A stretch of DNA of 64,000 nucleotides, taken from the IMG/VR virus record IMGVR_UViG_3300036828_000547, positions 1-64,000 of that record, one strand, 5' to 3'. Below are positions 1-64,000 of this stretch, one piece after another. The notes under the pieces are model-generated. The model was not told the origin of the DNA. It searched no databases and saw only the letters and a program-made list of their open reading frames with translations. The translations under genes and the position numbers were made by a program. Each line of letters begins with the position of its first letter. The first letter of the stretch is position 1. The DNA is from a virus.

Positions 1-123
1 ACCTATCAGACAACTGAGACTTCAAAAACCGATTTTATATTGAGATCCAAAACCAGACCCTACCCCAATACCTCCGGTCCCCAGTCCACTCCCCAAAAAC
101 CGAGAACCCCTCCCCCCGTACCC

Positions 124-453
124 TTATTCTACTCTCTTATACCAAACCCAATGACGATCGTCGCCCTTTCCTAACACCCGGCATCTCCATCTGTGCCGGA
201 CACACCAGTCTTCCATCTCACCAAATGGTTCGACAATGACCGGCGTCAATCCATCTTGTTGCACTCGTGCAAGAAGACGGGTAAAAGCTCCCGTGTGGGG
301 ATGTCGTGCGTCTAAAATCACAAATCGCACTCGATCACCATCACGGGAGATAATAGTTCCTGGCAGCCAATCATCACCGGCATAGTCGTCGGTGACGATC
401 GTATACCCTCGCTTCAACTCGCCTTGTATTAAAATCTGGCTCCATCGCTGCAT
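124..453 (-). CDS. Hypothetical phage protein, 109 aa
   Basis: I do not recognise the family with confidence. The protein is soluble, with no signal peptide or membrane segment. Its second half (LTPVIVEPF, then EDWCVRHRWRCRV) loosely recalls short phage proteins of acetyltransferase-like fold, but this is weak. It lies 8 nt downstream of the leftward gene ending at 462 and is probably cotranscribed with it. The Shine-Dalgarno signal is poor (AAGGA about 14 nt upstream). Confidence 0.6.
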   Translation of the reverse strand: MQRWSQILIQGELKRGYTIVTDDYAGDDWLPGTIISRDGDRVRFVILDARHPHTGAFTRLLARVQQDGLTPVIVEPFGEMEDWCVRHRWRCRVLGKGDDRHWVWYKRVE

Positions 454-461
454 GAAGACTT

Positions 462-854
462 TCAGTCCTTAAACCCTTCCCACTCCCAAGCCCAGTCCTG
501 GATGGCACGGGTAAGGAATTCTGGACTTAGCCCTGAGTCCTTACCCGCTTCTACCCCATTCTTAAGCTTCTCAGCTATCCCAGCACCCATCGTTATAGCT
601 TCTCGGTAAGGTAGCGCCACAATCAATTCCGCAATTCGTTGGTTGCGGGTACGGGTTGCTGTCTCTGGTTCCCTGTAGGTGTTCATCGGGACCTCGGCCA
701 TCCTTTGTTCAACCATCTTCTCTACCACTTGCCGGACCTGCTGCGGAGCGTACCCTCTAATCTCTTCCAACGGGTCCGTCTCAGGGTCTTCGATGCTTTC
801 CAGTAAGCGGCCCATGAATTGCCGCGATCCAGGCTTTAGGTTTCCGTTAGTCAT
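462..854 (-). CDS. Hypothetical protein, 130 aa
   Basis: Unknown function. I chose the ATG at 854 (MTNGNLKPG) rather than the upstream starts of a longer frame because AAAGGA lies 7 nt before it and the extra N-terminal 37 residues look like untranslated leader. The protein is helical and charged, with an Arg/Glu-rich middle (residues about 45-75) and a Trp-rich C-terminus (AWEWEGF). It is the first gene of a two-gene leftward unit with the gene at 124-453. A 13-bp palindrome lies in its leader. Confidence 0.65.
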   Translation of the reverse strand: MTNGNLKPGSRQFMGRLLESIEDPETDPLEEIRGYAPQQVRQVVEKMVEQRMAEVPMNTYREPETATRTRNQRIAELIVALPYREAITMGAGIAEKLKNGVEAGKDSGLSPEFLTRAIQDWAWEWEGFKD

Positions 855-870
855 TATGTATTCCTTTTGT

Positions 871-883
871 GATTGTAACAATC
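871..883. promoter_or_regulatory. Perfect 13-bp palindrome, possible operator over a -10 box
   Basis: GATTG-TAA-CAATC is a perfect inverted repeat 17 nt upstream of the start at 854. On the leftward strand it contains TGTTACAAT, an extended -10-like sequence, but no good -35 is visible (CAATTA at 17 bp). The overlap of a palindrome with a possible -10 suggests a repressor site. This is inference only. Confidence 0.3.
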
Positions 884-1049
884 TGTGTAGTCCGTAATTG
901 CTTCTTTTTCCTTGTACCCCCCTTGTCATTGGCATACTAGCTGTGGTATGAGTCAAACGACTCACGGCGGACGAAGTGCTAGAGCCACGTTCGCAGTCTT
1001 ATCCTCCGGTGTTCCTCCGGTAGTGCTGCTGCATTGATTAGATAATGCC

Positions 1050-1370
1050 TTGGCAAAGAATCCAGAATCAGAAATCCTTGGGCCTGAATCCCTTGAACCT
1101 GCATACAATGCCCCTGGATTATCCCCACAGGATTTCCTGGTCGCTGTGTACAGTGACAAGCGGCTTCCGATGGCCTCACGCATCGACGCCGCGTCAAAGG
1201 TTTCCGTATACATGCATCCCCGGCTAGCACAGGTCACGCAAGATATCACAGCGGGTATCACCATTCGCATCGAGGGTGGTCTTCCTGCATTGCCGGGAAC
1301 GGACATTATCATGCCTGATAACGAGAAAAGCCCTCTACCGGCTAAGGGCAATGGTAAGGATTCTACCTGA
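1050..1370 (+). CDS. Candidate terminase small subunit
   Basis: The 106-residue protein carries a central segment (QDFLVAVYSDKRLP, MASRIDAASKVSVY, MHPRLAQV) whose pattern, a helix ending in DP or DKxLP followed by RIDAAK and YxHPRLA, recurs in small proteins placed before phage large terminases. From that, and from its place about 1.2 kb upstream of the large terminase, I infer a DNA-recognition subunit. The start is TTG, with no clear Shine-Dalgarno; no ATG is available in frame before the conserved part. It is the only rightward gene among leftward ones, and its end overlaps the convergent gene at 1363 by 8 nt. Confidence 0.5.
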   Translation: MAKNPESEILGPESLEPAYNAPGLSPQDFLVAVYSDKRLPMASRIDAASKVSVYMHPRLAQVTQDITAGITIRIEGGLPALPGTDIIMPDNEKSPLPAKGNGKDST

Positions 1371-1650
1371 TCTTGTGGACTCCTCTCGTGTTTGGGTGCA
1401 GGTCTAACACACGCGGCTCATCGTCATCTACTATGTTTATGATGATGTTAAACCCTTCGTCCTCTTCCGGTGCTCTGCGGGCGTTCAACCACTGGTCCCC
1501 CAACCATGCGAAGGGCATGAGCGCGGCTATCACGGCTATAGCGGCCCAAGATCCGATCATCACAACCAGCAATCCAATCCAATAAACAAAGAGGATGGCA
1601 AATCGGATAACGGCAAATGCTAGGATTGCAACTAATATGATGGTAATCAC
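1363..1650 (-). CDS. Small membrane protein with two transmembrane segments
   Basis: 95 residues. Two hydrophobic helices fill about residues 1-24 and 28-50, followed by an acidic cytoplasmic or periplasmic tail (APEEDEG, VDDDEPRV). It starts at GTG 1650, which overlaps the stop of the upstream gene as GTGA, so translation is probably coupled; GGAGCG sits about 9 nt before it. Function unknown. A holin-like or host membrane-remodelling role is possible but unsupported. Confidence 0.6.
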   Translation of the reverse strand: MITIILVAILAFAVIRFAILFVYWIGLLVVMIGSWAAIAVIAALMPFAWLGDQWLNARRAPEEDEGFNIIINIVDDDEPRVLDLHPNTRGVHKIR

Positions 1651-1832
1651 TCTTCGCTCCTATTAAGGGTCTTGCCATCCTTATCCAACACGAACCGTAT
1701 CGGCTTATCCACTCTCTTGCTGAGCCGATACCCAAAGTACAAAACAGCGAAAGCCACCGCAGTCAAAGCAAGCGTTTGCTCTGTATAGTTATAGAGCAAG
1801 AGAAAATACAATGAGACAGGATTTGGTCTCAT
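1647..1832 (-). CDS. Small single-pass membrane protein
   Basis: 61 residues with one hydrophobic helix (about residues 20-36, TLALTAVAFAVLYFGYR) between a short N-terminus and a basic-then-acidic tail. AAGGAG precedes the ATG, which overlaps the stop of the upstream gene (ATGA). It belongs to a tightly overlapped leftward set of four genes (2266 down to 1363). Function not recognised. Confidence 0.6.
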   Translation of the reverse strand: MRPNPVSLYFLLLYNYTEQTLALTAVAFAVLYFGYRLSKRVDKPIRFVLDKDGKTLNRSEE

Positions 1833-2008
1833 AGCTCCTTCTCTCGCTTAACTTGATTGTCCACCCAAGCTAGAGCCATGTCATAACTTTCGGTCTTGGC
1901 GACTACTTCACCTACGGAATTGAGAATCCAATAGCCACGATGCGTTGGGCTAAAGTCAATTACATAAGTGTGGTAGACGTCTAGGAAATCGGGGTCAGAT
2001 TTCTCCAT
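1829..2008 (-). CDS. Hypothetical protein, 59 aa
   Basis: A short reading frame that fits exactly between its neighbours: AGGTGA lies 6 nt before ATG 2008, and its TGA overlaps the ATG of the next gene. The protein begins MEKSDPDFLDVYHTYV, has a probable beta strand pair (VIDFSPTHRGYWILN) and a lysine/glutamate-rich end. No known domain. Its overlaps on both sides are the main reason to accept it. Confidence 0.6.
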   Translation of the reverse strand: MEKSDPDFLDVYHTYVIDFSPTHRGYWILNSVGEVVAKTESYDMALAWVDNQVKREKEL

Positions 2009-2011
2009 GTG

Positions 2012-2266
2012 TCACCTGCGACGGTCGGTTGGGACCAATTGGTCGGTGGATGTGCGCCAGTTCGCGGCGATATCCGTACCGGCAGACACGCCAGCCCAAG
2101 TCTGCCCCGGTTCGACCACGGTGTCAATGTACTCGGCCATTGCCCGGTTACTGTACGACCAGATGAAATAATAGTTGCCCTTCTTGATGGCGTACAGGGT
2201 CTGGTTAGGTTGAACGTTAGTCCCGCGCACATGACGTTTGGCTTTTGAGCGGTATTCGATAATCAT
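2012..2266 (-). CDS. Hypothetical protein, 84 aa, first gene of a leftward operon
   Basis: The ATG at 2266 (MIIEYRSKAKRH) is chosen because AAAGGTTAT precedes it at normal spacing and a strong promoter ends 44 bp upstream; longer starts would lie inside that promoter. The protein is small, basic and probably beta-rich (NQTLYAIKKGNYYFIWS), ending in a basic tail. Function unknown. Confidence 0.6.
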   Translation of the reverse strand: MIIEYRSKAKRHVRGTNVQPNQTLYAIKKGNYYFIWSYSNRAMAEYIDTVVEPGQTWAGVSAGTDIAANWRTSTDQLVPTDRRR

Positions 2267-2309
2267 GGGTATAACCTTTTGTTTGAGTTGAGAATTAACC
2301 TTGTAAAGC

Positions 2310-2338
2310 ATTATAACAGGTGGCGGTTTGGAATGCAA
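2310..2338 (-). promoter_or_regulatory. Promoter, TTGCAT-17-TATAAT-GCTTTACAA
   Basis: Read leftward, TTGCAT (2338-2333) and TATAAT (2315-2310) are separated by exactly 17 bp, followed by GCTTTACAA. The same downstream heptamer follows several other -10 boxes in this genome. It is well placed to drive the four-gene unit 2266-1363. Confidence 0.75.
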
Positions 2339-2361
2339 GGCTGAAGCAATAGGAGCCTAGT

Positions 2362-2598
2362 ATGGCAAAGAGATCGAACACCACGGAACAAGAAGAGGAA
2401 CAAGTTGTGGCAGACGAACCAGTAGTCATCGAATCTTCGGTAGAGTCCCATCCCTCAACAGACTTTGTCCAGACCCCTGTTCTACTTCCCCTATATTCCA
2501 ATCTCATGGACAGAGGCTATCAGCTCACCCGTGCTGGTCATTTCTATCAGAAAAAAGTACAAGAGATGATGAGGTCTCTTGGTAAAAAGAGATACTGA
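2362..2598 (+). CDS. Hypothetical protein preceding the large terminase, 78 aa
   Basis: ATG 2362 follows AGGAG at 8 nt. The N-terminal half is acidic and low in complexity (EQEEEQVVADEP); the C-terminal half is basic and helical (KKVQEMMRSLGKKRY). Its stop overlaps the terminase start (TGATG), so the two are translationally coupled. The position allows a role as terminase partner, but I see no DNA-binding motif. Confidence 0.6.
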   Translation: MAKRSNTTEQEEEQVVADEPVVIESSVESHPSTDFVQTPVLLPLYSNLMDRGYQLTRAGHFYQKKVQEMMRSLGKKRY

Positions 2599-3887
2599 TG
2601 AATATCCACGTTTCCGAACCTAAGACTATTCATCTGCCTCGGTTTCATGATGGACAAGTGGAAGCATTCAATGTTCCTGCCCGGTTCAAGGCTCTGCGAT
2701 GCGGACGACGGTGGGGCAAGACTCAGTTTCTGAAAACGATAGCGTGCGATTTTGCGGCCAAAGGTGCTCAAGTCGGTTGGTTTGTTCCAAACTATCGTTA
2801 TGCATCTGAAGCCTACTCTGAGACTGAATTTACACTGGAACCGGCAGTCAAGTCTAGTTCCAAAAATCTTGGTATCATTCATACAACGACTGGTGGCCGG
2901 ATTGAACTATGGACGTTGGAAGATGAAAAGGCAGGTCGGTCTCGTCGATATCACCTAGCTATCATTGATGAGGCCGCGTTCACTAAAAGAAATACGATTG
3001 ATATTTGGACCAAAGCCATACGGCCGACATTGTTGGATTTTCGTGGTGCTGCGATCATTGCTTCAAATACCAACGGTATCAACGAGGATAATTTTTTCTG
3101 GCGAATTTGTAACTTACCGGAATATGGATTTGTTGAATATCACGCTCCTTCTCATAGCAATCCATTCCTCCCTGCGGATGAGTTAGAACGTCTCGAGCAT
3201 GATAATCACCCGCTCGTGTACGCGCAGGAGTATATGGCGGAGTTTGTTGATTGGTCTGGTGAAGCATTTTTCTCATTAAATAATTTGCTGACCGAAGGTA
3301 AGCCAGAGCCATTTCCATCTCGTTGTTTATATGTCTTTGCGACCTTGGATACTGCTGTAAAAACAGGAAAAGAAAACGATGGCACAGGCGTCATCTATTG
3401 GGCCTATGAGCAATTGGGGGATGAGAAATGGCTTAAAATCATTGACTATGAATACTTACAAATTGAAGGTTCCGTGCTCGAGCTCTGGTTGCCCGTTGTT
3501 TATCGAAATTTGGACGAGTATGCCACTGCCTGTGGAGCTCGTTTGGGTAGCAAGGGATGTCTTATCGAAGATAAAGCATCAGGATCTATACTTATCCAAC
3601 AAGCTCGAAGACGAAATTTACCCGTTGGTGAACTACCCCAGAAACTGACGCAGTTAGGGAAATCAGAACGTGCGATCAACGTCAGTGGGTACGTGTTTCG
3701 TGGTCAGGTTAGAATTCTTGAAACTGCCTACAACCGCATCATAACTTACAAGCAAGTCTCAAAGAATCATTTGCTTGGACAGGTTCTAGGTTTCCGTGTT
3801 GGTGATGTCGAAGATCGGCCAGACGACCTGCTAGACTGTTTCACATACGGAGTTGCTATCTCACTCGGTAACTTTGAAGGGTACTAA
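2598..3887 (+). CDS. terL: Terminase large subunit (packaging ATPase-nuclease)
   Basis: Drives DNA into the prohead and cuts it. Seen: Walker A GRRWGKT (residues 37-43), Walker B LAIIDEA (120-126), coupling motif SNTNG (156-160), then the RNase H-like nuclease with D251 in ATLDTA, IEDKASG (about 353) and DRPDDLLDCFTYG near residue 407. The length of 429 aa is typical of the family. It is coupled to the short gene before it and opens the long rightward late block. Confidence 0.93.
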   Translation: MNIHVSEPKTIHLPRFHDGQVEAFNVPARFKALRCGRRWGKTQFLKTIACDFAAKGAQVGWFVPNYRYASEAYSETEFTLEPAVKSSSKNLGIIHTTTGGRIELWTLEDEKAGRSRRYHLAIIDEAAFTKRNTIDIWTKAIRPTLLDFRGAAIIASNTNGINEDNFFWRICNLPEYGFVEYHAPSHSNPFLPADELERLEHDNHPLVYAQEYMAEFVDWSGEAFFSLNNLLTEGKPEPFPSRCLYVFATLDTAVKTGKENDGTGVIYWAYEQLGDEKWLKIIDYEYLQIEGSVLELWLPVVYRNLDEYATACGARLGSKGCLIEDKASGSILIQQARRRNLPVGELPQKLTQLGKSERAINVSGYVFRGQVRILETAYNRIITYKQVSKNHLLGQVLGFRVGDVEDRPDDLLDCFTYGVAISLGNFEGY

Positions 3888-3908
3888 CTCATCATTGGAG
3901 TAAAGCCC

Positions 3909-4115
3909 ATGATGACAGGTGACAGAGTCAAGTTAAATGGCGTCACGGCCAAGACGATGAGTAAATTGAGCCGAGGTTCACACAAGGTTGATTGGTGTAA
4001 ACGTCGTGGCACCATAGCCGAAGTCAGAAAAAATGGGACTTGTGGCATTCGTTGGGATGGTCGAAGTTCACTAGATTACTACGCGCCTCGGGCATTGGTA
4101 AAAGGTGATAAATGA
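3909..4115 (+). CDS. Hypothetical small protein, KOW/SH3-like
   Basis: 68 residues. The pattern GDRVKLNG, RRGTIAEV, GTCGIRWDG, YYAPRALV is that of small barrel proteins (KOW or SH3-like) that phages often encode near head genes. TTGGAG precedes the double ATG. Function is not known. A possible hairpin follows it. Confidence 0.6.
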   Translation: MMTGDRVKLNGVTAKTMSKLSRGSHKVDWCKRRGTIAEVRKNGTCGIRWDGRSSLDYYAPRALVKGDK

Positions 4116-4132
4116 AGCTCCTCCCTAAACTA

Positions 4133-4152
4133 GCGCGGTTAAAGAGCCGCGC
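4133..4152 (+). other. Intergenic hairpin
   Basis: GCGCGG and CCGCGC form a perfect 6-bp stem around an 8-nt loop, followed by TTCTTT and then the Shine-Dalgarno of the next gene. It could be a weak terminator or a processing or stability element. It is not strong enough to call a terminator. Confidence 0.4.
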
Positions 4153-4170
4153 GCTTCTTTGGAGGATACC

Positions 4171-4401
4171 ATGGCTAGAAAGATAGTAAAGATCAAAGCA
4201 GCTAAGAAAGTAAGGGCCAAGAAGACTCTTATCATACCTTGGGAATATCTTCTTGTAGAAGTAGTAGCATCAGATATTCAAACACTCCAAGACAAATGTA
4301 ATGAAGTAGGAATGGAAGGTTGGAATCTTCTTTTTTCTACTCCTGTTACTGGTCCGCCTGAAGCTGAAAGAATGTGGTTTACGCGACCTAAGGAAACCTG
4401 A
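4171..4401 (+). CDS. DUF4177-like small protein
   Basis: 76 residues from ATG 4171, which GGAGG precedes at 6 nt; a TTG further upstream is rejected. After a lysine-rich start, the rest (WEYLLVEV, LQDKCNEVGMEGWNLL, ERMWFTRP) fits the DUF4177 pattern: a Y-V strand, a helix with LN-x-G-x-x-GWEL, and a final FKRP-like strand. The family has no firm function. It lies 2 nt from the following gene. Confidence 0.6.
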   Translation: MARKIVKIKAAKKVRAKKTLIIPWEYLLVEVVASDIQTLQDKCNEVGMEGWNLLFSTPVTGPPEAERMWFTRPKET

Positions 4402-4403
4402 TC

Positions 4404-5012
4404 ATGGCTATAACCACACTCAGTTATGATTATGAGTCTTTTGGCGGCGATCCACCGGCTGGATGTTGCTATCAGACCACTAGTCAGCCTAATCTGGTTT
4501 TGTTCAGTTACACTGATAATCAGGCTGTTCCTGTTGATCAGACAACATTTTTACAGTCAGTGGTTGTCGATGACCAAATAACCGTGAATGGTGTTACTTG
4601 GATTATTACTGCTGTTCAACAAAGCACTGATTCTGTTACATTTACTGTTGATCCAGCCGTGGATGCTCCACCGCTTGGAGCAAGTGATTTTAGTTTTAGT
4701 CAAGCTGGTCAGGCTCCAAACATTACGTCAGTTACAGTAACTGATGTTGATGAAGGTACTACGATTGCGACGAATGGCTTATTGTTCAGTGTTCAGTTTG
4801 TAACTGCCCAGTCTGGTGATTATCATGACACTTTCTCATTGGTTGATGATTCCGCCGGGGAAGTTCCTTTGTTTAGTATGCATCCCGCCGTGCAGTATAT
4901 CTCCCCCGGTGCGATTTATCCCATTAGTGGTCATCCTTTTGGGAATCTAACGGTAAAAAGTATTCCTCAGGGTAGTTCATTCACCATTGAGTACAGTCCA
5001 CAAGGAGTTTGA
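4404..5012 (+). CDS. Beta-rich structural-type protein, paralogue 1 of 3
   Basis: 202 residues, Thr/Val/Ser-rich, with almost no helix predicted by eye. Its C-terminus (LTVKSIPQGSSFTIEY) matches the C-termini of two downstream neighbours (LQSCPAGATYSVTTQ and FVKSCPANVTFTVSI), and PLFSMHP corresponds to VLFSTNG and VLYSASL in them. I infer a diverged family of secreted-type beta-sandwich modules, perhaps head decoration or adhesin. AAGGAAACC precedes the start. No known domain identified. Confidence 0.6.
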   Translation: MAITTLSYDYESFGGDPPAGCCYQTTSQPNLVLFSYTDNQAVPVDQTTFLQSVVVDDQITVNGVTWIITAVQQSTDSVTFTVDPAVDAPPLGASDFSFSQAGQAPNITSVTVTDVDEGTTIATNGLLFSVQFVTAQSGDYHDTFSLVDDSAGEVPLFSMHPAVQYISPGAIYPISGHPFGNLTVKSIPQGSSFTIEYSPQGV

Positions 5013-5014
5013 TC

Positions 5015-5389
5015 ATGGCAGATAAACCAGAAACACAGGCCGATGCGCCGGAACAATTTGTTCATGGAGCTAAACCTATTACTGGAGCTCTGGTAGGGAC
5101 CGTACTTGATACCAATGGAACTATTAATCAGATCCTTTATACAGGACCTCCTACATCGTATGAAATACCACAGTTTGATCCAGGTTCTGGATTGCCGACG
5201 AAGGGTTATTTCACATTAATCGATACAGGCTTTACGCCACCTGTAGTTCTCTTCAGTACCAATGGTCATAATAATGGTGCCCATTCACCTCATGCCACGC
5301 ATAAAATGGCTGGATACCTGATACCGTTTATAAGTCTCGTACTCCAGTCATGCCCCGCTGGAGCAACTTATTCAGTCACAACGCAGTGA
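5015..5389 (+). CDS. Beta-rich structural-type protein, paralogue 2 of 3
   Basis: 124 residues from ATG 5015 (MADKPETQ), which AAGGAG precedes at 8 nt. It shares the N-terminus MADK and the C-terminal strand motif (SCPAGATYSV) with the gene at 5649, and the strand motif with the gene at 4404. The middle contains ALVGTVLDTNGTI, similar to ALVAVAGTISAF in paralogue 3. Probably a virion surface component; function unproven. Confidence 0.6.
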   Translation: MADKPETQADAPEQFVHGAKPITGALVGTVLDTNGTINQILYTGPPTSYEIPQFDPGSGLPTKGYFTLIDTGFTPPVVLFSTNGHNNGAHSPHATHKMAGYLIPFISLVLQSCPAGATYSVTTQ

Positions 5390-5401
5390 GGCTATCTGAT
5401 T

Positions 5402-5656
5402 ATGGCTATATTTTCTATTATCATAGAAGACGCCATATTGAAAGCTCCTGGTATTGTAATATATGACAACCGGCGCGTTGAATCTATTGATGCTGATGAT
5501 TTGAATGATGCTTGGATGCAAGCCAGACGCAAGTATAATATTCAAAGGGCCGAACCCAACACTCAAATCGTAGATATTAAGCCAGGAACAGTCGTTCTCC
5601 AAGAGGAACCTCAGACAGAACCAACCCTCCCACTTCAGAGTGAAGAAAATGGCTGA
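5402..5656 (+). CDS. Hypothetical protein, 84 aa
   Basis: Lies between paralogues 2 and 3 of the beta-rich family but does not share their motifs. The first 60 residues look like a small mixed alpha/beta fold (VESIDADDLNDAWMQARRKY, a typical helix), and the last 20 are a proline/glutamate-rich tail. GAGG precedes ATG 5402. Its end overlaps the next gene by 8 nt. Not recognised. Confidence 0.55.
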   Translation: MAIFSIIIEDAILKAPGIVIYDNRRVESIDADDLNDAWMQARRKYNIQRAEPNTQIVDIKPGTVVLQEEPQTEPTLPLQSEENG

Positions 5657-6038
5657 TAAAACTCCAGCACCATTAGTTGTGACTCCATATACAGTGAATG
5701 CTGCTAGTGTTGGGACAGCTCTGGTAGCTGTCGCTGGAACTATCAGTGCTTTTACTCTAACTCAACCCACAGCTACAGCCACGGATGATTTAACTCCATT
5801 GACTCTAGTTGATGCTGCCGCAGCTCCTACCCCCACTTCACTTCCTCCCCGTGTTTTATATTCAGCAAGTTTGAGGGCATTGGCTTGTGAAAATGAGCCA
5901 AGACCAGGAGTTGCTCTTACTCCCGGCATGACTGCTCCGACTTGGCCGAAGAGTCTTAGCTCAATTCCTATTCCATTTTCAAATGGATGTTTCGTTAAGA
6001 GTTGTCCAGCTAACGTGACATTTACGGTCTCAATTTAA
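5649..6038 (+). CDS. Beta-rich structural-type protein, paralogue 3 of 3
   Basis: 129 residues. I use ATG 5649 (MADKTPAP) instead of GTG 5640 because paralogue 2 begins in the same way. It is Thr/Ala/Val-rich with proline runs, and ends FVKSCPANVTFTVSI like its relatives. Its TAA overlaps the portal ATG (TAATG). Two cysteines (in ACENEP and SCPAN) may pair. Role inferred only from family resemblance and place. Confidence 0.6.
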   Translation: MADKTPAPLVVTPYTVNAASVGTALVAVAGTISAFTLTQPTATATDDLTPLTLVDAAAAPTPTSLPPRVLYSASLRALACENEPRPGVALTPGMTAPTWPKSLSSIPIPFSNGCFVKSCPANVTFTVSI

Positions 6039-7567
6039 TGGCATCAATCGCTTCACCTGGAATTGGTACAGCCCCCGGCAATGCTCTTCAAGAGCTGTTG
6101 GTGGCACCTGATATTGTACCTGGAGATGTTATATCATATGAAACTTGTAAAGAAATCTATCTTTATCATCCATTAGGCGCACGTATTGCTGAGGGGCCGG
6201 TGAGTTTAGCACTCTCGCAAAAACGTGAGGTCAAAATTCCCAATAGTCCAGCAGAACATTGTGCTGACGCTTTTCAAGATGAATGGAGAAATATAGGGGC
6301 TGACTATCTCGTTCACAACCTTATGACTGTTAGTCGTATCTATGGTATAGGATCCATAGCACTTTTGGTTGATGGAGTAACGAGCAATGAACCTATTGAT
6401 TACTGGGATCTCCCTGAGCTTAATTTTAGTTTCAACATCTTGGATCCTCTTAATACTGCTGGTAGCCTTGTTTTGAACCAGAATCCTAATGCCATGGACT
6501 TTATGAAATATCGGCAAATCGCCGTGAGTGGTACTCTTTATCATGCCTCTCGTACTGTCACGGTGACTAATGAAAAGCCTATTTATCTGGGGTACACTAC
6601 TTCTGCTTTTGGTTTTGTTGGTCGGAGTTCTTATCAGCGTGCGTTCTATCCCCTCAAATCTTATATTAAATCATTAATCGCAGATGATCTTGTGGAAACC
6701 AAAGTCGGCGTTTTGGTAGCGAAGATTAAACAACCCGGCAATTTCGTCGATAATATCATGTCATGGGCGGCGGCTTACAAACGTTCTATCGTTAAGGAAG
6801 CAGAAACTGGCAATGTAATCAATGTTACACCGGACGAAGGCGTTGAATCTCTGAATATGCAAAACTTGGAGGGTCCGCATGTCCTCGCACGACGTAATAT
6901 ACTTGAAAACATCGCAAATGCGACCGACATGCCAGTCAAACTTCTCACTCAGGAAAGTTTCGCCGAGGGATTCGGCGAAGGTTCTGAAGATGCCAAAGCG
7001 GTCGCCAGATATATTGACCGAATGCGTGAAACTATGGATCCTATATATCGATTTTTGGACCGAATTGTTATGCACCGGGCTTGGACCCCAGAATACTTCA
7101 AGATGATACAGAAGAAGTATCCAGCAAAATACGGAAAGATGGCATATAAAGAAGCATTTTATGAGTGGGTAAATAGTTATCAAGCAGTTTGGCCTCCATA
7201 TTTGCGTGAACCTGATTCTGATCAAGTAAAAGTTGATGATACTAAGATGAAAGCTGCGATTTCTATTTACCAAATCTTGGAGTTTAGTTTTGATCCAGAA
7301 AATAAGGCTCGGTTAATTCAATGGATGGCTGACGCAATTACGAATAACAAGCTCTTGTACTCTAGTCCATTAGATTTGGACTATAAGGCGCTGCTGAGAC
7401 AACTTAAAAAAGATGATAAGCTTGCTCATGAGCAAAAAGAAGCGGGTATTGATCCCTCAAAAGATGCAGCACCTGATATTCCAAAAGTTAAGATGTCTCG
7501 TGCTGATGATGTACAGGATACACAGGTTGTAAAACTCTTGGAGCATATCCGTGGCGCTGCCAAGTGA
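6038..7567 (+). CDS. Portal protein
   Basis: 509 residues, the usual portal size, placed after the terminase and before the protease and capsid genes. Motifs of DUF1073-type portals are visible: an N-terminal YHPLGARIAE with the wing domain after it, MPVKLLTQESFAEGFGEGSEDAK (about residues 303-325), and the long stem helix RYIDRMRETMDPIYRFLDRIV. The C-terminus is charged and helical. It forms the dodecameric vertex through which DNA enters and leaves. Translation is coupled to the preceding gene. Confidence 0.85.
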   Translation: MASIASPGIGTAPGNALQELLVAPDIVPGDVISYETCKEIYLYHPLGARIAEGPVSLALSQKREVKIPNSPAEHCADAFQDEWRNIGADYLVHNLMTVSRIYGIGSIALLVDGVTSNEPIDYWDLPELNFSFNILDPLNTAGSLVLNQNPNAMDFMKYRQIAVSGTLYHASRTVTVTNEKPIYLGYTTSAFGFVGRSSYQRAFYPLKSYIKSLIADDLVETKVGVLVAKIKQPGNFVDNIMSWAAAYKRSIVKEAETGNVINVTPDEGVESLNMQNLEGPHVLARRNILENIANATDMPVKLLTQESFAEGFGEGSEDAKAVARYIDRMRETMDPIYRFLDRIVMHRAWTPEYFKMIQKKYPAKYGKMAYKEAFYEWVNSYQAVWPPYLREPDSDQVKVDDTKMKAAISIYQILEFSFDPENKARLIQWMADAITNNKLLYSSPLDLDYKALLRQLKKDDKLAHEQKEAGIDPSKDAAPDIPKVKMSRADDVQDTQVVKLLEHIRGAAK

Positions 7568-7742
7568 GGTCGTTAAGTCTTTAAGCTTTTTGCGAAGACA
7601 GTACAAGGTCTCGGAACGTGATCTGACGGCTTTGGCTAAGAAATTAACGATTAAAGAAGAGCCAGAGGAAAGCTGGGAAGAGATCACAGTTAGGTACCTT
7701 CGAAATCGACAGGGAAGATTCACCCGGCAAGGTCGTAGATGA
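7551..7742 (+). CDS. Hypothetical basic protein, 63 aa
   Basis: Starts at GTG 7551, inside the end of the portal gene (17-nt overlap), and ends in ATGA shared with the next gene. It is basic and helical (VVKSLSFLRRQYKVSERDLTALAKK cut by a proline/glutamate turn) with an Arg-rich end. The helix-rich N-terminus could be a small helix-turn-helix, but there is no clear match. The overlaps on both sides support it. Confidence 0.5.
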   Translation: MALPSEVVKSLSFLRRQYKVSERDLTALAKKLTIKEEPEESWEEITVRYLRNRQGRFTRQGRR

Positions 7743-7942
7743 CTAGTCGTGTATTAATTGATAATGCTTTGCGGGCGCGTGTAGTGAATCATCTTTGGGT
7801 GAATAAGACTGCTTATGTTGATCCTAGTGGTTCTACTTCTACTCTTTCTGCTAAAAGAATTAGATTTAATTATTCTTGGAAGCCAGATAAAGCTGAAGCC
7901 CATAGAATCAAACGGTTGAGTAAAGGCTATGCCTCTTACTAA
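7739..7942 (+). CDS. Hypothetical protein, 67 aa
   Basis: Begins by ATGA overlap with the preceding stop and runs 14 nt into the next gene. Basic, with a possible strand-rich core (RIRFNYSWKPDKAEAHRIKR). No family recognised. It belongs to the run of small genes between portal and protease. Confidence 0.5.
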   Translation: MTSRVLIDNALRARVVNHLWVNKTAYVDPSGSTSTLSAKRIRFNYSWKPDKAEAHRIKRLSKGYASY

Positions 7943-8321
7943 AAAAGGTCATAAGATCTTAAGCCAGATGAGGAGGCAATATGGATATGAAGAGGGTAAT
8001 CGTGTCTTCAATGCAGCTAAGAATGCAGGTAAAATCGCGGGTGTAGATGGCACCAAATCTGATGATGATCCAAAATGGAATGTTCATTTGGATACACATC
8101 CAAATAAAGACTGGAAGAGGCTAGATGATAATCAGCATATGGGATTTTCTAGTGGTCAGGCTACTAAGATTGAGGAATTAGTTGCAGATTGTGATGCATT
8201 GATCGCGCGCCTTGATGCATTTGAGAATTGGAATCACCAGAAACAACCAGAAAAGGTAAAGCCAAGGACTAAAGATTATATGCAGCCATCAAACCCGCAT
8301 CCCAAGGAAGTTAAAGAATGA
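7929..8321 (+). CDS. Conserved small phage protein of the portal-protease interval
   Basis: 130 residues. The start MPLTKKGHKILSQM with RRQYGYEEGNRVF and NAGKIAGV is a pattern I know from many phages, in which a short basic protein beginning MPLTKKG and containing K-YG-x-x-G-x-x-VF-x-A-x-x-x-GKI-x-GV lies next to portal or capsid genes; its job is not established. The second half is acidic and variable. It overlaps the next start by 4 nt. Confidence 0.65.
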   Translation: MPLTKKGHKILSQMRRQYGYEEGNRVFNAAKNAGKIAGVDGTKSDDDPKWNVHLDTHPNKDWKRLDDNQHMGFSSGQATKIEELVADCDALIARLDAFENWNHQKQPEKVKPRTKDYMQPSNPHPKEVKE

Positions 8322-9433
8322 TCCTTGCTGCTGGCATTTTGTTTCGTTCACCTGCGGGTAAGGTTCTATTTTGTAGGAGGACTGATGGTGAAGGATGGGC
8401 GTTTCCCGGTGGAGTAAAGAAAGATCATGAAACGATTGAGCAGTGTGCCATACGTGAATGTATGGAAGAAACTGGTTATCGTGCCGGTCATCATGGAAAC
8501 TTCCTCTGTAGAAGGGTCAACGGTAATGTGGACTTCACCACCTTTTTATATGAGTGTGATGATGAATTCATTCCTAAGTTTAATCATGAGCACGATTCCT
8601 TTGTATGGGTAGATCCAAATTACGCGGGCAGCTTGAATATGCATCCTGGCTGCTTAATTGCTCTGCGTAAAATGAAGGGTATGACCGAATTGGAGTTGGC
8701 TGAGGCTATTCGGGATGAGGAATTAACATCTCCACAGTTTGTAGAAAATATATGTCTAGTGGATATGCGAATTAGTGGTACAGGATTTAGTTATAGGCCG
8801 AAACTCAATGAATGGGTCTACAGACGTGACACCGTATATCTTACTCCTGAGTTTCTGCAACGTTGCAATGGCCTCCCAATTATTATGGATCATCCTGATT
8901 CACAGATTCTTAACTCTGACGAATTTGCAAAACGAGTTGTTGGTACGATGTCTCTTCCCTACATTAAGGGAGATGATGTCTGGGGAGTGGCACGAATCTA
9001 TGATAAAGATGCTGTGGAAATGATAGTAAATAACCAGATGTCTACTTCTCCAAGTGTTATTTTTAGGGACACTGGTGTCAATTATACTATAGAGCTTGAA
9101 GATGGTGGGACATTATTGGTTGAGGGCAAACCAAGCTTCGTGGATCATTTAGCAATTTGTGAAAAAGGCGTGTGGGATAAGGGTGGAGATGCAAGTGGTA
9201 TTCGGATAGACTCTGAGGCTGCTGGTCAACCTTTGGAACAGGTAGTAACTGCAAAGAAGGATGCAAGTGAGCCGCCGGCTCCATCTTTACCACTTCCAGC
9301 AGCGGAATCTGGATCACCTACTCCTAACATGCAAGGTATTCCACCCGATTTGTTTGAATTTGCTGATGGACTTAGTAAGCTTGCTGATCGAATAGATAAG
9401 TTTGTATCGAGAAGAGACTTAATGGTTCGTTGA
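8318..9433 (+). CDS. Nudix hydrolase fused to a DUF2213-type prohead protease
   Basis: 371 residues with two domains. Residues about 1-115 are a Nudix fold with an intact Nudix box: G32, E38, then REC-x-EET-G (R46, E47, E50, E51, G53). Residues about 140-290 resemble DUF2213 head-maturation proteases: MRISGTGFSYRP, IIMDHPDS with H192, VVGTM, and STSPSV with S242 or S244 as possible nucleophile. The rest is a proline-rich linker and a coiled helix (FEFADGLSKLADRIDKFV), perhaps a scaffold-like tail. The protease role is inferred from family and place; catalytic residues are not proven. Confidence 0.75.
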   Translation: MILAAGILFRSPAGKVLFCRRTDGEGWAFPGGVKKDHETIEQCAIRECMEETGYRAGHHGNFLCRRVNGNVDFTTFLYECDDEFIPKFNHEHDSFVWVDPNYAGSLNMHPGCLIALRKMKGMTELELAEAIRDEELTSPQFVENICLVDMRISGTGFSYRPKLNEWVYRRDTVYLTPEFLQRCNGLPIIMDHPDSQILNSDEFAKRVVGTMSLPYIKGDDVWGVARIYDKDAVEMIVNNQMSTSPSVIFRDTGVNYTIELEDGGTLLVEGKPSFVDHLAICEKGVWDKGGDASGIRIDSEAAGQPLEQVVTAKKDASEPPAPSLPLPAAESGSPTPNMQGIPPDLFEFADGLSKLADRIDKFVSRRDLMVR

Positions 9434-9458
9434 AGTCGGTCGTGCGGTGTCGTACGAT
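9430..9458 (+). promoter_or_regulatory. Possible promoter ahead of the scaffold and capsid genes
   Basis: TTGAAG (9430-9435) and TACGAT (9453-9458) are separated by 17 bp, starting in the last codon of the protease gene and ending 33 bp before the scaffold-like gene. Four of six bases match each consensus hexamer. It could raise expression of the abundant capsid proteins. Confidence 0.4.
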
Positions 9459-9491
9459 TTATGAAGTAGCTGCTAACATTAGGAGGTTATC

Positions 9492-10496
9492 ATGGCAGCA
9501 GGTAGCGCAAGCGTCGACACTCTACTCGCCGACGCAATTTCTAAAATGGATGGACTTTCAAAGAGAATGGATGCTCTTGAAACAGGAGAAGGGAGTAAGA
9601 ACCCTATTAAGGGTGATGCTGTCAAGAAATCTGATGATGACGATGATAAGAAGAATGATGCAGTCAAAAAGGCTGATGATGACGACGATAAGAAAGATGA
9701 CGCCACCAAACCTAAGACTCACATCTGTGATGATGATGATGACAAAAAGGATGATGCAGCAACAGTGAAGTTTGGTGATGATGGTGAGCTCGAGATTAAA
9801 CACGAGCCTGGAGAAAAGAAAGGCGACAAAAAGAAGAAGTCAGATTCTGTAAAGGCAGATTCGAAGAAAGCAGATGCCAAGAAGGCTGATGCCAAAAAGG
9901 CTGATGCCAAAAAGGCTGATGATGATGACGACGACGATGACAAAAAGGATGATGACACCAAAGATGATGATGACGATGATGATAAGAAGGATGATGCTGT
10001 TAAGGCTGATTCCGTCTCTGATTTGCGTCGTCAAATGGCTGAACAATCGGCAACCATCAGGCGTCTTGAGTCCTTGATGAAACCCAAAAGTGATGATGAA
10101 CATGCTGCTTTTGCGGATGCTCAAGCTCGAGCTGATACGGTCTTCAATGGTTTTGGGCAACGAGCGCCTCGGCCTCTTGAGGGCGAAGCTCTTGTTGACT
10201 ATCGCAAGAGGCTCGCTACGAAGTTGAAGAGCTATTCACCGGCCTGGAAGAATGTTAAGTTCTCCGTGCTTCCGGAAGAGGCTTTCAGTATTGCGGAAAC
10301 TCAAGTATATTCAGACGCAACCGCAGCAGCTTCTAGTCCGACGGATCTTGGGGCTGGTGAACTTAGAATGGTTACGAAGGTCGACCCAACAACCGGCGTT
10401 CGGACCAATGTCTTCTACGGAAAGGAGTCGTTTGTCAAAGCAATGGGTCGTCCGGGACGAAGGGTTGCCTCCTTCCGTACCTTGGCTTCTCAGTAA
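9492..10496 (+). CDS. Scaffold-like protein with long Asp/Lys low-complexity region
   Basis: 334 residues, with AGGAGG before ATG 9492. Residues about 40-170 are an extreme Asp/Lys low-complexity tract (DDDDDKKDD and ADAKK repeats). A coiled-coil follows (DLRRQMAEQSATIRRLESLM, about 175-194), then a more globular C-terminal region of about 130 residues (EGEALVDYRKRLATKL, EEAFSIAETQVYSDA). Placed directly before capsid genes and after the protease, it is a good candidate for the internal scaffold or a head-associated protein. The charge pattern is very unlike its neighbours. Not assigned to a family. Confidence 0.65.
   Translation: MAAGSASVDTLLADAISKMDGLSKRMDALETGEGSKNPIKGDAVKKSDDDDDKKNDAVKKADDDDDKKDDATKPKTHICDDDDDKKDDAATVKFGDDGELEIKHEPGEKKGDKKKKSDSVKADSKKADAKKADAKKADAKKADDDDDDDDKKDDDTKDDDDDDDKKDDAVKADSVSDLRRQMAEQSATIRRLESLMKPKSDDEHAAFADAQARADTVFNGFGQRAPRPLEGEALVDYRKRLATKLKSYSPAWKNVKFSVLPEEAFSIAETQVYSDATAAASSPTDLGAGELRMVTKVDPTTGVRTNVFYGKESFVKAMGRPGRRVASFRTLASQ
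9870..9914 (+). repeat. 15-bp tandem repeat, three copies, coding for ADAKK
   Basis: Three tandem units of the form GCTGATGCCAAAAAG (first copy with two differences) sit inside a longer GAT/GAC/AAG-rich stretch in the scaffold-like gene. Such repeats can expand and contract by slippage in steps of five residues. Confidence 0.7.
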
Positions 10497-10526
10497 ACCT
10501 GACCAGCATAAGGAAGGATAACTCAC

Positions 10527-11168
10527 ATGGCAGCGAATATAGCCTTCAACCCTTACATTCAGACCTCTGCGGCCGGGATGTTCAACATTGAGTCCGACGG
10601 GTTTATTGTCGGAACAGCTATGCCTGATCCAGCAGCACGGTTCGCGCTGTCTGGCGGCTGGCTTGCACAAGCGGAGACCCTGCCGATGTTCGGTGGTGTT
10701 GCGATTAATGAGAGTGTTCCACTTGAACGAACCACTGCCCCGGCAACTCCGACTCGTCCGGATATTTCCTTGGGCGGTATCATTGCTCGTGCGACTACTC
10801 TAGCGGCTGGGGCCGGAAGTGTTACCGGGTTCAGTGTCTTCGATCAGAACTATGCGGCAGTGAATACACCACAATCACCAGTTCCTGTTGTTGGAAGCGG
10901 TGGTATGGTGAATTTCTATCGTCTTGGTTCTGGTGCTCGTGTTGCATTGGCAATCGATCCGGCGTTGGTGACTTTGGAGGGTGGTTTGATTACCCAACAA
11001 GTCTCCTGGGATTTCTCTCTCCAAAGGATTATTGCCTTTGCAACCAATGCTCTCGCCGTCAAGATCTTACAGATCAAGTCGTCGGGATGTATGCTTCCGG
11101 TTTATACTTCTGGAACCGGCTTTACTACCTGGAACTATAATGGAGCAGCCGCTCTTTGTCTTTTGTAA
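10527..11168 (+). CDS. Probable minor head/decoration protein
   Basis: 213 residues between scaffold and capsid genes; AAGGA lies about 10 nt before ATG 10527. It is glycine/alanine-rich and beta-rich (GGVAINESVPL, GGIIARATTLAAGAGSVTGFS, QVSWDFSLQRIIAF). The pattern, including DQNYAAVNTPQSPVP and SGARVALAID, recalls virion proteins encoded just before major capsid proteins of the DUF2184 type, often detected as cement or minor head proteins. I infer a capsid-stabilising role. Confidence 0.6.
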   Translation: MAANIAFNPYIQTSAAGMFNIESDGFIVGTAMPDPAARFALSGGWLAQAETLPMFGGVAINESVPLERTTAPATPTRPDISLGGIIARATTLAAGAGSVTGFSVFDQNYAAVNTPQSPVPVVGSGGMVNFYRLGSGARVALAIDPALVTLEGGLITQQVSWDFSLQRIIAFATNALAVKILQIKSSGCMLPVYTSGTGFTTWNYNGAAALCLL

Positions 11169-11221
11169 CCGCTTAACCTGAAGGCCGGGGCCAACTCTGG
11201 CCTAACCCATAGGAGTGAACG

Positions 11222-12244
11222 ATGGCCAATATCTCCCCGGCATTCGTTCAGGTACATCCATCTTATATGATGCCTGACACATTGATGCCGTATTCTCAAG
11301 CATCTGGTGCTTTTGAGTTGCTCGCTTCTGGTGCGCCGCTCATTAGACTATCAGATGGTGATCTATATGCTTACATCAAGCGTGTAGATCTTCGTACTCG
11401 GATGGCTGCTGGTCAGTCGGCTTATAACCAACTGCCCGGTGTCAATTTTGCACTGTCGCAAATCAGTGCTCCGACGTACCTGTTGCGTGTTCGTGCTGAA
11501 TATGATCATCACGATACCGCAGCTATGGCTCGGTGGGGTCTTTCTATTGTGGATGCTCACCGGCTTGGTATGCGTCAGGCAACATTCCAGCTTATTCGGA
11601 ATGGTCTGTTGTTTGGGTTCAATCCCGCCAATGGTGAGGGATTGGTCAATGCTTCAGGCGCGACGGCTATCACCCTCCCGGCTGATAGTGCCGGGAACAC
11701 GACCGTTGTGACTTACGACAATGGTCAAATGGCATTTTTCATTATTTCTCAGATCAGTGCCATAAAAACCAGAACAAATCAGCTTGGCATTGGGCGCAAG
11801 TTTGTTGTCGTGGGTCCGCAGAGGACCCTTGGTGCAATGGAATACCAGAACATTGTTCAGCTCACCAGCTATCAGCGTGTTGGGGCTGGTTCGACCAGCA
11901 CGGCGGGCGTGGTGAAAGATGTTTTGGAAATGAACGATGATGATATCGTCTGGGCCTATGATGATACGCTTATTGGCAAAGGCGCTGGAGGTAATGATGC
12001 AATCCTTGTTGTTATGCCGGAAGTTGAGCAGCCCAAGGGAGGCGCAATTAATACCAACGAGTTTGCAAAACTGACTCCTTCTCTGTCGGCCTGTACTCTT
12101 CAACTTGCTGACATGGCAGCACCGAAAGAAATTCCAGTACCTCTTGCTGGTGGTGCGATTGACGTGCTTGCAGAACAACGTGTTACTTCTGGATGGGCAG
12201 TTCGTCCTGAAGCAGTTACAATTGTGACGATGCAGTATCAGTAA
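11222..12244 (+). CDS. Major capsid protein (HK97-fold, DUF2184-like)
   Basis: 340 residues, with AGGAG before ATG 11222. Features of DUF2184-type capsid proteins: the N-terminal arm, a stretch VRAEYDHHDTAAMARWG, RQATFQLIRNGLLFG (spine helix), GRKFVVVGPQRTLGAM, WAYDDTLIGKG and the final WAVRPEAVTIV strand. It lies after protease and scaffold genes and before neck genes, as expected. A short hairpin (11182-11186 with 11199-11203) precedes its ribosome site, and a highly structured intergenic RNA follows it. Confidence 0.85.
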   Translation: MANISPAFVQVHPSYMMPDTLMPYSQASGAFELLASGAPLIRLSDGDLYAYIKRVDLRTRMAAGQSAYNQLPGVNFALSQISAPTYLLRVRAEYDHHDTAAMARWGLSIVDAHRLGMRQATFQLIRNGLLFGFNPANGEGLVNASGATAITLPADSAGNTTVVTYDNGQMAFFIISQISAIKTRTNQLGIGRKFVVVGPQRTLGAMEYQNIVQLTSYQRVGAGSTSTAGVVKDVLEMNDDDIVWAYDDTLIGKGAGGNDAILVVMPEVEQPKGGAINTNEFAKLTPSLSACTLQLADMAAPKEIPVPLAGGAIDVLAEQRVTSGWAVRPEAVTIVTMQYQ

Positions 12245-12245
12245 T

Positions 12246-12365
12246 CTGTACCTTCCATCGTGCGGAACTACGAGTCCGATAAGATGTAGGTACAGCTCTG
12301 CGTCAGCACGAAGAAACGTGCTTCAAACTGTAGGGACGACTGTAAGCGTCCGGCGCAGACAGTTT
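12246..12365 (+). ncRNA. Structured intergenic RNA element after the capsid gene
   Basis: Two adjacent folded domains are visible. Domain 1: CTGTACCT (12246-12253) pairs with AGGTACAG (12288-12295), then CATC with GATG, then CGGA with TCCG around an 8-nt loop. Domain 2 is a three-way junction: TCTGCG (12297-12302) pairs with CGCAGA (12354-12359), enclosing hairpins GCACG/CGTGC (12306-12321) and GGACG/CGTCC (12334-12351). AAACTGT (12325-12331) in the junction can also pair with ACAGTTT (12359-12365), which would make a pseudoknot or an alternative, terminator-like fold followed by TTTT. It begins 2 nt after the capsid stop. No known RNA class recognised. Confidence 0.6.
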
Positions 12366-12383
12366 TAAATAGGGAGAACAACC

Positions 12384-12926
12384 ATGCCTGAATTATTTAT
12401 CGGAAACGTATCGAAGCAAATTCAACAGTTTTCGTATCGTTCACCAGAACGACCGGGTGTTATTGTTCAGACTATCCCGATCGGTGGGCAAATTCGTATT
12501 TCACCAAATGGTTCTCATACTGATTTGAGTACCCCTGAAATTGATGCGATTATTAGTCAGCATCGCACCTATGGGCTGGTAGAAATAGATGAAATCGATA
12601 GTAAACAGAGTCCATTTAATGGAGTTTGTTATTCTATTGGTAAGCCGATGTCTGTAGAAAAGTTGCGTCGGGCAATGCTGAAAAAGGATGAGGCGTTGAA
12701 AGCCTTTGGGTCAAAGCTTAGGCAAGAAGCTGCTCTTGCTGTTAATTCTCAGATCGAAGAACAGATTGGTGCTCCGTTACGCGAATTGGAAATGAGTTTT
12801 CAGGAAGTAGAACCTAAAGGTGGGTACTCAGAAGAAATGGATCACATTGCTGAAGGTGTTCGTGTCACCAGATCCCAGCAAGAAGGTGTTACTTCCCTCG
12901 ATACAGGACGTCGTAGCCGCCGATGA
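12384..12926 (+). CDS. Head-associated protein, conserved but unnamed
   Basis: 180 residues; AGGGAG precedes ATG 12384. The start MPELFIGNVSKQIQQFSYR followed by IPIGGQIRI and IDAIISQHRTYGLV is a pattern I have seen in phage proteins encoded just after the capsid gene. The C-terminal half is a charged helical or coiled segment (EKLRRAMLKKDEALKAF) ending in a basic tail (TGRRSRR). Probably a head completion or internal protein. It follows the structured RNA. Confidence 0.6.
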   Translation: MPELFIGNVSKQIQQFSYRSPERPGVIVQTIPIGGQIRISPNGSHTDLSTPEIDAIISQHRTYGLVEIDEIDSKQSPFNGVCYSIGKPMSVEKLRRAMLKKDEALKAFGSKLRQEAALAVNSQIEEQIGAPLRELEMSFQEVEPKGGYSEEMDHIAEGVRVTRSQQEGVTSLDTGRRSRR

Positions 12927-13447
12927 ATGATATTGTTCTGGTAGAGCCAAGAACGCTACCTCCGGTTGGATTACCAGCGGGAGATCCTACTTTTGTGGGA
13001 TTCCAGTGGTTTGTTGCTAATATCATGGGTATTCCTACTGCTTCTATACCTCCTGCCTCTTGGCTTCAAGTTGCTTATGATGAAGCTATTAATCTAACAT
13101 ATTGGGCGTTAGATACTGTTCCTAGTCAACCAACTACTCCTTCTATTTATGCCTTTGCAGTCTATAATCTAGGATGTGCAATGTTGTTGGAGTTTGCTCA
13201 GGATGATCCTACGGCACAACCACCAAGCACATTCTGGTCTGATTTACGAACAAAATTAGGAATGAATTCATTTTCACCTGGATTGATAACCAGTGCATCA
13301 GATCAAGGTACTGCTGAAAGCATGTACATACCTGAACAAATAAAGGGTATGACTATGATGGATTTGCAGTTGGCGAAGTCACCATGGGGCCGGAAGTATC
13401 TAATGATTGCTGGTCAGTGGGGCTCAATCTGGGGTATTACATTTTGA
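12923..13447 (+). CDS. Probable head-tail connector protein
   Basis: 174 residues, ATGA overlap with the gene before it. Helical core (WLQVAYDEAINLTYWALD, YAFAVYNLGCAMLLEF) with a flexible, methionine-rich C-terminal part that ends WGRKYLMIAGQWGSIWG. The size, helix content and position between capsid and neck genes fit an adaptor that docks under the portal. No decisive motif. Confidence 0.6.
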   Translation: MNDIVLVEPRTLPPVGLPAGDPTFVGFQWFVANIMGIPTASIPPASWLQVAYDEAINLTYWALDTVPSQPTTPSIYAFAVYNLGCAMLLEFAQDDPTAQPPSTFWSDLRTKLGMNSFSPGLITSASDQGTAESMYIPEQIKGMTMMDLQLAKSPWGRKYLMIAGQWGSIWGITF

Positions 13448-13962
13448 AATTACATCTTGGTTTCGAGGATCATGCATACGATGTTCGATACGAGGAGTTA
13501 TCTCCATTAGCTCGTTCGACCAAAAGCAACCGTCCAAAGGTAATGAGTCGTGCTCAGCAAGCATATGGACAGGGTAAAACGACACGTGAAGTTGCTGCTG
13601 AATTAGAAACCAAGTATAAAATTGTAGAAACGTTTTGGGAATTAGAAGAAGATAACTTTATTGAAGTGCTGGAGGATGCATTTGCTGAGGATCTTGAAGA
13701 AGTTATGCAAATGTCAACAACTGTTAAGGGACCTGTACTGACGAAAGAAACAGAAAAAATCGAGGCTAAATTCAGGCGAAATCTCTCTAACCGAAGATAT
13801 GATGGTATAATTCCTGGGTTCCCAACAACAGCCGCACAAAAAGGTGTTTCACATCTTCGAAAACATCCCTATGCAAAAAGCAATCCCTCCAGGCCAAGCG
13901 CCATTGATACAGGGATGTATATGCGAAGCTTTAGAGCATGGGTGGAGGAAACAGATGAATAG
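13444..13962 (+). CDS. Neck/tail-completion protein, HK97 gp10-like by position and C-terminus
   Basis: 172 residues. I start it at TTG 13444, which overlaps the preceding stop as TTGA and begins the conserved-looking KLHLGFEDH; an ATG at 13384 lies deep in the upstream gene. The C-terminal SAIDTGMYMRSFRAWVEE resembles the DTG-x-L-x-x-S-x-x-A end of gp10-like neck proteins. The middle is acidic and helical (LEEDNFIEVLEDAFAEDLEE). Confidence 0.55.
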   Translation: MKLHLGFEDHAYDVRYEELSPLARSTKSNRPKVMSRAQQAYGQGKTTREVAAELETKYKIVETFWELEEDNFIEVLEDAFAEDLEEVMQMSTTVKGPVLTKETEKIEAKFRRNLSNRRYDGIIPGFPTTAAQKGVSHLRKHPYAKSNPSRPSAIDTGMYMRSFRAWVEETDE

Positions 13963-13971
13963 GAGGATATC

Positions 13972-14202
13972 ATGATTGATATCGCAATAAATCTCCTTTG
14001 GATTCTCATAGGTGTCATCGTCATTTGTGCGGTAATCTATTTTGTGTTTTATGTTCTTCGATCTGTTATGCAAATTCCAATTCCGCAGCGAATTGAACAA
14101 GCAGTGTGGTTGATCGTACTTATCCTTGTTATCATCGCATTGTTGTCGTTGCTCGCTGGGGGTGGCGGCAATTTGCACTTTCCAAGACTCTCGGTCCACT
14201 GA
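13972..14202 (+). CDS. Small membrane protein with two transmembrane segments
   Basis: 76 residues, AGGAGG before ATG 13972. Two hydrophobic helices (about 3-30 and 44-64) flank the short IPIPQRIEQ loop, and a glycine run follows. Proteins with this IP-x-P-x-R-x-EQA-W hinge between two membrane helices recur in phages. A holin-like role is possible, but it sits in the neck region, far from the endolysin. Confidence 0.6.
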   Translation: MIDIAINLLWILIGVIVICAVIYFVFYVLRSVMQIPIPQRIEQAVWLIVLILVIIALLSLLAGGGGNLHFPRLSVH

Positions 14203-14262
14203 CATTGAGGTAATGCCGCCGATCCCGCCGGGACCACCAAATATCTGCAAGGGATGTTAGCT

Positions 14263-14364
14263 ATGAGGTTCGGTCCATTGGATAATGCAAAACGCTCGAC
14301 GTGGGTCTTGGTTGGTGTCGTCGTAATAGTTGTCGTTATAGTTATCATTTTAATATCACGGTGA
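14263..14364 (+). CDS. Tiny single-pass membrane peptide, 33 aa
   Basis: A 33-residue frame starting at ATG 14263, with AAGGGA 9 nt upstream. It has a basic N-terminus (MRFGPLDNAKRS) followed by one long run of Val/Ile (WVLVGVVVIVVVIVIILI). It stops 3 nt before the next gene. The composition is that of a real membrane anchor; function unknown. Confidence 0.5.
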   Translation: MRFGPLDNAKRSTWVLVGVVVIVVVIVIILISR

Positions 14365-14367
14365 TCT

Positions 14368-14640
14368 ATGGCTAGTTGGGTTCTACCATACCCTGCTCAG
14401 TTACCGCAGGATTACTATGCAAAGGGATTGCCTCCAGCATCTGTTCCTGTTCCTCCTGTTGTTGTGACTTCTCCTGCTCCTATTCCTGTTCCTCCTGCTA
14501 CAGTGAGCAGTGGTGGTGTTTATTATGGACCTACTCCACCAGATGATCCACAGTATGGCTGGCTTTGGACTATGGGACAAGGTCGTCTTTTCGTGTATAT
14601 GGAACCCGGTGTTTGGACTCAGGTATCTACGAACTGGTAA
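14368..14640 (+). CDS. Proline-rich protein, fibre-associated type
   Basis: 90 residues with a proline/valine-rich middle (VPVPPVVV, IPVPPAT) and a C-terminal module (PPDDPQYGWLWTMGQG, RLFVYMEPGVW). That C-terminal pattern, P-x-x-P-x-x-G-x-LW with LYVY and W at the end, is common in phage virion proteins near fibres. It lies 6 nt before the large fibre gene and probably works with it. Confidence 0.6.
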   Translation: MASWVLPYPAQLPQDYYAKGLPPASVPVPPVVVTSPAPIPVPPATVSSGGVYYGPTPPDDPQYGWLWTMGQGRLFVYMEPGVWTQVSTNW

Positions 14641-14646
14641 TATCTG

Positions 14647-17298
14647 ATGAACGCTCCATTTCGTCGCAATACTGTTACTCCTCTTGCTGCTTGGACCGAC
14701 TTTACCCCAGTCGGTCCATGGGCGGATGGGACTACTGTTGTTCGTAATCTTGATGGTATCGGATTTACGTATTCTGCTTCTTTAAATGCTTTGATTGTTA
14801 TTCCGAATGAATCTTTTAGTATAAAGGATGCGAATAATTTTATTGTTCAAAATCTACCAGCACCGACTAATGGAGGTGACGCAGCAAACAAGACCTATGT
14901 AGATGGTCATGCCGGTGGTGGTGGACTTGCCGATGCACCATCCGACAGTACTCTCTATGGTCGTATGAATGCTACTTGGACACATGCTGTTCCACTAGCT
15001 GGTGGAACAATGACAGGGTTACTTACTCTTTCTGCTGATCCTACAGCACCGCTTGGAGCGGTGACTAAACAATATTCTGATCTAAAAGCACCTTTAGCTT
15101 CTCCAACTTTCACTGGTGTTCCAGCGGCTCCAACTCCTGCCACTGTTGATAATAGTACAAAGATTTCAACAACTGCTTTTGTAAAGGCTCAAGGTTATCT
15201 AGTCACTAATGCAACAATTACTCTTTCTGGTGATATCAGTGGTTCTGGTACTACAGCTATTTCTGCAATACTCGCAACGGTCAATAGCAATGTAGGAACA
15301 TATCAAGGAATTACAGTCAATGGCAAGGGGCTCGTCACAGGCGCTGTGAATATGAGCTATGCGCCATTGGCTTCGCCTACCTTTACAGGTGTCCCAGCCG
15401 CTCCTACTCCAGCCACTGCTGACAATAGCACGACTTTAGCAACGACTGCTTTTGTTAAAGCTCAAGGTTATTTAATTACTAACCAAACGATCACATTATC
15501 TGGTGATATTTCAGGCACAGGCACAGGCGCAATCACTACAACATTACCGACTGTCAACAGCAATGTAGGAACATTTCAAGGTATCACGGTTAATGGTAAA
15601 GGTCTAGTTACTGGTGCAGTGAATATGAGTTATGCACTGGCGTCTTCAGTTCCGTCTCCATCAGGCACAACTCCTATTATGGATGGAACTGCTGCTGCTG
15701 GTGTCGCAGTCGCTTATTCTAGAGGAGATCACGTACACCCTACAGATACAACGCGAGCACCTCTAGCTTCTCCGACATTTACAGGAACTCCAGCCGCTCC
15801 AACCCCAGCGACTGCTGATAATAGCACAACAATTCCAACAACTGCTTTTGTAAAGGCTCAAGGTTATCTTATCGGAAACCAAACTGTCACGTTGTCTGGA
15901 GATGTTACCGGTTCTGGCGCGACTGCGATTACGACTGCAATTGCTGCGAATGCTGTCACTAATGCTAAGATGGCAACGGCTCCTGCTTTTACTTTGAAGG
16001 GTAATGCGACTGGAAGTGTTGCCGCTCCTCAAGATTTTACAATTGCTGGTTTGACAGCTAAGGCGACTCCAGTAGCTGCTGATAGTCTTTTACTATCCGA
16101 TAGTGCAGCATCTGGTGCTCTAAAACAAATTCTTTGGTCTTCATTGCCGAGTGGTGGAGGTGGTATTACTGATGCACCTTCTGACAGTACATATTATGGT
16201 CGTTTCAATGGAACATGGGCAAATGTTCTCCCACTTACTGGTTCAGCGGTGCGTTATGATATTACACAGTCACTAACAGCGTCGCAATTAGTCCAAGCAC
16301 GACAGAATATCTACGCTGCACCATTCGATGCACTTGCCTATAATGGAATACAGATTAATGGCTCGATGGAGGTCAGCCAGCAGTGGGGAACGACCGCTAC
16401 AACCGGTGGGTATACTATCGATGGATGGGTGGGGGCCGTTAGCGGAACGATGGTCCTATCGTGCGCGCAAGTGGCAGATGCTCCTTCGGGTTACAGTAAT
16501 TCGTTCAAGATTTCTGTCACGACTGCGGAGGCGTCGCTGGGGGCGAATGACTATGCGGCTATTTTCCAGATCATGGAAGGTTTTCGGACTTCACGCCTTG
16601 CTTTCGGGAAAGCGACGGCGCAGCCGATCTCGATTGGGTTCTGGACAAAAATCCACCGCACCGGTATGTATTCAGGATCAATCCGTAATTCTCCATCCAA
16701 CCGTTCCTACCCGTTCTCGTTCACCCAAAATGTTGCTGACACTTGGGAATACAAGACGATTACGATCCCCGGTGATGTTACCGGAACGTGGACTGGTAAT
16801 ACGAATGCGGCGAGTTTTATCCTGACTCTTAGCATGGCCTGCGGAACCACATATCAAGCTACAGCCGGGGCATGGACAGGAGTGGGCCAGTCTTTCGCAG
16901 TTACAGGCACCACCAACGGCGTCGCCGCGACGACCGACACTTTCCAGATCACTGGTGTGGTTGTTCTCCCAGGCATCGAGCTTCCATTGGCCGCCCGCGC
17001 GCCGTTTATCATGCGGCCATTCGATGAAGAATTGCGGATATGTCAGCGTTATTATGAAGTCAGTGTGAGTGGTGTCTCGCAGTTTCCTGCTGCTGGGACG
17101 GGCACGATGATTTATTCTTGGCATGAAACGAAGAGAATTAATCCCACTGCTGCCTTCATAACTGGTCCTAGTTACTCAAATGCGAATAGTGCTGTTATCA
17201 ATTCTGCTAATGTGGATATGTATGTTCTACAATTTACAACCACCGCTATCGGAGGCTATATATTTGGAATGGTAGTTTCCGGAGATGCGAGACTCTAG
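14647..17298 (+). CDS. Large tail/neck fibre with repeats and a receptor-binding-type C-terminal domain
   Basis: 883 residues. After a short N-terminal part comes one GGTMTGLLTLSADP unit (about 119-132), then three copies of an ASPTFTG-x-PAAPTPAT unit with AFVKAQGYL, alternating with TLSGDISG units (about 147-420); these are typical fibre shaft modules. The last 320 residues (from INGSMEVSQQWG) form a domain shared with the fibre at 35877. The DNA of that domain is clearly more GC-rich than the shaft. The gene lies among neck genes, not with the other fibres, so it may be a head or collar fibre. Confidence 0.75.
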   Translation: MNAPFRRNTVTPLAAWTDFTPVGPWADGTTVVRNLDGIGFTYSASLNALIVIPNESFSIKDANNFIVQNLPAPTNGGDAANKTYVDGHAGGGGLADAPSDSTLYGRMNATWTHAVPLAGGTMTGLLTLSADPTAPLGAVTKQYSDLKAPLASPTFTGVPAAPTPATVDNSTKISTTAFVKAQGYLVTNATITLSGDISGSGTTAISAILATVNSNVGTYQGITVNGKGLVTGAVNMSYAPLASPTFTGVPAAPTPATADNSTTLATTAFVKAQGYLITNQTITLSGDISGTGTGAITTTLPTVNSNVGTFQGITVNGKGLVTGAVNMSYALASSVPSPSGTTPIMDGTAAAGVAVAYSRGDHVHPTDTTRAPLASPTFTGTPAAPTPATADNSTTIPTTAFVKAQGYLIGNQTVTLSGDVTGSGATAITTAIAANAVTNAKMATAPAFTLKGNATGSVAAPQDFTIAGLTAKATPVAADSLLLSDSAASGALKQILWSSLPSGGGGITDAPSDSTYYGRFNGTWANVLPLTGSAVRYDITQSLTASQLVQARQNIYAAPFDALAYNGIQINGSMEVSQQWGTTATTGGYTIDGWVGAVSGTMVLSCAQVADAPSGYSNSFKISVTTAEASLGANDYAAIFQIMEGFRTSRLAFGKATAQPISIGFWTKIHRTGMYSGSIRNSPSNRSYPFSFTQNVADTWEYKTITIPGDVTGTWTGNTNAASFILTLSMACGTTYQATAGAWTGVGQSFAVTGTTNGVAATTDTFQITGVVVLPGIELPLAARAPFIMRPFDEELRICQRYYEVSVSGVSQFPAAGTGTMIYSWHETKRINPTAAFITGPSYSNANSAVINSANVDMYVLQFTTTAIGGYIFGMVVSGDARL
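15088..15870 (+). repeat. Shaft repeats within the fibre gene, three units
   Basis: Units coding for APLASPTFTG-x-PAAPTPAT and AFVKAQGYL begin at about 15088, 15361 and 15757. Segments coding for GITVNGKGLVTGAVNMSY begin at about 15310 and 15583. Nucleotide identity is high enough for recombination between units. Confidence 0.75.
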
Positions 17299-17306
17299 AG
17301 AGAACA

Positions 17307-18647
17307 ATGCCTTCTGCATCAGAAACATTAAATTCTAAACCTCCACTCGGTGCAGCACTTGCAGAAGGTGTTCGTGTACTATCTGCAGATCAAGAATTAG
17401 CATTCTCTTTATATCGGCGGTATGTGTTTCCTTTAGATGGTATGAATTATTGGATTAGGATTCCATCGAGTTCTGGATCTGTTACTACTCCCGGTATTCA
17501 GACAACTCCGGGACTAATTTCACAAACAGATGATGGTGGTGCGGCTATTCAGGTATCACCGGGTGGAATAGGTGCAGAAGATGTTGTTGGAGGTACGATA
17601 ACGAATCCATTGTCTGCTACTGATCAAGGGCTTACGACTGCTGAATCCTTATTTGTAGATTTTACTGGTCCAGCTTATGATGAAGTAACAGCGACAACCA
17701 GTGAATTGAAACCTGGAGCTAGCATAAATATCCCGGCTAATTGTACGACTGGAGCATGGGTCTGTTCTCCATCAGATAACCATCAATTTTCTGTTGTTTT
17801 ACAGCAATCAGTAACGTCTGTTACTATGCCTACAGATGTTCAGGTTAAAGGTTCATTTCATTATAGCTCACAAATTAATCAGGATGAGGATGCTGTTTTT
17901 GATTCTAACAGTGTAGTTTTTACGTCATTATCGGAAATTCAGCCGTTTAACCAAATTGGTCCTGATTATCTGTATATCTGTCACTATGACGATTTAACGT
18001 TTGCATTTGCTTCACGTGGTCGTTTATACGAGCAAGCAGACTTATATCATTATCAAGGTAGTGCTCTTAGGAGTAGACACGCTACTCAAATTATTGAGGA
18101 TGCTAGCCAATTTAATCCAACGCTTATCGTTTCTAACTCACTTCCTATCTGGCTTAACATGCCGAATTATGTTCCACCTTATCCAGGATTTACTTGTCCT
18201 CTTCCTTTGTACCCTTCCTATTTGGTTGATGATAATTTACCACCTCCTTTCGGTGCTATTCATATAGAAGATACGGAATGTATAGAAATGGGATCTGCTT
18301 ATGGGCCGCGTCTACAACAATCTCAATTGTCTAGGGAAAAGGTTAAAGTTCATTTGTATGGCGCAGATAACTTGATGGCGAGTAATTTTGTATCTTTTGT
18401 AGAACAATATTCATTAGATTGGATGAAACTTGGTTTGTCAGATTCACCAGCAATTAAGGATATCAAGTTAACACATCCAGAGTTTAAGATTTTAGCTCAG
18501 CGCAAGCTTGTAGAATTTAATATCAATTACCGGCAAAATGTTGTTCGTGATGAAGCCAGACAGTTTATCCTACATGCCAAGGTTCAGTTTTATAGTCCTC
18601 ATTGGCTAACAGATCCACAAATGGGAGAAGCTTATGCCACAGAATAA
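17307..18647 (+). CDS. Probable tail terminator/neck protein carrying an adhesin-like module
   Basis: 446 residues. The C-terminal 110 residues (VKVHLYGADNLMASNFV, DWMKLGLSDSPAIKDI, QRKLVEFNINYRQNV) fit the pattern of LIC_12616-type neck terminators, in which a D-x-YG strand, a helix and a final long-stranded basic sheet occur. Residues about 85-165 are a module (NPLSATDQGLTTAESLFV, ending HQFSVV) that also occurs in genes at 32108 and 34817. I infer a tail terminator with an added surface module. It precedes the sheath, as terminators do. Confidence 0.6.
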   Translation: MPSASETLNSKPPLGAALAEGVRVLSADQELAFSLYRRYVFPLDGMNYWIRIPSSSGSVTTPGIQTTPGLISQTDDGGAAIQVSPGGIGAEDVVGGTITNPLSATDQGLTTAESLFVDFTGPAYDEVTATTSELKPGASINIPANCTTGAWVCSPSDNHQFSVVLQQSVTSVTMPTDVQVKGSFHYSSQINQDEDAVFDSNSVVFTSLSEIQPFNQIGPDYLYICHYDDLTFAFASRGRLYEQADLYHYQGSALRSRHATQIIEDASQFNPTLIVSNSLPIWLNMPNYVPPYPGFTCPLPLYPSYLVDDNLPPPFGAIHIEDTECIEMGSAYGPRLQQSQLSREKVKVHLYGADNLMASNFVSFVEQYSLDWMKLGLSDSPAIKDIKLTHPEFKILAQRKLVEFNINYRQNVVRDEARQFILHAKVQFYSPHWLTDPQMGEAYATE

Positions 18648-18963
18648 TGTTCTACCAGATTGGCGTGCCACTTATCCGAATGATGCTCCAGCGCAGAAAC
18701 CGGGTGGTGTGACCGTTTCGACAACTGCCACTGCTCCTCGTGTTCCAAACAAGTTCACCTATAATGCTGGAACTATTCAGATGGTGAGTGCAGAAGGAGT
18801 TCTTCAATTTCTAACTCCTGAAGGGGAATCTGTGGTAGAAGAACCACAGGCTGCAACTGAGACTGTGGAAGAAGAGACTGTGGAAGAACCTGTGGAAGAG
18901 GAATCGGTGGAAGAAGAGGAAGAAGCTCCTACTCCCACGAAGGGTAAGCCTCGTCGTCGCTAA
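18634..18963 (+). CDS. Acidic hypothetical protein, 109 aa
   Basis: GGGAG precedes ATG 18634, which overlaps the gene before it by 14 nt. The first 70 residues include a short Lys/Arg-poor domain (NKFTYNAGTIQMVSAEG), and the last 40 are an acidic run (EEETVEEPVEEESVEEEEE) closed by a basic KGKPRRR. It may bind or cap a tail component before sheath assembly. Not recognised. Confidence 0.55.
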   Translation: MPQNNVLPDWRATYPNDAPAQKPGGVTVSTTATAPRVPNKFTYNAGTIQMVSAEGVLQFLTPEGESVVEEPQAATETVEEETVEEPVEEESVEEEEEAPTPTKGKPRRR

Positions 18964-18992
18964 TCAATTCACATTCGTAAAGGGACGTAGCC

Positions 18993-20453
18993 ATGGCAAT
19001 CCAAACTCAATTTAGTACGGATCCCAATGCGATTGTTACGGTTCACGTTTCAATCATTGAGGCTCCAACTCCTAACACTTATCAGCGCACAGGTGCGCTG
19101 GTTTCATGTGGTGCGACGAATTTACTACCGGCGAATAATACTGCACTTTTGACTCAATTTGAGGATCTTATACCTCTGCTTAATCCTCCAATTGCCATTA
19201 CGACAACGACTTGGGCGGCGGGTATCGCAACGTGTGTAGCATCAGCCCCACTTCCTGGACCACCAGTAGTCGGTGATACATTCACGTATGTTCTTTCTGG
19301 GTTCACTCCTGCTGGCTATAATGGAAGATATGTGTGTACGGCGACAGCACCGAACACGTTTACATTCCCATTGGCAGTTAGTCCGGGAGCAGTAACGATT
19401 GAAGGAACTGCTGTTCAAGCAACTGTCATTGAACTTCAGCAAATGGCCACGACCTATTTTGGGCAGGGTAATGAAATTGGTGTCTGGGTTCTGGAACTTG
19501 GATATCAGTCATCTTTCCCAAATCGTGTAACGGCTCTTCAAAATTGGTTGAACAACAATCCATTAACAATTTATAATTTCTTATTGCCGCGTGAATGGGG
19601 TACGGCAACGAATATCGTTTTGGCTGAAAACTTGCTGAAGCAATATCAAGCTCCAGAAAAAATGGAATATTTCTGGATAACCGTTCAACAAGCCGCAATG
19701 TCAATTCTGGGGTCAACATATAAAGATGTAATCCAACTGATTGAAGCCCCTTCGCTTACTGACCCGACTCTATCGAACCTGAATGCCACCAATGGTGAAT
19801 TTACGCTGGCTTCGATGCTCTACAATGCGTTGCAATATCGTGCATCGAATACCAATCGTATCTGCCCCATGGCATTCAAGTATCTATATGGAGTCACCCA
19901 ATATCCACAAAAGGGGAACGGCCCACTTCTTGTAAGCTTTAAGACAGCGAATACGAATTATGTCACAACTGGTGCTGAAGGTGGTATTGCCTTTACGATG
20001 GTCTATGAGGGCGTAACACTAGATGGTCATGATTTCTTTAACTGGTGGTATACGATTGATTGGGTCCAGATTGAAGTTAATCTGAATTTGTCGAATGCTA
20101 TCATCAACGGTTCCAACAATCCGTTAGCACCACTCTATTATAACCAGGACGGGATCAACTACCTTGAAGTGGTGCTGATGGGTACGATGCAGGATGCTCA
20201 GACTTTTGGAATGGTGCTAGGAAAGATTGAGATGACCCAATTAGATGGTCCTGATCTCACTGCGGCCATCTACAGTGGGCAATTCGCTGCTAAGTGTGAT
20301 GTAAATGCAGTTCCATTCCTCAATTATACCTTATCAAATCCTGGTGATTATAAGATTGGTGAATATGATGGACTTTCCACTCTATTCATCCCAGCACGAG
20401 GCTTTATTCATATTCTTGTGAATATAGTCGTTAGTGATCTAGTTTCAATCTAA
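18993..20453 (+). CDS. Tail sheath protein (DUF3383-like)
   Basis: 486 residues. Shape and motifs fit contractile sheath proteins of the DUF3383 group: N-terminal STDPNAIVTVHVS, the middle WVLELGYQSS and LPREWG, and the C-terminal EGVTLDGHDFFNWWYTIDWV and LEVVLMGTMQDAQTFG regions. Residues about 70-140 are an inserted module (FTYVLSGFTPAGYNGRY and TFTFPLAVSPG) seen again in the baseplate gene at 28910. It forms the outer contractile tube and is followed 10 nt later by the tube gene. Confidence 0.8.
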   Translation: MAIQTQFSTDPNAIVTVHVSIIEAPTPNTYQRTGALVSCGATNLLPANNTALLTQFEDLIPLLNPPIAITTTTWAAGIATCVASAPLPGPPVVGDTFTYVLSGFTPAGYNGRYVCTATAPNTFTFPLAVSPGAVTIEGTAVQATVIELQQMATTYFGQGNEIGVWVLELGYQSSFPNRVTALQNWLNNNPLTIYNFLLPREWGTATNIVLAENLLKQYQAPEKMEYFWITVQQAAMSILGSTYKDVIQLIEAPSLTDPTLSNLNATNGEFTLASMLYNALQYRASNTNRICPMAFKYLYGVTQYPQKGNGPLLVSFKTANTNYVTTGAEGGIAFTMVYEGVTLDGHDFFNWWYTIDWVQIEVNLNLSNAIINGSNNPLAPLYYNQDGINYLEVVLMGTMQDAQTFGMVLGKIEMTQLDGPDLTAAIYSGQFAAKCDVNAVPFLNYTLSNPGDYKIGEYDGLSTLFIPARGFIHILVNIVVSDLVSI

Positions 20454-20463
20454 GGAGTGACCC

Positions 20464-20904
20464 ATGGCCTTTCAGTTCACACCTCCTGGAGTTCTGAATA
20501 GGCTCCGGGCATCTGTCACCTATAGTGATCATCCTGAACTTAACGTCACATCCAGCTTTCTCACAACAGAGGGAATTCGGCTGGCATTGGAAGGAAATGC
20601 AACAGACTTACTCCCGGCTATGGTGAGTCTGGTCAGTAGTCCTGCTCCATATCTTGCGGCATCAATAACAATGTCGATTGTGCGTAGTTCTGCACTGGCA
20701 CAACTCTATAAGCTTCAGATTGAAGATACGACTCTTATGGGTCTTGTCACAATATGGCCTGATACAGATGTGCTGACACCATTTGTACTGAATAATGTAG
20801 CACTGGAAAGTGTCCGGGAAATGGCGATGGCGGGAATGGAAGCCGCCATGGTTGTGACGGCTCGTGGTTACTATAACGTGAACACAACGTTCTTTGGTAC
20901 GTAA
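20464..20904 (+). CDS. Tail tube protein
   Basis: 146 residues, AGGAG before ATG 20464. The order sheath-tube and the size fit the inner tube of myoviruses. The sequence is alternating strands (ASVTYSDHPELNVTSSF, TMSIVRSSALAQLYKLQ) with a central helix, as expected for the tube fold. No specific motif proves it, but the position is strong. Confidence 0.75.
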   Translation: MAFQFTPPGVLNRLRASVTYSDHPELNVTSSFLTTEGIRLALEGNATDLLPAMVSLVSSPAPYLAASITMSIVRSSALAQLYKLQIEDTTLMGLVTIWPDTDVLTPFVLNNVALESVREMAMAGMEAAMVVTARGYYNVNTTFFGT

Positions 20905-20913
20905 AGCAAAATG

Positions 20914-20942
20914 TTGCGGTTCACGATATAGTGTGGTATAAT
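20914..20942 (+). promoter_or_regulatory. Strong extended -10 promoter inside the late block
   Basis: TTGCGG (20914-20919) and TATAAT (20937-20942) are 17 bp apart, and TGG just before the -10 makes it an extended -10. It starts 10 bp after the tube gene and ends 37 bp before the Pro/His-rich gene, whose own terminator follows. Confidence 0.75.
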
Positions 20943-20979
20943 ATTCATCTTACTCATCTACAACAAATGGGAGATATAA

Positions 20980-21639
20980 ATGCCGTTCGTAAAAGGCTAT
21001 CTCGAGATTATTGGTGACGCACCGGGTTATCCGGCACATCCTATCGCTCCTGGTGGTCCGCCTCCGCAAGTTTGGCCGGGACCTGGATATCCAGCGCATC
21101 CGATTGCACCGGGCGGTCCGCCTCCACAGGTTTGGCCGGGACCGGGTCAGCCAACGCATCCGATCGTTATCCCACCGGATGCAATTGCACCGGGAGTACC
21201 GACGCATCCGATCTATATTCCGGTGTATCCAGGTCACCCAATTGTGATTCCACCGGGTAGCCTCGGAGGTGGCAAGCCTGAACATCCTATCTATCTGCCG
21301 CCGCCTGAGGTCTGGCCGGGACCGGGTCTACCGACGCATCCGATTGCTCCTGGTGGTGGACCAGCGCATCCGATTGTTATCCCACCGGACTCGGTTGCTC
21401 CGGGCGTACCATCTCATCCGATTGTGATTCCACCTCCACCGCTCGGCATCTGGGGTGGCGCTCCGGTTCCTGTCCCTACGCCGCCAATCTTCCTGCCACC
21501 TGATACTCCAGATGAGGAAAGGAAGAAGCTGATTACTTGGCACATTGGTTGGAGTGAACCCACTGGATGGGTCGTTGTCGGTACACCCAATGTTCCGGCA
21601 CCGGCACCGTCTGCTGCGAAGCCTGCTGCGAAGACTTAA
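20980..21639 (+). CDS. Pro/Gly/His-rich repeat protein
   Basis: 219 residues. Nine HPI tripeptides occur in repeats of the form HPIAPGGPPPQVWPGPG and HPIVIPP. The last 60 residues are more complex (EERKKLITWHIGWSEPTGWVVVG) followed by an Ala/Pro tail. Such HPI/PGPG proteins occur in other phages, but their role is not known to me; extended polyproline structure is likely. The gene has its own promoter and a strong terminator, so it is a separate transcription unit within the tail operon. Confidence 0.7.
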   Translation: MPFVKGYLEIIGDAPGYPAHPIAPGGPPPQVWPGPGYPAHPIAPGGPPPQVWPGPGQPTHPIVIPPDAIAPGVPTHPIYIPVYPGHPIVIPPGSLGGGKPEHPIYLPPPEVWPGPGLPTHPIAPGGGPAHPIVIPPDSVAPGVPSHPIVIPPPPLGIWGGAPVPVPTPPIFLPPDTPDEERKKLITWHIGWSEPTGWVVVGTPNVPAPAPSAAKPAAKT

Positions 21640-21646
21640 GAAATCA

Positions 21647-21680
21647 GGGTCTGCTACCTAATGGTAGCAGACCCTTCTTA
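21647..21680 (+). terminator. Rho-independent terminator
   Basis: GGGTCTGCTACC and GGTAGCAGACCC form a perfect 12-bp stem with a TAAT loop, followed by TTCTTA. It ends the unit of the Pro/His-rich gene; read-through would be needed for the chaperone and tape measure genes downstream. Confidence 0.85.
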
Positions 21681-21701
21681 CTAGGAAATCGGAGAAAAGT
21701 A

Positions 21702-22271
21702 ATGGCGGAAGTAAAGCTAAACAGAAAACTCAATCTGGTAATGGATGTTGAAACTGGTGAGGGTATTATTCATGTCCATTCAGTGCCGATTAGCAGGGAG
21801 GTATTCGAAGATAACTTTCTTGTCATATCGAGAACATTCACGGCGGTTTACACGAATGGCCTTGGACCAGTGACCGGGCCGCGAGTAGCGGCCCTTCTTC
21901 TAAAGCAAGAAGCTGAAGCATTGGGTGTATGGCCACGCACTCAACAATCCTTGATGGCTGAAATCTATCGGCTAACGAATGTGATTGCTCCTGGTCCTAC
22001 TGGTTGGGAATCTATGCCGTTTGATGTTGCCAAGAAGCGTGGCATTCTTGATGACGATGCAGCCGCAGAAGTGGAGAACTGTATCGTATATTTTACATGC
22101 GCCTCGTCGATCCACCTAAAAGCGGAGCTAACGGTGGCGACGGAGGGCTTGAGCACACTCTGGGGCGCGCAAACCATCTCATCGAATGCTATGGAATATA
22201 CTCGTTCTTTGCCGATCTTGACGCAGGAAGAGACTACTGGCGAGAGTCTGAAAACGGCGACGAATCCATAG
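21702..22271 (+). CDS. Tail assembly chaperone (gpG-like)
   Basis: 189 residues from ATG 21702, with GGAG 8 nt upstream; a longer frame begins inside the gene before it and is rejected. It is placed two frames before the tape measure, as tail chaperones are. The N-terminus is a small beta domain (LNRKLNLVMDVETGEG), followed by helices. A second frame, shifted by -1, overlaps its end from about 22055 and runs to the tape measure. Confidence 0.7.
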   Translation: MAEVKLNRKLNLVMDVETGEGIIHVHSVPISREVFEDNFLVISRTFTAVYTNGLGPVTGPRVAALLLKQEAEALGVWPRTQQSLMAEIYRLTNVIAPGPTGWESMPFDVAKKRGILDDDAAAEVENCIVYFTCASSIHLKAELTVATEGLSTLWGAQTISSNAMEYTRSLPILTQEETTGESLKTATNP

Positions 22272-22402
22272 TTCAATCTTGTTTGTCGTGGTTGGTGGAC
22301 GAAGGATTCAAAGCATTCTTCGATCAATTTGAAATGTCGTGGCCGCATAACTCCCGGTTAGAGTGGCAGCAGCGATATATGATTGCTATGTGGAAAGCTT
22401 GA
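22097..22402 (+). CDS. Second tail chaperone frame (gpT-like), possible frameshift extension
   Basis: An open frame in -1 relation to the chaperone gene, open from 22055 and ending directly before the tape-measure ATG. If started alone at ATG 22097 it gives 101 residues, but no Shine-Dalgarno is visible there. The layout matches G/GT chaperone pairs made by -1 slippage. No perfect heptamer is seen; imperfect sites are the CTA-AAA and AAA-ACG codons near 22120 and 22250. Confidence 0.5.
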   Translation: MRLVDPPKSGANGGDGGLEHTLGRANHLIECYGIYSFFADLDAGRDYWRESENGDESIVQSCLSWLVDEGFKAFFDQFEMSWPHNSRLEWQQRYMIAMWKA

Positions 22403-25111
22403 ATGGCTACAATTCCTATAACAGTCCCGCAAGACTTCTTCAAGAACATGAACCAATTCATGGCGAATGTTCAGAAGATGCAGCAACTTACGGATAAATT
22501 TCTTCGACAGGCGCAACAGTTGTCATCGGCGCAAAGTCTTATTCTATCACATAAGGCTATGACCAGTCGAATGAGTCAATTACTTCAAGTGTTGCGAAAA
22601 ATTTCCGCATCACTTCAGAGAACCCTTGATATGATCGTGAATGCACTAGGACCAACAGCTAGGATATTCATGCGAAGTTTGGCTTTAGCTGGAGAGGTTC
22701 TTGGCCCTATTATAGCTATTTCTATTGGGATAGGAGGTATGGCTATTTCTGCCGCAATGTTTGGAATGAAGTGGTTCTGGGATAAGATGGTTTCTCTTGG
22801 TGATTCTATGCTCCAAGATTTTCTGCTTGCTTCTGGATCTCTTTCTTCGATTGGTGGATTACGAGCATTCCGTGCTGCTTTTGGTGGATTGCCAGGAGAT
22901 CTTGGTTTGCCGGGAATGGTACAAGCACGTGGATATCAAGCTTCTCCGCAATTTGCTGCTTTGAAATTATTGGGGATCAAAGCTCAAGCAGATACTATAG
23001 ACATGATGTTACAGACAACTCTGGCGGCAGCGGCGTTTATGAAACGTCAGCCAAAAGGGCTTACACTAGGAATGGCTGAAGCAACTGGTTTAACTTCAAT
23101 CTTTAGTCCAGAACGTTTAATGGCATTAAGAGAAATGGATGAGAAAGAACTACAAGCCTATAAAGAAGTATATGAACGATATAAACCGTTGATGCAAATA
23201 ACTGATAAGGTACGCAAAAGCTGGATGAATTTTTCGTTTCAAATAAAGGCGGCAGGAGCACAGATCGTAGCAATAATTGTAGAAAAGTTGGCTGATCCTA
23301 ATGCTCCATTTACTCAAGCTGTAACTCATTTAAGTGAGAGTATCGTGAAGTTTTTTAGAGTTTTTATGGAGACCCCGCTCACAAAAAAGTTAATAGAAAG
23401 ACTTGGATACTATATTGATGAATTTGCAAAATGGATGAAAAAGCCAGAAACTACTCAAACAATAGAAAAATTGATAGAAGATATAGGTGATATAGTAAAG
23501 TCTACAATAGAGGCGATAAGTTATCTCAAACAGATAGTAGAGATGTTTCGTGGGGTTACACCAGAACATCTTCATGGTAGAAGAGCTCTTGCACAACAAT
23601 TAGGAATGGAACATCCTGGAAGAGCTCGTGCTGAGTTTGTTGCTAGACATCCAGGTATGGCTAGATTTACACATAGGATTGGAATAGAACGACCTGCTGG
23701 TGCTCCTCCTGCTGCTGTTCCCAGTGCAGCGCCCATTTCGCGATATCCTGGTAGAGAAAGATTTCATGAGAAGATTGGAATAGCCCGTCCTCCAACGGCT
23801 CCTAGGATTTCTCCTAGAACTGGGAAAAGTGAAATTAGCAGTGGTCGACGTGGATACAGGGGTGACTATGGCGACATTAAACCTTCAACTGGAACATTAA
23901 GAGAAGGACAGGTTAATTCATCTGATTTATATAATTCGTACAAGGAGAAATTTAAAAATTCTTCTCTCAATGGTTATGTTCCAAAAGATGGTGCCCGGTG
24001 GGGTATCACAAAAGGTACACCAGAAGAATGGGCTCGGTTGGCTACAGCAACTTCGAAACAAGAATCTGGCTTAAACTCTAATGCCGGAGGTGGTGGTCTT
24101 AATCAATTTCAATCAAATGATCTTCGTAATTATGGTGTAAGTGGAAGTGTGAATGACCCCAATGTACAGGTTGATGCACTGGTAAATCAATGGTCTAAAC
24201 ATATTCGTCAAGATGGTGTAGTTTCACAACCGGCACCTGGGAATGATGGACGAGGAAATAATTGGCTTGGTGCTGGTCGTTACTTCGGGTCAATGCGTGA
24301 TCAAGGATGGCATGGGAAAAAACAAGCTGATGTTGATAAACATCTAGGTGAGAATGGATGGGCTGACAAAGCTCAGAGACAGGCAGAAGGAAAAGCACCA
24401 CCTCCTAGAGTTCCAGTTGGTGGTGATGCTGGTGGGGTTTCAAGAACTTATGAACGACGTAAAGGTGAGCCGGGTGAATTTAACTATGCCGCGACTGGTG
24501 CTCTCGGTGCTCCGGGTCAAAATTTAACGACAGTTACATTTAAGGATGGACAGACAGCAACAGTCAATAAAAATGTAGCAGAACGATATACTGGATTTGT
24601 AAATGAAATGATAGATAAAGGATACCCGGTTGATTTAAAGGGTGGTGGTGGATACGCAGATCGTGGAAAGCGCGGTGGTGGTGGTCTTTCGATGCATTCA
24701 TATGGTGCAGCATTAGATATCAATGTGTCGAAGAATGCATATAAAGGCAGCACAACTGATCTACCAAGTGATGTTGAAGAAACTGCTTGGAAACATGGAT
24801 TATCTTGGGGTGGTCGTTTTGGTGACCCTATGCATTTTGAGCCTATGAGTCCTGAAGCTTGGGAGCATAAACGTAAGATATTAGAAGGACAGGGAAAAGA
24901 CCAAACAACAGCGACAACTACACCTTCACCATCAGTTCAAACGCAATGGCCAGATCCAAAAATAACAAGATTGCCAGAGCGTACAAATCCTGTTGATCAC
25001 GTGAAGATTGATAATCGCTCTGATCATGATATCAGTGAGACTAAGACGCATTCTGACAATGATTCAGGTAAAACAGAAAATGCGGATCAGTTAGAACCAG
25101 CAGATCAATGA
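22403..25111 (+). CDS. Tape measure protein with lytic transglycosylase and M15-type peptidase domains
   Basis: 902 residues. Sets tail length and helps DNA cross the envelope. Coiled helices and hydrophobic segments (about 90-125, VLGPIIAISIGIGGMAI) fill the first 400 residues. Residues about 540-650 look like a transglycosylase (TSKQESGLNS with E554 as likely acid, then LNQFQSNDL). Residues about 720-830 fit a VanY/M15 metallopeptidase (SMHSYGAALDIN near 764 and DPMHFEP with H811). Its N-terminal helical part is paralogous to the gene at 26494. It starts 1 nt after the chaperone frame. Confidence 0.8.
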   Translation: MATIPITVPQDFFKNMNQFMANVQKMQQLTDKFLRQAQQLSSAQSLILSHKAMTSRMSQLLQVLRKISASLQRTLDMIVNALGPTARIFMRSLALAGEVLGPIIAISIGIGGMAISAAMFGMKWFWDKMVSLGDSMLQDFLLASGSLSSIGGLRAFRAAFGGLPGDLGLPGMVQARGYQASPQFAALKLLGIKAQADTIDMMLQTTLAAAAFMKRQPKGLTLGMAEATGLTSIFSPERLMALREMDEKELQAYKEVYERYKPLMQITDKVRKSWMNFSFQIKAAGAQIVAIIVEKLADPNAPFTQAVTHLSESIVKFFRVFMETPLTKKLIERLGYYIDEFAKWMKKPETTQTIEKLIEDIGDIVKSTIEAISYLKQIVEMFRGVTPEHLHGRRALAQQLGMEHPGRARAEFVARHPGMARFTHRIGIERPAGAPPAAVPSAAPISRYPGRERFHEKIGIARPPTAPRISPRTGKSEISSGRRGYRGDYGDIKPSTGTLREGQVNSSDLYNSYKEKFKNSSLNGYVPKDGARWGITKGTPEEWARLATATSKQESGLNSNAGGGGLNQFQSNDLRNYGVSGSVNDPNVQVDALVNQWSKHIRQDGVVSQPAPGNDGRGNNWLGAGRYFGSMRDQGWHGKKQADVDKHLGENGWADKAQRQAEGKAPPPRVPVGGDAGGVSRTYERRKGEPGEFNYAATGALGAPGQNLTTVTFKDGQTATVNKNVAERYTGFVNEMIDKGYPVDLKGGGGYADRGKRGGGGLSMHSYGAALDINVSKNAYKGSTTDLPSDVEETAWKHGLSWGGRFGDPMHFEPMSPEAWEHKRKILEGQGKDQTTATTTPSPSVQTQWPDPKITRLPERTNPVDHVKIDNRSDHDISETKTHSDNDSGKTENADQLEPADQ

Positions 25112-26493
25112 GATATTACAACATCAAAATTGACGGAGCACCGTCTGTATTCCCGGCTAGGTATGATGGAGGTGCGCAATGGGGAACTACATTGAATGGT
25201 GTGCATGATCCAAATGCACAACAAATTGATTTTCAATTAATAGCATGGGATTCAGGAGCACCTACTGAAAATAGTGTTCTTACCGTTTATGGTGTTAGTT
25301 GGGATCAAATTAAAGCATGTAATCAATTAGTCGGTAAGCCGATTGCAGTTAATGGAGGAATGTCAAGTCCTGGACTGCCTCTTGCTGAATTTCAGTCTCA
25401 TAGACCTAAAAATTTGATATATGGTACAATTCTTAAGTGTTGGGGAAACTGGATTGGGAATGAAACTTCTATTGGATTTGCCTTCTTACCTTCTGGAGCA
25501 GTCTCCGCTGGGAGTGATATCGGTGGAGGTGGTGGTGGAGGGGGAGGAAATGGTGGGGGAGATGGTGGTGCTGCTAGTCCCGGAGGACAGAGCTTTAGTG
25601 TAAATCGCTCTGGATTACGCTCAATAGATCGTAGGTCATTTTCCGTAGGTCGCCCTTCAGTTGATAATCGTGCTTTTTCTCCATTAGGTGTGGATCCATC
25701 AACCCTTGCACAACAGATAGGAGGGAAAATTATTTCTGATTTTGATATTGGTCCTGCAACATCACAAATTGGAGGTGTCATTAATTCATTTTTTGGTGGT
25801 GGTAACGTTTCTCCATTGTCTAAACCTTTGAATTTAATCCATAATATGATGCCAAATATACCTTTGTCGAGCGCAATGCAAGAAACATTATCGAAAGCAT
25901 TTCCTCATGCTGATCTCAATATAGCTATTTCTTCAGCGTTGAAATTAGGATATCAAGATGCAGGTATGTATCAATCTGTTGAACAATATATTGGATATAT
26001 CAATAAGCTTAGTCAATCTATTTTTGGAACTAAATCATATCCTGGTGTTCATTTAAGTACAATAGATAATAAACTAGACGTATGGGATGGATCCTCATCT
26101 ATTGGTAGCGGTGATATTAATTATTTAGAGTTAATTGGGCAACCGACTTGGATAGAAGTAAATGTGGTGAATATTAAAGTTGTATTGCGAGGTGGATTTA
26201 GGGTTGGCATGGATCTTACATTACCTCAAACTGTGGTTAATTTCAGTGGACCAGATGCATTTTCCGCAGCTCCTGACCAAAGATCACACATTTCACTTCC
26301 AGGTGTTTATAAGATTCGAAAAATCCTTCATGTTGGTGATTTCCGAAATCCAGATGGGGCAAATTGGAGCACTAATATAGAAGCATGGGGTAATGCTTCA
26401 GTAACCGGTGCTCAGGATTCTGAGCCACAACCACCACAGACTGAAACTGTGATTACAGTACGTCCACCTCCAGGCGGATTCCCAGGTCATTAA
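25108..26493 (+). CDS. Baseplate hub-like protein
   Basis: 461 residues, ATGA overlap with the tape measure. The first 125 residues and the last 130 (EVNVVNIKVVLRGGFRVGMD, then LPGVYKIRKILHVGDFR and TNIEAWG) look like the strand-rich hub domains of gp27-type proteins, split by a long Gly/Ser-rich linker (GGGGGGGGGNGGGDGG) and a helical middle. It lies between two tape-measure-type genes. The hub role is inferred from fold-like patterns and order. Confidence 0.6.
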   Translation: MRYYNIKIDGAPSVFPARYDGGAQWGTTLNGVHDPNAQQIDFQLIAWDSGAPTENSVLTVYGVSWDQIKACNQLVGKPIAVNGGMSSPGLPLAEFQSHRPKNLIYGTILKCWGNWIGNETSIGFAFLPSGAVSAGSDIGGGGGGGGGNGGGDGGAASPGGQSFSVNRSGLRSIDRRSFSVGRPSVDNRAFSPLGVDPSTLAQQIGGKIISDFDIGPATSQIGGVINSFFGGGNVSPLSKPLNLIHNMMPNIPLSSAMQETLSKAFPHADLNIAISSALKLGYQDAGMYQSVEQYIGYINKLSQSIFGTKSYPGVHLSTIDNKLDVWDGSSSIGSGDINYLELIGQPTWIEVNVVNIKVVLRGGFRVGMDLTLPQTVVNFSGPDAFSAAPDQRSHISLPGVYKIRKILHVGDFRNPDGANWSTNIEAWGNASVTGAQDSEPQPPQTETVITVRPPPGGFPGH

Positions 26494-28131
26494 ATGGCGA
26501 AGCAACCAAACTTAACGATTAATGTAAATTCGCAACAGTTTAAACAGTTTGCGACGCAGTTCAATGCGTTTTCTGGGCAGATCAAGAATATGAATGCTCA
26601 GTTTAGTCAGATTAATGCTTCTCTTAATAGATCAAACATACTAATTCGATCAGCTACAGCTTCAATGACTCCATTCTTATATGCCGCTAGGTCGGTTCAT
26701 TCAGTAGTTTCAGGGATTACGAAGAAGTTGTTAAGTTGGGGAACGATTGTTGGTGGTGTTACTGCTCTATTAGGGATGGGAGGTGGTCTGTTTGGTATTG
26801 AGCGACTCGCTGCTTCTATCATGGCAAAAAGGAGAATGACACTAGGTTTAGGTCAGGATTATGGTCGGACCCAAGCAAGTATGATCTTTCGTCAAGGTAT
26901 GACGGATTCACCCGGCAATGTAATGAAAAATATCCGGATGGGTATGGCCGGGTCTTCTGATCAGATGACTGCTCTGATGGGCTTGGGAATCAATCCATTT
27001 GATCCTTCGACGCAAAAATTGAGTCCAGATGAACTTATGGATAAGATTGAAAAAAGAATTCCTGATATTCTGAATAGAGCTGGGAAGGGTAGAGAATTAA
27101 TGATGGCTCAATCATATAAACTTGAGTCATTAGGTTATAGTCCAATGGACCTGTTGCGGAGGGCAACTCCAGAAGGACAAAAAGAAATTGAGGAAGAACG
27201 ACAATTGAAAGAGAAATATGCGCCTTTAATGGTAATATCAAAGGCAGCACAAAAAGCATGGACTGAATTAGAATTACAGTTTCAAGCGGCTAAATCGCAG
27301 CTAGAATCAGTATTTGGTGAAAAGCTTGCTGACCTTGCTGAACCATTAAAGCATTTGAGTGAGGGATTCACACAACTGGTTCGTACGTTAATGCAATCTC
27401 CGGCAGTTCAAGCAGTGATAAAGCAATTAGCAGAGTGGATAGATACTCTTGCCAAAAAGATGAAAGAGCTAACTGAAGATGATATTCAAAAGTTTATAAC
27501 TAAGATAGAAACATTGCTTCCTACAATGGAGCAATTTAAGACTGCTATGAAAGACTTTGTGGAAGTTCTGCAAGCTGCTGTTTCTGTATTACGTTTTATT
27601 AAAGACTTAGTTCCAGGTGGGGGAACTATGGCGGGCGCTGCTCAGGCTACTGGAGCCGGAGCGGTGCATGGCTGGTTGGGTAAGCATCTTACCCCCTACG
27701 GAAAAGAACTTCTTGGCTTTGATTCTGGTATAAAAGGAAGTCCAACATCTGCTTCAGCAGCAACGGCTGGAGGAAATGTATTTAATGCTTTTGGTGGAAG
27801 AGGAGGAGGCTTTAGCGGTAGTAGTCCAGGATTAGCTTCTGGATTTGGTTGGCAACATACACTTTTTAATCAAGGTCTTGCTCCAGAGAGTGGGACTCTA
27901 CCATCATCAATAGCTGGTCCTTGGTCTAGTGCTGCTTCTAAAATGGCTCCTCCAAAAACTAGTGGTGGTGATGGATCAATATTTGGTCCTGTTCCTGATG
28001 CAGCTAAAGGAGGAAAAGCCGTAGGACCATTATCTATGGATAACTGGCAAATGAATAGAACAGCGAGTCTTGTTGTACGTAATGTTCCAGGAGCCAATAT
28101 CTTTATGACCGCAGCGGGGATGACAGGATAA
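26494..28131 (+). CDS. Second tape-measure-like protein, without enzymatic domains
   Basis: 545 residues starting right after the hub gene. Residues about 240-350 (EKYAPLMVISKAAQKAWTEL, EKLADLAEPLKHLSE, AWIDTLAKKMKE-like) parallel residues about 265-360 of the tape measure (YERYKPLMQITDKVRKSW, EKLADPNAPFTQAVTHLSE). It also has an N-terminal coiled stretch and a glycine-rich membrane-type segment (about 85-105). The C-terminus is Gly/Ser-rich and has no hydrolase. It may be a partner or a diverged duplicate of the tape measure. Confidence 0.65.
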   Translation: MAKQPNLTINVNSQQFKQFATQFNAFSGQIKNMNAQFSQINASLNRSNILIRSATASMTPFLYAARSVHSVVSGITKKLLSWGTIVGGVTALLGMGGGLFGIERLAASIMAKRRMTLGLGQDYGRTQASMIFRQGMTDSPGNVMKNIRMGMAGSSDQMTALMGLGINPFDPSTQKLSPDELMDKIEKRIPDILNRAGKGRELMMAQSYKLESLGYSPMDLLRRATPEGQKEIEEERQLKEKYAPLMVISKAAQKAWTELELQFQAAKSQLESVFGEKLADLAEPLKHLSEGFTQLVRTLMQSPAVQAVIKQLAEWIDTLAKKMKELTEDDIQKFITKIETLLPTMEQFKTAMKDFVEVLQAAVSVLRFIKDLVPGGGTMAGAAQATGAGAVHGWLGKHLTPYGKELLGFDSGIKGSPTSASAATAGGNVFNAFGGRGGGFSGSSPGLASGFGWQHTLFNQGLAPESGTLPSSIAGPWSSAASKMAPPKTSGGDGSIFGPVPDAAKGGKAVGPLSMDNWQMNRTASLVVRNVPGANIFMTAAGMTG

Positions 28132-28913
28132 TGCCTCCTCCTAATACAGCAATTCAATTATCATACCAAGTGTGTCCGATCATTCTATCTGGTGGGGCAG
28201 CGGCTCAGATTCCTGGTGGCATGTTACCGATATTGAGTTTATTTTCTGGAGTGGGTGCTAATTCAATAGGGCTTCCATTTGATATTGGTGACCTAGATGA
28301 TGCTTTTGGTGCATTCAACGTTTTACCGGGAGGTATGCTAATAAATCAGCAGATTGCGAAATATCCATTTGCTAATCAGTCAGTGGCGGCAAATGCGACT
28401 ATTCGAGAACCATTGACCTTGTCTGTTATTATGGATGCTCCCATGCGAGGACCTTCTGCATGGGCTTATAAACAAATGATAATGACAGCATTAAAGGCGA
28501 CACTTGATAATCATAATAATCAAGGGGGAACCTATGTTGTCATCACTCCAGCTTATATGTATACAGATTTAATTATGACTTCTTTAACTGATAACTCTCG
28601 TGGGAATAATTCACTACCACAGAATGCATGGCGCTTTGATTTTGAAAAACCGTTGGTTTCTTTAGCTGATCTCCAAGGTGCTCAAAATCAACTAATGTCT
28701 AAAATCTCAAATCAAGTACCAACTGGTGTAAATCAGTCAGGTATCCAAGTCGGAACGCCAGTTGCACAGCCACAGCTTCAGTTAGATCCAAGTGTAGGAT
28801 TAGGGGCTAGTCTCTCAACTGGTTCTCCAACCGTGATGAATACAGCACAATCTTTTCTTAATTATCCAGCACTTCAAAGTGGGGCTTCTTTCCCATTCAG
28901 TGGTATTTCATGA
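28131..28913 (+). CDS. Baseplate/tail protein
   Basis: 260 residues, ATG overlapping the previous stop (TAATG). The core (ATIREPLTLSVIMDAPMRG, ATLDNHNNQGGTYVVITPA, NAWRFDFEKPLVSLADL) is a pattern found in baseplate-region proteins of myoviruses, with a substrate-like W-R-x-DFE-x-PLV strand. The last 70 residues are a low-complexity Ser/Gln/Pro tail. The exact part of the baseplate is not certain. Confidence 0.6.
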   Translation: MPPPNTAIQLSYQVCPIILSGGAAAQIPGGMLPILSLFSGVGANSIGLPFDIGDLDDAFGAFNVLPGGMLINQQIAKYPFANQSVAANATIREPLTLSVIMDAPMRGPSAWAYKQMIMTALKATLDNHNNQGGTYVVITPAYMYTDLIMTSLTDNSRGNNSLPQNAWRFDFEKPLVSLADLQGAQNQLMSKISNQVPTGVNQSGIQVGTPVAQPQLQLDPSVGLGASLSTGSPTVMNTAQSFLNYPALQSGASFPFSGIS

Positions 28914-29431
28914 CTACGGTTATTCCATTCCTGCCATCTAATTTAGTGGCTCCTAAATTTATTGTGACGTTAGATGGGATTGATTATCAGACTGTAGTTA
29001 CTTGGAACGTTGCTGCACAGAGATATTATGTCAATATTTATGGGTCAGATGGTACGTGGATTGTAACAGTACCTCTTATTCAAACACCTCCAGCTCGTGG
29101 AATTGAAGCTGTTAGCTATGATAATTTACGAAGAGTTGTAACCGTGACGATGGTAGATCCATCACAATGGCCGATTCCATTGTCTTCAGCCGGACTTTCG
29201 ATACCTCCCGGCACAATCGTTGACTATACTCTAGACAATTTTGATCCACCTGTATTTAATGCGACATGGAGATCACTGCATGTAAATGATACTACGTTTT
29301 CGTTTCCATTAGCTACTGATCCTGGTGAAGTGCTTATTGTTGGTTCTGTTTCTCGATTAATGAATATGGTCGGAGGACTTTTTAATTCTACATTTGTCTA
29401 TCGCAACGGAGCCTTTGAGGTAACACCATAA
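28910..29431 (+). CDS. Baseplate plug-like protein with an inserted FxFPLA module
   Basis: 173 residues, ATGA overlap. FIVTLDGIDYQTVVTWNVAA and QRYYVNIYGSDGTWIVTVPL match the pattern of phage baseplate plug proteins (LDG-x-x-Y-x-x-x-x-x-WN then Q-R-W-x-x-x-I-x-D). Residues about 85-145 (DYTLDNFDPPVFNATW, TTFSFPLATDPGEVL) are a module also found in the sheath. Confidence 0.65.
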   Translation: MTTVIPFLPSNLVAPKFIVTLDGIDYQTVVTWNVAAQRYYVNIYGSDGTWIVTVPLIQTPPARGIEAVSYDNLRRVVTVTMVDPSQWPIPLSSAGLSIPPGTIVDYTLDNFDPPVFNATWRSLHVNDTTFSFPLATDPGEVLIVGSVSRLMNMVGGLFNSTFVYRNGAFEVTP

Positions 29432-30282
29432 TGGGACGCTACGACTCACATAAACATCCATTCCACTATCAGATGAACCAATGGGCGTCTAAGAGGATAA
29501 ACACGAATAGTGAACAGAGTGCTAAGTCTATTCCATGTCATGTTCAGAAAGTTGATAAAGATTTTATTACTGTGGCATTCGAAACTCAGAATGGTATCTT
29601 TACTCCGCCGACTGTTAAGATTCCTCAATCGATGTCACAATATGGCCGTGATCCAACTCAAGTAGGAGATAAGGGATATGCGGTTCCTGGAGATTATTAT
29701 CTTGGTGGTGTTACTGGCGACGCTGGCGGCAATACGAACTTTTATCCCCGTGGAAACCTCACGACATTATCCTTCCAGCCGGTAAGTCATAAGCAAAATC
29801 CTAGCAGGGATTATGATCAAAATACACATATGGGTGGACCAAATGGCTGGACTGTTGGGCCATATCAAAAACAACAACAAGATCAACAAAGTCAACAAAA
29901 TGGTGGCAGTCAAACAGGAACAGGGTCAACAAATTCATTTAGAGCTCAGCAAGAAAGACTGCATAGCAAAATGGTGAAAGCTGGGACACTCGCCACAAAT
30001 GGAAGTAGCAGTAGCGGAAGCAGTGGGAGTGGAAGTAGTCAACAAGGTCAAAGTCAAGATAGTGACAAAACACAGTTTAGTTTTGATAAGGATGGCAAGG
30101 CGGTAATGCAGAGTAAAGATGCGGATCATGTTATTACTGTAGATCAAAAGAACTCAAAAATTACAATCAAAGTACCAACTGGTCATAAGATCTATGTTGG
30201 TGGTGATGGTTCAGAAGGTCAATATGCGCAGCTTACTACTGTGAAAGGTCCTGTCATTAATGCTTTAGGGCGGATTGGCTAA
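29431..30282 (+). CDS. Baseplate spike protein (gp138/gpV-type)
   Basis: 283 residues. The N-terminal 120 residues show the OB-fold pattern of spike proteins (CHVQKVDKDFITVAFETQ, PTQVGDKGYAVPGDYYLGG, GNLTTLSFQPV). A Gln/Ser/Gly-rich linker follows, and the C-terminal part (HVITVDQKNSKITIKVPTG, KIYVGGDG) is a beta-helical needle-like end. It would form the membrane-puncturing tip. Starts by TAATG overlap. Confidence 0.8.
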   Translation: MGRYDSHKHPFHYQMNQWASKRINTNSEQSAKSIPCHVQKVDKDFITVAFETQNGIFTPPTVKIPQSMSQYGRDPTQVGDKGYAVPGDYYLGGVTGDAGGNTNFYPRGNLTTLSFQPVSHKQNPSRDYDQNTHMGGPNGWTVGPYQKQQQDQQSQQNGGSQTGTGSTNSFRAQQERLHSKMVKAGTLATNGSSSSGSSGSGSSQQGQSQDSDKTQFSFDKDGKAVMQSKDADHVITVDQKNSKITIKVPTGHKIYVGGDGSEGQYAQLTTVKGPVINALGRIG

Positions 30283-30674
30283 TGCGAACTTATGGCCGTA
30301 CCAGAGATGTTCTTACCGGTGCAAAGAAATGGTGGGTTGTCGTTACTGATAGTAATGGATACAATGATTCAGTTTGGGTCACTACTCTTGCTCAGGTGTG
30401 TAAATTGAACTTGGGTGAAAGTCCGTTTTTTGCTAATTATGGCATTCCGGCTCATCCTGCTGTTGTAACTCAAGTTTATCCTGATTTTTATATGGTTCGT
30501 ACTCAACAACAATTCGTTGGTTTCTTTGCTTCATTAATGCTAACGAGGCAACTAAACGCTGAAGATGATGATAATAGACCTGCACCATCATATCTTATAA
30601 ACGCACTCACGAACTACGGTTCCAGGATTGGTGTACGGACTGCTCCCGGCTATCCTCTCGATCAACCTATCTGA
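30282..30674 (+). CDS. Baseplate wedge-associated protein
   Basis: 130 residues between spike and gpJ-like wedge genes. The pattern WWVVVTDSNGYNDSVWVTTL, CKLNLGESPFFANYGIPA, TQVYPDFYMVRTQQQ is one that I associate with small baseplate proteins in this exact position. It may be the gp25-like wedge subunit by place, but the sequence does not prove it. Confidence 0.6.
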   Translation: MRTYGRTRDVLTGAKKWWVVVTDSNGYNDSVWVTTLAQVCKLNLGESPFFANYGIPAHPAVVTQVYPDFYMVRTQQQFVGFFASLMLTRQLNAEDDDNRPAPSYLINALTNYGSRIGVRTAPGYPLDQPI

Positions 30675-30680
30675 GTCAAC

Positions 30681-32108
30681 ATGGCACTCTTACCTCTTAT
30701 AATGACTGCACAGGGATTACAACCGGCAGCTCCGGCTGATTTGCGGGGAAGACTGATTACATTGGTTGCTGCTAGCAATCCAGACTATACAGCGAATTTG
30801 CCGGGGTCATTAATAGAAGATATATCGAGTACAGATGTCTTTGCTCTGGTTGTTAGTGACAGTTTTCTTGTTGATTTAGTCAATTCTGTTACGCCTTATG
30901 CTGCAAATCCATACTTACTGAATCAACTTGGCATTCTGTATGGTGTTGATCGACAACCGATCACTAATACTTCTGTTTATGTCGTATTTTCTGGTACTCC
31001 CGGCTATGTGATTGCGCAAGGGTTTGTTGTATCTGATGGAACTTATCAGTATGTTTGTCAGACTGGTGGTATAATTGGAGTTAGTGGAACTTCACTACCA
31101 ATCTATTGTTTAGCAACTCAAGATGGTGCATGGCCTGTTCAAGCGAATACCGTTGTACAGATGGCAACGTCAGTTCCAGCCAATGTTTCGCTTGTTGTAA
31201 ATAATCCAGTGTCTGGTATTCCGTCTCAATCTGGTGAACCAATCAGTATCTATAGAGAACGTTGTTTCACGGCTGGTTTAGCTTCATCCACAGGAATGGC
31301 TCGTTATTTAAAGACATTGGTGGGAAATATTCCCGGTGTACAGAGTCGTTTGATCTCTGTACAAGAGCAAGAAGATTTAGAGGCATATACAATCATCGTA
31401 GGTGGAGGAGACCCATATCAAGTTGCGTATCAAATCTGGTGTTCAAATTTCTATACTCCAGGTTTAACTGGAGCAGTTATTCGTGTTTCAGGAATTTCAA
31501 ATACCAACCCTGTGAGAATTACCACAGCAGATAATCATAATTTGTCAACAGGAAATATTGAAGTTGTATCTGGAAATGTTGGATTTCCTTATATTAATAA
31601 TCAACCATATCCTATTACTGTAACGGGACTAAAAACCTTTACCATTCCAGTTGATGGTACACAGTATGGAACATGGCAATATGGTGGCGTGGTAACTCCT
31701 AATCCTATAAACGAACTTGTTACTGTTTCTGATTATCCAGATGGATTTAGTATCCCATTTGTAATCCCTCCTCAAGAAACTGTAAATATTATTGCGACTT
31801 GGGTAACAGATTCACCAAACTATGTATCTGCCGCAGCTATCGCACAAGCTGCATCCCCGGCTATTATTGATTATATCAATAGCTTACCGGCTGGGACTAC
31901 TCCAATTAATCTCAATGTGCTGAATGAAGTTTTTCTTGATTCTATTGCCAATATTCTTGCTGGTGAATTGGTTATTGATATTTCATGGACTATTTCTATT
32001 AGTGGAGTTGGAGCACTTCCACAATCTGGTACTCAAGTTATCTATGGAGATAGATATAGTTACTTCTATACAGATACTTCGCAGGTCTCAGTTATTCAGG
32101 GTCTGTAA
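30681..32108 (+). CDS. Baseplate wedge protein J-like
   Basis: 475 residues. N-terminal helix and LPGSLIEDISSTDVFALV, DRQPITNTSVYVVFSGT, then GIPSQSGEPISIYRERCF and GIPGVQ-type turns fit gpJ/gp6 family wedge proteins. An inserted module at about 270-335 (NPVRITTADNHNLSTGNI, KTFTIPVDGTQYGTW) is a strand-rich domain often found inside phage tail proteins. It joins baseplate wedges to fibres. Confidence 0.75.
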   Translation: MALLPLIMTAQGLQPAAPADLRGRLITLVAASNPDYTANLPGSLIEDISSTDVFALVVSDSFLVDLVNSVTPYAANPYLLNQLGILYGVDRQPITNTSVYVVFSGTPGYVIAQGFVVSDGTYQYVCQTGGIIGVSGTSLPIYCLATQDGAWPVQANTVVQMATSVPANVSLVVNNPVSGIPSQSGEPISIYRERCFTAGLASSTGMARYLKTLVGNIPGVQSRLISVQEQEDLEAYTIIVGGGDPYQVAYQIWCSNFYTPGLTGAVIRVSGISNTNPVRITTADNHNLSTGNIEVVSGNVGFPYINNQPYPITVTGLKTFTIPVDGTQYGTWQYGGVVTPNPINELVTVSDYPDGFSIPFVIPPQETVNIIATWVTDSPNYVSAAAIAQAASPAIIDYINSLPAGTTPINLNVLNEVFLDSIANILAGELVIDISWTISISGVGALPQSGTQVIYGDRYSYFYTDTSQVSVIQGL

Positions 32109-33352
32109 TGTTTATTCTTAAACCAGCACTCTTTACTCAAGTTAGTGTTGGTGGGCAATCTGTACAGATTGCTGATACTACGATGGGTGCTAAAGGAGGG
32201 TTAATTATTAATCCTCTTAATCCTCAAGATCAAGGATTAGCGGTTTCTGAGTCATTGTGGGTTAATCTTTTAGGATCTGCTGTTACGGCGGCTGTTAATG
32301 GAACAGTTGAAGTTCTTCCCGGTCAAACATTTCTTGTTCCACCTAATGTGAATGTTTGGGTCACAGCAGTAACTTCAGGTCATCAATTTTCAGCATATTT
32401 CTCCTCGAATTATTCAGTCCCATTTCCTCCAGGTATAGTTCCCGGTCAGCCAGGAAGTGGGACCGGGGCCACCTTGGGTGGATTTACAGGAGGACAACCA
32501 TTTCCTCCGAGTGATGTGACAGGATTGAAGAAAACAATCCCATCATATCTGTATCAAGAATATAGTGATGATGATGATTGTCAAGGTTTCGTAGATGCAC
32601 AGAATCAATGTCAAGACGACTATGTCGATACATTCAATGCGTTAAATCTACCAATCTATCCTGGTCCTATTGTTTCTGAGAAATTGCTTGATTGGGTAGG
32701 AACAGGTTTATATGGGATGGCTCGTCCAGCACTTAGTTCTGGTCGGCCGGTGCTTATGGGTCCACTTAATACGTGGGGTCCAAATTGGATATTCCCACAG
32801 TGGGGCATGGCACCTTCAAATCAGGCAGTATTCTTTGGTTTGAATGAACTACAATTCTTGAGTCCCGGTGATATCGTTATAACAGATGATGATTTGTACC
32901 GTCGTATTCTTACATGGCATCTGTACAAGGGGGATGGCAATTATTTCAATATTCGATGGATGAAGCGACGTATCTGGCGATTCCTCTATGGAGTAAATGG
33001 AACAGCTCCAGAAGTAGTTCCGCCCGGTACAGGTGATTCTTCAATTGCAGATACTGAGCAAATTAGTCTAAGTTTAGGTGTTGACCAGAATGTTACAATT
33101 CGATTTGTTCTAGGACATAGGAAGGTTACTGGTGGGTCATTACTCAATGCATTTGGATGCAATGGGTTTGAGCCTGCAATCGCTAAAACTCCACCATGGG
33201 ATATAGGGGTTGCTTCAATCACGTTAAATGATTTAGAAACGACGTATGTCCCTTATCTACCGCTTCCTTATATGTCGACGTTTAAAGAAGCGTTGGATTC
33301 TGGGGTCTTAGAAGTTCCGTATCAATTCAACTTCACTTGTCATGTTGGATAG
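32108..33352 (+). CDS. Baseplate/fibre attachment protein (gpI-like) with NPL-DQGL module
   Basis: 414 residues. Residues about 30-100 hold the module seen in the genes at 17307 and 34817 (NPLNPQDQGLAVSESLWV, ending HQFSAYF). The rest (EYSDDDDCQGFVDAQNQ, LDWVGTGLYGMARPAL, TDDDLYRRILTWHLYKGDG, NIRWMKRRIWRFLYG) is a pattern of a conserved phage protein following gpJ, in the place of P2 gpI. It probably links fibres to the baseplate. Confidence 0.7.
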   Translation: MFILKPALFTQVSVGGQSVQIADTTMGAKGGLIINPLNPQDQGLAVSESLWVNLLGSAVTAAVNGTVEVLPGQTFLVPPNVNVWVTAVTSGHQFSAYFSSNYSVPFPPGIVPGQPGSGTGATLGGFTGGQPFPPSDVTGLKKTIPSYLYQEYSDDDDCQGFVDAQNQCQDDYVDTFNALNLPIYPGPIVSEKLLDWVGTGLYGMARPALSSGRPVLMGPLNTWGPNWIFPQWGMAPSNQAVFFGLNELQFLSPGDIVITDDDLYRRILTWHLYKGDGNYFNIRWMKRRIWRFLYGVNGTAPEVVPPGTGDSSIADTEQISLSLGVDQNVTIRFVLGHRKVTGGSLLNAFGCNGFEPAIAKTPPWDIGVASITLNDLETTYVPYLPLPYMSTFKEALDSGVLEVPYQFNFTCHVG

Positions 33353-33361
33353 GGCGTCAAA

Positions 33362-34804
33362 ATGACCATTCTCTGGAGCAATAACGCCTCTACCACGGTA
33401 TCAGGCACAATTACGGCTGCAAGTACATCTGTTCAACTTGCTGCTGGCACGGGAGTCTTGTTCCCTAATCCAACAGGAGGAAACTATTACGTCGCAACTT
33501 TCTATGATCAGGCAACTAAGACTGTAAACGAAATTGTGCATGTCACAGCTATGGCGGGGGATGTTGCGACCCTTGTGCGTGCTCAAGAAGGAACTACTGC
33601 AAGAGTCTGGAATGCTGGTGATATATTTGCCAATTTGGTGACTGCTGGAACGTTGAATGCTTTTGTTCAGGCTGGAGTTGGTCCTGCAAATACGGCTCAG
33701 GTTTATGTCGGTACAGACGTTTCAGCAACTCCGGGAACAATCATTTGTCCTACGAATCCTGTGCCAGCGTCACTTGCAGTTGGAATGCTTTTTGATATTA
33801 AGGTCGCCAATCTAAATCCTGGGCCTGTTTTATTGCAATTCAATGGTAATGCAGGAATTGCAGCGGTACGAACCGATGGCTCTGCTATGGTCGGTGGCAA
33901 TCTGGTTGCCGGTGAAAATTATTTGTTCTTATATAATGGAGTGAATTTCACTTCTACAATTCCACCAATTCCTCTACAACCACCAGTGACTACATTTTAT
34001 GTTAGACCGGATGGTAATGATAATAATAGTGGATTTGCGAATACTCCTACAAGTGCCTTCTTAACTATTTCTGGAGCAATGTATTCAATCAAATCTCGAT
34101 ATATATCTCAAAGTACAATCACTATTCGTGTTGCTGATGGTACTTACCTTGATAGCCCTGCTGAGAGTCAAAGTTACATTGCTTCTTGGGCGATTATTGG
34201 TAATACAGCTAATCCTGGCAATGTTGTTATCAATGCAACATCAGTTAGCCAAGCAGCGTATCCTCCCCATGCAAGTATTGCTCGTGGAATTAATGCACAA
34301 CAAACGGCAAATATCTCTATAAGTGGGTTTACTTTTCAATCTTATCTTGAAAACGCAGTGGCGGATGGTGGTGGTGTTCTTTACATCACTAATTGTAATT
34401 TCACAGCATCGACTTCTGGAACAGGAGCGCCAATTATTGCAAATTCTGGAGGTAAACTTTCTCTTTTTGGAAATTGTCAATATAGTGGTGCAACACCGAT
34501 GCAATCTATATTTAATTGTGGTAGTGGATCAAATATGGGCTTCGGATATGATGATGGTATCAATAGTGTCCCTCTTACATTTAATATCGCAGGAACTCCT
34601 CCGATTACTCTCGCCACAGTACTTGCTACTGAAGCAGGAGTTGTGACAATCTTTGAAACAGTTACCTCTTTTACCGGAGGAGTTCCTGCGTGTCACCAAT
34701 ATGAATGTACGACAGGTGGTGGTATCGGCTTTACTACTGGTGTCACTACAATATTCCCTGGAACATTGCCAGGAGTTGTAACATCCCCTGGATGGATCGC
34801 TTAA
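33362..34804 (+). CDS. Tail fibre/spike with a beta-helix domain
   Basis: 480 residues. The N-terminus (NNASTTVSGTITAASTSV, EIVHVTAMAGDVATLV, AQEGTTARVWNAGDIFANL) is the typical virion-attachment head of tail fibres. Residues about 215-440 (TFYVRPDGNDNNSGF, STITIRVADGTYLDS, then repeated Gly/Asn/Ser strands) fit a right-handed parallel beta-helix. It could be a depolymerase or an adhesin; no catalytic residues are evident. Confidence 0.7.
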   Translation: MTILWSNNASTTVSGTITAASTSVQLAAGTGVLFPNPTGGNYYVATFYDQATKTVNEIVHVTAMAGDVATLVRAQEGTTARVWNAGDIFANLVTAGTLNAFVQAGVGPANTAQVYVGTDVSATPGTIICPTNPVPASLAVGMLFDIKVANLNPGPVLLQFNGNAGIAAVRTDGSAMVGGNLVAGENYLFLYNGVNFTSTIPPIPLQPPVTTFYVRPDGNDNNSGFANTPTSAFLTISGAMYSIKSRYISQSTITIRVADGTYLDSPAESQSYIASWAIIGNTANPGNVVINATSVSQAAYPPHASIARGINAQQTANISISGFTFQSYLENAVADGGGVLYITNCNFTASTSGTGAPIIANSGGKLSLFGNCQYSGATPMQSIFNCGSGSNMGFGYDDGINSVPLTFNIAGTPPITLATVLATEAGVVTIFETVTSFTGGVPACHQYECTTGGGIGFTTGVTTIFPGTLPGVVTSPGWIA

Positions 34805-34816
34805 GGAGTATACGCA

Positions 34817-35125
34817 ATGGCTACGACTCCAGTTGTTGGACTTGCAACGCAAACCTCTCCTACTGCTGGTATTCCGGTTAATGCTATATCTGCTAACCAG
34901 AGTGGTGGATATATTGTCAATCCCTTGCTTGCCGCAGATCAAGGACTTGCGTCGGCTGAGCCATTATATGTCAATCAGGTCGGTGCGGCTGTTGTCGTTG
35001 CTAATGGAACAACCATAGCTCTACAACCGGGGCAATCGTATACAGTAATCCCACAAACCACAACTCCTGTCAGTGTTGCTTCTTCTAGTCCCAACCATAA
35101 ATTCACGGCGGTGATGTGGCCATGA
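34817..35125 (+). CDS. Stand-alone NPL-DQGL module protein
   Basis: 102 residues, GGAG before ATG 34817. It is almost only the module that is embedded in two larger proteins here: GGYIVNPLLAADQGLASAE, YVNQVGAAVVV, ALQPGQSYTV and HKFTAVMWP. The stand-alone form between fibre genes suggests a decoration or fibre-joining unit. Its stop overlaps the next ATG (ATGA). Confidence 0.65.
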   Translation: MATTPVVGLATQTSPTAGIPVNAISANQSGGYIVNPLLAADQGLASAEPLYVNQVGAAVVVANGTTIALQPGQSYTVIPQTTTPVSVASSSPNHKFTAVMWP

Positions 35126-35877
35126 CTGAACTTGAACCAACACCACTAGAGAATGTTCTAGGATCAGGAGCTGGAGGACCGCTTACGGCTCCTACCCCAT
35201 GGATCCAATACACTGGATATCTTCAATATGCGGGTGGTATTGTCATTGGCAGTCCGACAGGAGGGAATGAAGGTGCTGGAACAGTAAATGCTTCAGCAGT
35301 CTATACCAATGGAACCCAAATCATCCCGGCTAATTATGTCAAGTTAGCCGGAGGAATTATGACTGGTATACTGACCTTATCAGCAGACCCGGTTAATCCG
35401 CTTGATTCTGTGACCAAACAATATTCAGATACAAAGATTCCTTTTACTGGTGGGACTATGTCTGGTTTACTGACTCTGTCAGCAGACCCGACAGCAGCTC
35501 TTGGTGCTTCGACCAAACAGTATGTTGATACGAAAGCAGGGAACTATCTTCCCTTAACAGGTGGAACATTGACGGGATTCCTGACTTTGTCAGGAGCTCC
35601 TACTGGTAATCTACATGCGGCAACCAAGCTATATGTTGATGGTCAAATCACCACAGTCAATGGGACATTTGCAAATTATCTTCCTATTGCCGGAGGTACT
35701 CTTACGGGGCCGTTGACGTTAGCCGCAGACCCTACACTAGCTCTTGGTGCAGCCACGAAGCAATATGTAGATACACGAGCATCAGGGTTTACCATACCTG
35801 ATGCTCCGAGTGATGGTAATACTTATGGTCGGAAGAACGCCGCATGGTCAAATGTCATTGACGCGGGGACTTTTTGA
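35122..35877 (+). CDS. Fibre shaft protein with four TLSxxP repeats
   Basis: 251 residues, ATG 35122 overlapping the previous stop. Four copies of a GG-x-(M/L)-(T/S)-G-x-LTLS-(A/G)-x-P unit followed by TKQY-x-D or TKLYVD cover residues about 70-220; the unit also occurs once in the fibre at 14647. It ends in IPDAPSDGNTYGRKNAAW, similar to ADAPSDSTLYGRMNATW in the other fibre. A trimeric coiled or beta shaft is likely. It is coupled to the next gene and may form one fibre with it. Confidence 0.7.
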   Translation: MTELEPTPLENVLGSGAGGPLTAPTPWIQYTGYLQYAGGIVIGSPTGGNEGAGTVNASAVYTNGTQIIPANYVKLAGGIMTGILTLSADPVNPLDSVTKQYSDTKIPFTGGTMSGLLTLSADPTAALGASTKQYVDTKAGNYLPLTGGTLTGFLTLSGAPTGNLHAATKLYVDGQITTVNGTFANYLPIAGGTLTGPLTLAADPTLALGAATKQYVDTRASGFTIPDAPSDGNTYGRKNAAWSNVIDAGTF

Positions 35878-37178
35878 TGGCCAATATTATTAAAGTTCTT
35901 CGTTCACTAACAGCCGGGATTCGTCCTTCTGGTCATACATATGGTGAGCCATATGTCAATTTCTCTGATAATCAATTTGGTATCTTAGATTCTGGCAATA
36001 CTCCTCGTGATTTGATTGGTGTTCCGTTCTTTTCTCCTAGTACGACCTATAGTTCAGGTCAGCCGGTTAATTATCAAGGTCAGCTTTTTGTAGCAAATAT
36101 GAACATTGTGGCAGGGGCATGGAATCCATTACAATGGAATTTGATTACGTCTCGAGTGAAAAATTACATCATCAACGGCGCGATGATGTTTAGTCAGCAG
36201 AATGGGTCGAACGCGGTCACGACGAATAACTCTTATCCGGTTGATATGTTTACCTTTTACTTTGGTACTGGCACATTCACCGGACAACAAGTGCAAGTCA
36301 CGACACCGGGTGGATCGTACTATCGCCTTCGCTGGACGATTAATACCGCAAGCTCACTTGGTGTCTCCGATTTCTTAATGATTCAGCAGAGCATCGAGGG
36401 ATATCGAATGTCTGATCTGTTGTTTGGATCGGCAGCAGCCAAGACAATTACGGTCCAATTCGGCTTCAAGGGTCCGGCTGGAAACTACGCTCTGTCATGT
36501 CGTACTGTATCAGGTAATCGTTCCTATATCGTGCCATTTACGATCTCTTCTGGCCAAGCCAACATTGATCAGCGGATAGCGATCACCATTCCGCCCGACC
36601 AAACCGGCTCGTGGCCGATCGGCAATGTGGCCTCGATGACCGTCAGTTGGGTGTGCTTCTGTGGAGTGAACTATCAGGGCACACCGAATACGTGGCAGAA
36701 TGGAAACCTTATTTGGCCGACAGGTGTGACTGGAGTCAATGTTCCTGGCAGCGTATTCGAATTATTCGACGTCGGACTCTATGTAGGCACCGTCGCGCCC
36801 GTGTTTCAGGTACCGGATTCTACAACTGAATGGACTGCTTGTCTACGATATTATTTTAATGCATATCTTCAGGGTACCGGTTTTCGACTCAATACTCATC
36901 CGGCAGGTACCTTTTCGGTCCCTCTAACTTGGCCTTGTGTGATGCGTGTGGCTCCAACTTTCACTGCTGCATGGGGTGGTGCAGTACGAAGTTCCGATGG
37001 GCAGTATGGCTTTTCAAGTACATCTGGTCCAACATATGCCAACTATTATCCATCAAATAATGCTGATATTAGCCAGTTTGGTGGAACGATTGGCTTTGCT
37101 ATGCCCACCACTATTCCGACTACGTTCGATCGACCTCAAGCAGTATCGGTCCTGCTAGACGGTTCGGCGAGGATGTGA
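35877..37178 (+). CDS. Fibre tip with receptor-binding-type domain, paralogous to the 14647 fibre
   Basis: 433 residues, ATG 35877 overlapping the previous stop (TGATG). From about residue 95 (NYIINGAMMFSQQNGS, PVDMFTFYFGTGTF) it aligns with the C-terminal domain of the fibre at 14647 (INGSMEVSQQWGT, TIDGWVGAVSGTM; both with NRSYPF/NRSYIVPF and CLRYYF/CQRYYE). About 36.17-36.83 kb is visibly more GC-rich than its flanks. Probably the receptor-binding tip. Confidence 0.7.
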   Translation: MANIIKVLRSLTAGIRPSGHTYGEPYVNFSDNQFGILDSGNTPRDLIGVPFFSPSTTYSSGQPVNYQGQLFVANMNIVAGAWNPLQWNLITSRVKNYIINGAMMFSQQNGSNAVTTNNSYPVDMFTFYFGTGTFTGQQVQVTTPGGSYYRLRWTINTASSLGVSDFLMIQQSIEGYRMSDLLFGSAAAKTITVQFGFKGPAGNYALSCRTVSGNRSYIVPFTISSGQANIDQRIAITIPPDQTGSWPIGNVASMTVSWVCFCGVNYQGTPNTWQNGNLIWPTGVTGVNVPGSVFELFDVGLYVGTVAPVFQVPDSTTEWTACLRYYFNAYLQGTGFRLNTHPAGTFSVPLTWPCVMRVAPTFTAAWGGAVRSSDGQYGFSSTSGPTYANYYPSNNADISQFGGTIGFAMPTTIPTTFDRPQAVSVLLDGSARM

Positions 37179-37180
37179 AA

Positions 37181-38104
37181 ATGAATATTGTCATATCATC
37201 CGGCCATGGTAAGCTCGTTCGCGGTGCGAGCGGCTATATTGATGAGGTTGATGAAGCTCGCAAGGTTGTAGAAAAACTAGCGGATAACTTATCAGATATT
37301 AACATCAATGTTTTAACATTTCATGATGATACATCGACCACACAGGATGAAAATCTGAAAACGATTGTAGATTTCCACAATAGCTGTCAGCGTGATTTAG
37401 ACGTGTCTGTACACTTTAATGCTTACGAAACTACAAGTGAGCCAATGGGAACTGAGGTATTATATGTCACACAAGGGGACCTCGCGTCGGAAATCGCGCA
37501 GGCGATCTCGAAAGCCGGGAGGTTGCTTAACAGGGGTCCTAAGAAACGCTCTGACCTTTATTTTCTTAATAACACCAATGAACCAGCCATTCTGATAGAG
37601 GTTTGCTTTGTCGATAGTTCTGCTGATACAAATACATATCGAACTCATTTCAAAGCAATTTGCAGAGCTATCGCAGATGTTGCGAGACCAACTGATCCAA
37701 ACATACAGATCAATAACCCGGCTCCTGTACCGGAAAACCAGAAAGATATCATTGCTTCTGTGTTTGGCGGTGAAGATGACTATAATACTTCTGCTTATGA
37801 TCCTGACAAAGTTCTTAATGATACAGATCTATATGTTGCGTTGCCAGATAAATTTATTGAAGAAAGGCCTCTTGTCAGGGTGTATAACCCGCAGATAAAC
37901 GAATTCGCAACAGCAGAAATCTTGGACGTAGGGCCGTGGAATACGGACGATCCATATTGGGATAAGGGAACACGTCCACAAGCAGAATCTGGTACTGATA
38001 TGACGGGTCGCACAACGAACGGTGCCGGGATAGACCTATCCCCGGCCTTAGCCAAGCTTTTGAAGATAGATGGGATGGGTATGGTCGACTGGGAATTTAT
38101 CTAA
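37181..38104 (+). CDS. Endolysin, N-acetylmuramoyl-L-alanine amidase (Amidase_3-like)
   Basis: 307 residues from ATG 37181 with GAGG upstream. Cuts the bond between muramic acid and L-alanine in peptidoglycan. Zinc ligands can be read as H9 (SSGHGK), E25 (DEVDEARK), H78 (VSVHFNAY) and catalytic E140 (ILIEVCFVD). The C-terminal 110 residues (VRVYNPQINEFATAEIL, DVGPWNTDDPYWDKG, TNGAGIDLSPALAK) form a second domain found on other phage amidases, perhaps double-psi barrel-like. It has no signal peptide, so a holin is needed. Confidence 0.85.
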   Translation: MNIVISSGHGKLVRGASGYIDEVDEARKVVEKLADNLSDININVLTFHDDTSTTQDENLKTIVDFHNSCQRDLDVSVHFNAYETTSEPMGTEVLYVTQGDLASEIAQAISKAGRLLNRGPKKRSDLYFLNNTNEPAILIEVCFVDSSADTNTYRTHFKAICRAIADVARPTDPNIQINNPAPVPENQKDIIASVFGGEDDYNTSAYDPDKVLNDTDLYVALPDKFIEERPLVRVYNPQINEFATAEILDVGPWNTDDPYWDKGTRPQAESGTDMTGRTTNGAGIDLSPALAKLLKIDGMGMVDWEFI

Positions 38105-38123
38105 TTGGGGGAGGAATTAATGA

Positions 38124-38378
38124 ATGATAAACGCGGGAATAACCTCTTTGGTCGTTTATCATTTACTCATGATGCATTTGCCGGGAGGGCGACCGATTTA
38201 TATCAATCCAGGTGAAGTAGTGATACTACGTGAACCTCCGCATCCGAAGCAGGGTTATGTGCATGAGGATACGATGTGCGTTGTGCAGACTACAGATGGT
38301 AAAAACACCAATGTGATCGAGACCTGTGAGCAAATTAGGAAACAGATTGAGGAAATCAAACAGAATGGGAACAAATAA
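38124..38378 (+). CDS. Hypothetical protein, FlbD-like pattern, lysis region
   Basis: 84 residues. A hydrophobic start (TSLVVYHLLMMHL) precedes GGRPIYINPGEVVILREP, a pattern like the small FlbD-type domain (P-x-G-x-x-I-x-VNP-x-x-I), and an acidic/basic helical tail. GGAGGAA sits 11 nt before ATG 38124; an out-of-frame ATG at 38120 is also near it. Function in lysis unknown. Confidence 0.55.
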   Translation: MINAGITSLVVYHLLMMHLPGGRPIYINPGEVVILREPPHPKQGYVHEDTMCVVQTTDGKNTNVIETCEQIRKQIEEIKQNGNK

Positions 38379-38381
38379 CCT

Positions 38382-38465
38382 ATGCTGGCGCCGAAGGACG
38401 CCATACTCGTTAACTTCGGGCTGTGGGTTATAGTAATTGTGATTGTCTGGTATATGGTGTCATGA
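38382..38465 (+). CDS. Tiny membrane peptide, 27 aa, lysis region
   Basis: Frame from ATG 38382: MLAPKDAILVNFG then LWVIVIVIVWYMVS, a single membrane helix. Its TGA overlaps the next ATG (ATGA). The Shine-Dalgarno is weak (GGGAAC). Being directly after the endolysin, it is a candidate mini-holin or holin-associated peptide. Confidence 0.45.
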   Translation: MLAPKDAILVNFGLWVIVIVIVWYMVS

Positions 38466-38551
38466 ATAATAATGGTGTGATTTGGTCGTTAATCGGTGCA
38501 GCTCTGGTTTTAATCGTGTTTCTTTGGTTATGGGCGGCTTTTGTACATTAG
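38462..38551 (+). CDS. Tiny membrane peptide, 29 aa, lysis region
   Basis: Frame from ATG 38462, coupled to the peptide before it. MNNNGVIWSLIGAALVLIVF LWLWAAFVH in two parts: a polar start, then one membrane helix. Two such consecutive peptides after an amidase are suggestive of a lysis module. No homologue recognised. Confidence 0.45.
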   Translation: MNNNGVIWSLIGAALVLIVFLWLWAAFVH

Positions 38552-38566
38552 AAAGCTATTTTCAGC

Positions 38567-38655
38567 CCCTACGGTGCCCCGTGGTGCGTTATTTCTGGGT
38601 GCCCGCTAGGGTAGTAACCCCCCTTGGTTCCGCCTACCAGTGGCCTTTAAAACGC
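38567..38655. other. Structured element A (two-copy element)
   Basis: CCCTACGG (38567-38574) pairs with CCG-C-TAGGG (38603-38611). The loop CCCGTGGTGCGTT and GGGTGC matches CCCGTGGGTGCGTT and GGGGTGC in the element at 45.2 kb, where a different stem encloses it. About 20 nt on, CCAGTGGCCTTTA matches CCAGCGGCCTTTA of the other copy. Strand of expression is unknown. Confidence 0.5.
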
Positions 38656-38680
38656 GTGAACTTATTGTCCAGCAAAAACA

Positions 38681-38700
38681 AGGGGTTAGCCCCTCTTTAA
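38681..38700. terminator. Bidirectional terminator between convergent operons
   Basis: AGGGG and CCCCT form a 5-bp stem around TTAG. Rightward, CTTT follows; leftward, TTGTTTTTG follows. It lies between the end of the late block (38551) and the end of the leftward replication block (38709). The stem is short, but it is well placed. Confidence 0.55.
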
Positions 38701-38708
38701 TCTTCCCA

Positions 38709-38927
38709 TTACTTCAACCACCCTTCCTTCCTCCAGTGATTATATAATAGACATGCTCCCTGGGCAGACATCCCAATAATAGGCCCTATCGTTCGCCATT
38801 GCAGCCTTTCTTCATCTCTTAGGCGGGCGATCTCTAGTAGCCTTTCAGGATTTCTCGGTGCGCCGTGTGGGTATCTACTCACACGGCTTTTCTTTTTTGG
38901 TGGTGATAGTTCAGTTATATCAGCCAT
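38709..38927 (-). CDS. Small helix-turn-helix protein
   Basis: 72 residues. A basic, proline-containing N-terminus leads to LRDEERLQWRTIGPIIGMSA and GACLLYNHWRKEGW, which reads as a helix-turn-helix (WRTIGPIIGMSAQGACLLY). It overlaps the end of the helicase gene by 13 nt and is the last gene of the leftward block. A regulator or DNA-binding accessory is likely; target unknown. Confidence 0.55.
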   Translation of the reverse strand: MADITELSPPKKKSRVSRYPHGAPRNPERLLEIARLRDEERLQWRTIGPIIGMSAQGACLLYNHWRKEGWLK

Positions 38928-40390
38928 TGCTTGAATGCATCTCCTTGTAGGGTTGATGCCATATTAATCTTTTTTCTAAGCACTTGAATTAATCGTTCGT
39001 CGATAGTACCTTTGGTACGTAGATCAATATAAGTCACATATTTAGTTTGGCCAATGCGATGAGCTCTGTCTTCGCTTTGCTGGCGGTCTTCGTTATCAAA
39101 TGAATTTGCATAATAAATCACTAAATTACAACTCGTCCACGTATTTCCAAACTTGCCGACACTTTGATTACTCACAATAAACCTGCACTTGTCATCATTC
39201 TGTATTCGATTCCGAGCTACTAGTCTTTCCTCTAGCTTTGTTTCCCCCCAATAGCAAACGGTACTGTCTTCACCAAACTCTTCACATAACCTATTCGCAA
39301 TCTTACGTAAGGCTTGTGGATATGGTGCCCATATTATAGCTTTACCAGCGTATTCATGCAATATTTCAACAACGGCCTCAGTACGATTTTCTGGAATATC
39401 GTGTAATGTCCCATCTTCCTGACGAATATGCCCACACAGAATATGCTGCATTTTTCCTAATTGGTCAAGCTTCATAGTGGCTGTCGCATAGCTATTTTCC
39501 GAGAGTTTTGTCATGGCGATGTCACGCATCTCCCGGTAATTACGCTCCTGCTCCGCAGTAAGCTCGACATCCCAAAACTTATAGATCTTTGGTAATAGAT
39601 CTAAGACTTCATCCTTGGTAACACGGTAACTCTTTGTCATAATTTTTTGATTAAGTTCATTTAAATTACGGAACTCAACGATAACCGGTGCCTTACGAAA
39701 TGGTCTGTCATTGTTGCGAAGGTGTGCAGGTCTGAAATCTATTTCTTCAACTATAGCATAACGATTTCTAAAACCGTAGAAGCTACGTTGACCAATAATT
39801 TTCCAGTCTAAAAAGTGATATTGAGAGTATAGGTCCATAGGAGATTCTGGAGCAACTAGGCCAGATAATATGCGCCTAGTAACGAATCGATGTGCCACAT
39901 CACGAAGTAGAAATTCAGTCCTCTTTGCAGATTCATGAGCTATGGTTGTGGACTCATCAATAACTCCTATGACTTTGCGACCTTCAACAAATTTAAGGAG
40001 ATATAGTCGCGCAGCACCTGGACGATTCAGTGCTTCTATATTCATAGCAAGGAATCGTGGTACTGTGGCATGAAGCAACTGCTTCGTAGCTGACTGCTGC
40101 GCGGCGGTACCACCGCTCACCCATGGTGCAACAAGAATCTTATCTTTCCATTCATCAGAAACCCACTTATCTAATTCACCCGGCTCCTCGTCAGTACCGA
40201 TCCAATTCATATAACAGCCTTTAGGAGCCAGTACCACAAGGTCATCAGCCAGTCCCGCCGCAATTCGGTTCAACCAGTCATCAATAACAGGTCGTGACTT
40301 ACCGGTGCCCTGCTCCATGATCAAGGCATAGTTTTCATGACTTAATAATAGATCTTTGGCTGTTAGTTGGTGCTTGAAATGTGGGTCCAT
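38915..40390 (-). CDS. SNF2-like superfamily 2 helicase
   Basis: 491 residues; AGGA precedes ATG 40390. Walker A EQGTGKS (26-32), a DEST box in place of DEAH (145-148), SGLVAPESPMDLYSQ (motif III region), and motif VI QQSEDRAHRIGQ (about 437-448) are those of SNF2 family translocases such as those phages use in replication or recombination. No extra nuclease domain is visible. It is the penultimate gene of the block. Confidence 0.85.
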   Translation of the reverse strand: MDPHFKHQLTAKDLLLSHENYALIMEQGTGKSRPVIDDWLNRIAAGLADDLVVLAPKGCYMNWIGTDEEPGELDKWVSDEWKDKILVAPWVSGGTAAQQSATKQLLHATVPRFLAMNIEALNRPGAARLYLLKFVEGRKVIGVIDESTTIAHESAKRTEFLLRDVAHRFVTRRILSGLVAPESPMDLYSQYHFLDWKIIGQRSFYGFRNRYAIVEEIDFRPAHLRNNDRPFRKAPVIVEFRNLNELNQKIMTKSYRVTKDEVLDLLPKIYKFWDVELTAEQERNYREMRDIAMTKLSENSYATATMKLDQLGKMQHILCGHIRQEDGTLHDIPENRTEAVVEILHEYAGKAIIWAPYPQALRKIANRLCEEFGEDSTVCYWGETKLEERLVARNRIQNDDKCRFIVSNQSVGKFGNTWTSCNLVIYYANSFDNEDRQQSEDRAHRIGQTKYVTYIDLRTKGTIDERLIQVLRKKINMASTLQGDAFKQWLI

Positions 40391-40410
40391 ATTCCTGCCC
40401 GTGTAGGTCG

Positions 40411-40797
40411 CTATTTTCCGTTTGGCTTCTTTTTAGGTCTGCGCTTTTTCTTCAGCCCCTGCTTCAATAACCAATTGGCTTGCTTCTCAATTTCCTTTTC
40501 GTAATCCAGTTTGGTGCCAGAAGCTTTGACGAACCCAACGACCACTTGGCCGTCAGGCTTTAATTCATCCCGGCGCACGTAGCCAAGAGCCGCAGCGACT
40601 TGCGTAATAGTGGCATTTTGCGGACGACGAACCCCACCATCAAACCATCCATCGAATGTGCTGGCAGTGACTCCTGTTATTCTTTCTGCTCGTCCATTGG
40701 TTAGTTTTTCATCGCTCCTAACCATAGTCTTTGCAGCATATAGAATAGGGTCCTTATCCAGGAACCGGTAATTGCGGTAGATGCGGACTTTAGCCAT
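40411..40797 (-). CDS. XRE-like helix-turn-helix regulator
   Basis: 128 residues. RAERITGVTASTFDGWFDGG and RRPQNATITQVAAALGY form a clear helix-turn-helix of the Cro/C1 shape, in a variant with GG-x-RRPQ between helices 3 and 4. The C-terminus is lysine-rich (KKKRRPKKKP). It is coupled to the preceding gene (stop TAA at 40790, start at 40797). Likely a phage transcription regulator; operator unknown. Confidence 0.7.
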   Translation of the reverse strand: MAKVRIYRNYRFLDKDPILYAAKTMVRSDEKLTNGRAERITGVTASTFDGWFDGGVRRPQNATITQVAAALGYVRRDELKPDGQVVVGFVKASGTKLDYEKEIEKQANWLLKQGLKKKRRPKKKPNGK

Positions 40798-41209
40798 GCT
40801 TCGCCGCCTTTCTAGCTGCCTGATGGCGTAACCTATCCTTCATCTTTTTGGTGAGGACGTAGCCATCTCCTGTGTTTTCGACTAGGCCCTCTCCTTTATA
40901 AGTAAAGATAATAGAATGCACTGAATTTGGTGACCTACCATCGTCTTCGAAAGCTTGACGAAGGGCTGATGCCTGTTGTGGTTTTCCTTTTGCTAAAAGC
41001 TTGATAAGGAAATCCCTGCCAGTTATCCCGAATACCTTCTTTGGTACTCCAACACCAGCATGAGGTTTACCGGAACCATTTGGCTTTGGTTTGGTATCTC
41101 CCATGTCAAGATCTAGTTTGGCTACTCCTTCTAAATTATGCAGTAGGCGCATCACGCGTCCTACAGCTACTTCCTCCACCTCGATGGATATAGAGAATAG
41201 TTTAGGCAT
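40790..41209 (-). CDS. Hypothetical winged-helix-like protein
   Basis: 139 residues; GGAGAT lies 10 nt before ATG 41209 and a promoter lies about 40 bp before it. The N-terminal strand-helix (FSISIEVEEVAVGRVMRLLHN) and a later TGRDFLIKLLAKGKPQQASA with VENTGDGYVLTKK look like a winged helix. First gene of the unit with the XRE-like regulator. Function not known. Confidence 0.55.
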   Translation of the reverse strand: MPKLFSISIEVEEVAVGRVMRLLHNLEGVAKLDLDMGDTKPKPNGSGKPHAGVGVPKKVFGITGRDFLIKLLAKGKPQQASALRQAFEDDGRSPNSVHSIIFTYKGEGLVENTGDGYVLTKKMKDRLRHQAARKAAKHG

Positions 41210-41248
41210 TCGGTTTTTATCTCCTTTACTCTAGTATGTTAGTAAAGT

Positions 41249-41277
41249 ATTTTAGCACGCCGGTATAATGAATGCAA
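41249..41277 (-). promoter_or_regulatory. Promoter, TTGCAT-17-TAAAAT-ACTTTAC
   Basis: Leftward TTGCAT (41277-41272) and TAAAAT (41254-41249) are 17 bp apart and are followed by ACTTTACTA, close to the GCTTTAC motif of the sister promoters. It drives the gene at 41209 and the regulator after it. Confidence 0.65.
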
Positions 41278-41283
41278 CTTGCT

Positions 41284-41709
41284 TTAAAACCTGACTTCTA
41301 AAGTTAAGATCTTTGAAATTTCATCCCAATTCCAGTTGCTCGGTCCTCCTCCCCAACACATTGCAGTTGTTCCATTCAACCCATCATAATAAAGAGCTTC
41401 AGCTTGGTCGCCAGACATGAGCCACAACTCATCCAGATGATTATACTTTACGGCTGAAGGAGTACGACGCACAGCGATCCACGCGTTGCCTCCATACCGG
41501 CAACGACGCATGAGCCATGCAACTTGTAGTGGTTTGATTACAACAAAGAAGATTGTGGTTTGTTTGAATTCTATCCAACCTTGAATACCGGTTGGTGTAC
41601 AGAATTCAGAATCAGGGACGCCACTGGCAGTCCCGGCAGTCTCGATACTGGACCATTGCCATGCCTTAAATTTTTGACGAAATAGTGGTCTTAAGCCACC
41701 ATCCTTCAT
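41284..41709 (-). CDS. VRR-NUC-like PD-(D/E)xK nuclease
   Basis: 141 residues. GTASGVPDSEFCTPTGIQ, WIEFKQ, then PLQVAWLMRRCRYGGNAW and IAVRRT give the PD-x(n)-E-x-K core (PD, E-F-K) followed by Q-x-x-WL, typical of VRR-NUC and RecU-like phage nucleases that trim replication or recombination intermediates. It starts by ATGA overlap with the exonuclease gene. Confidence 0.75.
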   Translation of the reverse strand: MKDGGLRPLFRQKFKAWQWSSIETAGTASGVPDSEFCTPTGIQGWIEFKQTTIFFVVIKPLQVAWLMRRCRYGGNAWIAVRRTPSAVKYNHLDELWLMSGDQAEALYYDGLNGTTAMCWGGGPSNWNWDEISKILTLEVRF

Positions 41710-42491
41710 GACTGTAAGATAGAATCCAATGTAAATTTTAGGTCTTCGTCAAGATTAGATTGTCCCCTTAGCCATTGAAGATAGTCTCTAGGGATCTGAC
41801 TAAAGTCAGTCCCTTTATGCTTACCGAATCCAATGTTTTGTAATCGTTGTGGAGTATTTGCAATCCGATACAATTCTTCTGGAGAATGTTTCTCTAGCAT
41901 TTTTTGTAAGATACCGACAGTTGTTGCAACATCATAAAGAGCTTGATGCGGAGCTCTTTGTTTGATAGTTGGTGCCATTCCCAAATTTGGTTTTATCCCA
42001 AGCCAATAGCGAAGAACTTGATTAGCATGACCGGGAGCTTCTGGCCAGATTCGTTTAGCTATGCGAAGAGTACAGATCCATGGGTTTGTAAGTTCTGGCA
42101 AGAATTTACGATCAAAATCTACGTTATGGGCAACTAAGAAAGAATCTGGTTGGATCTCATTTAAAAGATCGGCCACAGCTTGTTCTCTTAGTATAGCTCC
42201 ACGTTCTGCGGTTAAACAGTCGGCTCTAATGTGATGAGAAGCTTGTGCGCGTGGATCCATTGGGCCAGAATATTGAATATAGTTTTCGTATGCAGAAGAT
42301 GTCACCCAATTGGCTCCATCTAGTGATACTACCATCCACGCTAATTCAATCATTTGACCTCCTGATTCAGGAAGGCCAGACGTTTCTGTGTCTAGAACAA
42401 TTAGTTTCATGTCCGGTGCCTTCGCCCATTCGCGCCATGAATTTATGTCGCTTTCTACATGAGGCCAATCAATAAATTGGTTCATGCTCAT
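41706..42491 (-). CDS. DEDDh 3'-5' exonuclease (DnaQ/ExoX-like)
   Basis: 261 residues. D34 and E36 (VLDTETSG), D125 (AHNVDFD), H182 and D187 (PHQALYDVAT) complete the DEDDh set. The C-terminal GFGKHKGTDFSQIPRDYLQW matches the DUF3820-type tail of exonuclease X-like proteins. A proof-reading or DNA-degrading role is likely. The translation start is uncertain (two nearby ATGs, weak Shine-Dalgarno). A terminator lies just upstream. Confidence 0.85.
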   Translation of the reverse strand: MSMNQFIDWPHVESDINSWREWAKAPDMKLIVLDTETSGLPESGGQMIELAWMVVSLDGANWVTSSAYENYIQYSGPMDPRAQASHHIRADCLTAERGAILREQAVADLLNEIQPDSFLVAHNVDFDRKFLPELTNPWICTLRIAKRIWPEAPGHANQVLRYWLGIKPNLGMAPTIKQRAPHQALYDVATTVGILQKMLEKHSPEELYRIANTPQRLQNIGFGKHKGTDFSQIPRDYLQWLRGQSNLDEDLKFTLDSILQS

Positions 42492-42494
42492 AAA

Positions 42495-42526
42495 CCAAAA
42501 AGAACCCCGCTAGAAATCTAGCGGGG
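42495..42526 (-). terminator. Rho-independent terminator (leftward)
   Basis: CCCCGCTAGA and TCTAGCGGGG make a perfect 10-bp stem with an effective small loop (AA), and read leftward it is followed by TTCTTTTTGG. It closes the unit of the gene at 42536-43024. Confidence 0.85.
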
Positions 42527-42535
42527 TCCAATTGA

Positions 42536-43024
42536 TTACTCAGCAGCGGCTTGCTTCGGTTCAGACTTCGCAGCCTTTTCTGGCTTGGCTGGCGGCTCAG
42601 GAATCGGAACAACCGTTGGGCCGATGTTGATGAGTTTGCGATTTGGATCTGTATCCCACCGCAAGTCAGCATATACCTGACCAACTGTACGGTTCCAAGG
42701 TTCAGCAGTCATTTTGTCAATGTATGTTTTCACCGTCATCCCGTTCACATATTCATCATAGCGTTTGCCAGATTCACGAATCTTGGCTTTGGGTCTGAGA
42801 ACCGTGATAACATGGGTCTCATCAAACTTGGGCAGACGAGGACGTGAAACACCGGTCTTCGGCTTTGCCACCTTTTTCTCTTTCTTCGGCTTCTCACCCT
42901 CTGTCGCTGGAGCAGATGCCGCAGCCGGTGCTGATGCACCCGGCGCTGATGCTGATACTGGTTTTGATGCTGGATGGACTACTCCAGGTGCAGGAGCAGA
43001 ACTAGGAATACTAGGATTTGCCAT
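42536..43024 (-). CDS. Ala/Pro-rich protein with a central domain, strongly expressed by context
   Basis: 162 residues. AAAGGAGG precedes ATG 43024 and a strong terminator follows. The ends are Ala/Pro/Lys-rich and unstructured; the middle (DETHVITVLRPKAKI, RYDEYVNGMTVKTYIDKM, VYADLRWDTDPNRKLINI) looks like a small DNA-binding or H-NS-like domain. It is a monocistronic gene next to the polymerase, perhaps an abundant nucleic-acid-binding protein. Family not recognised. A weak TTGTAT-17-TAAGCA box lies upstream. Confidence 0.6.
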   Translation of the reverse strand: MANPSIPSSAPAPGVVHPASKPVSASAPGASAPAAASAPATEGEKPKKEKKVAKPKTGVSRPRLPKFDETHVITVLRPKAKIRESGKRYDEYVNGMTVKTYIDKMTAEPWNRTVGQVYADLRWDTDPNRKLINIGPTVVPIPEPPAKPEKAAKSEPKQAAAE

Positions 43025-43133
43025 ATAAAACCTCCTTTACATATACGACAACAATATGCTTAACATACTTTTTGACAGAATACAACCCATGATTGATATA
43101 ATAATTTTTCTTTTATTGTCCAAAATAAAAATA

Positions 43134-45134
43134 TTATTTCTTTAAGTCACCCCATGATTTACCGATCTTAATGTCTGTTAACATTGGGATAGTAATAGAT
43201 GGCACTGCTTTCTCCATTATCTCTGCACAGAGCTTGGCATGAGCTTGGTTACTGAAACTAAAGCATAATTCATCATGAACTTGCAACAGTGGTGTGAATC
43301 CTGCGTTATGAACATTAACCATCGCTTTCTTAATTTGTCGTGCAGCATCCCCTTGTATTTTTCGATTGAATGATTTGTGTGTGAATGAGCGTCTAAGCGC
43401 ACTGTTATGCCACGGATGTTCTGGATCATTAACTCGTTGTAGAGCTTCTTCATGTGAGCATGAAAATGTATCAATCTGCTTATTTGGGTATCTCTCTTGA
43501 TACCAACTGATATCAAAATTACGATATTCTGCTGGTTCCCACAAATTAAAATGACTTCGTGCTCCATCTATTAATTCAATATACCCTTGTCGTTTTGCCA
43601 TCCATGTATACTCATTATAGGCTTGACGAACAAATGGTAGTCTTTCATCATACTGTTTTAATGTAGATTCAGCCTCAGTTTCATCCATACCAGTCATCAA
43701 GGCAAACTTTCCAACACCGGCTCCATAACTGACTGCGAAGTTAACATCCTTGGCTCGTCTGCGCTCTAGACGAGTTATGGATGCTACATAATCATGAAAA
43801 TCAGTATTAGGATCATTGCGATACATATCCGCAGCTTGTTTCGCACCCCTCGCCCGTAACTTTTCAGCGACATAAACGATAAGCCGATATTCCTGTTGCC
43901 GGTAGTCAATGCTGCACCATTCCTCACCATCCTCAGGTTCAAAGCAAGATCGTATGAGCGGAGCCCACTCTTCATCCCGGCTAGGCATTTGTTGAAGTGG
44001 TGGATCAGAATAACTAAAGCGATGACTTCTTGCGCCACCACTTTCACTTCTAAATTGATTAACTGTTGGATAAACACGACCTTTATGGGCATATTCACAA
44101 ATATAGCCTAACAGAAACTTTTCTGCCAGTTCTGTATCATGTTTAATCTTGTGTATAAGCCGAGGAAATTCTTCCTTATAGCTTTCCATCACTTCCTTAC
44201 TGAAACTCGGATTGCCGCGTGCAGTTCGGAAGATTAAAATACCTCTTTTTTGAAACTGTTCAGAGAGCCATTGACTCTTACGTATTTCTTTGATTGTAAC
44301 TTTATTACCTGTTTCCCTACTGAGCTCATTTAGTTTAACTTCACAATTTGCCGATATACTCTTAGCTAATTTCCTAGCTCTATCTGTATTGACTTTCACC
44401 CCACGTTGTTTCATCTTCAGCGTGATAGGAAGTAAATCACGTTCGATTTGATATGCCTCGTCTAAGTATTCTGCTGATAACTGTGGCCGCAGCTTTTGAG
44501 CCAGACCCAATGTGCTCATTGCATCTTGTTCGGAATACGGTCCTACATATCTACCCGGTAAACGCCACAGACCCGCTTTTCCGGTGGCTGAATAAGCCAA
44601 TCCGGCTAAGTTTAATAATGATTCATCTTTACCGGGTAGTCCTTGCCATTGACATAGATTCTCTAGGCTAAATGAAAATTGGTTTTCATCTAGCATGGCG
44701 GCCATTGCTCCCGTGTCATCTAATAATTTGGGTGGCTCCAAACCAAAGGTGGCTTGAATCCATCCCCAATCGTATTGAAAATGATGGAATATAAATCGTG
44801 TTTGATTTTGTGCTCTAAGACACTTGAGCCAATCATAAACCTTATTATGATCAAAGCATTTTGTTTCTGGATGGCGTAAAGGGATATAGATTGATTGATC
44901 TCGCCATGCAGCAGATATTCCACAAATGTAACCAGTTCTTAAATTAGTTCGTTCATATTGGTGAAATCCAGGACCTAGGTCTTTGGCTAAAAGATCGTCA
45001 CGAGTCTCTGTATCAATGGCTACCTCAGTTTCCCGGCTAAGGTCAGGAAGCTGTTCTGGAGATTGCCAGTCACTATCAGGTGTAAATAAGGGAAGTTGAT
45101 CTGGTGAGGGTTTTCCCTTGCTTATTTTTGCCAT
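43134..45134 (-). CDS. DNA polymerase, family A, with 3'-5' exonuclease domain
   Basis: 666 residues; replicates the phage genome. Exonuclease: D41 and E43 (VAIDTETR) and FIFHHFQYDWGW. Polymerase motif A CSIDYRQQEYR (about 405), motif B RRRAKDVNFAVSYGAGVGK (about 470), motif C LLQVHDELCF (about 620). No 5'-nuclease domain, as in most phage family A enzymes. GGGGTGG precedes ATG 45134. The leader of its mRNA contains structured element B. Confidence 0.93.
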   Translation of the reverse strand: MAKISKGKPSPDQLPLFTPDSDWQSPEQLPDLSRETEVAIDTETRDDLLAKDLGPGFHQYERTNLRTGYICGISAAWRDQSIYIPLRHPETKCFDHNKVYDWLKCLRAQNQTRFIFHHFQYDWGWIQATFGLEPPKLLDDTGAMAAMLDENQFSFSLENLCQWQGLPGKDESLLNLAGLAYSATGKAGLWRLPGRYVGPYSEQDAMSTLGLAQKLRPQLSAEYLDEAYQIERDLLPITLKMKQRGVKVNTDRARKLAKSISANCEVKLNELSRETGNKVTIKEIRKSQWLSEQFQKRGILIFRTARGNPSFSKEVMESYKEEFPRLIHKIKHDTELAEKFLLGYICEYAHKGRVYPTVNQFRSESGGARSHRFSYSDPPLQQMPSRDEEWAPLIRSCFEPEDGEEWCSIDYRQQEYRLIVYVAEKLRARGAKQAADMYRNDPNTDFHDYVASITRLERRRAKDVNFAVSYGAGVGKFALMTGMDETEAESTLKQYDERLPFVRQAYNEYTWMAKRQGYIELIDGARSHFNLWEPAEYRNFDISWYQERYPNKQIDTFSCSHEEALQRVNDPEHPWHNSALRRSFTHKSFNRKIQGDAARQIKKAMVNVHNAGFTPLLQVHDELCFSFSNQAHAKLCAEIMEKAVPSITIPMLTDIKIGKSWGDLKK

Positions 45135-45163
45135 GTACCACCCCTATTAAGATGCCTCTAGGA

Positions 45164-45252
45164 AGGCTAGCGTGGCCCGTGGGTGCGTTTTGAACCGGGG
45201 TGCGCTACCATGCCCTAGCTAGGTGCGACAGGCCATCCAGCGGCCTTTATTT
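45164..45252. other. Structured element B (two-copy element) in the polymerase leader
   Basis: GCTAG-CGTGG pairs with CCATG-CC-CTAGC, enclosing CCCGTGGGTGCGTT and GGGGTGC. Loop and downstream CCAGCGGCCTTTA match element A at 38.6 kb, while the stem sequence differs, which is what a conserved RNA fold would give. Read leftward it lies 30 nt before the polymerase start. Confidence 0.5.
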
Positions 45253-45259
45253 GGCTATC

Positions 45260-45285
45260 GTAAAGCATTTTTCCATGAATTGCAA
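45260..45285 (-). promoter_or_regulatory. Compact or degenerate promoter-like site
   Basis: Leftward TTGCAATTCATGG is followed directly by AAAAAT-GCTTTAC. The -10 and GCTTTAC parts match the phage promoters, but the usual 17-bp spacing is absent. A similar compact arrangement lies near 54.76-54.79 kb. It may still serve the DNA polymerase gene. Confidence 0.35.
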
Positions 45286-45338
45286 GCATCAGCATATGCG
45301 ATCTGTTACACTGTACACTTACAAGCCCGTTGCAGCTT

Positions 45339-46412
45339 TTATTGTTCCTTGTCTTTCTTATCTTTTGTCACCACCTTTAGCGAGGGCTTTGATGGTTTTA
45401 GATATCTACGCCACATCTCTTCGAAGTCTGCACGGATATAGCATCGTTCTAGCCGCCTATATTCAGACCAACGTGTAGGTTTATTTTTGATTTGAAAATC
45501 ACTAAGTATATGAGCTAGTATGGTCAATGTTAAGCGTGACCATTCGCCTAGACCATTATCTAACTTAAATAGTCTGGCTAGAAGTGTATGACTGGGCAGC
45601 ACTTCAGCTTGTGCTTCATCAAACACTATACGCACATCATGCAGCAATTCTAATTTTCTATTGGTGGGGGCATCTTCTTTAGCAAATTGAATTGCAGCCT
45701 CACGTGCTATATCCCCACGGCCTAATGCATTTGCAATAGATATCAGTACGCGCCAGTTTTCTGCCCCACGACCCTTTGTGACTATTGGCGGCATAGTGGG
45801 GTCTAGATTCAAGTTAACTAGTTTGCTCTTAACCTGTTCGGCCCACTGTTCGATTTTTATTCCTATATTAGCTAATTCTTCAGCATAAGTGATACTGCTG
45901 AATCTCATTTTTGAATAGGAACGGTGCATACGGATAATAACTGAACGTGATAAAAGTGGGCCGGGTAAAGAGCCTATTCCTGCAAGAGCAACAGGGCCAA
46001 AAACCGGAAATAAAATCATTTCCCCATCTATCTTGCGTGGTACAACTCCATCCCTTCCATGGCCCGCGTTTAAAATACCTCTCAGGTCTTTATCCATACG
46101 CACATTATCGACTTCATCAATAAGTAATGTATGGCTCTGTGAGAAATGGTATATGGTTGACCTTGGATCTATAAGTAGTTTTGGCTTCCAAGCCATCCCT
46201 AGAAGAATTTTTAGGGCTGTGCTTTTTCCAGTCTCTTCTACCGGGCTAAGAATTGCAAGTCTAGGAGACACATCAAATTTATTATAGATGTGTGTGTGGA
46301 AAGGCCATAGCGCCATTCCAATTAGTTGATGAGGTTTTGCATCAACATGTCGTTCAAGAAAACTATGAACAAGACCAAAGATATCCTCTTCTTTTTTGAC
46401 CTTCCTTTTCAT
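45339..46412 (-). CDS. DUF3631-type ATPase (primase-helicase-like)
   Basis: 357 residues. Walker A-like SPVEETGKST (56-65), Walker B LLIDEVD (96-102), then RGILNAGHGRDG and VPRK, FGPVALAGIGSLPG, LLSRSVIIRMHR, which is the pattern of DUF3631 proteins. These often follow a primase or DUF927 domain in mobile elements. Here it stands alone next to the polymerase, suggesting a helicase or loader. A promoter lies about 65 bp upstream. Confidence 0.75.
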   Translation of the reverse strand: MKRKVKKEEDIFGLVHSFLERHVDAKPHQLIGMALWPFHTHIYNKFDVSPRLAILSPVEETGKSTALKILLGMAWKPKLLIDPRSTIYHFSQSHTLLIDEVDNVRMDKDLRGILNAGHGRDGVVPRKIDGEMILFPVFGPVALAGIGSLPGPLLSRSVIIRMHRSYSKMRFSSITYAEELANIGIKIEQWAEQVKSKLVNLNLDPTMPPIVTKGRGAENWRVLISIANALGRGDIAREAAIQFAKEDAPTNRKLELLHDVRIVFDEAQAEVLPSHTLLARLFKLDNGLGEWSRLTLTILAHILSDFQIKNKPTRWSEYRRLERCYIRADFEEMWRRYLKPSKPSLKVVTKDKKDKEQ

Positions 46413-46477
46413 AAGTAACCCCTAACGGTGTTGTAAGTGTACAGTGTAACAGACCTCCTCATGGTTGCCTGTAAAGC

Positions 46478-46506
46478 ATTTTACCATACCCAAACAGGAG
46501 GTACAA
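46478..46506 (-). promoter_or_regulatory. Promoter, TTGTAC-17-TAAAAT-GCTTTACAG
   Basis: Leftward TTGTAC (46506-46501) and TAAAAT (46483-46478) are 17 bp apart with GCTTTACAG after them. It also contains half of a stem (ACCTCCT with AGGAGGT, 46453-46502). It drives the DUF3631 ATPase. Confidence 0.7.
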
Positions 46507-46515
46507 GTTTGATTA

Positions 46516-47313
46516 TTAGTTTTCCTGTTTGCGGAATGGAGTTTCCACGTCGCACATAGGCGCATCAACCTGACTAAGTCTCTTGTGACCTAGCATCCTT
46601 TCTGCCAATATCTGACCCCACTTTTTTATCCCTTTAAATTCAATTGCCAGTCGTTGTTTGGCAACTTCATCCATTTGGTCTACGTACAGTGACAATTGGA
46701 ACAACTCGTGACAATGTTGATTTACTTCTCTTATATGTTCATAAAACCTTTGCTTGGCGTTATCTGGCATCCGTCCAATCGGAACATCATCCTCTACAAC
46801 AATCCAAGCTTTATACCCTTCTTTTTCATTCAATTGTTGAAGCATTTCTCTTTCAGCCAATTGATGTTTGCTTAGAACCGGGGGTTGTGGTATAGTGGGT
46901 CCAGGAAAAGTTTTTTCAGCTATTTCCACAGCATGTTTACGCGGCCCGCGTAAACATACATCTTGGTTACGTGGAATTGGTTGTTCACGTAACCCAGATT
47001 CTACCAAAAAAGGGATTGTTTCTTCTCGCCAAATGTGTTGCCAAGAAGCAAGGTGAGTACGTATTAACACCTCTTTAGCTTTTTCCCTATACTTAGGATT
47101 TCCCATATTAATAAGGGAACTTCGATCTTGATGACTTATTACAGTTTTACCATATCCTTGTTCTGTTAGCCATTGCCCAAAAGATTTATCGGCACTGTGA
47201 CCTTGACCAAGGTTCTCACGTGCTTCCCACAGAGTTACCGCAAGCTCCATAGTTCCATCAACCCAATCAACTGTGACTTTTTTCCAGGCTTGGTCTAAAC
47301 GTTCCTTATACAT
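46516..47313 (-). CDS. Conserved phage protein, ParB-like neighbourhood, 265 aa
   Basis: AGGAG precedes ATG 47313 (MYKERLD). The pattern DWVDGTMELAVTLWEARE, SFGQWLTEQGYG and HQDRSSLINMGNP is a common N-terminal part of phage proteins whose function is unknown to me; it recalls DUF3102-type proteins. The middle is basic (GLREQPIPRNQDVCLRGPRK) and the C-terminal part helical. Two strong inverted repeats lie inside its coding region. A terminator precedes it, so it has its own unit. Confidence 0.6.
   Translation of the reverse strand: MYKERLDQAWKKVTVDWVDGTMELAVTLWEARENLGQGHSADKSFGQWLTEQGYGKTVISHQDRSSLINMGNPKYREKAKEVLIRTHLASWQHIWREETIPFLVESGLREQPIPRNQDVCLRGPRKHAVEIAEKTFPGPTIPQPPVLSKHQLAEREMLQQLNEKEGYKAWIVVEDDVPIGRMPDNAKQRFYEHIREVNQHCHELFQLSLYVDQMDEVAKQRLAIEFKGIKKWGQILAERMLGHKRLSQVDAPMCDVETPFRKQEN
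46935..46994. promoter_or_regulatory. Cluster of two perfect inverted repeats (four GTTACGYG-like half-sites)
   Basis: GTTTACGCGG-C-CCGCGTAAAC (46935-46955) is a perfect palindrome with a 1-nt centre. Ten bp on, GGTTACGTG (46965-46973) and CACGTAACC (46986-46994) form a second perfect inverted repeat. All four half-sites share GTTACG(C/T)G or near forms. They lie inside a gene, so they could be an operator cluster or mRNA hairpins. Confidence 0.5.
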
Positions 47314-47331
47314 CTGTATTCTCCTAAAGAA

Positions 47332-47364
47332 AAGGCCGCACATAATAATACCATGTGCGGCCTT
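47332..47364 (-). terminator. Rho-independent terminator (leftward)
   Basis: AAGGCCGCACAT and ATGTGCGGCCTT form a perfect 12-bp stem with a 9-nt loop; leftward it is followed by TTCTTT. It closes the unit of the gene at 47381-47995. Confidence 0.85.
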
Positions 47365-47380
47365 AGATTAGCAAATTTGA

Positions 47381-47995
47381 TTATGCTGTTTTTCTGTAAT
47401 AACCTTCCACAGCCCATCGTGACTTTGGTAGCCCATTCTGAGCAGCTTTTTGTCCCGGGACACTGATTGGTTTCACAATCGGTTTGGTTTCTACTACTTC
47501 CTTATTATTATTTTCAGCTTTTGGAGCTTCCTTAATATCATTCTCAGCTTTTGAAAGAATCTGACTTACTAAAGTAGCTTTAGGAGGTCCAGGCCTAAAC
47601 TTTTCTACTCGTCTCGATGACTTACGTTGCCGATTCTTCTGTTTACCTGAACGAAAGTGAATGGAAATTACTGTGGGGTGAACATCGCTCCTATTTATGT
47701 CGAACATATTTGCTAAGTCCCATGCTTCTTCTGACATGTAGAACTCAAGTTCCCATTTTTCATCACCAAAGTCTATCCATACATAGATATGATTGCCAGC
47801 TACTTCAGCTCTATAACAAGACTCAATGGCAGAATGAAGTGCCCGAACAAAGGCACAATTCCGCTTATCTCCAGGAATAGCATCGTCTATATTTTCTTGG
47901 GAAACATAGATTGTAATGCGTCTTCCTGGAGTTAGACCTAGCAAATCTTTTGCTGTATAACGAACAAAAGACGTAGCTGTATCTAGGCTTGACAT
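47381..47995 (-). CDS. Hypothetical protein, 204 aa
   Basis: AAGGAGG precedes ATG 47995, partly overlapped by a long hairpin. The N-terminal 105 residues look globular (RITIYVSQENIDDAIPGD, HIYVWIDFGDEKWELEFY); the rest is basic, then a Lys/Glu/Pro-rich linker (RQRKSSRRVEKF) and a basic end. Function not recognised. It has its own terminator. Confidence 0.6.
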   Translation of the reverse strand: MSSLDTATSFVRYTAKDLLGLTPGRRITIYVSQENIDDAIPGDKRNCAFVRALHSAIESCYRAEVAGNHIYVWIDFGDEKWELEFYMSEEAWDLANMFDINRSDVHPTVISIHFRSGKQKNRQRKSSRRVEKFRPGPPKATLVSQILSKAENDIKEAPKAENNNKEVVETKPIVKPISVPGQKAAQNGLPKSRWAVEGYYRKTA

Positions 47996-48004
47996 GTTAT
48001 CCTC

Positions 48005-48062
48005 CTTAATCTTAGTGTTCCCGTACGAGGTCTAACCCTAAGGTACGTACACTAAAATTAAG
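48005..48062 (-). other. Long leader hairpin touching a ribosome site
   Basis: CTTAATCTTAGTGT (48005-48018) pairs with ACACTAAAATTAAG (48049-48062), 13 of 14 positions, and inside it CGTAC/GTACG and AGG/CCT continue the stem. It ends where the AAGGAGG of the gene at 47995 begins (48001-48007), so the fold covers part of the ribosome site. Confidence 0.6.
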
Positions 48063-48088
48063 TAGCACACCTTAATATGAGAGCACAA
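48059..48088 (-). promoter_or_regulatory. Possible promoter, TTGTGC-18-TACTTA
   Basis: Leftward TTGTGC (48088-48083) and TACTTA (48064-48059) at 18 bp. It shares CAAACTTGT with the promoter at 46.5 kb just before the -35. The match at -10 is weak, and it overlaps the foot of the hairpin. Confidence 0.35.
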
Positions 48089-48098
48089 GTTTGATTGT

Positions 48099-48533
48099 TT
48101 AGTCTTCCATTCTTGAGTGATGACCTCCATCTTCCGGTGTCCCAGGTCTATTCTGCTCTTCTGTAGCCAGAGCAAGGATTTTTGTAAGAATCTGGTGAGC
48201 ACCTTTCAGTGCCCTTTCATTTTGGTATGTACACAGTATGAATAAATATCGCTGCTCTAATTGGCTTAGATTGTTTGCTTCTGCGAACCGGTTAAGCTCC
48301 ATGTCTATCTCAACATTGTTTCGCTTAACATCGTAAGTTGCAACCTCAATCAATTTATCTAGATAATGCATTGCTTTCTGTAGATCTTGGACTCCAAGTT
48401 TCTTACGCCATCTAGCAACATGCTTGGTCGTACATCCCTCTAGGTAGCCTAGAGGGATTTTCACGCATAGATCCCAATGTTGGTATGATGTCTGATAATG
48501 ATTTCCACCAACTTGACTTTCATTCGCTGGCAT
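48099..48533 (-). CDS. DUF3310 (SaV-like) protein
   Basis: 144 residues from ATG 48533 with GGGAG upstream. VGGNHYQTSYQHWDLCVK, LGYLEGCTTKHVARWRKK and GVQDLQKAMHYLDKLIE are the defining blocks of DUF3310. The family is common in phage replication regions and is sometimes labelled a nucleotide kinase, without a proven reaction. It overlaps the HD gene by 14 nt, so it belongs to the same operon as the base-modification genes. Confidence 0.8.
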   Translation of the reverse strand: MPANESQVGGNHYQTSYQHWDLCVKIPLGYLEGCTTKHVARWRKKLGVQDLQKAMHYLDKLIEVATYDVKRNNVEIDMELNRFAEANNLSQLEQRYLFILCTYQNERALKGAHQILTKILALATEEQNRPGTPEDGGHHSRMED

Positions 48534-49125
48534 TTGGTTTCTCCCATTTCTCAATAAACCACCAGTCTTCTTCCATTCCATACACAAAGGCTGTAGGACA
48601 CTGTCTAAAAAATAACTTCAACCTAAGCGCGACATATCCTGCTAAACGAGGGCTGGGTGAGCTTTCATACACAGATTTGAGACATCTGTTGGCAATAATA
48701 AATCCATGATTATTGCCTATTGTGACTTGATCTAAACCAAACTCTGCCATTTCTACAAGTTCAATCTGTTTAAAGAATGCCTTATCAGTATCTGATAAGA
48801 CTGTTTGTCTAAAAGAATTCCAGTACTCCATCTGGGTAGCTTGAGATTTTAATTCTAAAAATTCCATCTGTTCCTTTAGTACAGGATTATCCCGCTTAAC
48901 CGGGTATGGAATATCTCCGGTAGAATGTTCTCCTATATCGTGGAACATAATATGCTGAATCATGTGTAGATCTGGTGTATTTGTAATACTAAGATAGATT
49001 CGTAAGATCTGCCAGCAGTGTTCTGCGACAGACTGCTGACCCACAATCGGCCAAGTGTGGTATCTACGAATCTGACCAGCTAATCGGATATCTAGACGTA
49101 CACATTCATCATCATTTTCTGACAT
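48520..49125 (-). CDS. HD-domain nucleotidase (YfbR-like)
   Basis: 201 residues from ATG 49125 (GGAGAGG upstream). SVAEHCWQ (H36), FHDIGEHSTGD (HD 62-63, E66) and IPYPVKR match YfbR-type 5'-deoxyribonucleotidases that dephosphorylate dNMPs. In this operon it could lower the pool of normal dTMP or dCMP, so that modified nucleotides are used. That last step is inference. Overlaps both neighbours. Confidence 0.8.
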   Translation of the reverse strand: MSENDDECVRLDIRLAGQIRRYHTWPIVGQQSVAEHCWQILRIYLSITNTPDLHMIQHIMFHDIGEHSTGDIPYPVKRDNPVLKEQMEFLELKSQATQMEYWNSFRQTVLSDTDKAFFKQIELVEMAEFGLDQVTIGNNHGFIIANRCLKSVYESSPSPRLAGYVALRLKLFFRQCPTAFVYGMEEDWWFIEKWEKPNASE

Positions 49126-50131
49126 TGCGCCTCTCCAACCATTCACGACCAGCTTGTTTCCAGTCTGGAGCAGATACTGCTTCAACAACATCTAAAGCGT
49201 CTACCATCTTTCCATTTTTATATAGGTGATGTGCCATAGCCATTCTGAGGACTACTTCACGTAAAAACGTATTCGAAATATTTCCATCGTATATTTGCAG
49301 ATCACCATGATGCATCGCATCTACAAAGGCCATGATCTCTAATAGTTCTTCATCGAACACTAGAGGACGCTCTATCAATGGTAATTTCGGGCCATAGACA
49401 CTGGTATCTAAAAGATGGTAGTCTAATCTATCATTGATCATGTCTTTATTTAGACGCTTCTGTAAAAGTTCAATATGGTCCGTATACAAATGTAGATTAG
49501 TTGTAATCTGCCAATACTCACCAATATCAACACCAATTCTACTGGCAAGATACTCTTGTAAGATTGGAAAATGGACTGCATTCGCACCACAACATCCCCA
49601 CATCAAATCGTTAGAACGATTAAATACTACCATGTTTAGTTTACGATCCATAATCCTGAATGTGACAACAAGATTACATGGCACGGCAGAATAAGCTCTT
49701 AAGTCATCTCTACCTGCTCCCCACATTTGTAGAACCATTTGCCGGGTGGAGGGATTCTTCCGAAGCTGGTTGACGATATTATCCAACTGGTTGTATCCTA
49801 GACCATATCTCCATCTTTGCCCATAGGCATCCATCACAATACCATTGGTCGCAAACATCTTACTAAAATATGAAATGTAATTATCCAGGAATGCCCCGTC
49901 ATCCCTCCCGGCTAACATCCACATGGCTTCCATTAAATGGAAGAATGGATTGGCATCTCGGACCGGGTTTAATAAGACATGTTCTTTGGGATATGTATAA
50001 CGGATTGTAACGGGCTCAGGAAATACCAGTGCTTTTCCAATTCTGGTATCTTCTTCTACGCCATGGTCTAGAAGAAGTCCTACAGCCGCTGGAAAAGCAT
50101 CACGGAGATTATTAGCATTGATGACGTGCAT
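49112..50131 (-). CDS. Thymidylate synthase family enzyme, possible dUMP hydroxymethylase
   Basis: 339 residues. I start at ATG 50131 (MHVINANN) because AGGAGG sits 7 nt before it; an upstream ATG would place this site inside the coding region. Catalytic cysteine C152 in YSAVPCNL, RSND (172-175), and N184 in CCGANAVHF, the position where synthases and dUMP hydroxymethylases have Asn and dCMP hydroxymethylases Asp. The usual APVAV-like synthase C-terminus is missing; the tail is a charged helical extension. With the two genes upstream this favours 5-hydroxymethyl-dUMP synthesis, but plain dTMP synthesis cannot be excluded. Confidence 0.85.
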   Translation of the reverse strand: MHVINANNLRDAFPAAVGLLLDHGVEEDTRIGKALVFPEPVTIRYTYPKEHVLLNPVRDANPFFHLMEAMWMLAGRDDGAFLDNYISYFSKMFATNGIVMDAYGQRWRYGLGYNQLDNIVNQLRKNPSTRQMVLQMWGAGRDDLRAYSAVPCNLVVTFRIMDRKLNMVVFNRSNDLMWGCCGANAVHFPILQEYLASRIGVDIGEYWQITTNLHLYTDHIELLQKRLNKDMINDRLDYHLLDTSVYGPKLPLIERPLVFDEELLEIMAFVDAMHHGDLQIYDGNISNTFLREVVLRMAMAHHLYKNGKMVDALDVVEAVSAPDWKQAGREWLERRNVRK

Positions 50132-50960
50132 GTTTGCCCTCCTCATATGCTTTTTGCCATTGAACCATTACATCAGAACGCTCTTCCATGTCCTTCCAGA
50201 CTGACCCAGCAGTTTTGGTAACAAGAGTCACATATTCAGGGTGATACTGTTGAAGTTGTTTTGCGGCTTGTGTCTGCATCTCTTCAGTCCGATATTTACT
50301 ACATCCACCTTTCGCACCACTGCCACGTTGATTCCAAACGTATTGATATGATACACGGTTTGGATAACCTTTACGCAAGAGTTGCAATGTCAGGTCAAAA
50401 TCTTCCATAACCGGGATACGGCCAAACTCGACGCCTAACTCCTGCAATGCCTGAACATCATAAGCGTAGGCATTCATCATGCGGGTAACATCACGATACG
50501 GTTCTGGGCCTAAGAAATGATTGCTACCTTGCCGTGCGGCGAGGCCAATATGAACAAATCCTTCTGCCAGCCATTGTTCAAGTCGTAGAAACATAGCCTC
50601 TAAACGTTTAGAATCTTTTATTGTTTCAAGAGCAGGATCACTCATGATAGGTCTATAACAAAAATCCATGTCATCATCTAACATCAATATATGCCGTTCT
50701 CCACGGGATGCAGCATACTCTGTCATAATCCATTTGCGGGTGTGCGAAATGCCATAATGTTCATTAGGCACGTAAGCATCTGTTAACTTTAACATCGGAT
50801 TCTCATCTCTTATAAAGTTAATATTGTTGATATAACTAATCCGTTCATTTCTGGGAATGCACAGCACAACCTCACGCTGTGACTTCATATCAATGAAATT
50901 ACGCACTGTCACCTGTTCTTTCCAGTGCCCTCTACCACTGCTAGGAATGCAGATTAACAT
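50112..50960 (-). CDS. TET-associated-type glycosyltransferase (TAGT)
   Basis: 282 residues; AAGGAG precedes ATG 50960. Begins MLICIPSSGR, then YGISHTRKWIM and HILMLDDDMDF (DDD at 95-97), EFGRIPVMEDFDLTL and NQRGSGAKGG. This order (IPS-x-GR, GI-x-x-TR-x-W, MLDDD, MEDFD) is the pattern I know for glycosyltransferases linked to modified bases in phages. It would add a sugar to hydroxymethylated bases. Overlaps the thymidylate-synthase-family gene by 20 nt. Confidence 0.75.
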   Translation of the reverse strand: MLICIPSSGRGHWKEQVTVRNFIDMKSQREVVLCIPRNERISYINNINFIRDENPMLKLTDAYVPNEHYGISHTRKWIMTEYAASRGERHILMLDDDMDFCYRPIMSDPALETIKDSKRLEAMFLRLEQWLAEGFVHIGLAARQGSNHFLGPEPYRDVTRMMNAYAYDVQALQELGVEFGRIPVMEDFDLTLQLLRKGYPNRVSYQYVWNQRGSGAKGGCSKYRTEEMQTQAAKQLQQYHPEYVTLVTKTAGSVWKDMEERSDVMVQWQKAYEEGKHARHQC

Positions 50961-50970
50961 ACCTCTCTCC

Positions 50971-51867
50971 TTAGATATGACGGAACACCTGCCTTGGACG
51001 ACCTATACCTAACCGAGTCTTTTCATACTTGCTAAACTCACAACAATGGTTTTGTGTATCCTGACAATGGAATGGCCCTAGATCCTTTAGTGCTTCGTTT
51101 TCTCGCAGATTTAAACATTGAATTTCGACTTGCCACTCTTTCTCATTCCAATGTGTAGCCATAAATCGATTGAGTACAGCGTTCAGACCTTTCTGGCTAC
51201 CCGGTCCCGGTGCCGCCCATGTCCACCAGTCCTCAACTTCACGCATGAATGGCAAATATTTCAGGTCTGCTACAAGTTGAGCAGCCATGAATGGACCTAG
51301 TCCATTACAGTCTTCACGAAGCCAATCGTACATCTGTTGTAGTGTTGGCGGGGTCTCCAGTAACCATTCTTTCCATTGCTCCTCCCATGGCTTCTTACAC
51401 CATTCATGGAAGTAACAGACAACCCCGACACCCTTATCGTGACCCGGCTTTCCATTTATAATGAATGCTCCTGTCACATGTGGCGTTGGAATCTTTTCTA
51501 AGCACTCAAGCAAAATTCTTATATCTCTATTGCCATCAATGTATCGTTCGAATACTGATTTCCCCCCAAAGTCTGGTTCATTAAATAAAGCATCACAAGT
51601 TGATATCCTATTGAACCACCGATAAAGGACTGTTGCCGGGAGAACCCACGCATCGTCTTGGGTGTAGGGGTTACGTATGGTTTTCTGATAATGCAGAGAA
51701 GTACGGTCTCGTTCCCGGTAAATATCTGTGAAGCGATAAAACTGTAAGATTCTATCTTCTGTCCAAGGCCAAGGCTCGCCACCAGTCTTTCTATGATATA
51801 TCTCATTTCTCTCGCGGATGAACGCGATATACCGATCGAATGGGTCTTCGATGTCAGTGATACTCAT
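50971..51867 (-). CDS. Thymine-hypermodification-type helical protein (HMUDK-helical/aGPT-Pplase/ADDT group)
   Basis: 298 residues, all helical, start overlapping the helicase stop (ATGA). FIRERNEIYHRKTGG, PWTEDRILQFYRFTDIYRER, VLYRWFNRIS, GLGPFMAAQLVADLKYLP, DWWTWAAPGPGSQKGLN and HCCEFSKYEKTRLGIGRPR fit proteins annotated as DNA base hypermodification proteins: 5-hmdU DNA kinase helical domain, alpha-glutamyl/putrescinyl-thymine pyrophosphorylase or amino acid:DNA transferase. I cannot separate these three by eye. No P-loop is present, so the kinase itself is not here. Confidence 0.8.
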   Translation of the reverse strand: MSITDIEDPFDRYIAFIRERNEIYHRKTGGEPWPWTEDRILQFYRFTDIYRERDRTSLHYQKTIRNPYTQDDAWVLPATVLYRWFNRISTCDALFNEPDFGGKSVFERYIDGNRDIRILLECLEKIPTPHVTGAFIINGKPGHDKGVGVVCYFHEWCKKPWEEQWKEWLLETPPTLQQMYDWLREDCNGLGPFMAAQLVADLKYLPFMREVEDWWTWAAPGPGSQKGLNAVLNRFMATHWNEKEWQVEIQCLNLRENEALKDLGPFHCQDTQNHCCEFSKYEKTRLGIGRPRQVFRHI

Positions 51868-53423
51868 TCGAACAGCCTCTCAAAGTGATATCGTCTATCT
51901 GGATGTACAAGGATAAGATCTTGATATGTCCTAGTCACACCGGTATAGAAAACCCTTGTTTCTTCGTCCATATTACCAGTCCCAAATCTTTCTGCTGCCT
52001 TGGCAGTATCTGAGAGCAAGATGACCTTGTCAGCTTGCCCTCCCTTAACGCGATGGATAGTAGAAATATGTACTGAAGGAATCTGTAAAAGTGAGTTGCC
52101 ATTATTCAAAACCTTTTCTATATATTCAACATCTCTTTGTTCTATTTCTACAAAAGCTTCTTGCCATGTTCCCTGAGCCAGTAGGCCATAATCTCGTCTT
52201 AATTCGTGTAGTGTAACATCAATTGTTTCACTTTGTCCAGCTAGACGTTTCAATCTAGCTTTATGACCATAAGCAACTCCCGGTTTTTTCTTACTTGGGT
52301 TTCCTTCACCTGGAAGTAGCTCATAAATTTTGAGAGCATCGGTCGCTGGTATAGTCTTACCTTCGTGTAGATCAACCCAAGCTGTGATTGCTCTGGCATA
52401 GGTTGGTTTGATACTATTAGCATCAAAATAACGATATAGAATACCTTGACTACGGCAATATGGAATGAACTTCCGTCGTAATGATTTTACAGTACGCCCC
52501 AGCATCATCACACTCTTGCCAGAGTCTAAGATACTTGGGTCTAATTGTGATATGCCCTCTAATGTACTGCAACTACCCTCGGCTGATCGAGGGAGCCAAT
52601 GCTTTTCACGGCGATTGTAGATTTTACTAATCATACGATTAGCTAACTGATGAACAGTTGTTGGAACCCTATAGCTTTGTTTGAGAACAGTGACTTGACC
52701 GGGTAACGAAATAAACCGCGTACTCGCTCCGGCCCAAGTAAAGATTGTTTGGTCATCATCACCAGCCACGTACATTCGTTTAACGAATCTTGCTAATTGT
52801 TCAACCATCAACCATTGCAACTCACTCAAATCTTGTGCTTCATCAACAATAAGAACTTCTAGGCGTGGTGGGTCATCTATTTTAATAAACTCTTCTAGCA
52901 TATCAGTAAAATCAAGCAATTGTCGCTCTGTTTTATATTGCCTGAACTCTTTGATTATTCGTTGTGCGCGCTCAAAATCTGGTACAATAAAATCATTCTG
53001 TAACAATACAGCATCTACTGATTGTCGGGTAATACGGGCAAAGTTTTCAAAGAATAAAACTAAATCATCTCCATAGAAATTCGTATAAGTACCATCGTCA
53101 GATGATAAGCTGCCACGAATCTCGTATCCATACTCTTCACCAAACTCCTGCACTTTTCTACCGGTAAAAACCTGATTAGTGTTGAGACCTAGTTGTCTGA
53201 ACGCTGCTGAGTGCAGTGTGTTGAAATACCGAAACCGGCTGCGGGGTAGCTGAAATCGTTCACTCGCACGAGTGATGGCTTCCTCTACACCGCGCTTTGT
53301 GAATGTCATGAACCCTATGTGATCTGGTGGGATACCGCGGTCCATTTCCATGTCCACGGTATCCAACAGAGTTGTGGTTTTCCCGGTGCCGGGGGGACCG
53401 ACGAATATGGTGGGTTTTATCAC
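51864..53423 (-). CDS. UvrD/PcrA-like superfamily 1 helicase
   Basis: 519 residues from GTG 53423, which overlaps the stop of the small gene before it. Walker A GPPGTGKT (9-16), motif Ia TFTKRGVEEA, DEAQ (194-197), GDDDQTIFTWAG (221-232), motif VI FYTGVTR (about 492-498). A replication or recombination helicase. Shorter than bacterial UvrD (about 720 aa), the common phage form. Confidence 0.88.
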   Translation of the reverse strand: MIKPTIFVGPPGTGKTTTLLDTVDMEMDRGIPPDHIGFMTFTKRGVEEAITRASERFQLPRSRFRYFNTLHSAAFRQLGLNTNQVFTGRKVQEFGEEYGYEIRGSLSSDDGTYTNFYGDDLVLFFENFARITRQSVDAVLLQNDFIVPDFERAQRIIKEFRQYKTERQLLDFTDMLEEFIKIDDPPRLEVLIVDEAQDLSELQWLMVEQLARFVKRMYVAGDDDQTIFTWAGASTRFISLPGQVTVLKQSYRVPTTVHQLANRMISKIYNRREKHWLPRSAEGSCSTLEGISQLDPSILDSGKSVMMLGRTVKSLRRKFIPYCRSQGILYRYFDANSIKPTYARAITAWVDLHEGKTIPATDALKIYELLPGEGNPSKKKPGVAYGHKARLKRLAGQSETIDVTLHELRRDYGLLAQGTWQEAFVEIEQRDVEYIEKVLNNGNSLLQIPSVHISTIHRVKGGQADKVILLSDTAKAAERFGTGNMDEETRVFYTGVTRTYQDLILVHPDRRYHFERLFE

Positions 53424-53596
53424 TGGCGACTCTTAATGAATGCACGCATTTCTGCTTCAGTCACTGGCATACCCAACTTCTTCTTTTCCTTGTCAGTCAT
53501 TAAGATATAACCGGGTTCTTGGTTCAATCGGGCAACTTCCAACTTCAACCATCCTGGAGGCCATTCCTCCAGAGGTACGTCTCTGATATGCGGCAT
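53420..53596 (-). CDS. Small basic protein, 58 aa
   Basis: A frame between SSB-like and helicase genes: GGGGTAAT precedes ATG 53596, and its stop overlaps the helicase GTG. MPHIRDVPLEEWPPGWLKLE, then NQEPGYILMTDKEKKKLGM and a helical end. It fills the gap exactly, which supports it. Function unknown; it may pair with the helicase. Confidence 0.6.
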   Translation of the reverse strand: MPHIRDVPLEEWPPGWLKLEVARLNQEPGYILMTDKEKKKLGMPVTEAEMRAFIKSRQ

Positions 53597-53607
53597 GTAT
53601 TACCCCA

Positions 53608-54378
53608 TTAGAATGGAATATCTTCACCTTTTCCACCATCGATGGGTGCTTCAGCTTTCTTTTCACCCTCTGCGATTGCATTGCTGAATGCTATACAAGC
53701 TTTTATCTCTTCAACTGTAGATTTACCGACATCTTCAAACTTGAGGCCGAACCATTTTCCCTTGACGTTGCTTTGTGGAACAGTCGAAAGACGATATTTG
53801 TGTGCAAAAGCTGGCATGATTTTGCCGGTTGTCGGGTGCTTAAACCGGTGGAACATGGTCTGCCATTGACGTGCGAATGTGTGTTTTGTTGAACTGCATG
53901 GGAATACATATGGATCCCCATCAACTATGAGATAAAATTCTCTAGTGTCTACAATGAAATTTCCATTCCCACGTACCATGACTTCTCGTTCCTTGCCATC
54001 ATCACCGATTATTGTCTTAGCAACCATATCCATTGGTGGACTATCATGACGAGTTACAAACCCACCTCGGTTAGGAAGCCATTCAATCCATGTACGGAAC
54101 ATTTCAACAGGAATAGCCTCAATTCCTTCTTCACCGTTACGAATAGGGTCGAGGGAATTGCGTAACCAGAAGTCCCCAGCCTCTGCGCCTTCAATATAGT
54201 TATCCCCGCGTTTCTCTACTTGAGGCGACAATGCTTGTAGAACGTAGATCAAAGGTACAAGCTGATCTTCTGCCTTGAAGCTTACGCCCCTCTCAGCATA
54301 CTGTTCTGTGAGGGAAAGGTACTCATCCTGCTCGGCAGGAAGTTGTGTTTCTACTGTTTTTAGCGCCTTATCTGCCAT
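53608..54378 (-). CDS. Candidate single-stranded-DNA-binding protein with SSB-like tip
   Basis: 256 residues. LVPLIYVLQALSPQVEKRG, EAGDFWLRNSLDP, FYLIVDGDPYVFPCSSTKHT and FARQWQTMFHRFK form a beta-rich core with an aromatic-rich end. The C-terminus GKGEDIPF copies the acidic DDIPF tip by which bacterial SSB recruits partners. Placed among helicase and polymerase genes, an ssDNA-binding role is plausible; no OB-fold proof by eye. Confidence 0.6.
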   Translation of the reverse strand: MADKALKTVETQLPAEQDEYLSLTEQYAERGVSFKAEDQLVPLIYVLQALSPQVEKRGDNYIEGAEAGDFWLRNSLDPIRNGEEGIEAIPVEMFRTWIEWLPNRGGFVTRHDSPPMDMVAKTIIGDDGKEREVMVRGNGNFIVDTREFYLIVDGDPYVFPCSSTKHTFARQWQTMFHRFKHPTTGKIMPAFAHKYRLSTVPQSNVKGKWFGLKFEDVGKSTVEEIKACIAFSNAIAEGEKKAEAPIDGGKGEDIPF

Positions 54379-54393
54379 TTTGCTCCTCCTAGG

Positions 54394-54735
54394 TTAGAAT
54401 GGTAGCTCCTTGTCCGGGAATTCATCTTCGCCCATAATACTTGACCATGAGATAACCACATATCGTTCAGGACTATCTCTTTGGTCACCATGGTTATACA
54501 ACCAGATAGCTCTTTCAAAAGAAACAAGCTGCTGTTCTTCTCTCTTATTTTGAAATAGCACTGACTCTATTTTTAAATAATAAGCGACCTTAAAATCTTC
54601 GTGGTTTATGGAACAATTTTCATGTTCAGACGATTTACTGAATAATGCCGTACCAACATCCATACCGATATCTTCATATACACGTATAAGATCAGCCTTA
54701 TATAAACGGAGTATCTTTCTGGGTCTCCATTTCAT
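54394..54735 (-). CDS. Hypothetical protein with a second SSB-like C-terminal tip
   Basis: 113 residues. The last residues are EDEFPDKELPF, again an acidic stretch ending in (I/L)PF. The rest is a small mixed fold (DFKVAYYLKIESVLF, RYVVISWSSI). It may compete for, or imitate, the SSB partner-binding site, or be a subunit of an SSB-like complex with its neighbour. GGGAGG precedes ATG 54735. Confidence 0.55.
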   Translation of the reverse strand: MKWRPRKILRLYKADLIRVYEDIGMDVGTALFSKSSEHENCSINHEDFKVAYYLKIESVLFQNKREEQQLVSFERAIWLYNHGDQRDSPERYVVISWSSIMGEDEFPDKELPF

Positions 54736-54808
54736 GTCACCCTCCCATCGTGGAAAATATAGTGTAAGCCATTATTTCCATGATGCGCAAGCCTTTATAA
54801 TGGCTTTG

Positions 54809-55366
54809 TTATTTGATCTTAATCTCATCAAACACAAATACTCCTAGAAGGTCCATAGGAATTTGATGTCCTTTGAGTATCTCGGATTTTACAAACGCCT
54901 TCAATGTCATGTGATGTACAGACTCGTTTGTGTAGTATTGGACTTTGGCATCACTCAATATTTTCATAACTCGTAAACGCTCTTCATGCTCCTGCATTCC
55001 GAAGAAGATATTAATGACTGACTTGACCAAGTCACCATGGTCATTCTGCTCTAACCATTCAAATGCTGCTTGGCGCTTGTCTTCAGGAATCTTTGCATTG
55101 TAAACCGTCCCTCGTTCGGCTACGAATGCTGGATGGTTCCCCGTCGCCTCTACGGTAACACTGGAAATACGAGCTTGAGTAAACATTTCCGGCAGTTCTT
55201 CGCGCTCGATTTTCTTAATGTTGTTTTCTACGAGCTTAACTTGATTCTCCAGATCAGTTTTCTTGAGGTACGCATCACGCAATTCTGAAGCACGCTTCCG
55301 AATTGTGTTGAGGTCCACCGGCTTTTCGTAGCCTTCGAGAAGGTCTAATGCTTCTTGATCAGTCAT
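54809..55366 (-). CDS. Conserved phage replication-region protein, coiled-coil, 185 aa
   Basis: AGGAGC precedes ATG 55366 (MTDQEALD). A coiled-coil (ASELRDAYLKKTDLENQVK, LVENNIKKIEREELPEMF) is followed by TVYNAKIPEDKRQAAFEWLE, GDLVKSVINIFFG and HHMTLKAFVKSEILKGHQIP. The last block (TLKAFV with G-x-x-IP) is common in a phage family of unknown exact function, often next to recombination genes. Its mRNA leader is structured. Confidence 0.65.
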   Translation of the reverse strand: MTDQEALDLLEGYEKPVDLNTIRKRASELRDAYLKKTDLENQVKLVENNIKKIEREELPEMFTQARISSVTVEATGNHPAFVAERGTVYNAKIPEDKRQAAFEWLEQNDHGDLVKSVINIFFGMQEHEERLRVMKILSDAKVQYYTNESVHHMTLKAFVKSEILKGHQIPMDLLGVFVFDEIKIK

Positions 55367-55424
55367 TGGGTTGCTCCTGATAGAAAAGATGCGTGGGTTT
55401 GCTTTGCAACATTGCATCGCTTCT

Positions 55425-55478
55425 GGTGTCCTTGGACCGACTACGACATTGCCCTCTAACTAGAAACGGCAGGACACC
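55425..55478 (-). other. Leader stem-loop upstream of the 54809 gene
   Basis: GGTGTCC (55425-55431) and GGACACC (55472-55478) are perfectly paired, and TGCC (55450-55453) with GGCA (55468-55471) stacks directly on the second arm. The RNA lies 58-112 nt before the start of the gene ending at 54809. A 41-codon frame also passes through it. Confidence 0.45.
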
Positions 55479-55548
55479 TTTCATTTGAGCAGAGCCTACT
55501 TCTGGCTTTGCCGAATCCGACGCCCACGCTCGCCGAACAGGTTACTTT

Positions 55549-55782
55549 CTAGCGAGGGAACTCGGTTGTTGACATTGAAAGCGCGGGCCACGCACTTTCT
55601 ACAAGCTGATACAAGCCACGCTGAAGGCGTATCACCTTACCAGCTTCGATCAGTACTTGCAGCTCCGCAGCCATCTTGAAGCACTCACCTTTGGAAAAGT
55701 TTTCCATTTTACCGAGCACCAGAGCACTGCGGCAAAACTCTACCCAACGAAACGTATTAGCTGGTCGTAAGCTATGTATCAT
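55549..55782 (-). CDS. Small winged-helix-like protein
   Basis: 77 residues; AGGAGAAAT precedes ATG 55782, 43 bp after a strong promoter. KMAAELQVLIEAGKVIRLQ and RGLYQLV read as the end of a winged helix (L-x-x-L-x-x-x-G-x-x-x-R-x-x-x-G-x-Y). First gene of a leftward unit; perhaps a regulator. Confidence 0.55.
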   Translation of the reverse strand: MIHSLRPANTFRWVEFCRSALVLGKMENFSKGECFKMAAELQVLIEAGKVIRLQRGLYQLVESAWPALSMSTTEFPR

Positions 55783-55824
55783 CTTATTTCTCCTATGGGC
55801 GCTGAATGCGCTACTTTGTAAAGC

Positions 55825-55853
55825 ATTATACCCCCAAAACCCATGAATTACAA
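55825..55853 (-). promoter_or_regulatory. Promoter, TTGTAA-17-TATAAT-GCTTTACAA
   Basis: Leftward TTGTAA (55853-55848) and TATAAT (55830-55825) are 17 bp apart, followed by GCTTTACAA exactly as at 2.3 kb. The best -10 match among the leftward set. Confidence 0.75.
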
Positions 55854-55873
55854 GGGGTTAGCTGTGGATCTGG

Positions 55874-56077
55874 TTATGCGTCTTCCTTACCCTCATCCTC
55901 ATCATCATCGTCATCACCATCAGTCTCAAACCAAGATATGAATTCCTCGAAAGCTGTCTCTAGTCTTTCATTTGCAACAAGAGCCTGTCTTATTGCATCT
56001 CGCTTTATGGTCCAACGTTGGCTGTCATCGTCCACCACATCTGCGATGAGGTCAAGCAGTATCCCTATTTTACCCAT
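55874..56077 (-). CDS. Small acidic protein, 67 aa
   Basis: GGAG precedes ATG 56077 (MGKIGILLD); a further upstream ATG overlaps this site and is rejected. Helical, with an acidic C-terminal run (DGDDDDDEDEGKEDA). It may be a DNA mimic or a protein-binding tail; no evidence beyond charge. Confidence 0.5.
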   Translation of the reverse strand: MGKIGILLDLIADVVDDDSQRWTIKRDAIRQALVANERLETAFEEFISWFETDGDDDDDEDEGKEDA

Positions 56078-56097
56078 GCTTATCTCCATTGAGTTTA

Positions 56098-56751
56098 CTA
56101 GTGTCGATTAGCTACCCGTAGAAAGTCATCTTCTGCTAATTCAATCATAACTTTCTGCGTTAACAAGTGATCAAAGTGTGGCACCATACCGTGTGGAGCA
56201 TGGGCACAGAGTCGATGGTTCTTACCAAGTACGTCGATATTACCTGATATGCTACTCCCATTAATGCGATACTTCTGCTTGGTCCTACCTCCTTCGACAA
56301 TAAACCAACCATTTTCATTAAACGTCTTACGTTGTTCTGCTGTTAAATGTGACAGCAGTAGTTCTTTGGCTCTATTATTGGCCGTCCTAAGTAGTTCCTG
56401 TTCTATTGCCCGAGCGGCTTCTCGCTCAGCTTGCCGCGCCGCGCTGGCAATACGGTCTTCTTCCCTTTCATGCTGGTCAGACAGCCTGCGGATGATAGCC
56501 GGGGTGTAGGGAACAAACTGTGATACCAGTTGAGGCACCACCATCATCTGTTCTTCCATATTGGAAAGACCGTACCATAACCGAGGAATAGTACTCGTTG
56601 TTTGATTTATGGTTGGATAGATGATAGGAGTCGCAAGAGTGGTCGCAACAGGTGATATCCACTGTGGCCATGTTGGCAATGTGCTTGATATCCACTGTGG
56701 CCATGTCGGCAATGTGCGAGGGTACGAACGGACCTGATACATTGGAACCAT
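56098..56751 (-). CDS. Conserved phage protein with an 11-residue tandem repeat, 217 aa
   Basis: The first 30 residues hold two copies of TLPTWPQWIS. A long helical middle (EREEDRIASAARQAEREAA) is followed by KELLLSHLTAEQRKTFNENG, WFIVEGG and NHRLCAHAPHGMVPHFD, LLTQKVMIELAEDDFLRVAN. That C-terminal order (LT-x-x-QR, G-x-F-x-V-x-G, LC-x-H, QK-x-x-IE) is common in phages and some bacteria; function not known. A Cys/His pair may bind metal. Confidence 0.6.
   Translation of the reverse strand: MVPMYQVRSYPRTLPTWPQWISSTLPTWPQWISPVATTLATPIIYPTINQTTSTIPRLWYGLSNMEEQMMVVPQLVSQFVPYTPAIIRRLSDQHEREEDRIASAARQAEREAARAIEQELLRTANNRAKELLLSHLTAEQRKTFNENGWFIVEGGRTKQKYRINGSSISGNIDVLGKNHRLCAHAPHGMVPHFDHLLTQKVMIELAEDDFLRVANRH
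56654..56717 (-). repeat. 31-bp direct repeat, two copies, period 33 bp
   Basis: Copies at 56654-56684 and 56687-56717 differ at one position and code for TLPTWPQWIS twice. It is a coding tandem repeat, not an array. Confidence 0.8.
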
Positions 56752-56753
56752 GT

Positions 56754-56981
56754 CTAGCCGCCACGCAACTGAGGCACGAACATAACCTTGGAGGCTTTGG
56801 GGTCAAAGGTATCCATCCGTGATCCCTGCCCTCCAGAACCAGTCATATTGAATGCCCGATAGCCCTTCCCGATCATATCATCAAAGGTGCTTTCGGCCGC
56901 TTCGACTTCGACTTCAACAGCCGGGTCCCATGTCACGCTAGTATGACCAGTGTGATCTAACTTAATAGTTTCATGCCTCAT
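56754..56981 (-). CDS. Conserved small phage protein, 75 aa
   Basis: GGAG precedes ATG 56981 (MRHETIKL) at normal spacing, so the longer upstream start is rejected. DHTGHTSVTWDPAVEVEVEA, FDDMIGKGYRAFNM and FDPKASKVMFVPQLRGG form a pattern I know from other phages (HTG-x-T, WD, FD-x-x-x-x-G-Y-x-AF, FDP-A, VP-x-L-x-GG). No function known. First gene of the unit with the 217-aa protein. Confidence 0.65.
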   Translation of the reverse strand: MRHETIKLDHTGHTSVTWDPAVEVEVEAAESTFDDMIGKGYRAFNMTGSGGQGSRMDTFDPKASKVMFVPQLRGG

Positions 56982-57050
56982 GAATCTACTCCATTGGTTT
57001 CTACAACTATAATGGTGCCACAAACAATTATGAATGTAAAGTAAATTTAC

Positions 57051-57079
57051 TTGTAACTTTTATGTGATTATGTTACAAT
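57051..57079 (+). promoter_or_regulatory. Promoter, TTGTAA-17-TACAAT (extended -10)
   Basis: TTGTAA (57051-57056) and TACAAT (57074-57079) are 17 bp apart; TGT before the -10 makes it extended, and GGCTTACG follows, close to GCTTTAC. It drives the rightward unit 57109-57935. A leftward TTCATA-17-TATAGT pair nearby is weaker. Confidence 0.75.
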
Positions 57080-57108
57080 GGCTTACGGGTGACTCATGCA
57101 GGTGACTC

Positions 57109-57366
57109 ATGGGCAAAATTTATGAAATCAAAACTGGACAACGAAGAAGGGTGGGTCGCACAGAGTTCATCGGAATGTTAGAAACTGCTGAAAAATACAT
57201 TGGACAGCTAAACTTTAAGAATTCTAATGAAGCAATAGATATTATTACCACCATGAAATGGAATGGAATGTTTAGTCCAAAATTTCGTGACGCCAATACC
57301 GAACCGTTGGAAGAATTGCTTGACGATCTCTACCTTAAACTTAACGAAGAAGGGGATGGTGCATGA
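57109..57366 (+). CDS. Hypothetical protein, 85 aa, with a duplicated start region
   Basis: AGGTGA precedes ATG 57109. The 11-bp GGTGACTCATG occurs twice (57088-57098 and 57101-57111), so an earlier ATG at 57096 opens a 9-codon frame that overlaps this start. The protein is helical and mixed in charge (TEFIGMLETAEKYIGQL, EPLEELLDDLYLKLNEE). Not recognised. First gene of a four-gene unit. Confidence 0.6.
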   Translation: MGKIYEIKTGQRRRVGRTEFIGMLETAEKYIGQLNFKNSNEAIDIITTMKWNGMFSPKFRDANTEPLEELLDDLYLKLNEEGDGA

Positions 57367-57629
57367 ACACGCTTAAAAAGTTGTGGATGCGCCTATTCCA
57401 TAGGCATAGTTACGAAATGGTGTTTGAAGGAGATGAGCTAAACTTCAAACTCATTTGCCGGTGTGGTGACATTGCCGCAGACTTTACCGAGGCCCTTGCA
57501 AAGATGGAGAATGTAGTAAAAGAAAACGAAAGGAAGAATTATGAGTTACTTCGCATGGGTGAGGGGACACCAACCTTGGTCCCCGGTGATGATATCCCCT
57601 CAGATCATCTGGGACGAAAAGATGGCTGA
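57363..57629 (+). CDS. Hypothetical protein, 88 aa
   Basis: ATGA overlap with the gene before it. A basic start (NTLKKLWMRLFHRHSY) and a short strand pair with LICRCGD, then helix and linker. One CxC and several His may bind metal, but this is weak. Overlaps the next frame. Confidence 0.5.
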   Translation: MNTLKKLWMRLFHRHSYEMVFEGDELNFKLICRCGDIAADFTEALAKMENVVKENERKNYELLRMGEGTPTLVPGDDIPSDHLGRKDG

Positions 57630-57738
57630 CTACGTTAAATCGCAAGGGCACCTGGACGTAGCCCAGAAGCATCAGTTAACAGAAGAAGAGGAAAAGCTCA
57701 CATTAGACCAACTTGCGGCAAAGTATCCATTCAAATGA
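57541..57738 (+). CDS. Hypothetical protein, start uncertain
   Basis: ATG 57541 has a good site (AAAGGAAG) but overlaps the upstream gene by 89 nt; ATG 57622 (MADYVKSQG, 38 aa) would avoid that but has a poorer site. The C-terminal part (LTEEEEKLTLDQLAAKYPFK) is helical and acidic. Its stop overlaps the next start (ATGA). Confidence 0.4.
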   Translation: MSYFAWVRGHQPWSPVMISPQIIWDEKMADYVKSQGHLDVAQKHQLTEEEEKLTLDQLAAKYPFK

Positions 57739-57935
57739 TTAGATTTCTAATAAGCTGCTTTCACCGTCTAAACCGCAGAACAGACATGCAAATACTCTGG
57801 CCTGCGTGTAAGGAACACGCTGGCGACCTAGATCATGCTAAAGCTGCATTCTTCCTTCACGTATCCAACGACCCAGCGTGGACAGACCACTACTCACACG
57901 GGGAGCTTATTAACTTCGTAGGATCGCTTAAATGA
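57735..57935 (+). CDS. Conserved small phage protein, 66 aa
   Basis: ATGA overlap with the gene before it. The core RTDMQILWPACKEHAGDLDH with AAFFLHVSNDPAW is a recurrent phage pattern (TDM-x-x-LWP-x-C, H-x-x-x-D-x-AW). Function unknown. An inverted repeat follows. Confidence 0.6.
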   Translation: MIRFLISCFHRLNRRTDMQILWPACKEHAGDLDHAKAAFFLHVSNDPAWTDHYSHGELINFVGSLK

Positions 57936-57942
57936 GGGGAAT

Positions 57943-57980
57943 CCTAGGAGACGATCTTGGGGGCAAAACCGCCTCCTAGG
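57943..57980. other. Perfect inverted repeat between convergent genes
   Basis: CCTAGGAG (57943-57950) and CTCCTAGG (57973-57980) form an 8-bp stem with a 22-nt loop. No clear T-run follows on either side. It may be a weak terminator or a protein-binding site between the units ending at 57935 and 58025. Confidence 0.45.
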
Positions 57981-58024
57981 TCCACTACACAGAAGGTGTG
58001 AGACCTCTGCGTAATGTCTGATTA

Positions 58025-58393
58025 TTAGGGTCTAACGTTGGTGAATCCAATACCGACGCCAGCGCCCACATTGTTCGACAGACCACCCGAAACCGCAGCA
58101 CCGTTACCGATGCTGAGAGCACCGGACGCGGCGTTGCTCTGACCTGCGGAAGCACCGACCGCAGACGAGAGGCTACCAGCCGGGGAGTTCGCGGCAATGC
58201 CAGCACCAAGAGAGGTGTTGGTTCCGGTCGCAATTGAACCAGCCGCAGCCGATCCAGTTGAGGCCGCACCAGTCGCGGTCTGTACGTGACCGAAGTTAAA
58301 CCCCGTGCCAATGGCAACGGTCGATCCAGCCTGAGCCGGACTGACCGCAGCAATAAGAACGAGCAAAGATACAGACGCCAATAGCTTCTTCAT
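58025..58393 (-). CDS. Secreted Gly/Ala/Ser-rich protein with signal peptide
   Basis: 122 residues from ATG 58393 (AGGAG upstream). A Sec signal peptide is clear: MKKLLASVSLLVLIAAVSPA then QAG as cleavage site. The mature part is Gly/Ala/Ser/Thr-rich with repeats of the kind TGAASTGSAAAGS and GAGVGIG, like a self-associating or adhesive surface protein. A second secreted protein lies just before it. Periplasmic or outer-membrane location in the host is expected. Confidence 0.6.
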   Translation of the reverse strand: MKKLLASVSLLVLIAAVSPAQAGSTVAIGTGFNFGHVQTATGAASTGSAAAGSIATGTNTSLGAGIAANSPAGSLSSAVGASAGQSNAASGALSIGNGAAVSGGLSNNVGAGVGIGFTNVRP

Positions 58394-58421
58394 GTGGGGA
58401 CTCCTAATGCTGCCAGAAAGA

Positions 58422-59099
58422 TTAATGTGCCCAGACACGGCAGCGTTGCTTGGGACCATCATAGTCGTTGCACAGCCGATCCTTTCCGGTTGTGCCTTCG
58501 ACTAACCAGATTTGACCACCCTTGAGTTCCTGATTGAATGTGGCTCTGAAGTTGTCCATTAAGTTGTTGGACTTCTCAGCACTAGCGGTGCTGAGAACAA
58601 CTGGCTGCGGTTGCGCCTGTGGAAGATAGCGCCAGCACACCTCAGGCATGGCCCGGTATATGTCTGTATTCAGACATAGACGGGCAACAGCGGCCTTTTT
58701 GAGCCCGAAGGACCATAAAGTACGAGCGTCCAAACGAGCCGCGCATCCCGGATCAGGGATGGTTGTACCGAAGCTGAAGCCAGTCCCGACGAATGCGCCG
58801 CCTCCGGAAACGGAGCCGAGGCACGTTTCCAGACCCGCTGCTGCAAGTCCAGGAGCGAATTCGGTGGGAACGTTTTTTATGGTTTGAGTCGCTGGAATAG
58901 TTGTGCCAGCGTTGACGACTGTAGTCGTTTTAACGGCCCCGACTCCGGTCCCCCCTTGACCAGATATGGCAACAGCCTTGGAGGCTGAATTAGAGTTAGC
59001 AGTGCCGGTTCCGGTGCCAATCGCTGTTGTTGTTTGTGCCATAGCAGAAGTAGAGACTCCACACATAGCTATGATGGAAGCCACGACTAATGGTTTCAT
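58422..59099 (-). CDS. Secreted protein with Cys-containing domain and signal peptide
   Basis: 225 residues; GGGG lies near ATG 59099. Signal peptide MKPLVVASIIAMCGVSTSAMA-Q. Then a Gly/Thr/Ser-rich linker and a domain of about 110 residues with several Cys (LETCLGSVSGGG, GCAARLDARTLWSFG, ARLCLNTD, PEVCWRY, CNDYDGP). The APGLAAAGLETCLGS and RLDARTLW pattern recurs in phages and prophages of alphaproteobacteria as far as I know. Perhaps envelope-modifying or exclusion. Confidence 0.65.
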   Translation of the reverse strand: MKPLVVASIIAMCGVSTSAMAQTTTAIGTGTGTANSNSASKAVAISGQGGTGVGAVKTTTVVNAGTTIPATQTIKNVPTEFAPGLAAAGLETCLGSVSGGGAFVGTGFSFGTTIPDPGCAARLDARTLWSFGLKKAAVARLCLNTDIYRAMPEVCWRYLPQAQPQPVVLSTASAEKSNNLMDNFRATFNQELKGGQIWLVEGTTGKDRLCNDYDGPKQRCRVWAH

Positions 59100-59228
59100 G
59101 ATTGTTCCCCAAGATGGTTAGGAGGCACCCCCGCCCCGAAGGTAACATGATGGCACAAATAGGGCCATAAAGCAATAGTGAATATGGACTAAAGCTATTT
59201 TATGGCTGGAGTGTGGTATTGATGCCAC

Positions 59229-59444
59229 TTATTCACCGAATTCGCTATGATACATCAGTTCGGCATCATCATCTTTTACGAGGACTCCTCCTTTGACTTT
59301 GTCAAACACAAACTTCCCGCACTCAGGGCAATAGTTTGGGAAGCGTGGATTGACCCAGCACGCCAGGAAGTTACAGCACGGCATCTGGATCAATCTAAAT
59401 ACCACTCGCTGAGTTGTCTTCATCGTTGGGATTTTCCTTGCCAT
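59229..59444 (-). CDS. Zinc-ribbon-like small protein
   Basis: 71 residues from ATG 59444 (MARKIPTM), a start in the last part of the gene before it. MPCCNFLACWVNPRFP and YCPECGKFVF give four Cys as two CxC/CxxC-like pairs with CWVNPR, a recurrent small phage zinc protein. It overlaps its neighbour by 50 nt, so the start is not certain. Confidence 0.5.
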   Translation of the reverse strand: MARKIPTMKTTQRVVFRLIQMPCCNFLACWVNPRFPNYCPECGKFVFDKVKGGVLVKDDDAELMYHSEFGE

Positions 59445-59751
59445 TGAGGCCACCCTTTTCAAGCCAAGCTTCGTATCGTTCTGCACTACCCCAACAGTCA
59501 TGAGGAGCGTAGTTATACAGAAACTTGACGTAATTGGGAAGTATCGTTATATTAATGTTGTCAGCACGTTCGACCGCTCCAGTAAGATCGTTCCTAAAAA
59601 CAGCCCGAAGAAAGTCCCCCGGTTGAATACCATCTTCAATGTATCTCCTCAACCCTCCTATCATGTACTCTGGAATAAGGGTCCAGTCTATATCTTGACC
59701 AATCGTGTAATCAATCGGGTGTGGATAGGTCTTTTCTGCGGGGTATCTCAT
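59395..59751 (-). CDS. Conserved phage protein, 118 aa
   Basis: IPEYMIGGLRRYIEDGIQPG, FLRAVFRNDLTGAVERAD and YVKFLYNYAPHDCWGS are blocks I recognise from a conserved phage family in which a short helical protein has IP-x-x-M-x-x-GL-x-RYIE and NYAP-x-x-CWGS. Its exact role is not known. Coupled to the gene before it (ATGA). Confidence 0.65.
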   Translation of the reverse strand: MRYPAEKTYPHPIDYTIGQDIDWTLIPEYMIGGLRRYIEDGIQPGDFLRAVFRNDLTGAVERADNINITILPNYVKFLYNYAPHDCWGSAERYEAWLEKGGLNGKENPNDEDNSASGI

Positions 59752-60074
59752 GGCTGTTCCTCCGTATCATCAGGGTTAACGAATCCATCATCCTCATCAT
59801 CTTCGACAGCACGGTGGAAATGTTCATCATTTAGCCCTGTCATCAGCATTTCACGATTTACCGGTGATAAGCTAGGAAGAACGTCTTGAATCAGCATACC
59901 ATCCAGCCACATCTGATAGCCGATGTATTGCTCGGCCGTTAGCCTGACGATAGCCGTCGGTGGATTTTTGAAGAACGCGCGTGGCGGGGTGACTTCAATA
60001 ATGAAGGTACCATCGCTCTGAGGTTTCACTACACGTGTCGGGCCAAAGCCCAGATTATCGATTGGTTTGATCAT
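59748..60074 (-). CDS. Conserved phage protein, 108 aa, acidic tail
   Basis: VRLTAEQYIGYQMWLDGMLI and QDVLPSLSPVNREMLMTGL fit a common phage pattern (LS-x-x-Q-x-x-x-Y-x-x-W, I-Q-x-x-LP-x-LS-x-x-RE-x-LM-x-G). The C-terminus is acidic (AVEDDEDDG). Unknown function; it follows the small zinc gene by 5 nt. Confidence 0.65.
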   Translation of the reverse strand: MIKPIDNLGFGPTRVVKPQSDGTFIIEVTPPRAFFKNPPTAIVRLTAEQYIGYQMWLDGMLIQDVLPSLSPVNREMLMTGLNDEHFHRAVEDDEDDGFVNPDDTEEQP

Positions 60075-60079
60075 CTTAG

Positions 60080-60265
60080 TTAATCCTCCGGTTCGATTGG
60101 CTCATCTGCCCAATAGTTGGGGTCCTCCAAGACATCCTTACGGTACTTGGACATCTGCTTGTCATGGCAGTTTTCGCACGTGCGGCATAGTTCTATGCCC
60201 CTTGCATCGAACTGCCATTTACTTTCTTTCCCTGAACCGCAGGGACATAGCCTTATCCTTGCCAT
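60080..60265 (-). CDS. Small cysteine-rich (SEC-C-like) protein
   Basis: 61 residues. CPCGSGKESKWQFDARGIEL and CRTCENCHDKQMSKYR show CPCGSGK plus CxxC, a common small zinc-binding phage protein. It is coupled to the gene before it by 1-nt overlap at 60265. Function unknown. Confidence 0.65.
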   Translation of the reverse strand: MARIRLCPCGSGKESKWQFDARGIELCRTCENCHDKQMSKYRKDVLEDPNYWADEPIEPED

Positions 60266-60768
60266 TACTCAGCCGCCTCAAGAACAGGGACACCCAGCAC
60301 TTCGTCAACTAACTTGCCGGTGATAATAGCCTTGAGCAATTGCTGCATAAGGATTCTCATGTCCATACCCTTGGCACGGGCTTTCTTATCGTATACCATC
60401 AGAACATCAGGGCCAAGGTGGAGCTTAACGTGTTGAGCTTTGCTGAAATACAAAGCCTTCTCATATGTCATTGGCTCGTGTTTCATATCCAATGTGCGTA
60501 GGGTGATACCACGACGGCAGCATTGAACCTGGAGTGTCTGGGGTGTACAGCCAAAGTATGCTGCGATCTGATGCTTGTTCCAGCCATCAGCAATCAGCTC
60601 AGGAATCCATGCGTAGTGCTCTGGCATTAATACTTTCTTGCCGTTCATAGCTTTTGGTTCCTGTTGTTCCATAAGTTTGAGTAATTTTTCATGATCGTGC
60701 TCAATTCGCCAGAGCATGAAATTACGCGCCTTGATTTGTATATCAAGGCGCTTAATCTCTGACTGCAT
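60265..60768 (-). CDS. Helix-turn-helix DNA-binding protein, 167 aa
   Basis: ATG 60768 has GAGG upstream; starts further up lie in the promoter region. WIPELIADGWNKHQIAAYFGC and TPQTLQVQCCRRGITLR form a clear helix-turn-helix (helix I-A-A-Y-F-G-C, T-P-x-T-L recognition helix). The C-terminal VKLHLGPDVLMVYDKKARAK is a second small domain. First gene of the leftward unit 60768-59229, so it may control it. Confidence 0.65.
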   Translation of the reverse strand: MQSEIKRLDIQIKARNFMLWRIEHDHEKLLKLMEQQEPKAMNGKKVLMPEHYAWIPELIADGWNKHQIAAYFGCTPQTLQVQCCRRGITLRTLDMKHEPMTYEKALYFSKAQHVKLHLGPDVLMVYDKKARAKGMDMRILMQQLLKAIITGKLVDEVLGVPVLEAAE

Positions 60769-60814
60769 TATGAACCATCCTCTATCGCTTATCTCGTGCT
60801 TATGCACGCAACAC

Positions 60815-60843
60815 AATATACTTTACAAAATGTGGACGCGCAA
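60815..60843 (-). promoter_or_regulatory. Promoter, TTGCGC-17-TATATT
   Basis: Leftward TTGCGC (60843-60838) and TATATT (60820-60815) at 17 bp. It drives the helix-turn-helix gene. A divergent promoter lies 50 bp on the other side. Confidence 0.65.
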
Positions 60844-60866
60844 GTGTGATTGTGTAAAGTTCACTG

Positions 60867-60895
60867 TTGTAATCACGGGCAATACACTTTACTAT
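60867..60895 (+). promoter_or_regulatory. Promoter, TTGTAA-17-TACTAT
   Basis: TTGTAA (60867-60872) and TACTAT (60890-60895) at 17 bp, divergent from the leftward one. It drives the gene at 60937. The two share the sequence TTTACA/TGTAAAG between them. Confidence 0.6.
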
Positions 60896-60936
60896 TACAT
60901 GGTGCAATTAGAACGGGTAAGAGGAGTTTCTTGGCG

Positions 60937-61269
60937 ATGAGATATATCACAAACTATGGTGTGCAAATCACACTATTGCATCCTAATTGCACGCTTGAGC
61001 ATCTTGGCTTCCTTCCAGGATGGCTGGATGAAAATGACCCGACACCGGCTAAGGAGCAATTGGGTCGGAACTATATGCATGGTGGTGGATGGAGGCCATT
61101 CACTGGATTTAAAATGATAAGAGAGTTCTGCTTAAAGTTTCCTGGTGATCCTATACTCAGGCCAATCGCACAATTCAAACTGCATAATGAATTTATATTC
61201 ATGTACGACCATGCATGGGTATCGATCGTACAGCCAGATAAGACGTTTGAAGTATGCAGAATGGATTAA
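60937..61269 (+). CDS. Conserved phage protein, 110 aa
   Basis: AGAGGAG precedes ATG 60937. LGFLPGWLDENDPTPAKEQL and YMHGGGWRPFTGFKM form a pattern I know from phages (GF-x-P-x-x-L-x-x-x-DP, EQ, Y-x-HGGGW-x-PF-x-GF). Its function is not known. It overlaps the next gene by 16 nt. Confidence 0.65.
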   Translation: MRYITNYGVQITLLHPNCTLEHLGFLPGWLDENDPTPAKEQLGRNYMHGGGWRPFTGFKMIREFCLKFPGDPILRPIAQFKLHNEFIFMYDHAWVSIVQPDKTFEVCRMD

Positions 61270-61643
61270 TAAAAACTGTAATCGTTGTGACGGTTCTTGG
61301 GTTTGGAATCGTTGCCTTTGGCGCAGCGGTAGAAGAGACTATACGACAATGGCAGCAGCAGAATGCTCCAGAAGAAGGTCAGACCAGTACCCCTAAAAGC
61401 GATCGGGAAAAGATAACAGCCAGAATTGAGTCAGTTGTACCAAAGAACACTGCTCCGATACCGGAACCTATGCCGGAGCCAGTAATCGTTAAGGTTGAAG
61501 AGGCTAATAAGATTGACCTAAAGCAAGCAGCCGAAGAACGGCATACAAAGAAACCAAAGAATATTTGTGAACGAGGAGGAGGACGTAAGGAAATCTACAG
61601 AAGGGGTAGATCATGGCGGTGCATCTATGAGCACAAACCGTAA
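61254..61643 (+). CDS. Membrane-anchored protein with charged C-terminal domain
   Basis: 129 residues. An N-terminal membrane helix (LIKTVIVVTVLGFGIVAFGA) is followed by a Pro/Glu/Lys-rich stretch and CERGGGRKEIYRRGRSWRCIY. A spanin-like or periplasmic linker role is possible; the CERGGGRKEIYRRGRSWRC end recurs in bacterial and phage proteins. The Shine-Dalgarno is weak (GAAGT). Confidence 0.55.
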   Translation: MQNGLIKTVIVVTVLGFGIVAFGAAVEETIRQWQQQNAPEEGQTSTPKSDREKITARIESVVPKNTAPIPEPMPEPVIVKVEEANKIDLKQAAEERHTKKPKNICERGGGRKEIYRRGRSWRCIYEHKP

Positions 61644-61686
61644 AGTCTTGGAGTACAAATCATAAACATTGAAGGATAACAGAATC

Positions 61687-62334
61687 ATGAGAGAACTAAA
61701 TGAGCGTATAAAGAATATCCCGATCCCGGATAGACTGCGTAAGCTGTTAATCGATGATCGTGGTTTTCCAATTCCAAAGTTTGTGCCATATGTGGACGGC
61801 AAGCCTGAGTTTCGTGGCATGGACGGCCCACATCTCAAAATGTGTGTAAGATTGAAACGATGTTGGGTGTGTGGTCAGCCACTCGGGGTTCATATGACAT
61901 TCGTCATTGGGCCAATGTGTGCGGTCAATCGTGTTAGTTCAGAGCCTCCAAGTCATAATTCTTGTGGCAAGTACGCCGCTCTAGCATGTCCGTTTCTGAC
62001 ACAACCAAGAATGCGCCGAAATGAAAAGGATATGCCACTGGAAAAAGGTGAAGTTGCTGGAATTATGATAAAGCGAAACCCCGGTGTAGCCCTCTTGTGG
62101 ACTACACGGTCTTATAAGATAATGAAAACACCAACCGGACCATTATTCAGAATAGGAGACCCAGAGCAGATAGAGTTCTATGCAGAAGGACGTCAGGCCA
62201 CTCGCGAGGAAATAATGACCTCAATTGAAAGTGGTATGCCAATTCTACGGGATATGGCGAAAGAAGATGGTCCTGAAGCCGAGAAACAACTACAGCAACA
62301 GTATCATGATGCAATGGAACTGGTGCCAGCATGA
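61687..62334 (+). CDS. Zinc-binding-type conserved phage protein, 215 aa
   Basis: ATG 61687 follows AAGGAT. LKRCWVCGQPLGVHMTFVIG with PMCAVNR, SEPPSHNSCGKYAALACPFL gives CxxC plus several further Cys/His, a probable zinc domain. This order (C-x-x-CG, F-x-IGPMC, EPP-x-H-x-x-C, ACPFL) recurs in phages and bacteria. The C-terminal 90 residues are helical. Function unknown. Overlaps the next start by ATGA. Confidence 0.65.
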   Translation: MRELNERIKNIPIPDRLRKLLIDDRGFPIPKFVPYVDGKPEFRGMDGPHLKMCVRLKRCWVCGQPLGVHMTFVIGPMCAVNRVSSEPPSHNSCGKYAALACPFLTQPRMRRNEKDMPLEKGEVAGIMIKRNPGVALLWTTRSYKIMKTPTGPLFRIGDPEQIEFYAEGRQATREEIMTSIESGMPILRDMAKEDGPEAEKQLQQQYHDAMELVPA

Positions 62335-62759
62335 GTATACTTATCATAGGACCTGAAGAGCAAGAAGCAATCCGTGTTGCAATTGCAATGGCACGAAGCA
62401 ATCCTGTTCCGTGGGAAGTTATGCAAAGCATTGCTGACCCGACACCTACGTCAACTCTACGTATGGATCAAGAAAAACAAAAAATTGTGGATGATGTCTA
62501 CAAGCAATATCCATCACAAAGCTTGACTTTGGGAAACTGCCGGGTGGCATTCAGTTTCGAATATCAACCAGCAGGGTTGTTCAGGCACTTATCTGTATCG
62601 GTACAGAGGAAAAGAAAAGTTCCTCATTACGAGGTTGTGAAGATGCTTGCTCTAGAGTTTGGATTTTCTAGCTTTCCGCCAGAACGTCCGTTCAGAATCT
62701 GGAACGAAGAATATGAAAAAGACCACTTTGCCGTGAATATAATTGAGATAGAACCATAA
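62331..62759 (+). CDS. Conserved phage protein, 142 aa
   Basis: LTLGNCRVAFSFEYQPAGLF, RHLSVSVQRKRKVPHYEVV and EFGFSSFPP with AVNIIEIE form a pattern I know from phage genomes (LGN-x-RVAFS-x-E-x-QP-x-G-x-x-RH-L-S-x-S). N-terminal helix (EEQEAIRVAIAMARSN). No role known. Confidence 0.65.
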   Translation: MSILIIGPEEQEAIRVAIAMARSNPVPWEVMQSIADPTPTSTLRMDQEKQKIVDDVYKQYPSQSLTLGNCRVAFSFEYQPAGLFRHLSVSVQRKRKVPHYEVVKMLALEFGFSSFPPERPFRIWNEEYEKDHFAVNIIEIEP

Positions 62760-62787
62760 AATCCCTGTGTATAACTAATTTGAATGC

Positions 62788-62816
62788 TTGCCATTCTTGG
62801 GGCCGTATTGTAAAGT
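62788..62816 (+). promoter_or_regulatory. Possible promoter, TTGCCA-17-TAAAGT
   Basis: TTGCCA (62788-62793) and TAAAGT (62811-62816) at 17 bp, 43 bp before the gene at 62859. The -10 is imperfect, but the spacing fits the other promoters. Confidence 0.5.
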
Positions 62817-62858
62817 AATATTGCCCCAAGTAGGGGTGATTGAGCAAGGTGGAGGGTT

Positions 62859-63089
62859 ATGGATAGGGAAGGACTAGGCAAGCTTGAATTGCTTGTTAAT
62901 GAGTATGGACTAACCGGTGTGTTGTCAGGGCTTTCATATATTTGTGGTGAGAAATCGCAGCACATTGCAGCACACTGGCAAGATGAGGATTTGTCCAATT
63001 TGTGGATGGGCCATGCGGCCAGATTGGACAGGGTGGCAGCTCGCATAGAAAGCAGGGGAAATGGAAGACTTGGTGAAACGAAACAATGA
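62859..63089 (+). CDS. Small conserved phage protein, 76 aa
   Basis: GGTGGAGG precedes ATG 62859. Helical throughout; ICGEKSQHIAAHWQDEDLSN and LWMGHAARLDRVAARI resemble a common small phage protein with H-x-x-x-x-W-x-D-x-x-L-x-x-x-W. Overlaps the next gene. Confidence 0.6.
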   Translation: MDREGLGKLELLVNEYGLTGVLSGLSYICGEKSQHIAAHWQDEDLSNLWMGHAARLDRVAARIESRGNGRLGETKQ

Positions 63090-63240
63090 TCGACTGAAAC
63101 TGCTCAATGACTTAGAGGAAGCACTAGAGCGGTTCAATGCACTAGAGGCATATCTTAACATAGATACAAGTGAAGATAGGGCCGAACTACGCATGGTTAT
63201 GATGCGTATTCAAAAATGGCGAGGGGTTGGGGAGCATTAG
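63061..63240 (+). CDS. Hypothetical helical protein, 59 aa
   Basis: AGGGG lies 5 nt before ATG 63061. All helix (NDRLKLLNDLEEALERFNAL, DRAELRMVMMRIQKW). The stop codon lies inside the terminator stem that follows. Function unknown. Confidence 0.55.
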   Translation: MEDLVKRNNDRLKLLNDLEEALERFNALEAYLNIDTSEDRAELRMVMMRIQKWRGVGEH

Positions 63241-63258
63241 CTCCCCTTCTTGCTTTTA
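63229..63258 (+). terminator. Rho-independent terminator overlapping a stop codon
   Basis: GGGGAGC and GCTCCCC form a perfect 7-bp stem with loop ATTA, followed by TTCTTGCTTTT. The TAG stop at 63238-63240 is in the loop and stem. Confidence 0.75.
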
Positions 63259-63272
63259 ATCAAGGGGAAACA

Positions 63273-63500
63273 ATGGTCGCAAGTCATACAACTGTAGAGC
63301 AGATTGTTAAGATTATGCTCAAGTACATGAATAAAAAGGATGCTCTTCGAATGGCAAGGGAAATCCACAACCACGTCAAGGGCAATCAAAGCGTGACCCA
63401 TACATTCCATAGGATTGTACAGGAACTTGTGGAAATGGATGGGGATTTAGTAAGTGTGATCAATCGAGTAATAAATAGGGAGAGTGGTGAGTATGAGTAG
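63273..63500 (+). CDS. Hypothetical helical protein, 75 aa
   Basis: AAGGGG precedes ATG 63273. Mostly helical (TVEQIVKIMLKYMNKKDALR, HNHVKGNQSVTHTFHRIVQE). No family recognised. It lies after a terminator, so it may need read-through or a promoter not seen. Confidence 0.55.
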   Translation: MVASHTTVEQIVKIMLKYMNKKDALRMAREIHNHVKGNQSVTHTFHRIVQELVEMDGDLVSVINRVINRESGEYE

Positions 63501-63828
63501 AAACATATTTGGGTGGTCTCTACCTCCCGGTGTTACCAACAAGATGATCGACGAGGCTGCTGGAATGGACCAGCCTTGTGCGGTCTGTTGTATGGATGTC
63601 GCAGACTGCTGTTGTCCAGAGTGTCCGAACTGCGGGGAGCAGGGAAATCCAAAGTGTTACAAGGAACATGGGCTCAAGCTCAATAAAGAACAGGTTACTA
63701 ACCGGGTGAACTGTCGTATCTTTCAGCTAAATCTACAAATTGCTGATGAACAGCAATATCTTGGATACCTCGCAATAACAGGGCAAACGGAATGGGATAT
63801 AAGCGAAACTCGAGATCCTTTTGGTTAG
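63493..63828 (+). CDS. Cysteine-rich zinc protein, 111 aa
   Basis: ATG 63493 (MSRNIFGWSL) is preferred to the GTG starts. GWSLPPGVTNKMIDEAAGM, then CAVCCMDVADCCCPECPNC and CYKEHGLKL give many Cys in CxxC spacing. The order FGW-x-LPPGV, I-x-EAAG, PC-x-VC, CPEC, HGL is typical of a phage family of unknown role. Confidence 0.65.
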   Translation: MSRNIFGWSLPPGVTNKMIDEAAGMDQPCAVCCMDVADCCCPECPNCGEQGNPKCYKEHGLKLNKEQVTNRVNCRIFQLNLQIADEQQYLGYLAITGQTEWDISETRDPFG

Positions 63829-63837
63829 GAGGGTACA

Positions 63838-64000
63838 ATGAAATGGAAGAAGCGCCTAGAGGAATTAATTAGACTACGCGCCAAGCATGGCCGGGATAGG
63901 CACTTGGCACGAAGCTTCCCCAACCTCAAGGTGGAGCAGCGTACCGCGCCCACATCAGACAGGATGGGTCCTCCGCCATTGCTGAGTAAAGAACAGCTAA
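63838..64000 (+). CDS. Hypothetical protein, cut by the window end
   Basis: AGGAGG precedes ATG 63838. At least 54 residues (MKWKKRLEELIRLRAKHGRD) and open at the end. Strongly basic and helical at the start. Not recognisable from this fragment. Confidence 0.55.
   Translation, partial: MKWKKRLEELIRLRAKHGRDRHLARSFPNLKVEQRTAPTSDRMGPPPLLSKEQL

Follow-up and report, generated by a model that had tools for sequence, protein, structure and literature searches.

The thymidine-hypermodifying Pseudomonas phages M6 and PaMx11, and also ViI, phiW-14 and SP10, combine a hydroxymethylase, a helical protein of the PF18723 family, an HD-domain protein and a small downstream gene with a 5-hmdU DNA kinase, an ADDT, and PLP/rSAM or FAD/acetyltransferase tailoring enzymes. 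The DNA of M6 contains 5-hmdU-derived bases (PMC6449724). In the T-even phages (T2, T4 and T6), it is cytosine, read by an aspartate, that is hydroxymethylated before replication and later glycosylated. The TAGT family is represented there, for example in T6, but AGT or BGT is required first, and the characterised TAGTs of T2 and T6 add a second sugar to already glucosylated hmC, not a first sugar to hmU (PMC13216743).

Here we analyse a window of 64,000 nucleotides (positions 1-64,000 of IMG/VR record IMGVR_UViG_3300036828_000547) from a virus of bacteria. The whole genome has 78,660 bp and carries near-identical terminal repeats of 141 bp (139/141 positions), so that the record is probably a complete genome and not a fragment. 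It shares with the M6/PaMx11 group the four gene types named above, in the same order and by the polymerase, and with the T-even phages a TAGT and a predicted pyrimidine hydroxymethylation that precedes glycosyl transfer. Unlike the former, it has a TAGT gene between those for the helical protein and the hydroxymethylase, and none of their kinase, ADDT or tailoring enzymes; unlike the latter, it encodes the helical protein.

Organisation of the locus

An earlier note, made from the window, had described three adjacent leftward genes, for a thymidylate synthase (TS) family enzyme, a TAGT glycosyltransferase and a helical protein. All three open reading frames are present, with Pfam matches above the curated cut-offs. 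On the minus strand they encode an HMUDK_hel (PF18723, “aGPT-Pplase1”-type) helical protein of 298 aa (50971..51867), a TAGT glycosyltransferase of 282 aa (50112..50960) and a TS homologue of the dUMP hydroxymethylase type (49112..50146, start probably at 50131); the last two reading frames overlap, and 10 nt separate the TAGT from the helical protein gene. The operon exceeds these three genes, as it includes an HD-domain (YfbR-like) phosphohydrolase (48520..49191, minus strand, start codon uncertain; PF12917, E = 9.4e-8; PF13023, E = 2e-7) and a conserved small gene (48099..48587, minus strand), a DUF3310-like homologue of PaMx11 gp53 and M6 gp61 (tblastn, 1e-18 to 8e-21) that had no match in a Pfam scan at 1e-3. 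The phosphohydrolase is found at the equivalent position in PaMx11, M6, the Manatee Spring phage and most loci compared, and the small gene is similarly placed in related loci.

Two further minus-strand genes are conserved in related loci. A UvrD/Rep-family helicase (51864..53423; PF00580, E = 8.1e-25), which overlaps the helical protein gene by 4 nt, is considered a replication neighbour and is not assumed to take part in the chemistry. A family A DNA polymerase, conserved in its downstream position (43134..45134; PF00476, E = 8.2e-44), would have to accept the modified base both in the template and as a substrate for incorporation.

The predicted hydroxymethylase and the glycosyltransferase

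The TS-family protein matches PF00303 (E = 2.8e-26, above the curated cut-off) and phrog_5131 (1e-92), and its closest named relatives are PaMx11 gp51 (40%) and M6 gp58 (38%). In alignments, numbered from the first ATG, the nucleophile is Cys157, and Asn189 corresponds to Asn177 of E. coli TS; the earlier numbering, Cys152 and Asn184, is correct for a start at the second ATG (50131), which is where the homologues start. The catalytic cysteine C157, the Arg-Ser-x-Asp phosphate/base site (R177, S178, D180) and the His/Tyr pair (H219, Y221) are all conserved. Of 90 hydroxymethylases from TAGT loci, 89 have asparagine at the Asn177 position, whereas CMP/dCMP hydroxymethylases have aspartate there, and an identity as dCMP hydroxymethylase (T4 gp42) was rejected because of this base-reading residue. 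The usual synthase C-terminus is indeed absent, as the Pfam TS match covers the 266-position model only up to position 226. Its homology suggests that this protein is a dUMP hydroxymethylase rather than an ordinary synthase, and so does the lack of this C-terminus, an indirect pointer to a reaction that would be ended by water instead of hydride.

The glycosyltransferase matches PF20691 (E = 8.3e-15, 55.7 bits against a cut-off of 27.5) and phrog_842 (2e-40). The motifs previously listed for it (IPSSGR, GISHTRKW, MLDDD and MEDFD) were all found, and the DDD at residues 95-97, an Asp-rich metal/donor motif, is invariant. Its AF2 model (pLDDT 93) matches GT-A glycosyltransferases in Foldseek with E values of about 1e-6 (2e-6), and profiles of the TAGT and of the helical protein gave nothing significant against the sequences of solved structures. 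Beside the TAGT, relatives carry nucleotide-sugar genes, for a GDP-mannose 4,6-dehydratase (7e-107), an NTP_transferase, an NAD-epimerase and an FkbM methyltransferase. No nucleotide-sugar gene was found in the source genome, so the sugar donor would come from the host.

The helical protein and its partners

The earlier note had named a placement of the helical protein outside the hypermodification families as refuting its reading; the PF18723 profile places it inside them (E = 1.2e-38, 133.6 bits against a cut-off of 25, residues 10-284), and it also matches phrog_2396 (5.4e-51). An assignment as ADDT was rejected, as the profile match is to PF18723 and PF18724 gives none. The AF2 model (pLDDT 92.5) has the fold of phiW-14 C9DG43 and of part of the 637-aa SP10 “5-hmdU DNA kinase”, a fold common to amino acid:DNA transferases. 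Its best matches in the PDB were glycosylases, but with E values of at least 0.56 these are not significant; the fold match to a halovirus EndoIII had E = 0.13 (probability 0.97), and hhalign against E. coli endonuclease III (Nth) gave nothing (0.1%). By eye, the GxGxF...D201/D213 arrangement looks like that of HhH-GPD DNA glycosylases. Invariant residues are R20, R51, D54, F193, D201, G221-P222-G223, C276, E277 and K280, and R20, R51, D54, D201, C276, E277 and K280 are absolutely conserved across all partner classes, including cellular homologues without a hydroxymethylase.

When helical proteins were clustered at 70% identity, 86 distinct lineages were obtained, 46 of them with a TAGT, 17 with kinase/ADDT and none with both. 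This exclusivity has a hypergeometric p-value of 2e-7, or of 0.04 in the sample selected by the helical protein alone, both values being optimistic because lineages are non-independent. Among 70 loci selected by TAGT, the helical protein is present in 59, together with the hydroxymethylase in 58, and kinase/ADDT in none. The pairing of glycosyltransferase and helical protein proposed in the earlier note is well supported and no one-phage curiosity: about 96 of the loci fetched carry it, corresponding to 46 lineages when clustered at 70% identity. The hydroxymethylase accompanies the pair in most of these loci, in many phage lineages and usually at distances below 100 nt, and no open reading frame fusing helical protein and TAGT was found. 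Helical proteins without a kinase make up the majority of the hydroxymethylase-linked lineages sampled, and the tree of the helical protein contains at least nine changes of partner label on starred branches. The exclusive pairing, the repeated partner swaps and the nucleotide-sugar genes by the TAGT are strong comparative evidence. Helical protein and hydroxymethylase thus probably constitute a widely shared core to which different tailoring enzymes can be joined, and the helical protein should not depend on its namesake kinase.

Proposed pathway and alternative explanations

We favour a process, predicted from sequence, in which the operon would yield a glycosylated thymine without a kinase, and consider this probable. 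In such a process, the TS-family protein would, as its homology suggests, hydroxymethylate dUMP, while the HD phosphohydrolase presumably lowers the competing pool of dTMP/dTTP, and host kinases together with the phage polymerase would let 5-hmdU replace T in the DNA, partly or completely. With a nucleotide sugar as donor, the TAGT would then glycosylate 5-hmdU residues of the DNA directly at the oxygen of their 5-hydroxymethyl group, with no phosphorylated intermediate; its family, its fold and the neighbouring genes of relatives point to an O-glycosyl-5-hmdU, similar to base J, as the product. The helical protein may recognise 5-hmdU in duplex DNA or flip it out, handing it to the tailoring enzyme or selecting it for that enzyme, as a core part common to the kinase/amino-acid pathways for which a phosphorylated base would not be required. 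A role in base-flipping or in the selection of 5-hmdU is our guess. Going further, and tentatively, PF18723 proteins might be general enzymes that flip or select bases in 5-hmdU-DNA, neither kinase domains nor thymine pyrophosphorylases, as the constant part of a modular system in which phages exchange the tailoring enzyme (kinase plus ADDT, TAGT, GT-B glycosyltransferase or methyltransferase); the glycosylated 5-hydroxymethyluracil so made would be a widespread phage DNA base.

A thymine modification via 5-hmdU, as anticipated in the earlier note, is well supported; of the two derivatives it had allowed, the sugar is far likelier, and an amine-bearing product seems unlikely because that branch depends on an ADDT and, in the phages where it has been characterised, also on a 5-hmdU DNA kinase. 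The kinase, missing from the window according to the same note, is absent from the entire genome, where Pfam profiles at E<=10 revealed neither a PF18748 kinase nor a PF18724 ADDT, our own kinase HMM gave a best E of 0.42, tblastn with the M6/PaMx11 enzymes found no kinase, and a P-loop motif search found no kinase-like reading frame apart from helicases and terminase. The genome is also devoid of PLP/rSAM/FAD/GNAT tailoring genes. Neither kinase nor ADDT was found in 37 other whole records with helical protein and TAGT, whereas the same profile searches detected the kinase in 10 and the ADDT in 11 of 12 comparison records. A divergent kinase could escape profile searches and host genes could contribute, and the classical route, in which 5-hmdU is phosphorylated by a host or unrecognised kinase, an amino acid is transferred, and the TAGT glycosylates the product or left-over 5-hmdU, has in its favour that the helical family is named after the 5-hmdU DNA kinase, adjoins it in PaMx11 and M6, and shares its fold with part of the SP10 enzyme. 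Given these searches, we regard it as improbable.

It is slightly less probable still that dCMP is what the TS homologue hydroxymethylates and that the TAGT glycosylates 5-hmC, in a T4-like pathway: phrog_842 is annotated as a beta-glucosyl-HMC-alpha-glucosyltransferase and glucosylated hmC is the substrate of the T2/T6 enzymes, but asparagine replaces aspartate at the base-reading position, the closest hydroxymethylase relatives come from 5-hmdU phages, the helical protein belongs to a thymine-pathway family, and the genome contains neither of the T4 glucosyltransferases AGT and BGT. Clustering of TS, HD and replication genes is common in phages, and the TS homologue could be an ordinary synthase beside a TAGT with a non-DNA target, their order being incidental. 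This is the least credible reading, in view of the recurrent, closely spaced association of the three genes in many lineages, the missing C-terminus, and M6, whose single annotated TS lies near the helical protein gene in a phage with 5-hmdU derivatives in its DNA. A further alternative concerns the last step only and is compatible with a sugar product: instead of acting as a recognition partner, the helical protein may itself catalyse a second modification, by adding or exchanging a group either on 5-hmdU or on the base once it is glycosylated. The polar residues conserved even in cellular homologues and the fold shared with amino acid:DNA transferases would fit this, but no cofactor motif was recognised, the sequence profile does not match known HhH-GPD enzymes and matches to solved structures are not significant, so we consider it rather unlikely.

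The preferred, kinase-free reading makes a specific and testable proposal for the TAGT, with 5-hmdU as its predicted substrate and the helical protein as its partner. The presence of a “helical domain of the kinase” in kinase-free phages implies that the function assigned to it needs revision, and glycosylated thymine bases are relevant to restriction and to defence by glycosylases.

Comparison with other known systems

The predicted product is of the same kind as base J of kinetoplastids (beta-glucosyl-5-hmU, made by JBP and JGT), an O-glycosylated 5-hydroxymethyluracil. There, however, T is oxidised within DNA by TET/JBP, whereas hydroxymethylation is predicted at the nucleotide level here, and no TET/JBP dioxygenase gene was found in the source genome. 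Bacillus phage SP-15 likewise has a sugar on a thymine derivative (dihydroxypentyluracil) and encodes glycosyltransferases together with sugar-nucleotide genes (PMC5977210), but the sugar is on the 5-dihydroxypentyl chain and the gene cluster differs. In the Manatee Spring phage (MW202897), TAGT, hydroxymethylase, HD and small gene follow in identical order, although the helical protein was not seen within the 22.7 kb read. The cultured Brevibacterium phage LuckyBarnes has a TS homologue, two TAGTs and a helical protein without kinase or ADDT; its order is TS-TAGT-TAGT-helical protein, with a distant helical protein, and with this kinase-free set in a cultured phage the pathway is open to testing.

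The core genes and their predicted product

The three (−) strand genes that the earlier note read as a thymine hypermodification operon, encoding a predicted hydroxymethylase (49112-50146), a glycosyltransferase (50112-50960) and a helical protein, hel (50971-51867), lie exactly where it placed them, with the overlap and the spacing it described. The hydroxymethylase was rightly assigned to the thymidylate synthase (TS) family (PF00303, 2.8e-26) and the glycosyltransferase to the TAGT type (PF20691, 8.3e-15). For hel, an HMUDK-helical/ADDT pattern had been proposed; the protein matches PF18723 HMUDK_hel (1.2e-38) and not the amino acid:DNA transferases (ADDT, PF18724). All three matches are above the curated cut-offs and PHROGs are concordant.

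The hydroxymethylase retains all catalytic residues, and the numbering Cys152/Asn184 fits translation from the second ATG (50131), the start of its homologues. Among named proteins it is closest to PaMx11 gp51 (40%) and M6 gp58 (38%), from Pseudomonas phages with kinase-based hypermodification; M6 DNA contains 5-hmdU-derived bases (PMC6449724). Asn189 aligns with TS Asn177, a position at which MilA, a CMP hydroxymethylase, carries Asp; T4 gp42 also has Asp in its version of this loop, shorter by one residue. At TAGT loci, 89 of the 90 homologues conserve the Asn, so dUMP rather than dCMP is the expected substrate. We infer that the product is hydroxymethylated, not methylated.

The TAGT model (AF2, pLDDT 93) matches the metal-dependent GT-A enzymes LH3, SpsA and TarP (E about 1e-6 to 1e-5), and its DDD at 95-97 is invariant among 25 homologues; T6 TAGT is likewise GT-A (PMC13216743). 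A sugar- or amine-bearing product had been suggested. A sugar-bearing base is probable, as the genes beside TAGT in relatives are sugar genes, namely a GDP-mannose 4,6-dehydratase overlapping it in locus L023 (7e-107), a nucleotidyltransferase (L054), an NAD-epimerase (L037) and an FkbM methyltransferase (L018), while the genome yielded no ADDT for the amine. The window's phage itself has no recognisable nucleotide-sugar gene, so the donor would be a host NDP-sugar. Radical SAM-SPASM enzymes recur in hel loci, mostly with TAGT (L019, L024, L050, L069, L112, L125, L129).

The lack of a kinase, claimed for the window, extends to the whole 78,660-bp record, where tblastn with the M6/PaMx11 enzymes, a P-loop scan, and our own and Pfam HMMs found neither a 5-hmdU DNA kinase nor ADDT. 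This record is probably complete, as a 141-bp direct repeat (139/141 identical) is common to both ends. It holds one TAGT and one TS homologue; TET/JBP, AGT and BGT were absent from the genome searched. Beyond the window lies a GC-rich low-complexity repeat region (65.2-66.1 kb; L002:2200-3100) in which both strands carry long overlapping ORFs. A 578-aa protein (L002:9177-10913) resembles AEP-TOTE primases, its match lying at the cut-off.

Exchange of the tailoring enzyme

Relatives of hel and TAGT were taken from IMG/VR, those of hel also from GTDB genomes, and neighbours were scored with our own HMMs. Among 79 hel-selected viral loci, 23 carry TAGT, 9 a kinase and/or ADDT, none both and 47 neither. 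TAGT-selected loci have hel in 59/70, hel plus hydroxymethylase in 58/70 and kinase or ADDT in 0/70, and the GTDB loci include 4 with TAGT, 10 with kinase/ADDT and none with both. At 70% identity there are 86 lineages (TAGT 46, kinase/ADDT 17, other 23) without overlap, an exclusivity with a hypergeometric value of 2e-7, which is optimistic as lineages are related and the sample is partly TAGT-chosen; the hel-selected sample alone gives 0.04. PF18748 and PF18724 occur in none of 37 whole hel+TAGT records, including the cultured Brevibacterium phage LuckyBarnes, versus 10 and 11, respectively, of 12 whole comparison records. Mapped onto the hel tree, the TAGT label takes 18 changes, of which strongly supported branches require at least 9; sister pairs have unlike partners, such as L081 (kinase) and L054 (TAGT). 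The tailoring enzyme is thus exchanged, whereas hel and hydroxymethylase stay.

Hel and hydroxymethylase also occur without kinase or TAGT, in L038, L043, L046, L060, L068, L090 and about 15 further loci; here the gene directly upstream of hel resembles class I SAM methyltransferases (279-312 aa), possibly a further tailoring branch. GT-B/GT4-like glycosyltransferase candidates lie between hel and hydroxymethylase in TAGT-less and TAGT loci alike (L049, L051, L056, L061, L070, L062, L069, L024), that of the first five (about 445 aa) being the sole one with a Pfam match. In Microbacterium phage Golden (L252), hel accompanies a kinase-like gene, and a ThyX annotation replaces the ThyA-type hydroxymethylase.

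The role of hel

Residues R20, R51, D54, F193, D201, G221, G223, C276, E277 and K280 of hel are constant across all partner classes, and likewise in cellular homologues without a nearby hydroxymethylase. Hel should act on 5-hmdU in DNA, or on the nucleotide pool or finished DNA, and not on a phosphorylated base, because 5-hmdU in DNA is common to the kinase and TAGT pathways. Our best guess is that it would recognise or flip the base; the main rival is that hel is instead a catalyst. Its model (pLDDT 92.5) matches proteins of phiW-14, phiRSL1 and SP10; weaker matches are to amino acid:DNA transferases and to a viral endonuclease III. Among solved structures, HhH-GPD glycosylases (EndoIII, Ogg, MUTYH, OGG1) top the list, but with E of at least 0.56, and the hel profile had no match to E. 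coli Nth (hhalign).

Hel-like ORFs on cellular contigs (CPR, archaea, Sphingomonas, Streptomyces; L184, L186, L196, L200, L228 and about 50 other GTDB loci) lack hydroxymethylase, TAGT and kinase; most invariant residues are retained, D213 in only 53%. The aGPT-Pplase domains are predicted defence domains (PMC13092281).

Comparison with known phages

Glucosylated 5-hmdU was unreported from phages as of a 2019 paper (PMC6449724), and a 2026 paper left open the substrate of 288 solitary-TAGT phages (PMC13216743). No description of the hel-TAGT pairing was found in the literature searched, which was incomplete for key earlier papers.

The module is bigger than the three genes first recognised: downstream follow an HD phosphohydrolase (48520-49191, −), a small homologue of PaMx11 gp53/M6 gp61 (48099-48587, −) and then a family A DNA polymerase (43134-45134, −). 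The 5-hmdU DNA kinases PaMx11 gp49 (L003:6414-6983) and M6 gp54 (L004:4719-5282) are labelled 'terminase small subunit' in public records, a spreading misannotation.

PaMx11 and M6 share the order hel-(..)-hydroxymethylase-HD-small gene-polymerase with the window. Upstream of hel, however, PaMx11 has ADDT, an FAD enzyme, GNAT and a P-loop kinase, and M6 has ADDT, PLP, rSAM and a kinase; all are gone in the window, where TAGT is placed between hel and hydroxymethylase. The order TAGT-hydroxymethylase-HD-small gene in the Manatee Spring phage is identical to that of the window. Strong comparative evidence points to a widespread kinase-free, probably glycosyl branch of the known thymine-hypermodification pathways.
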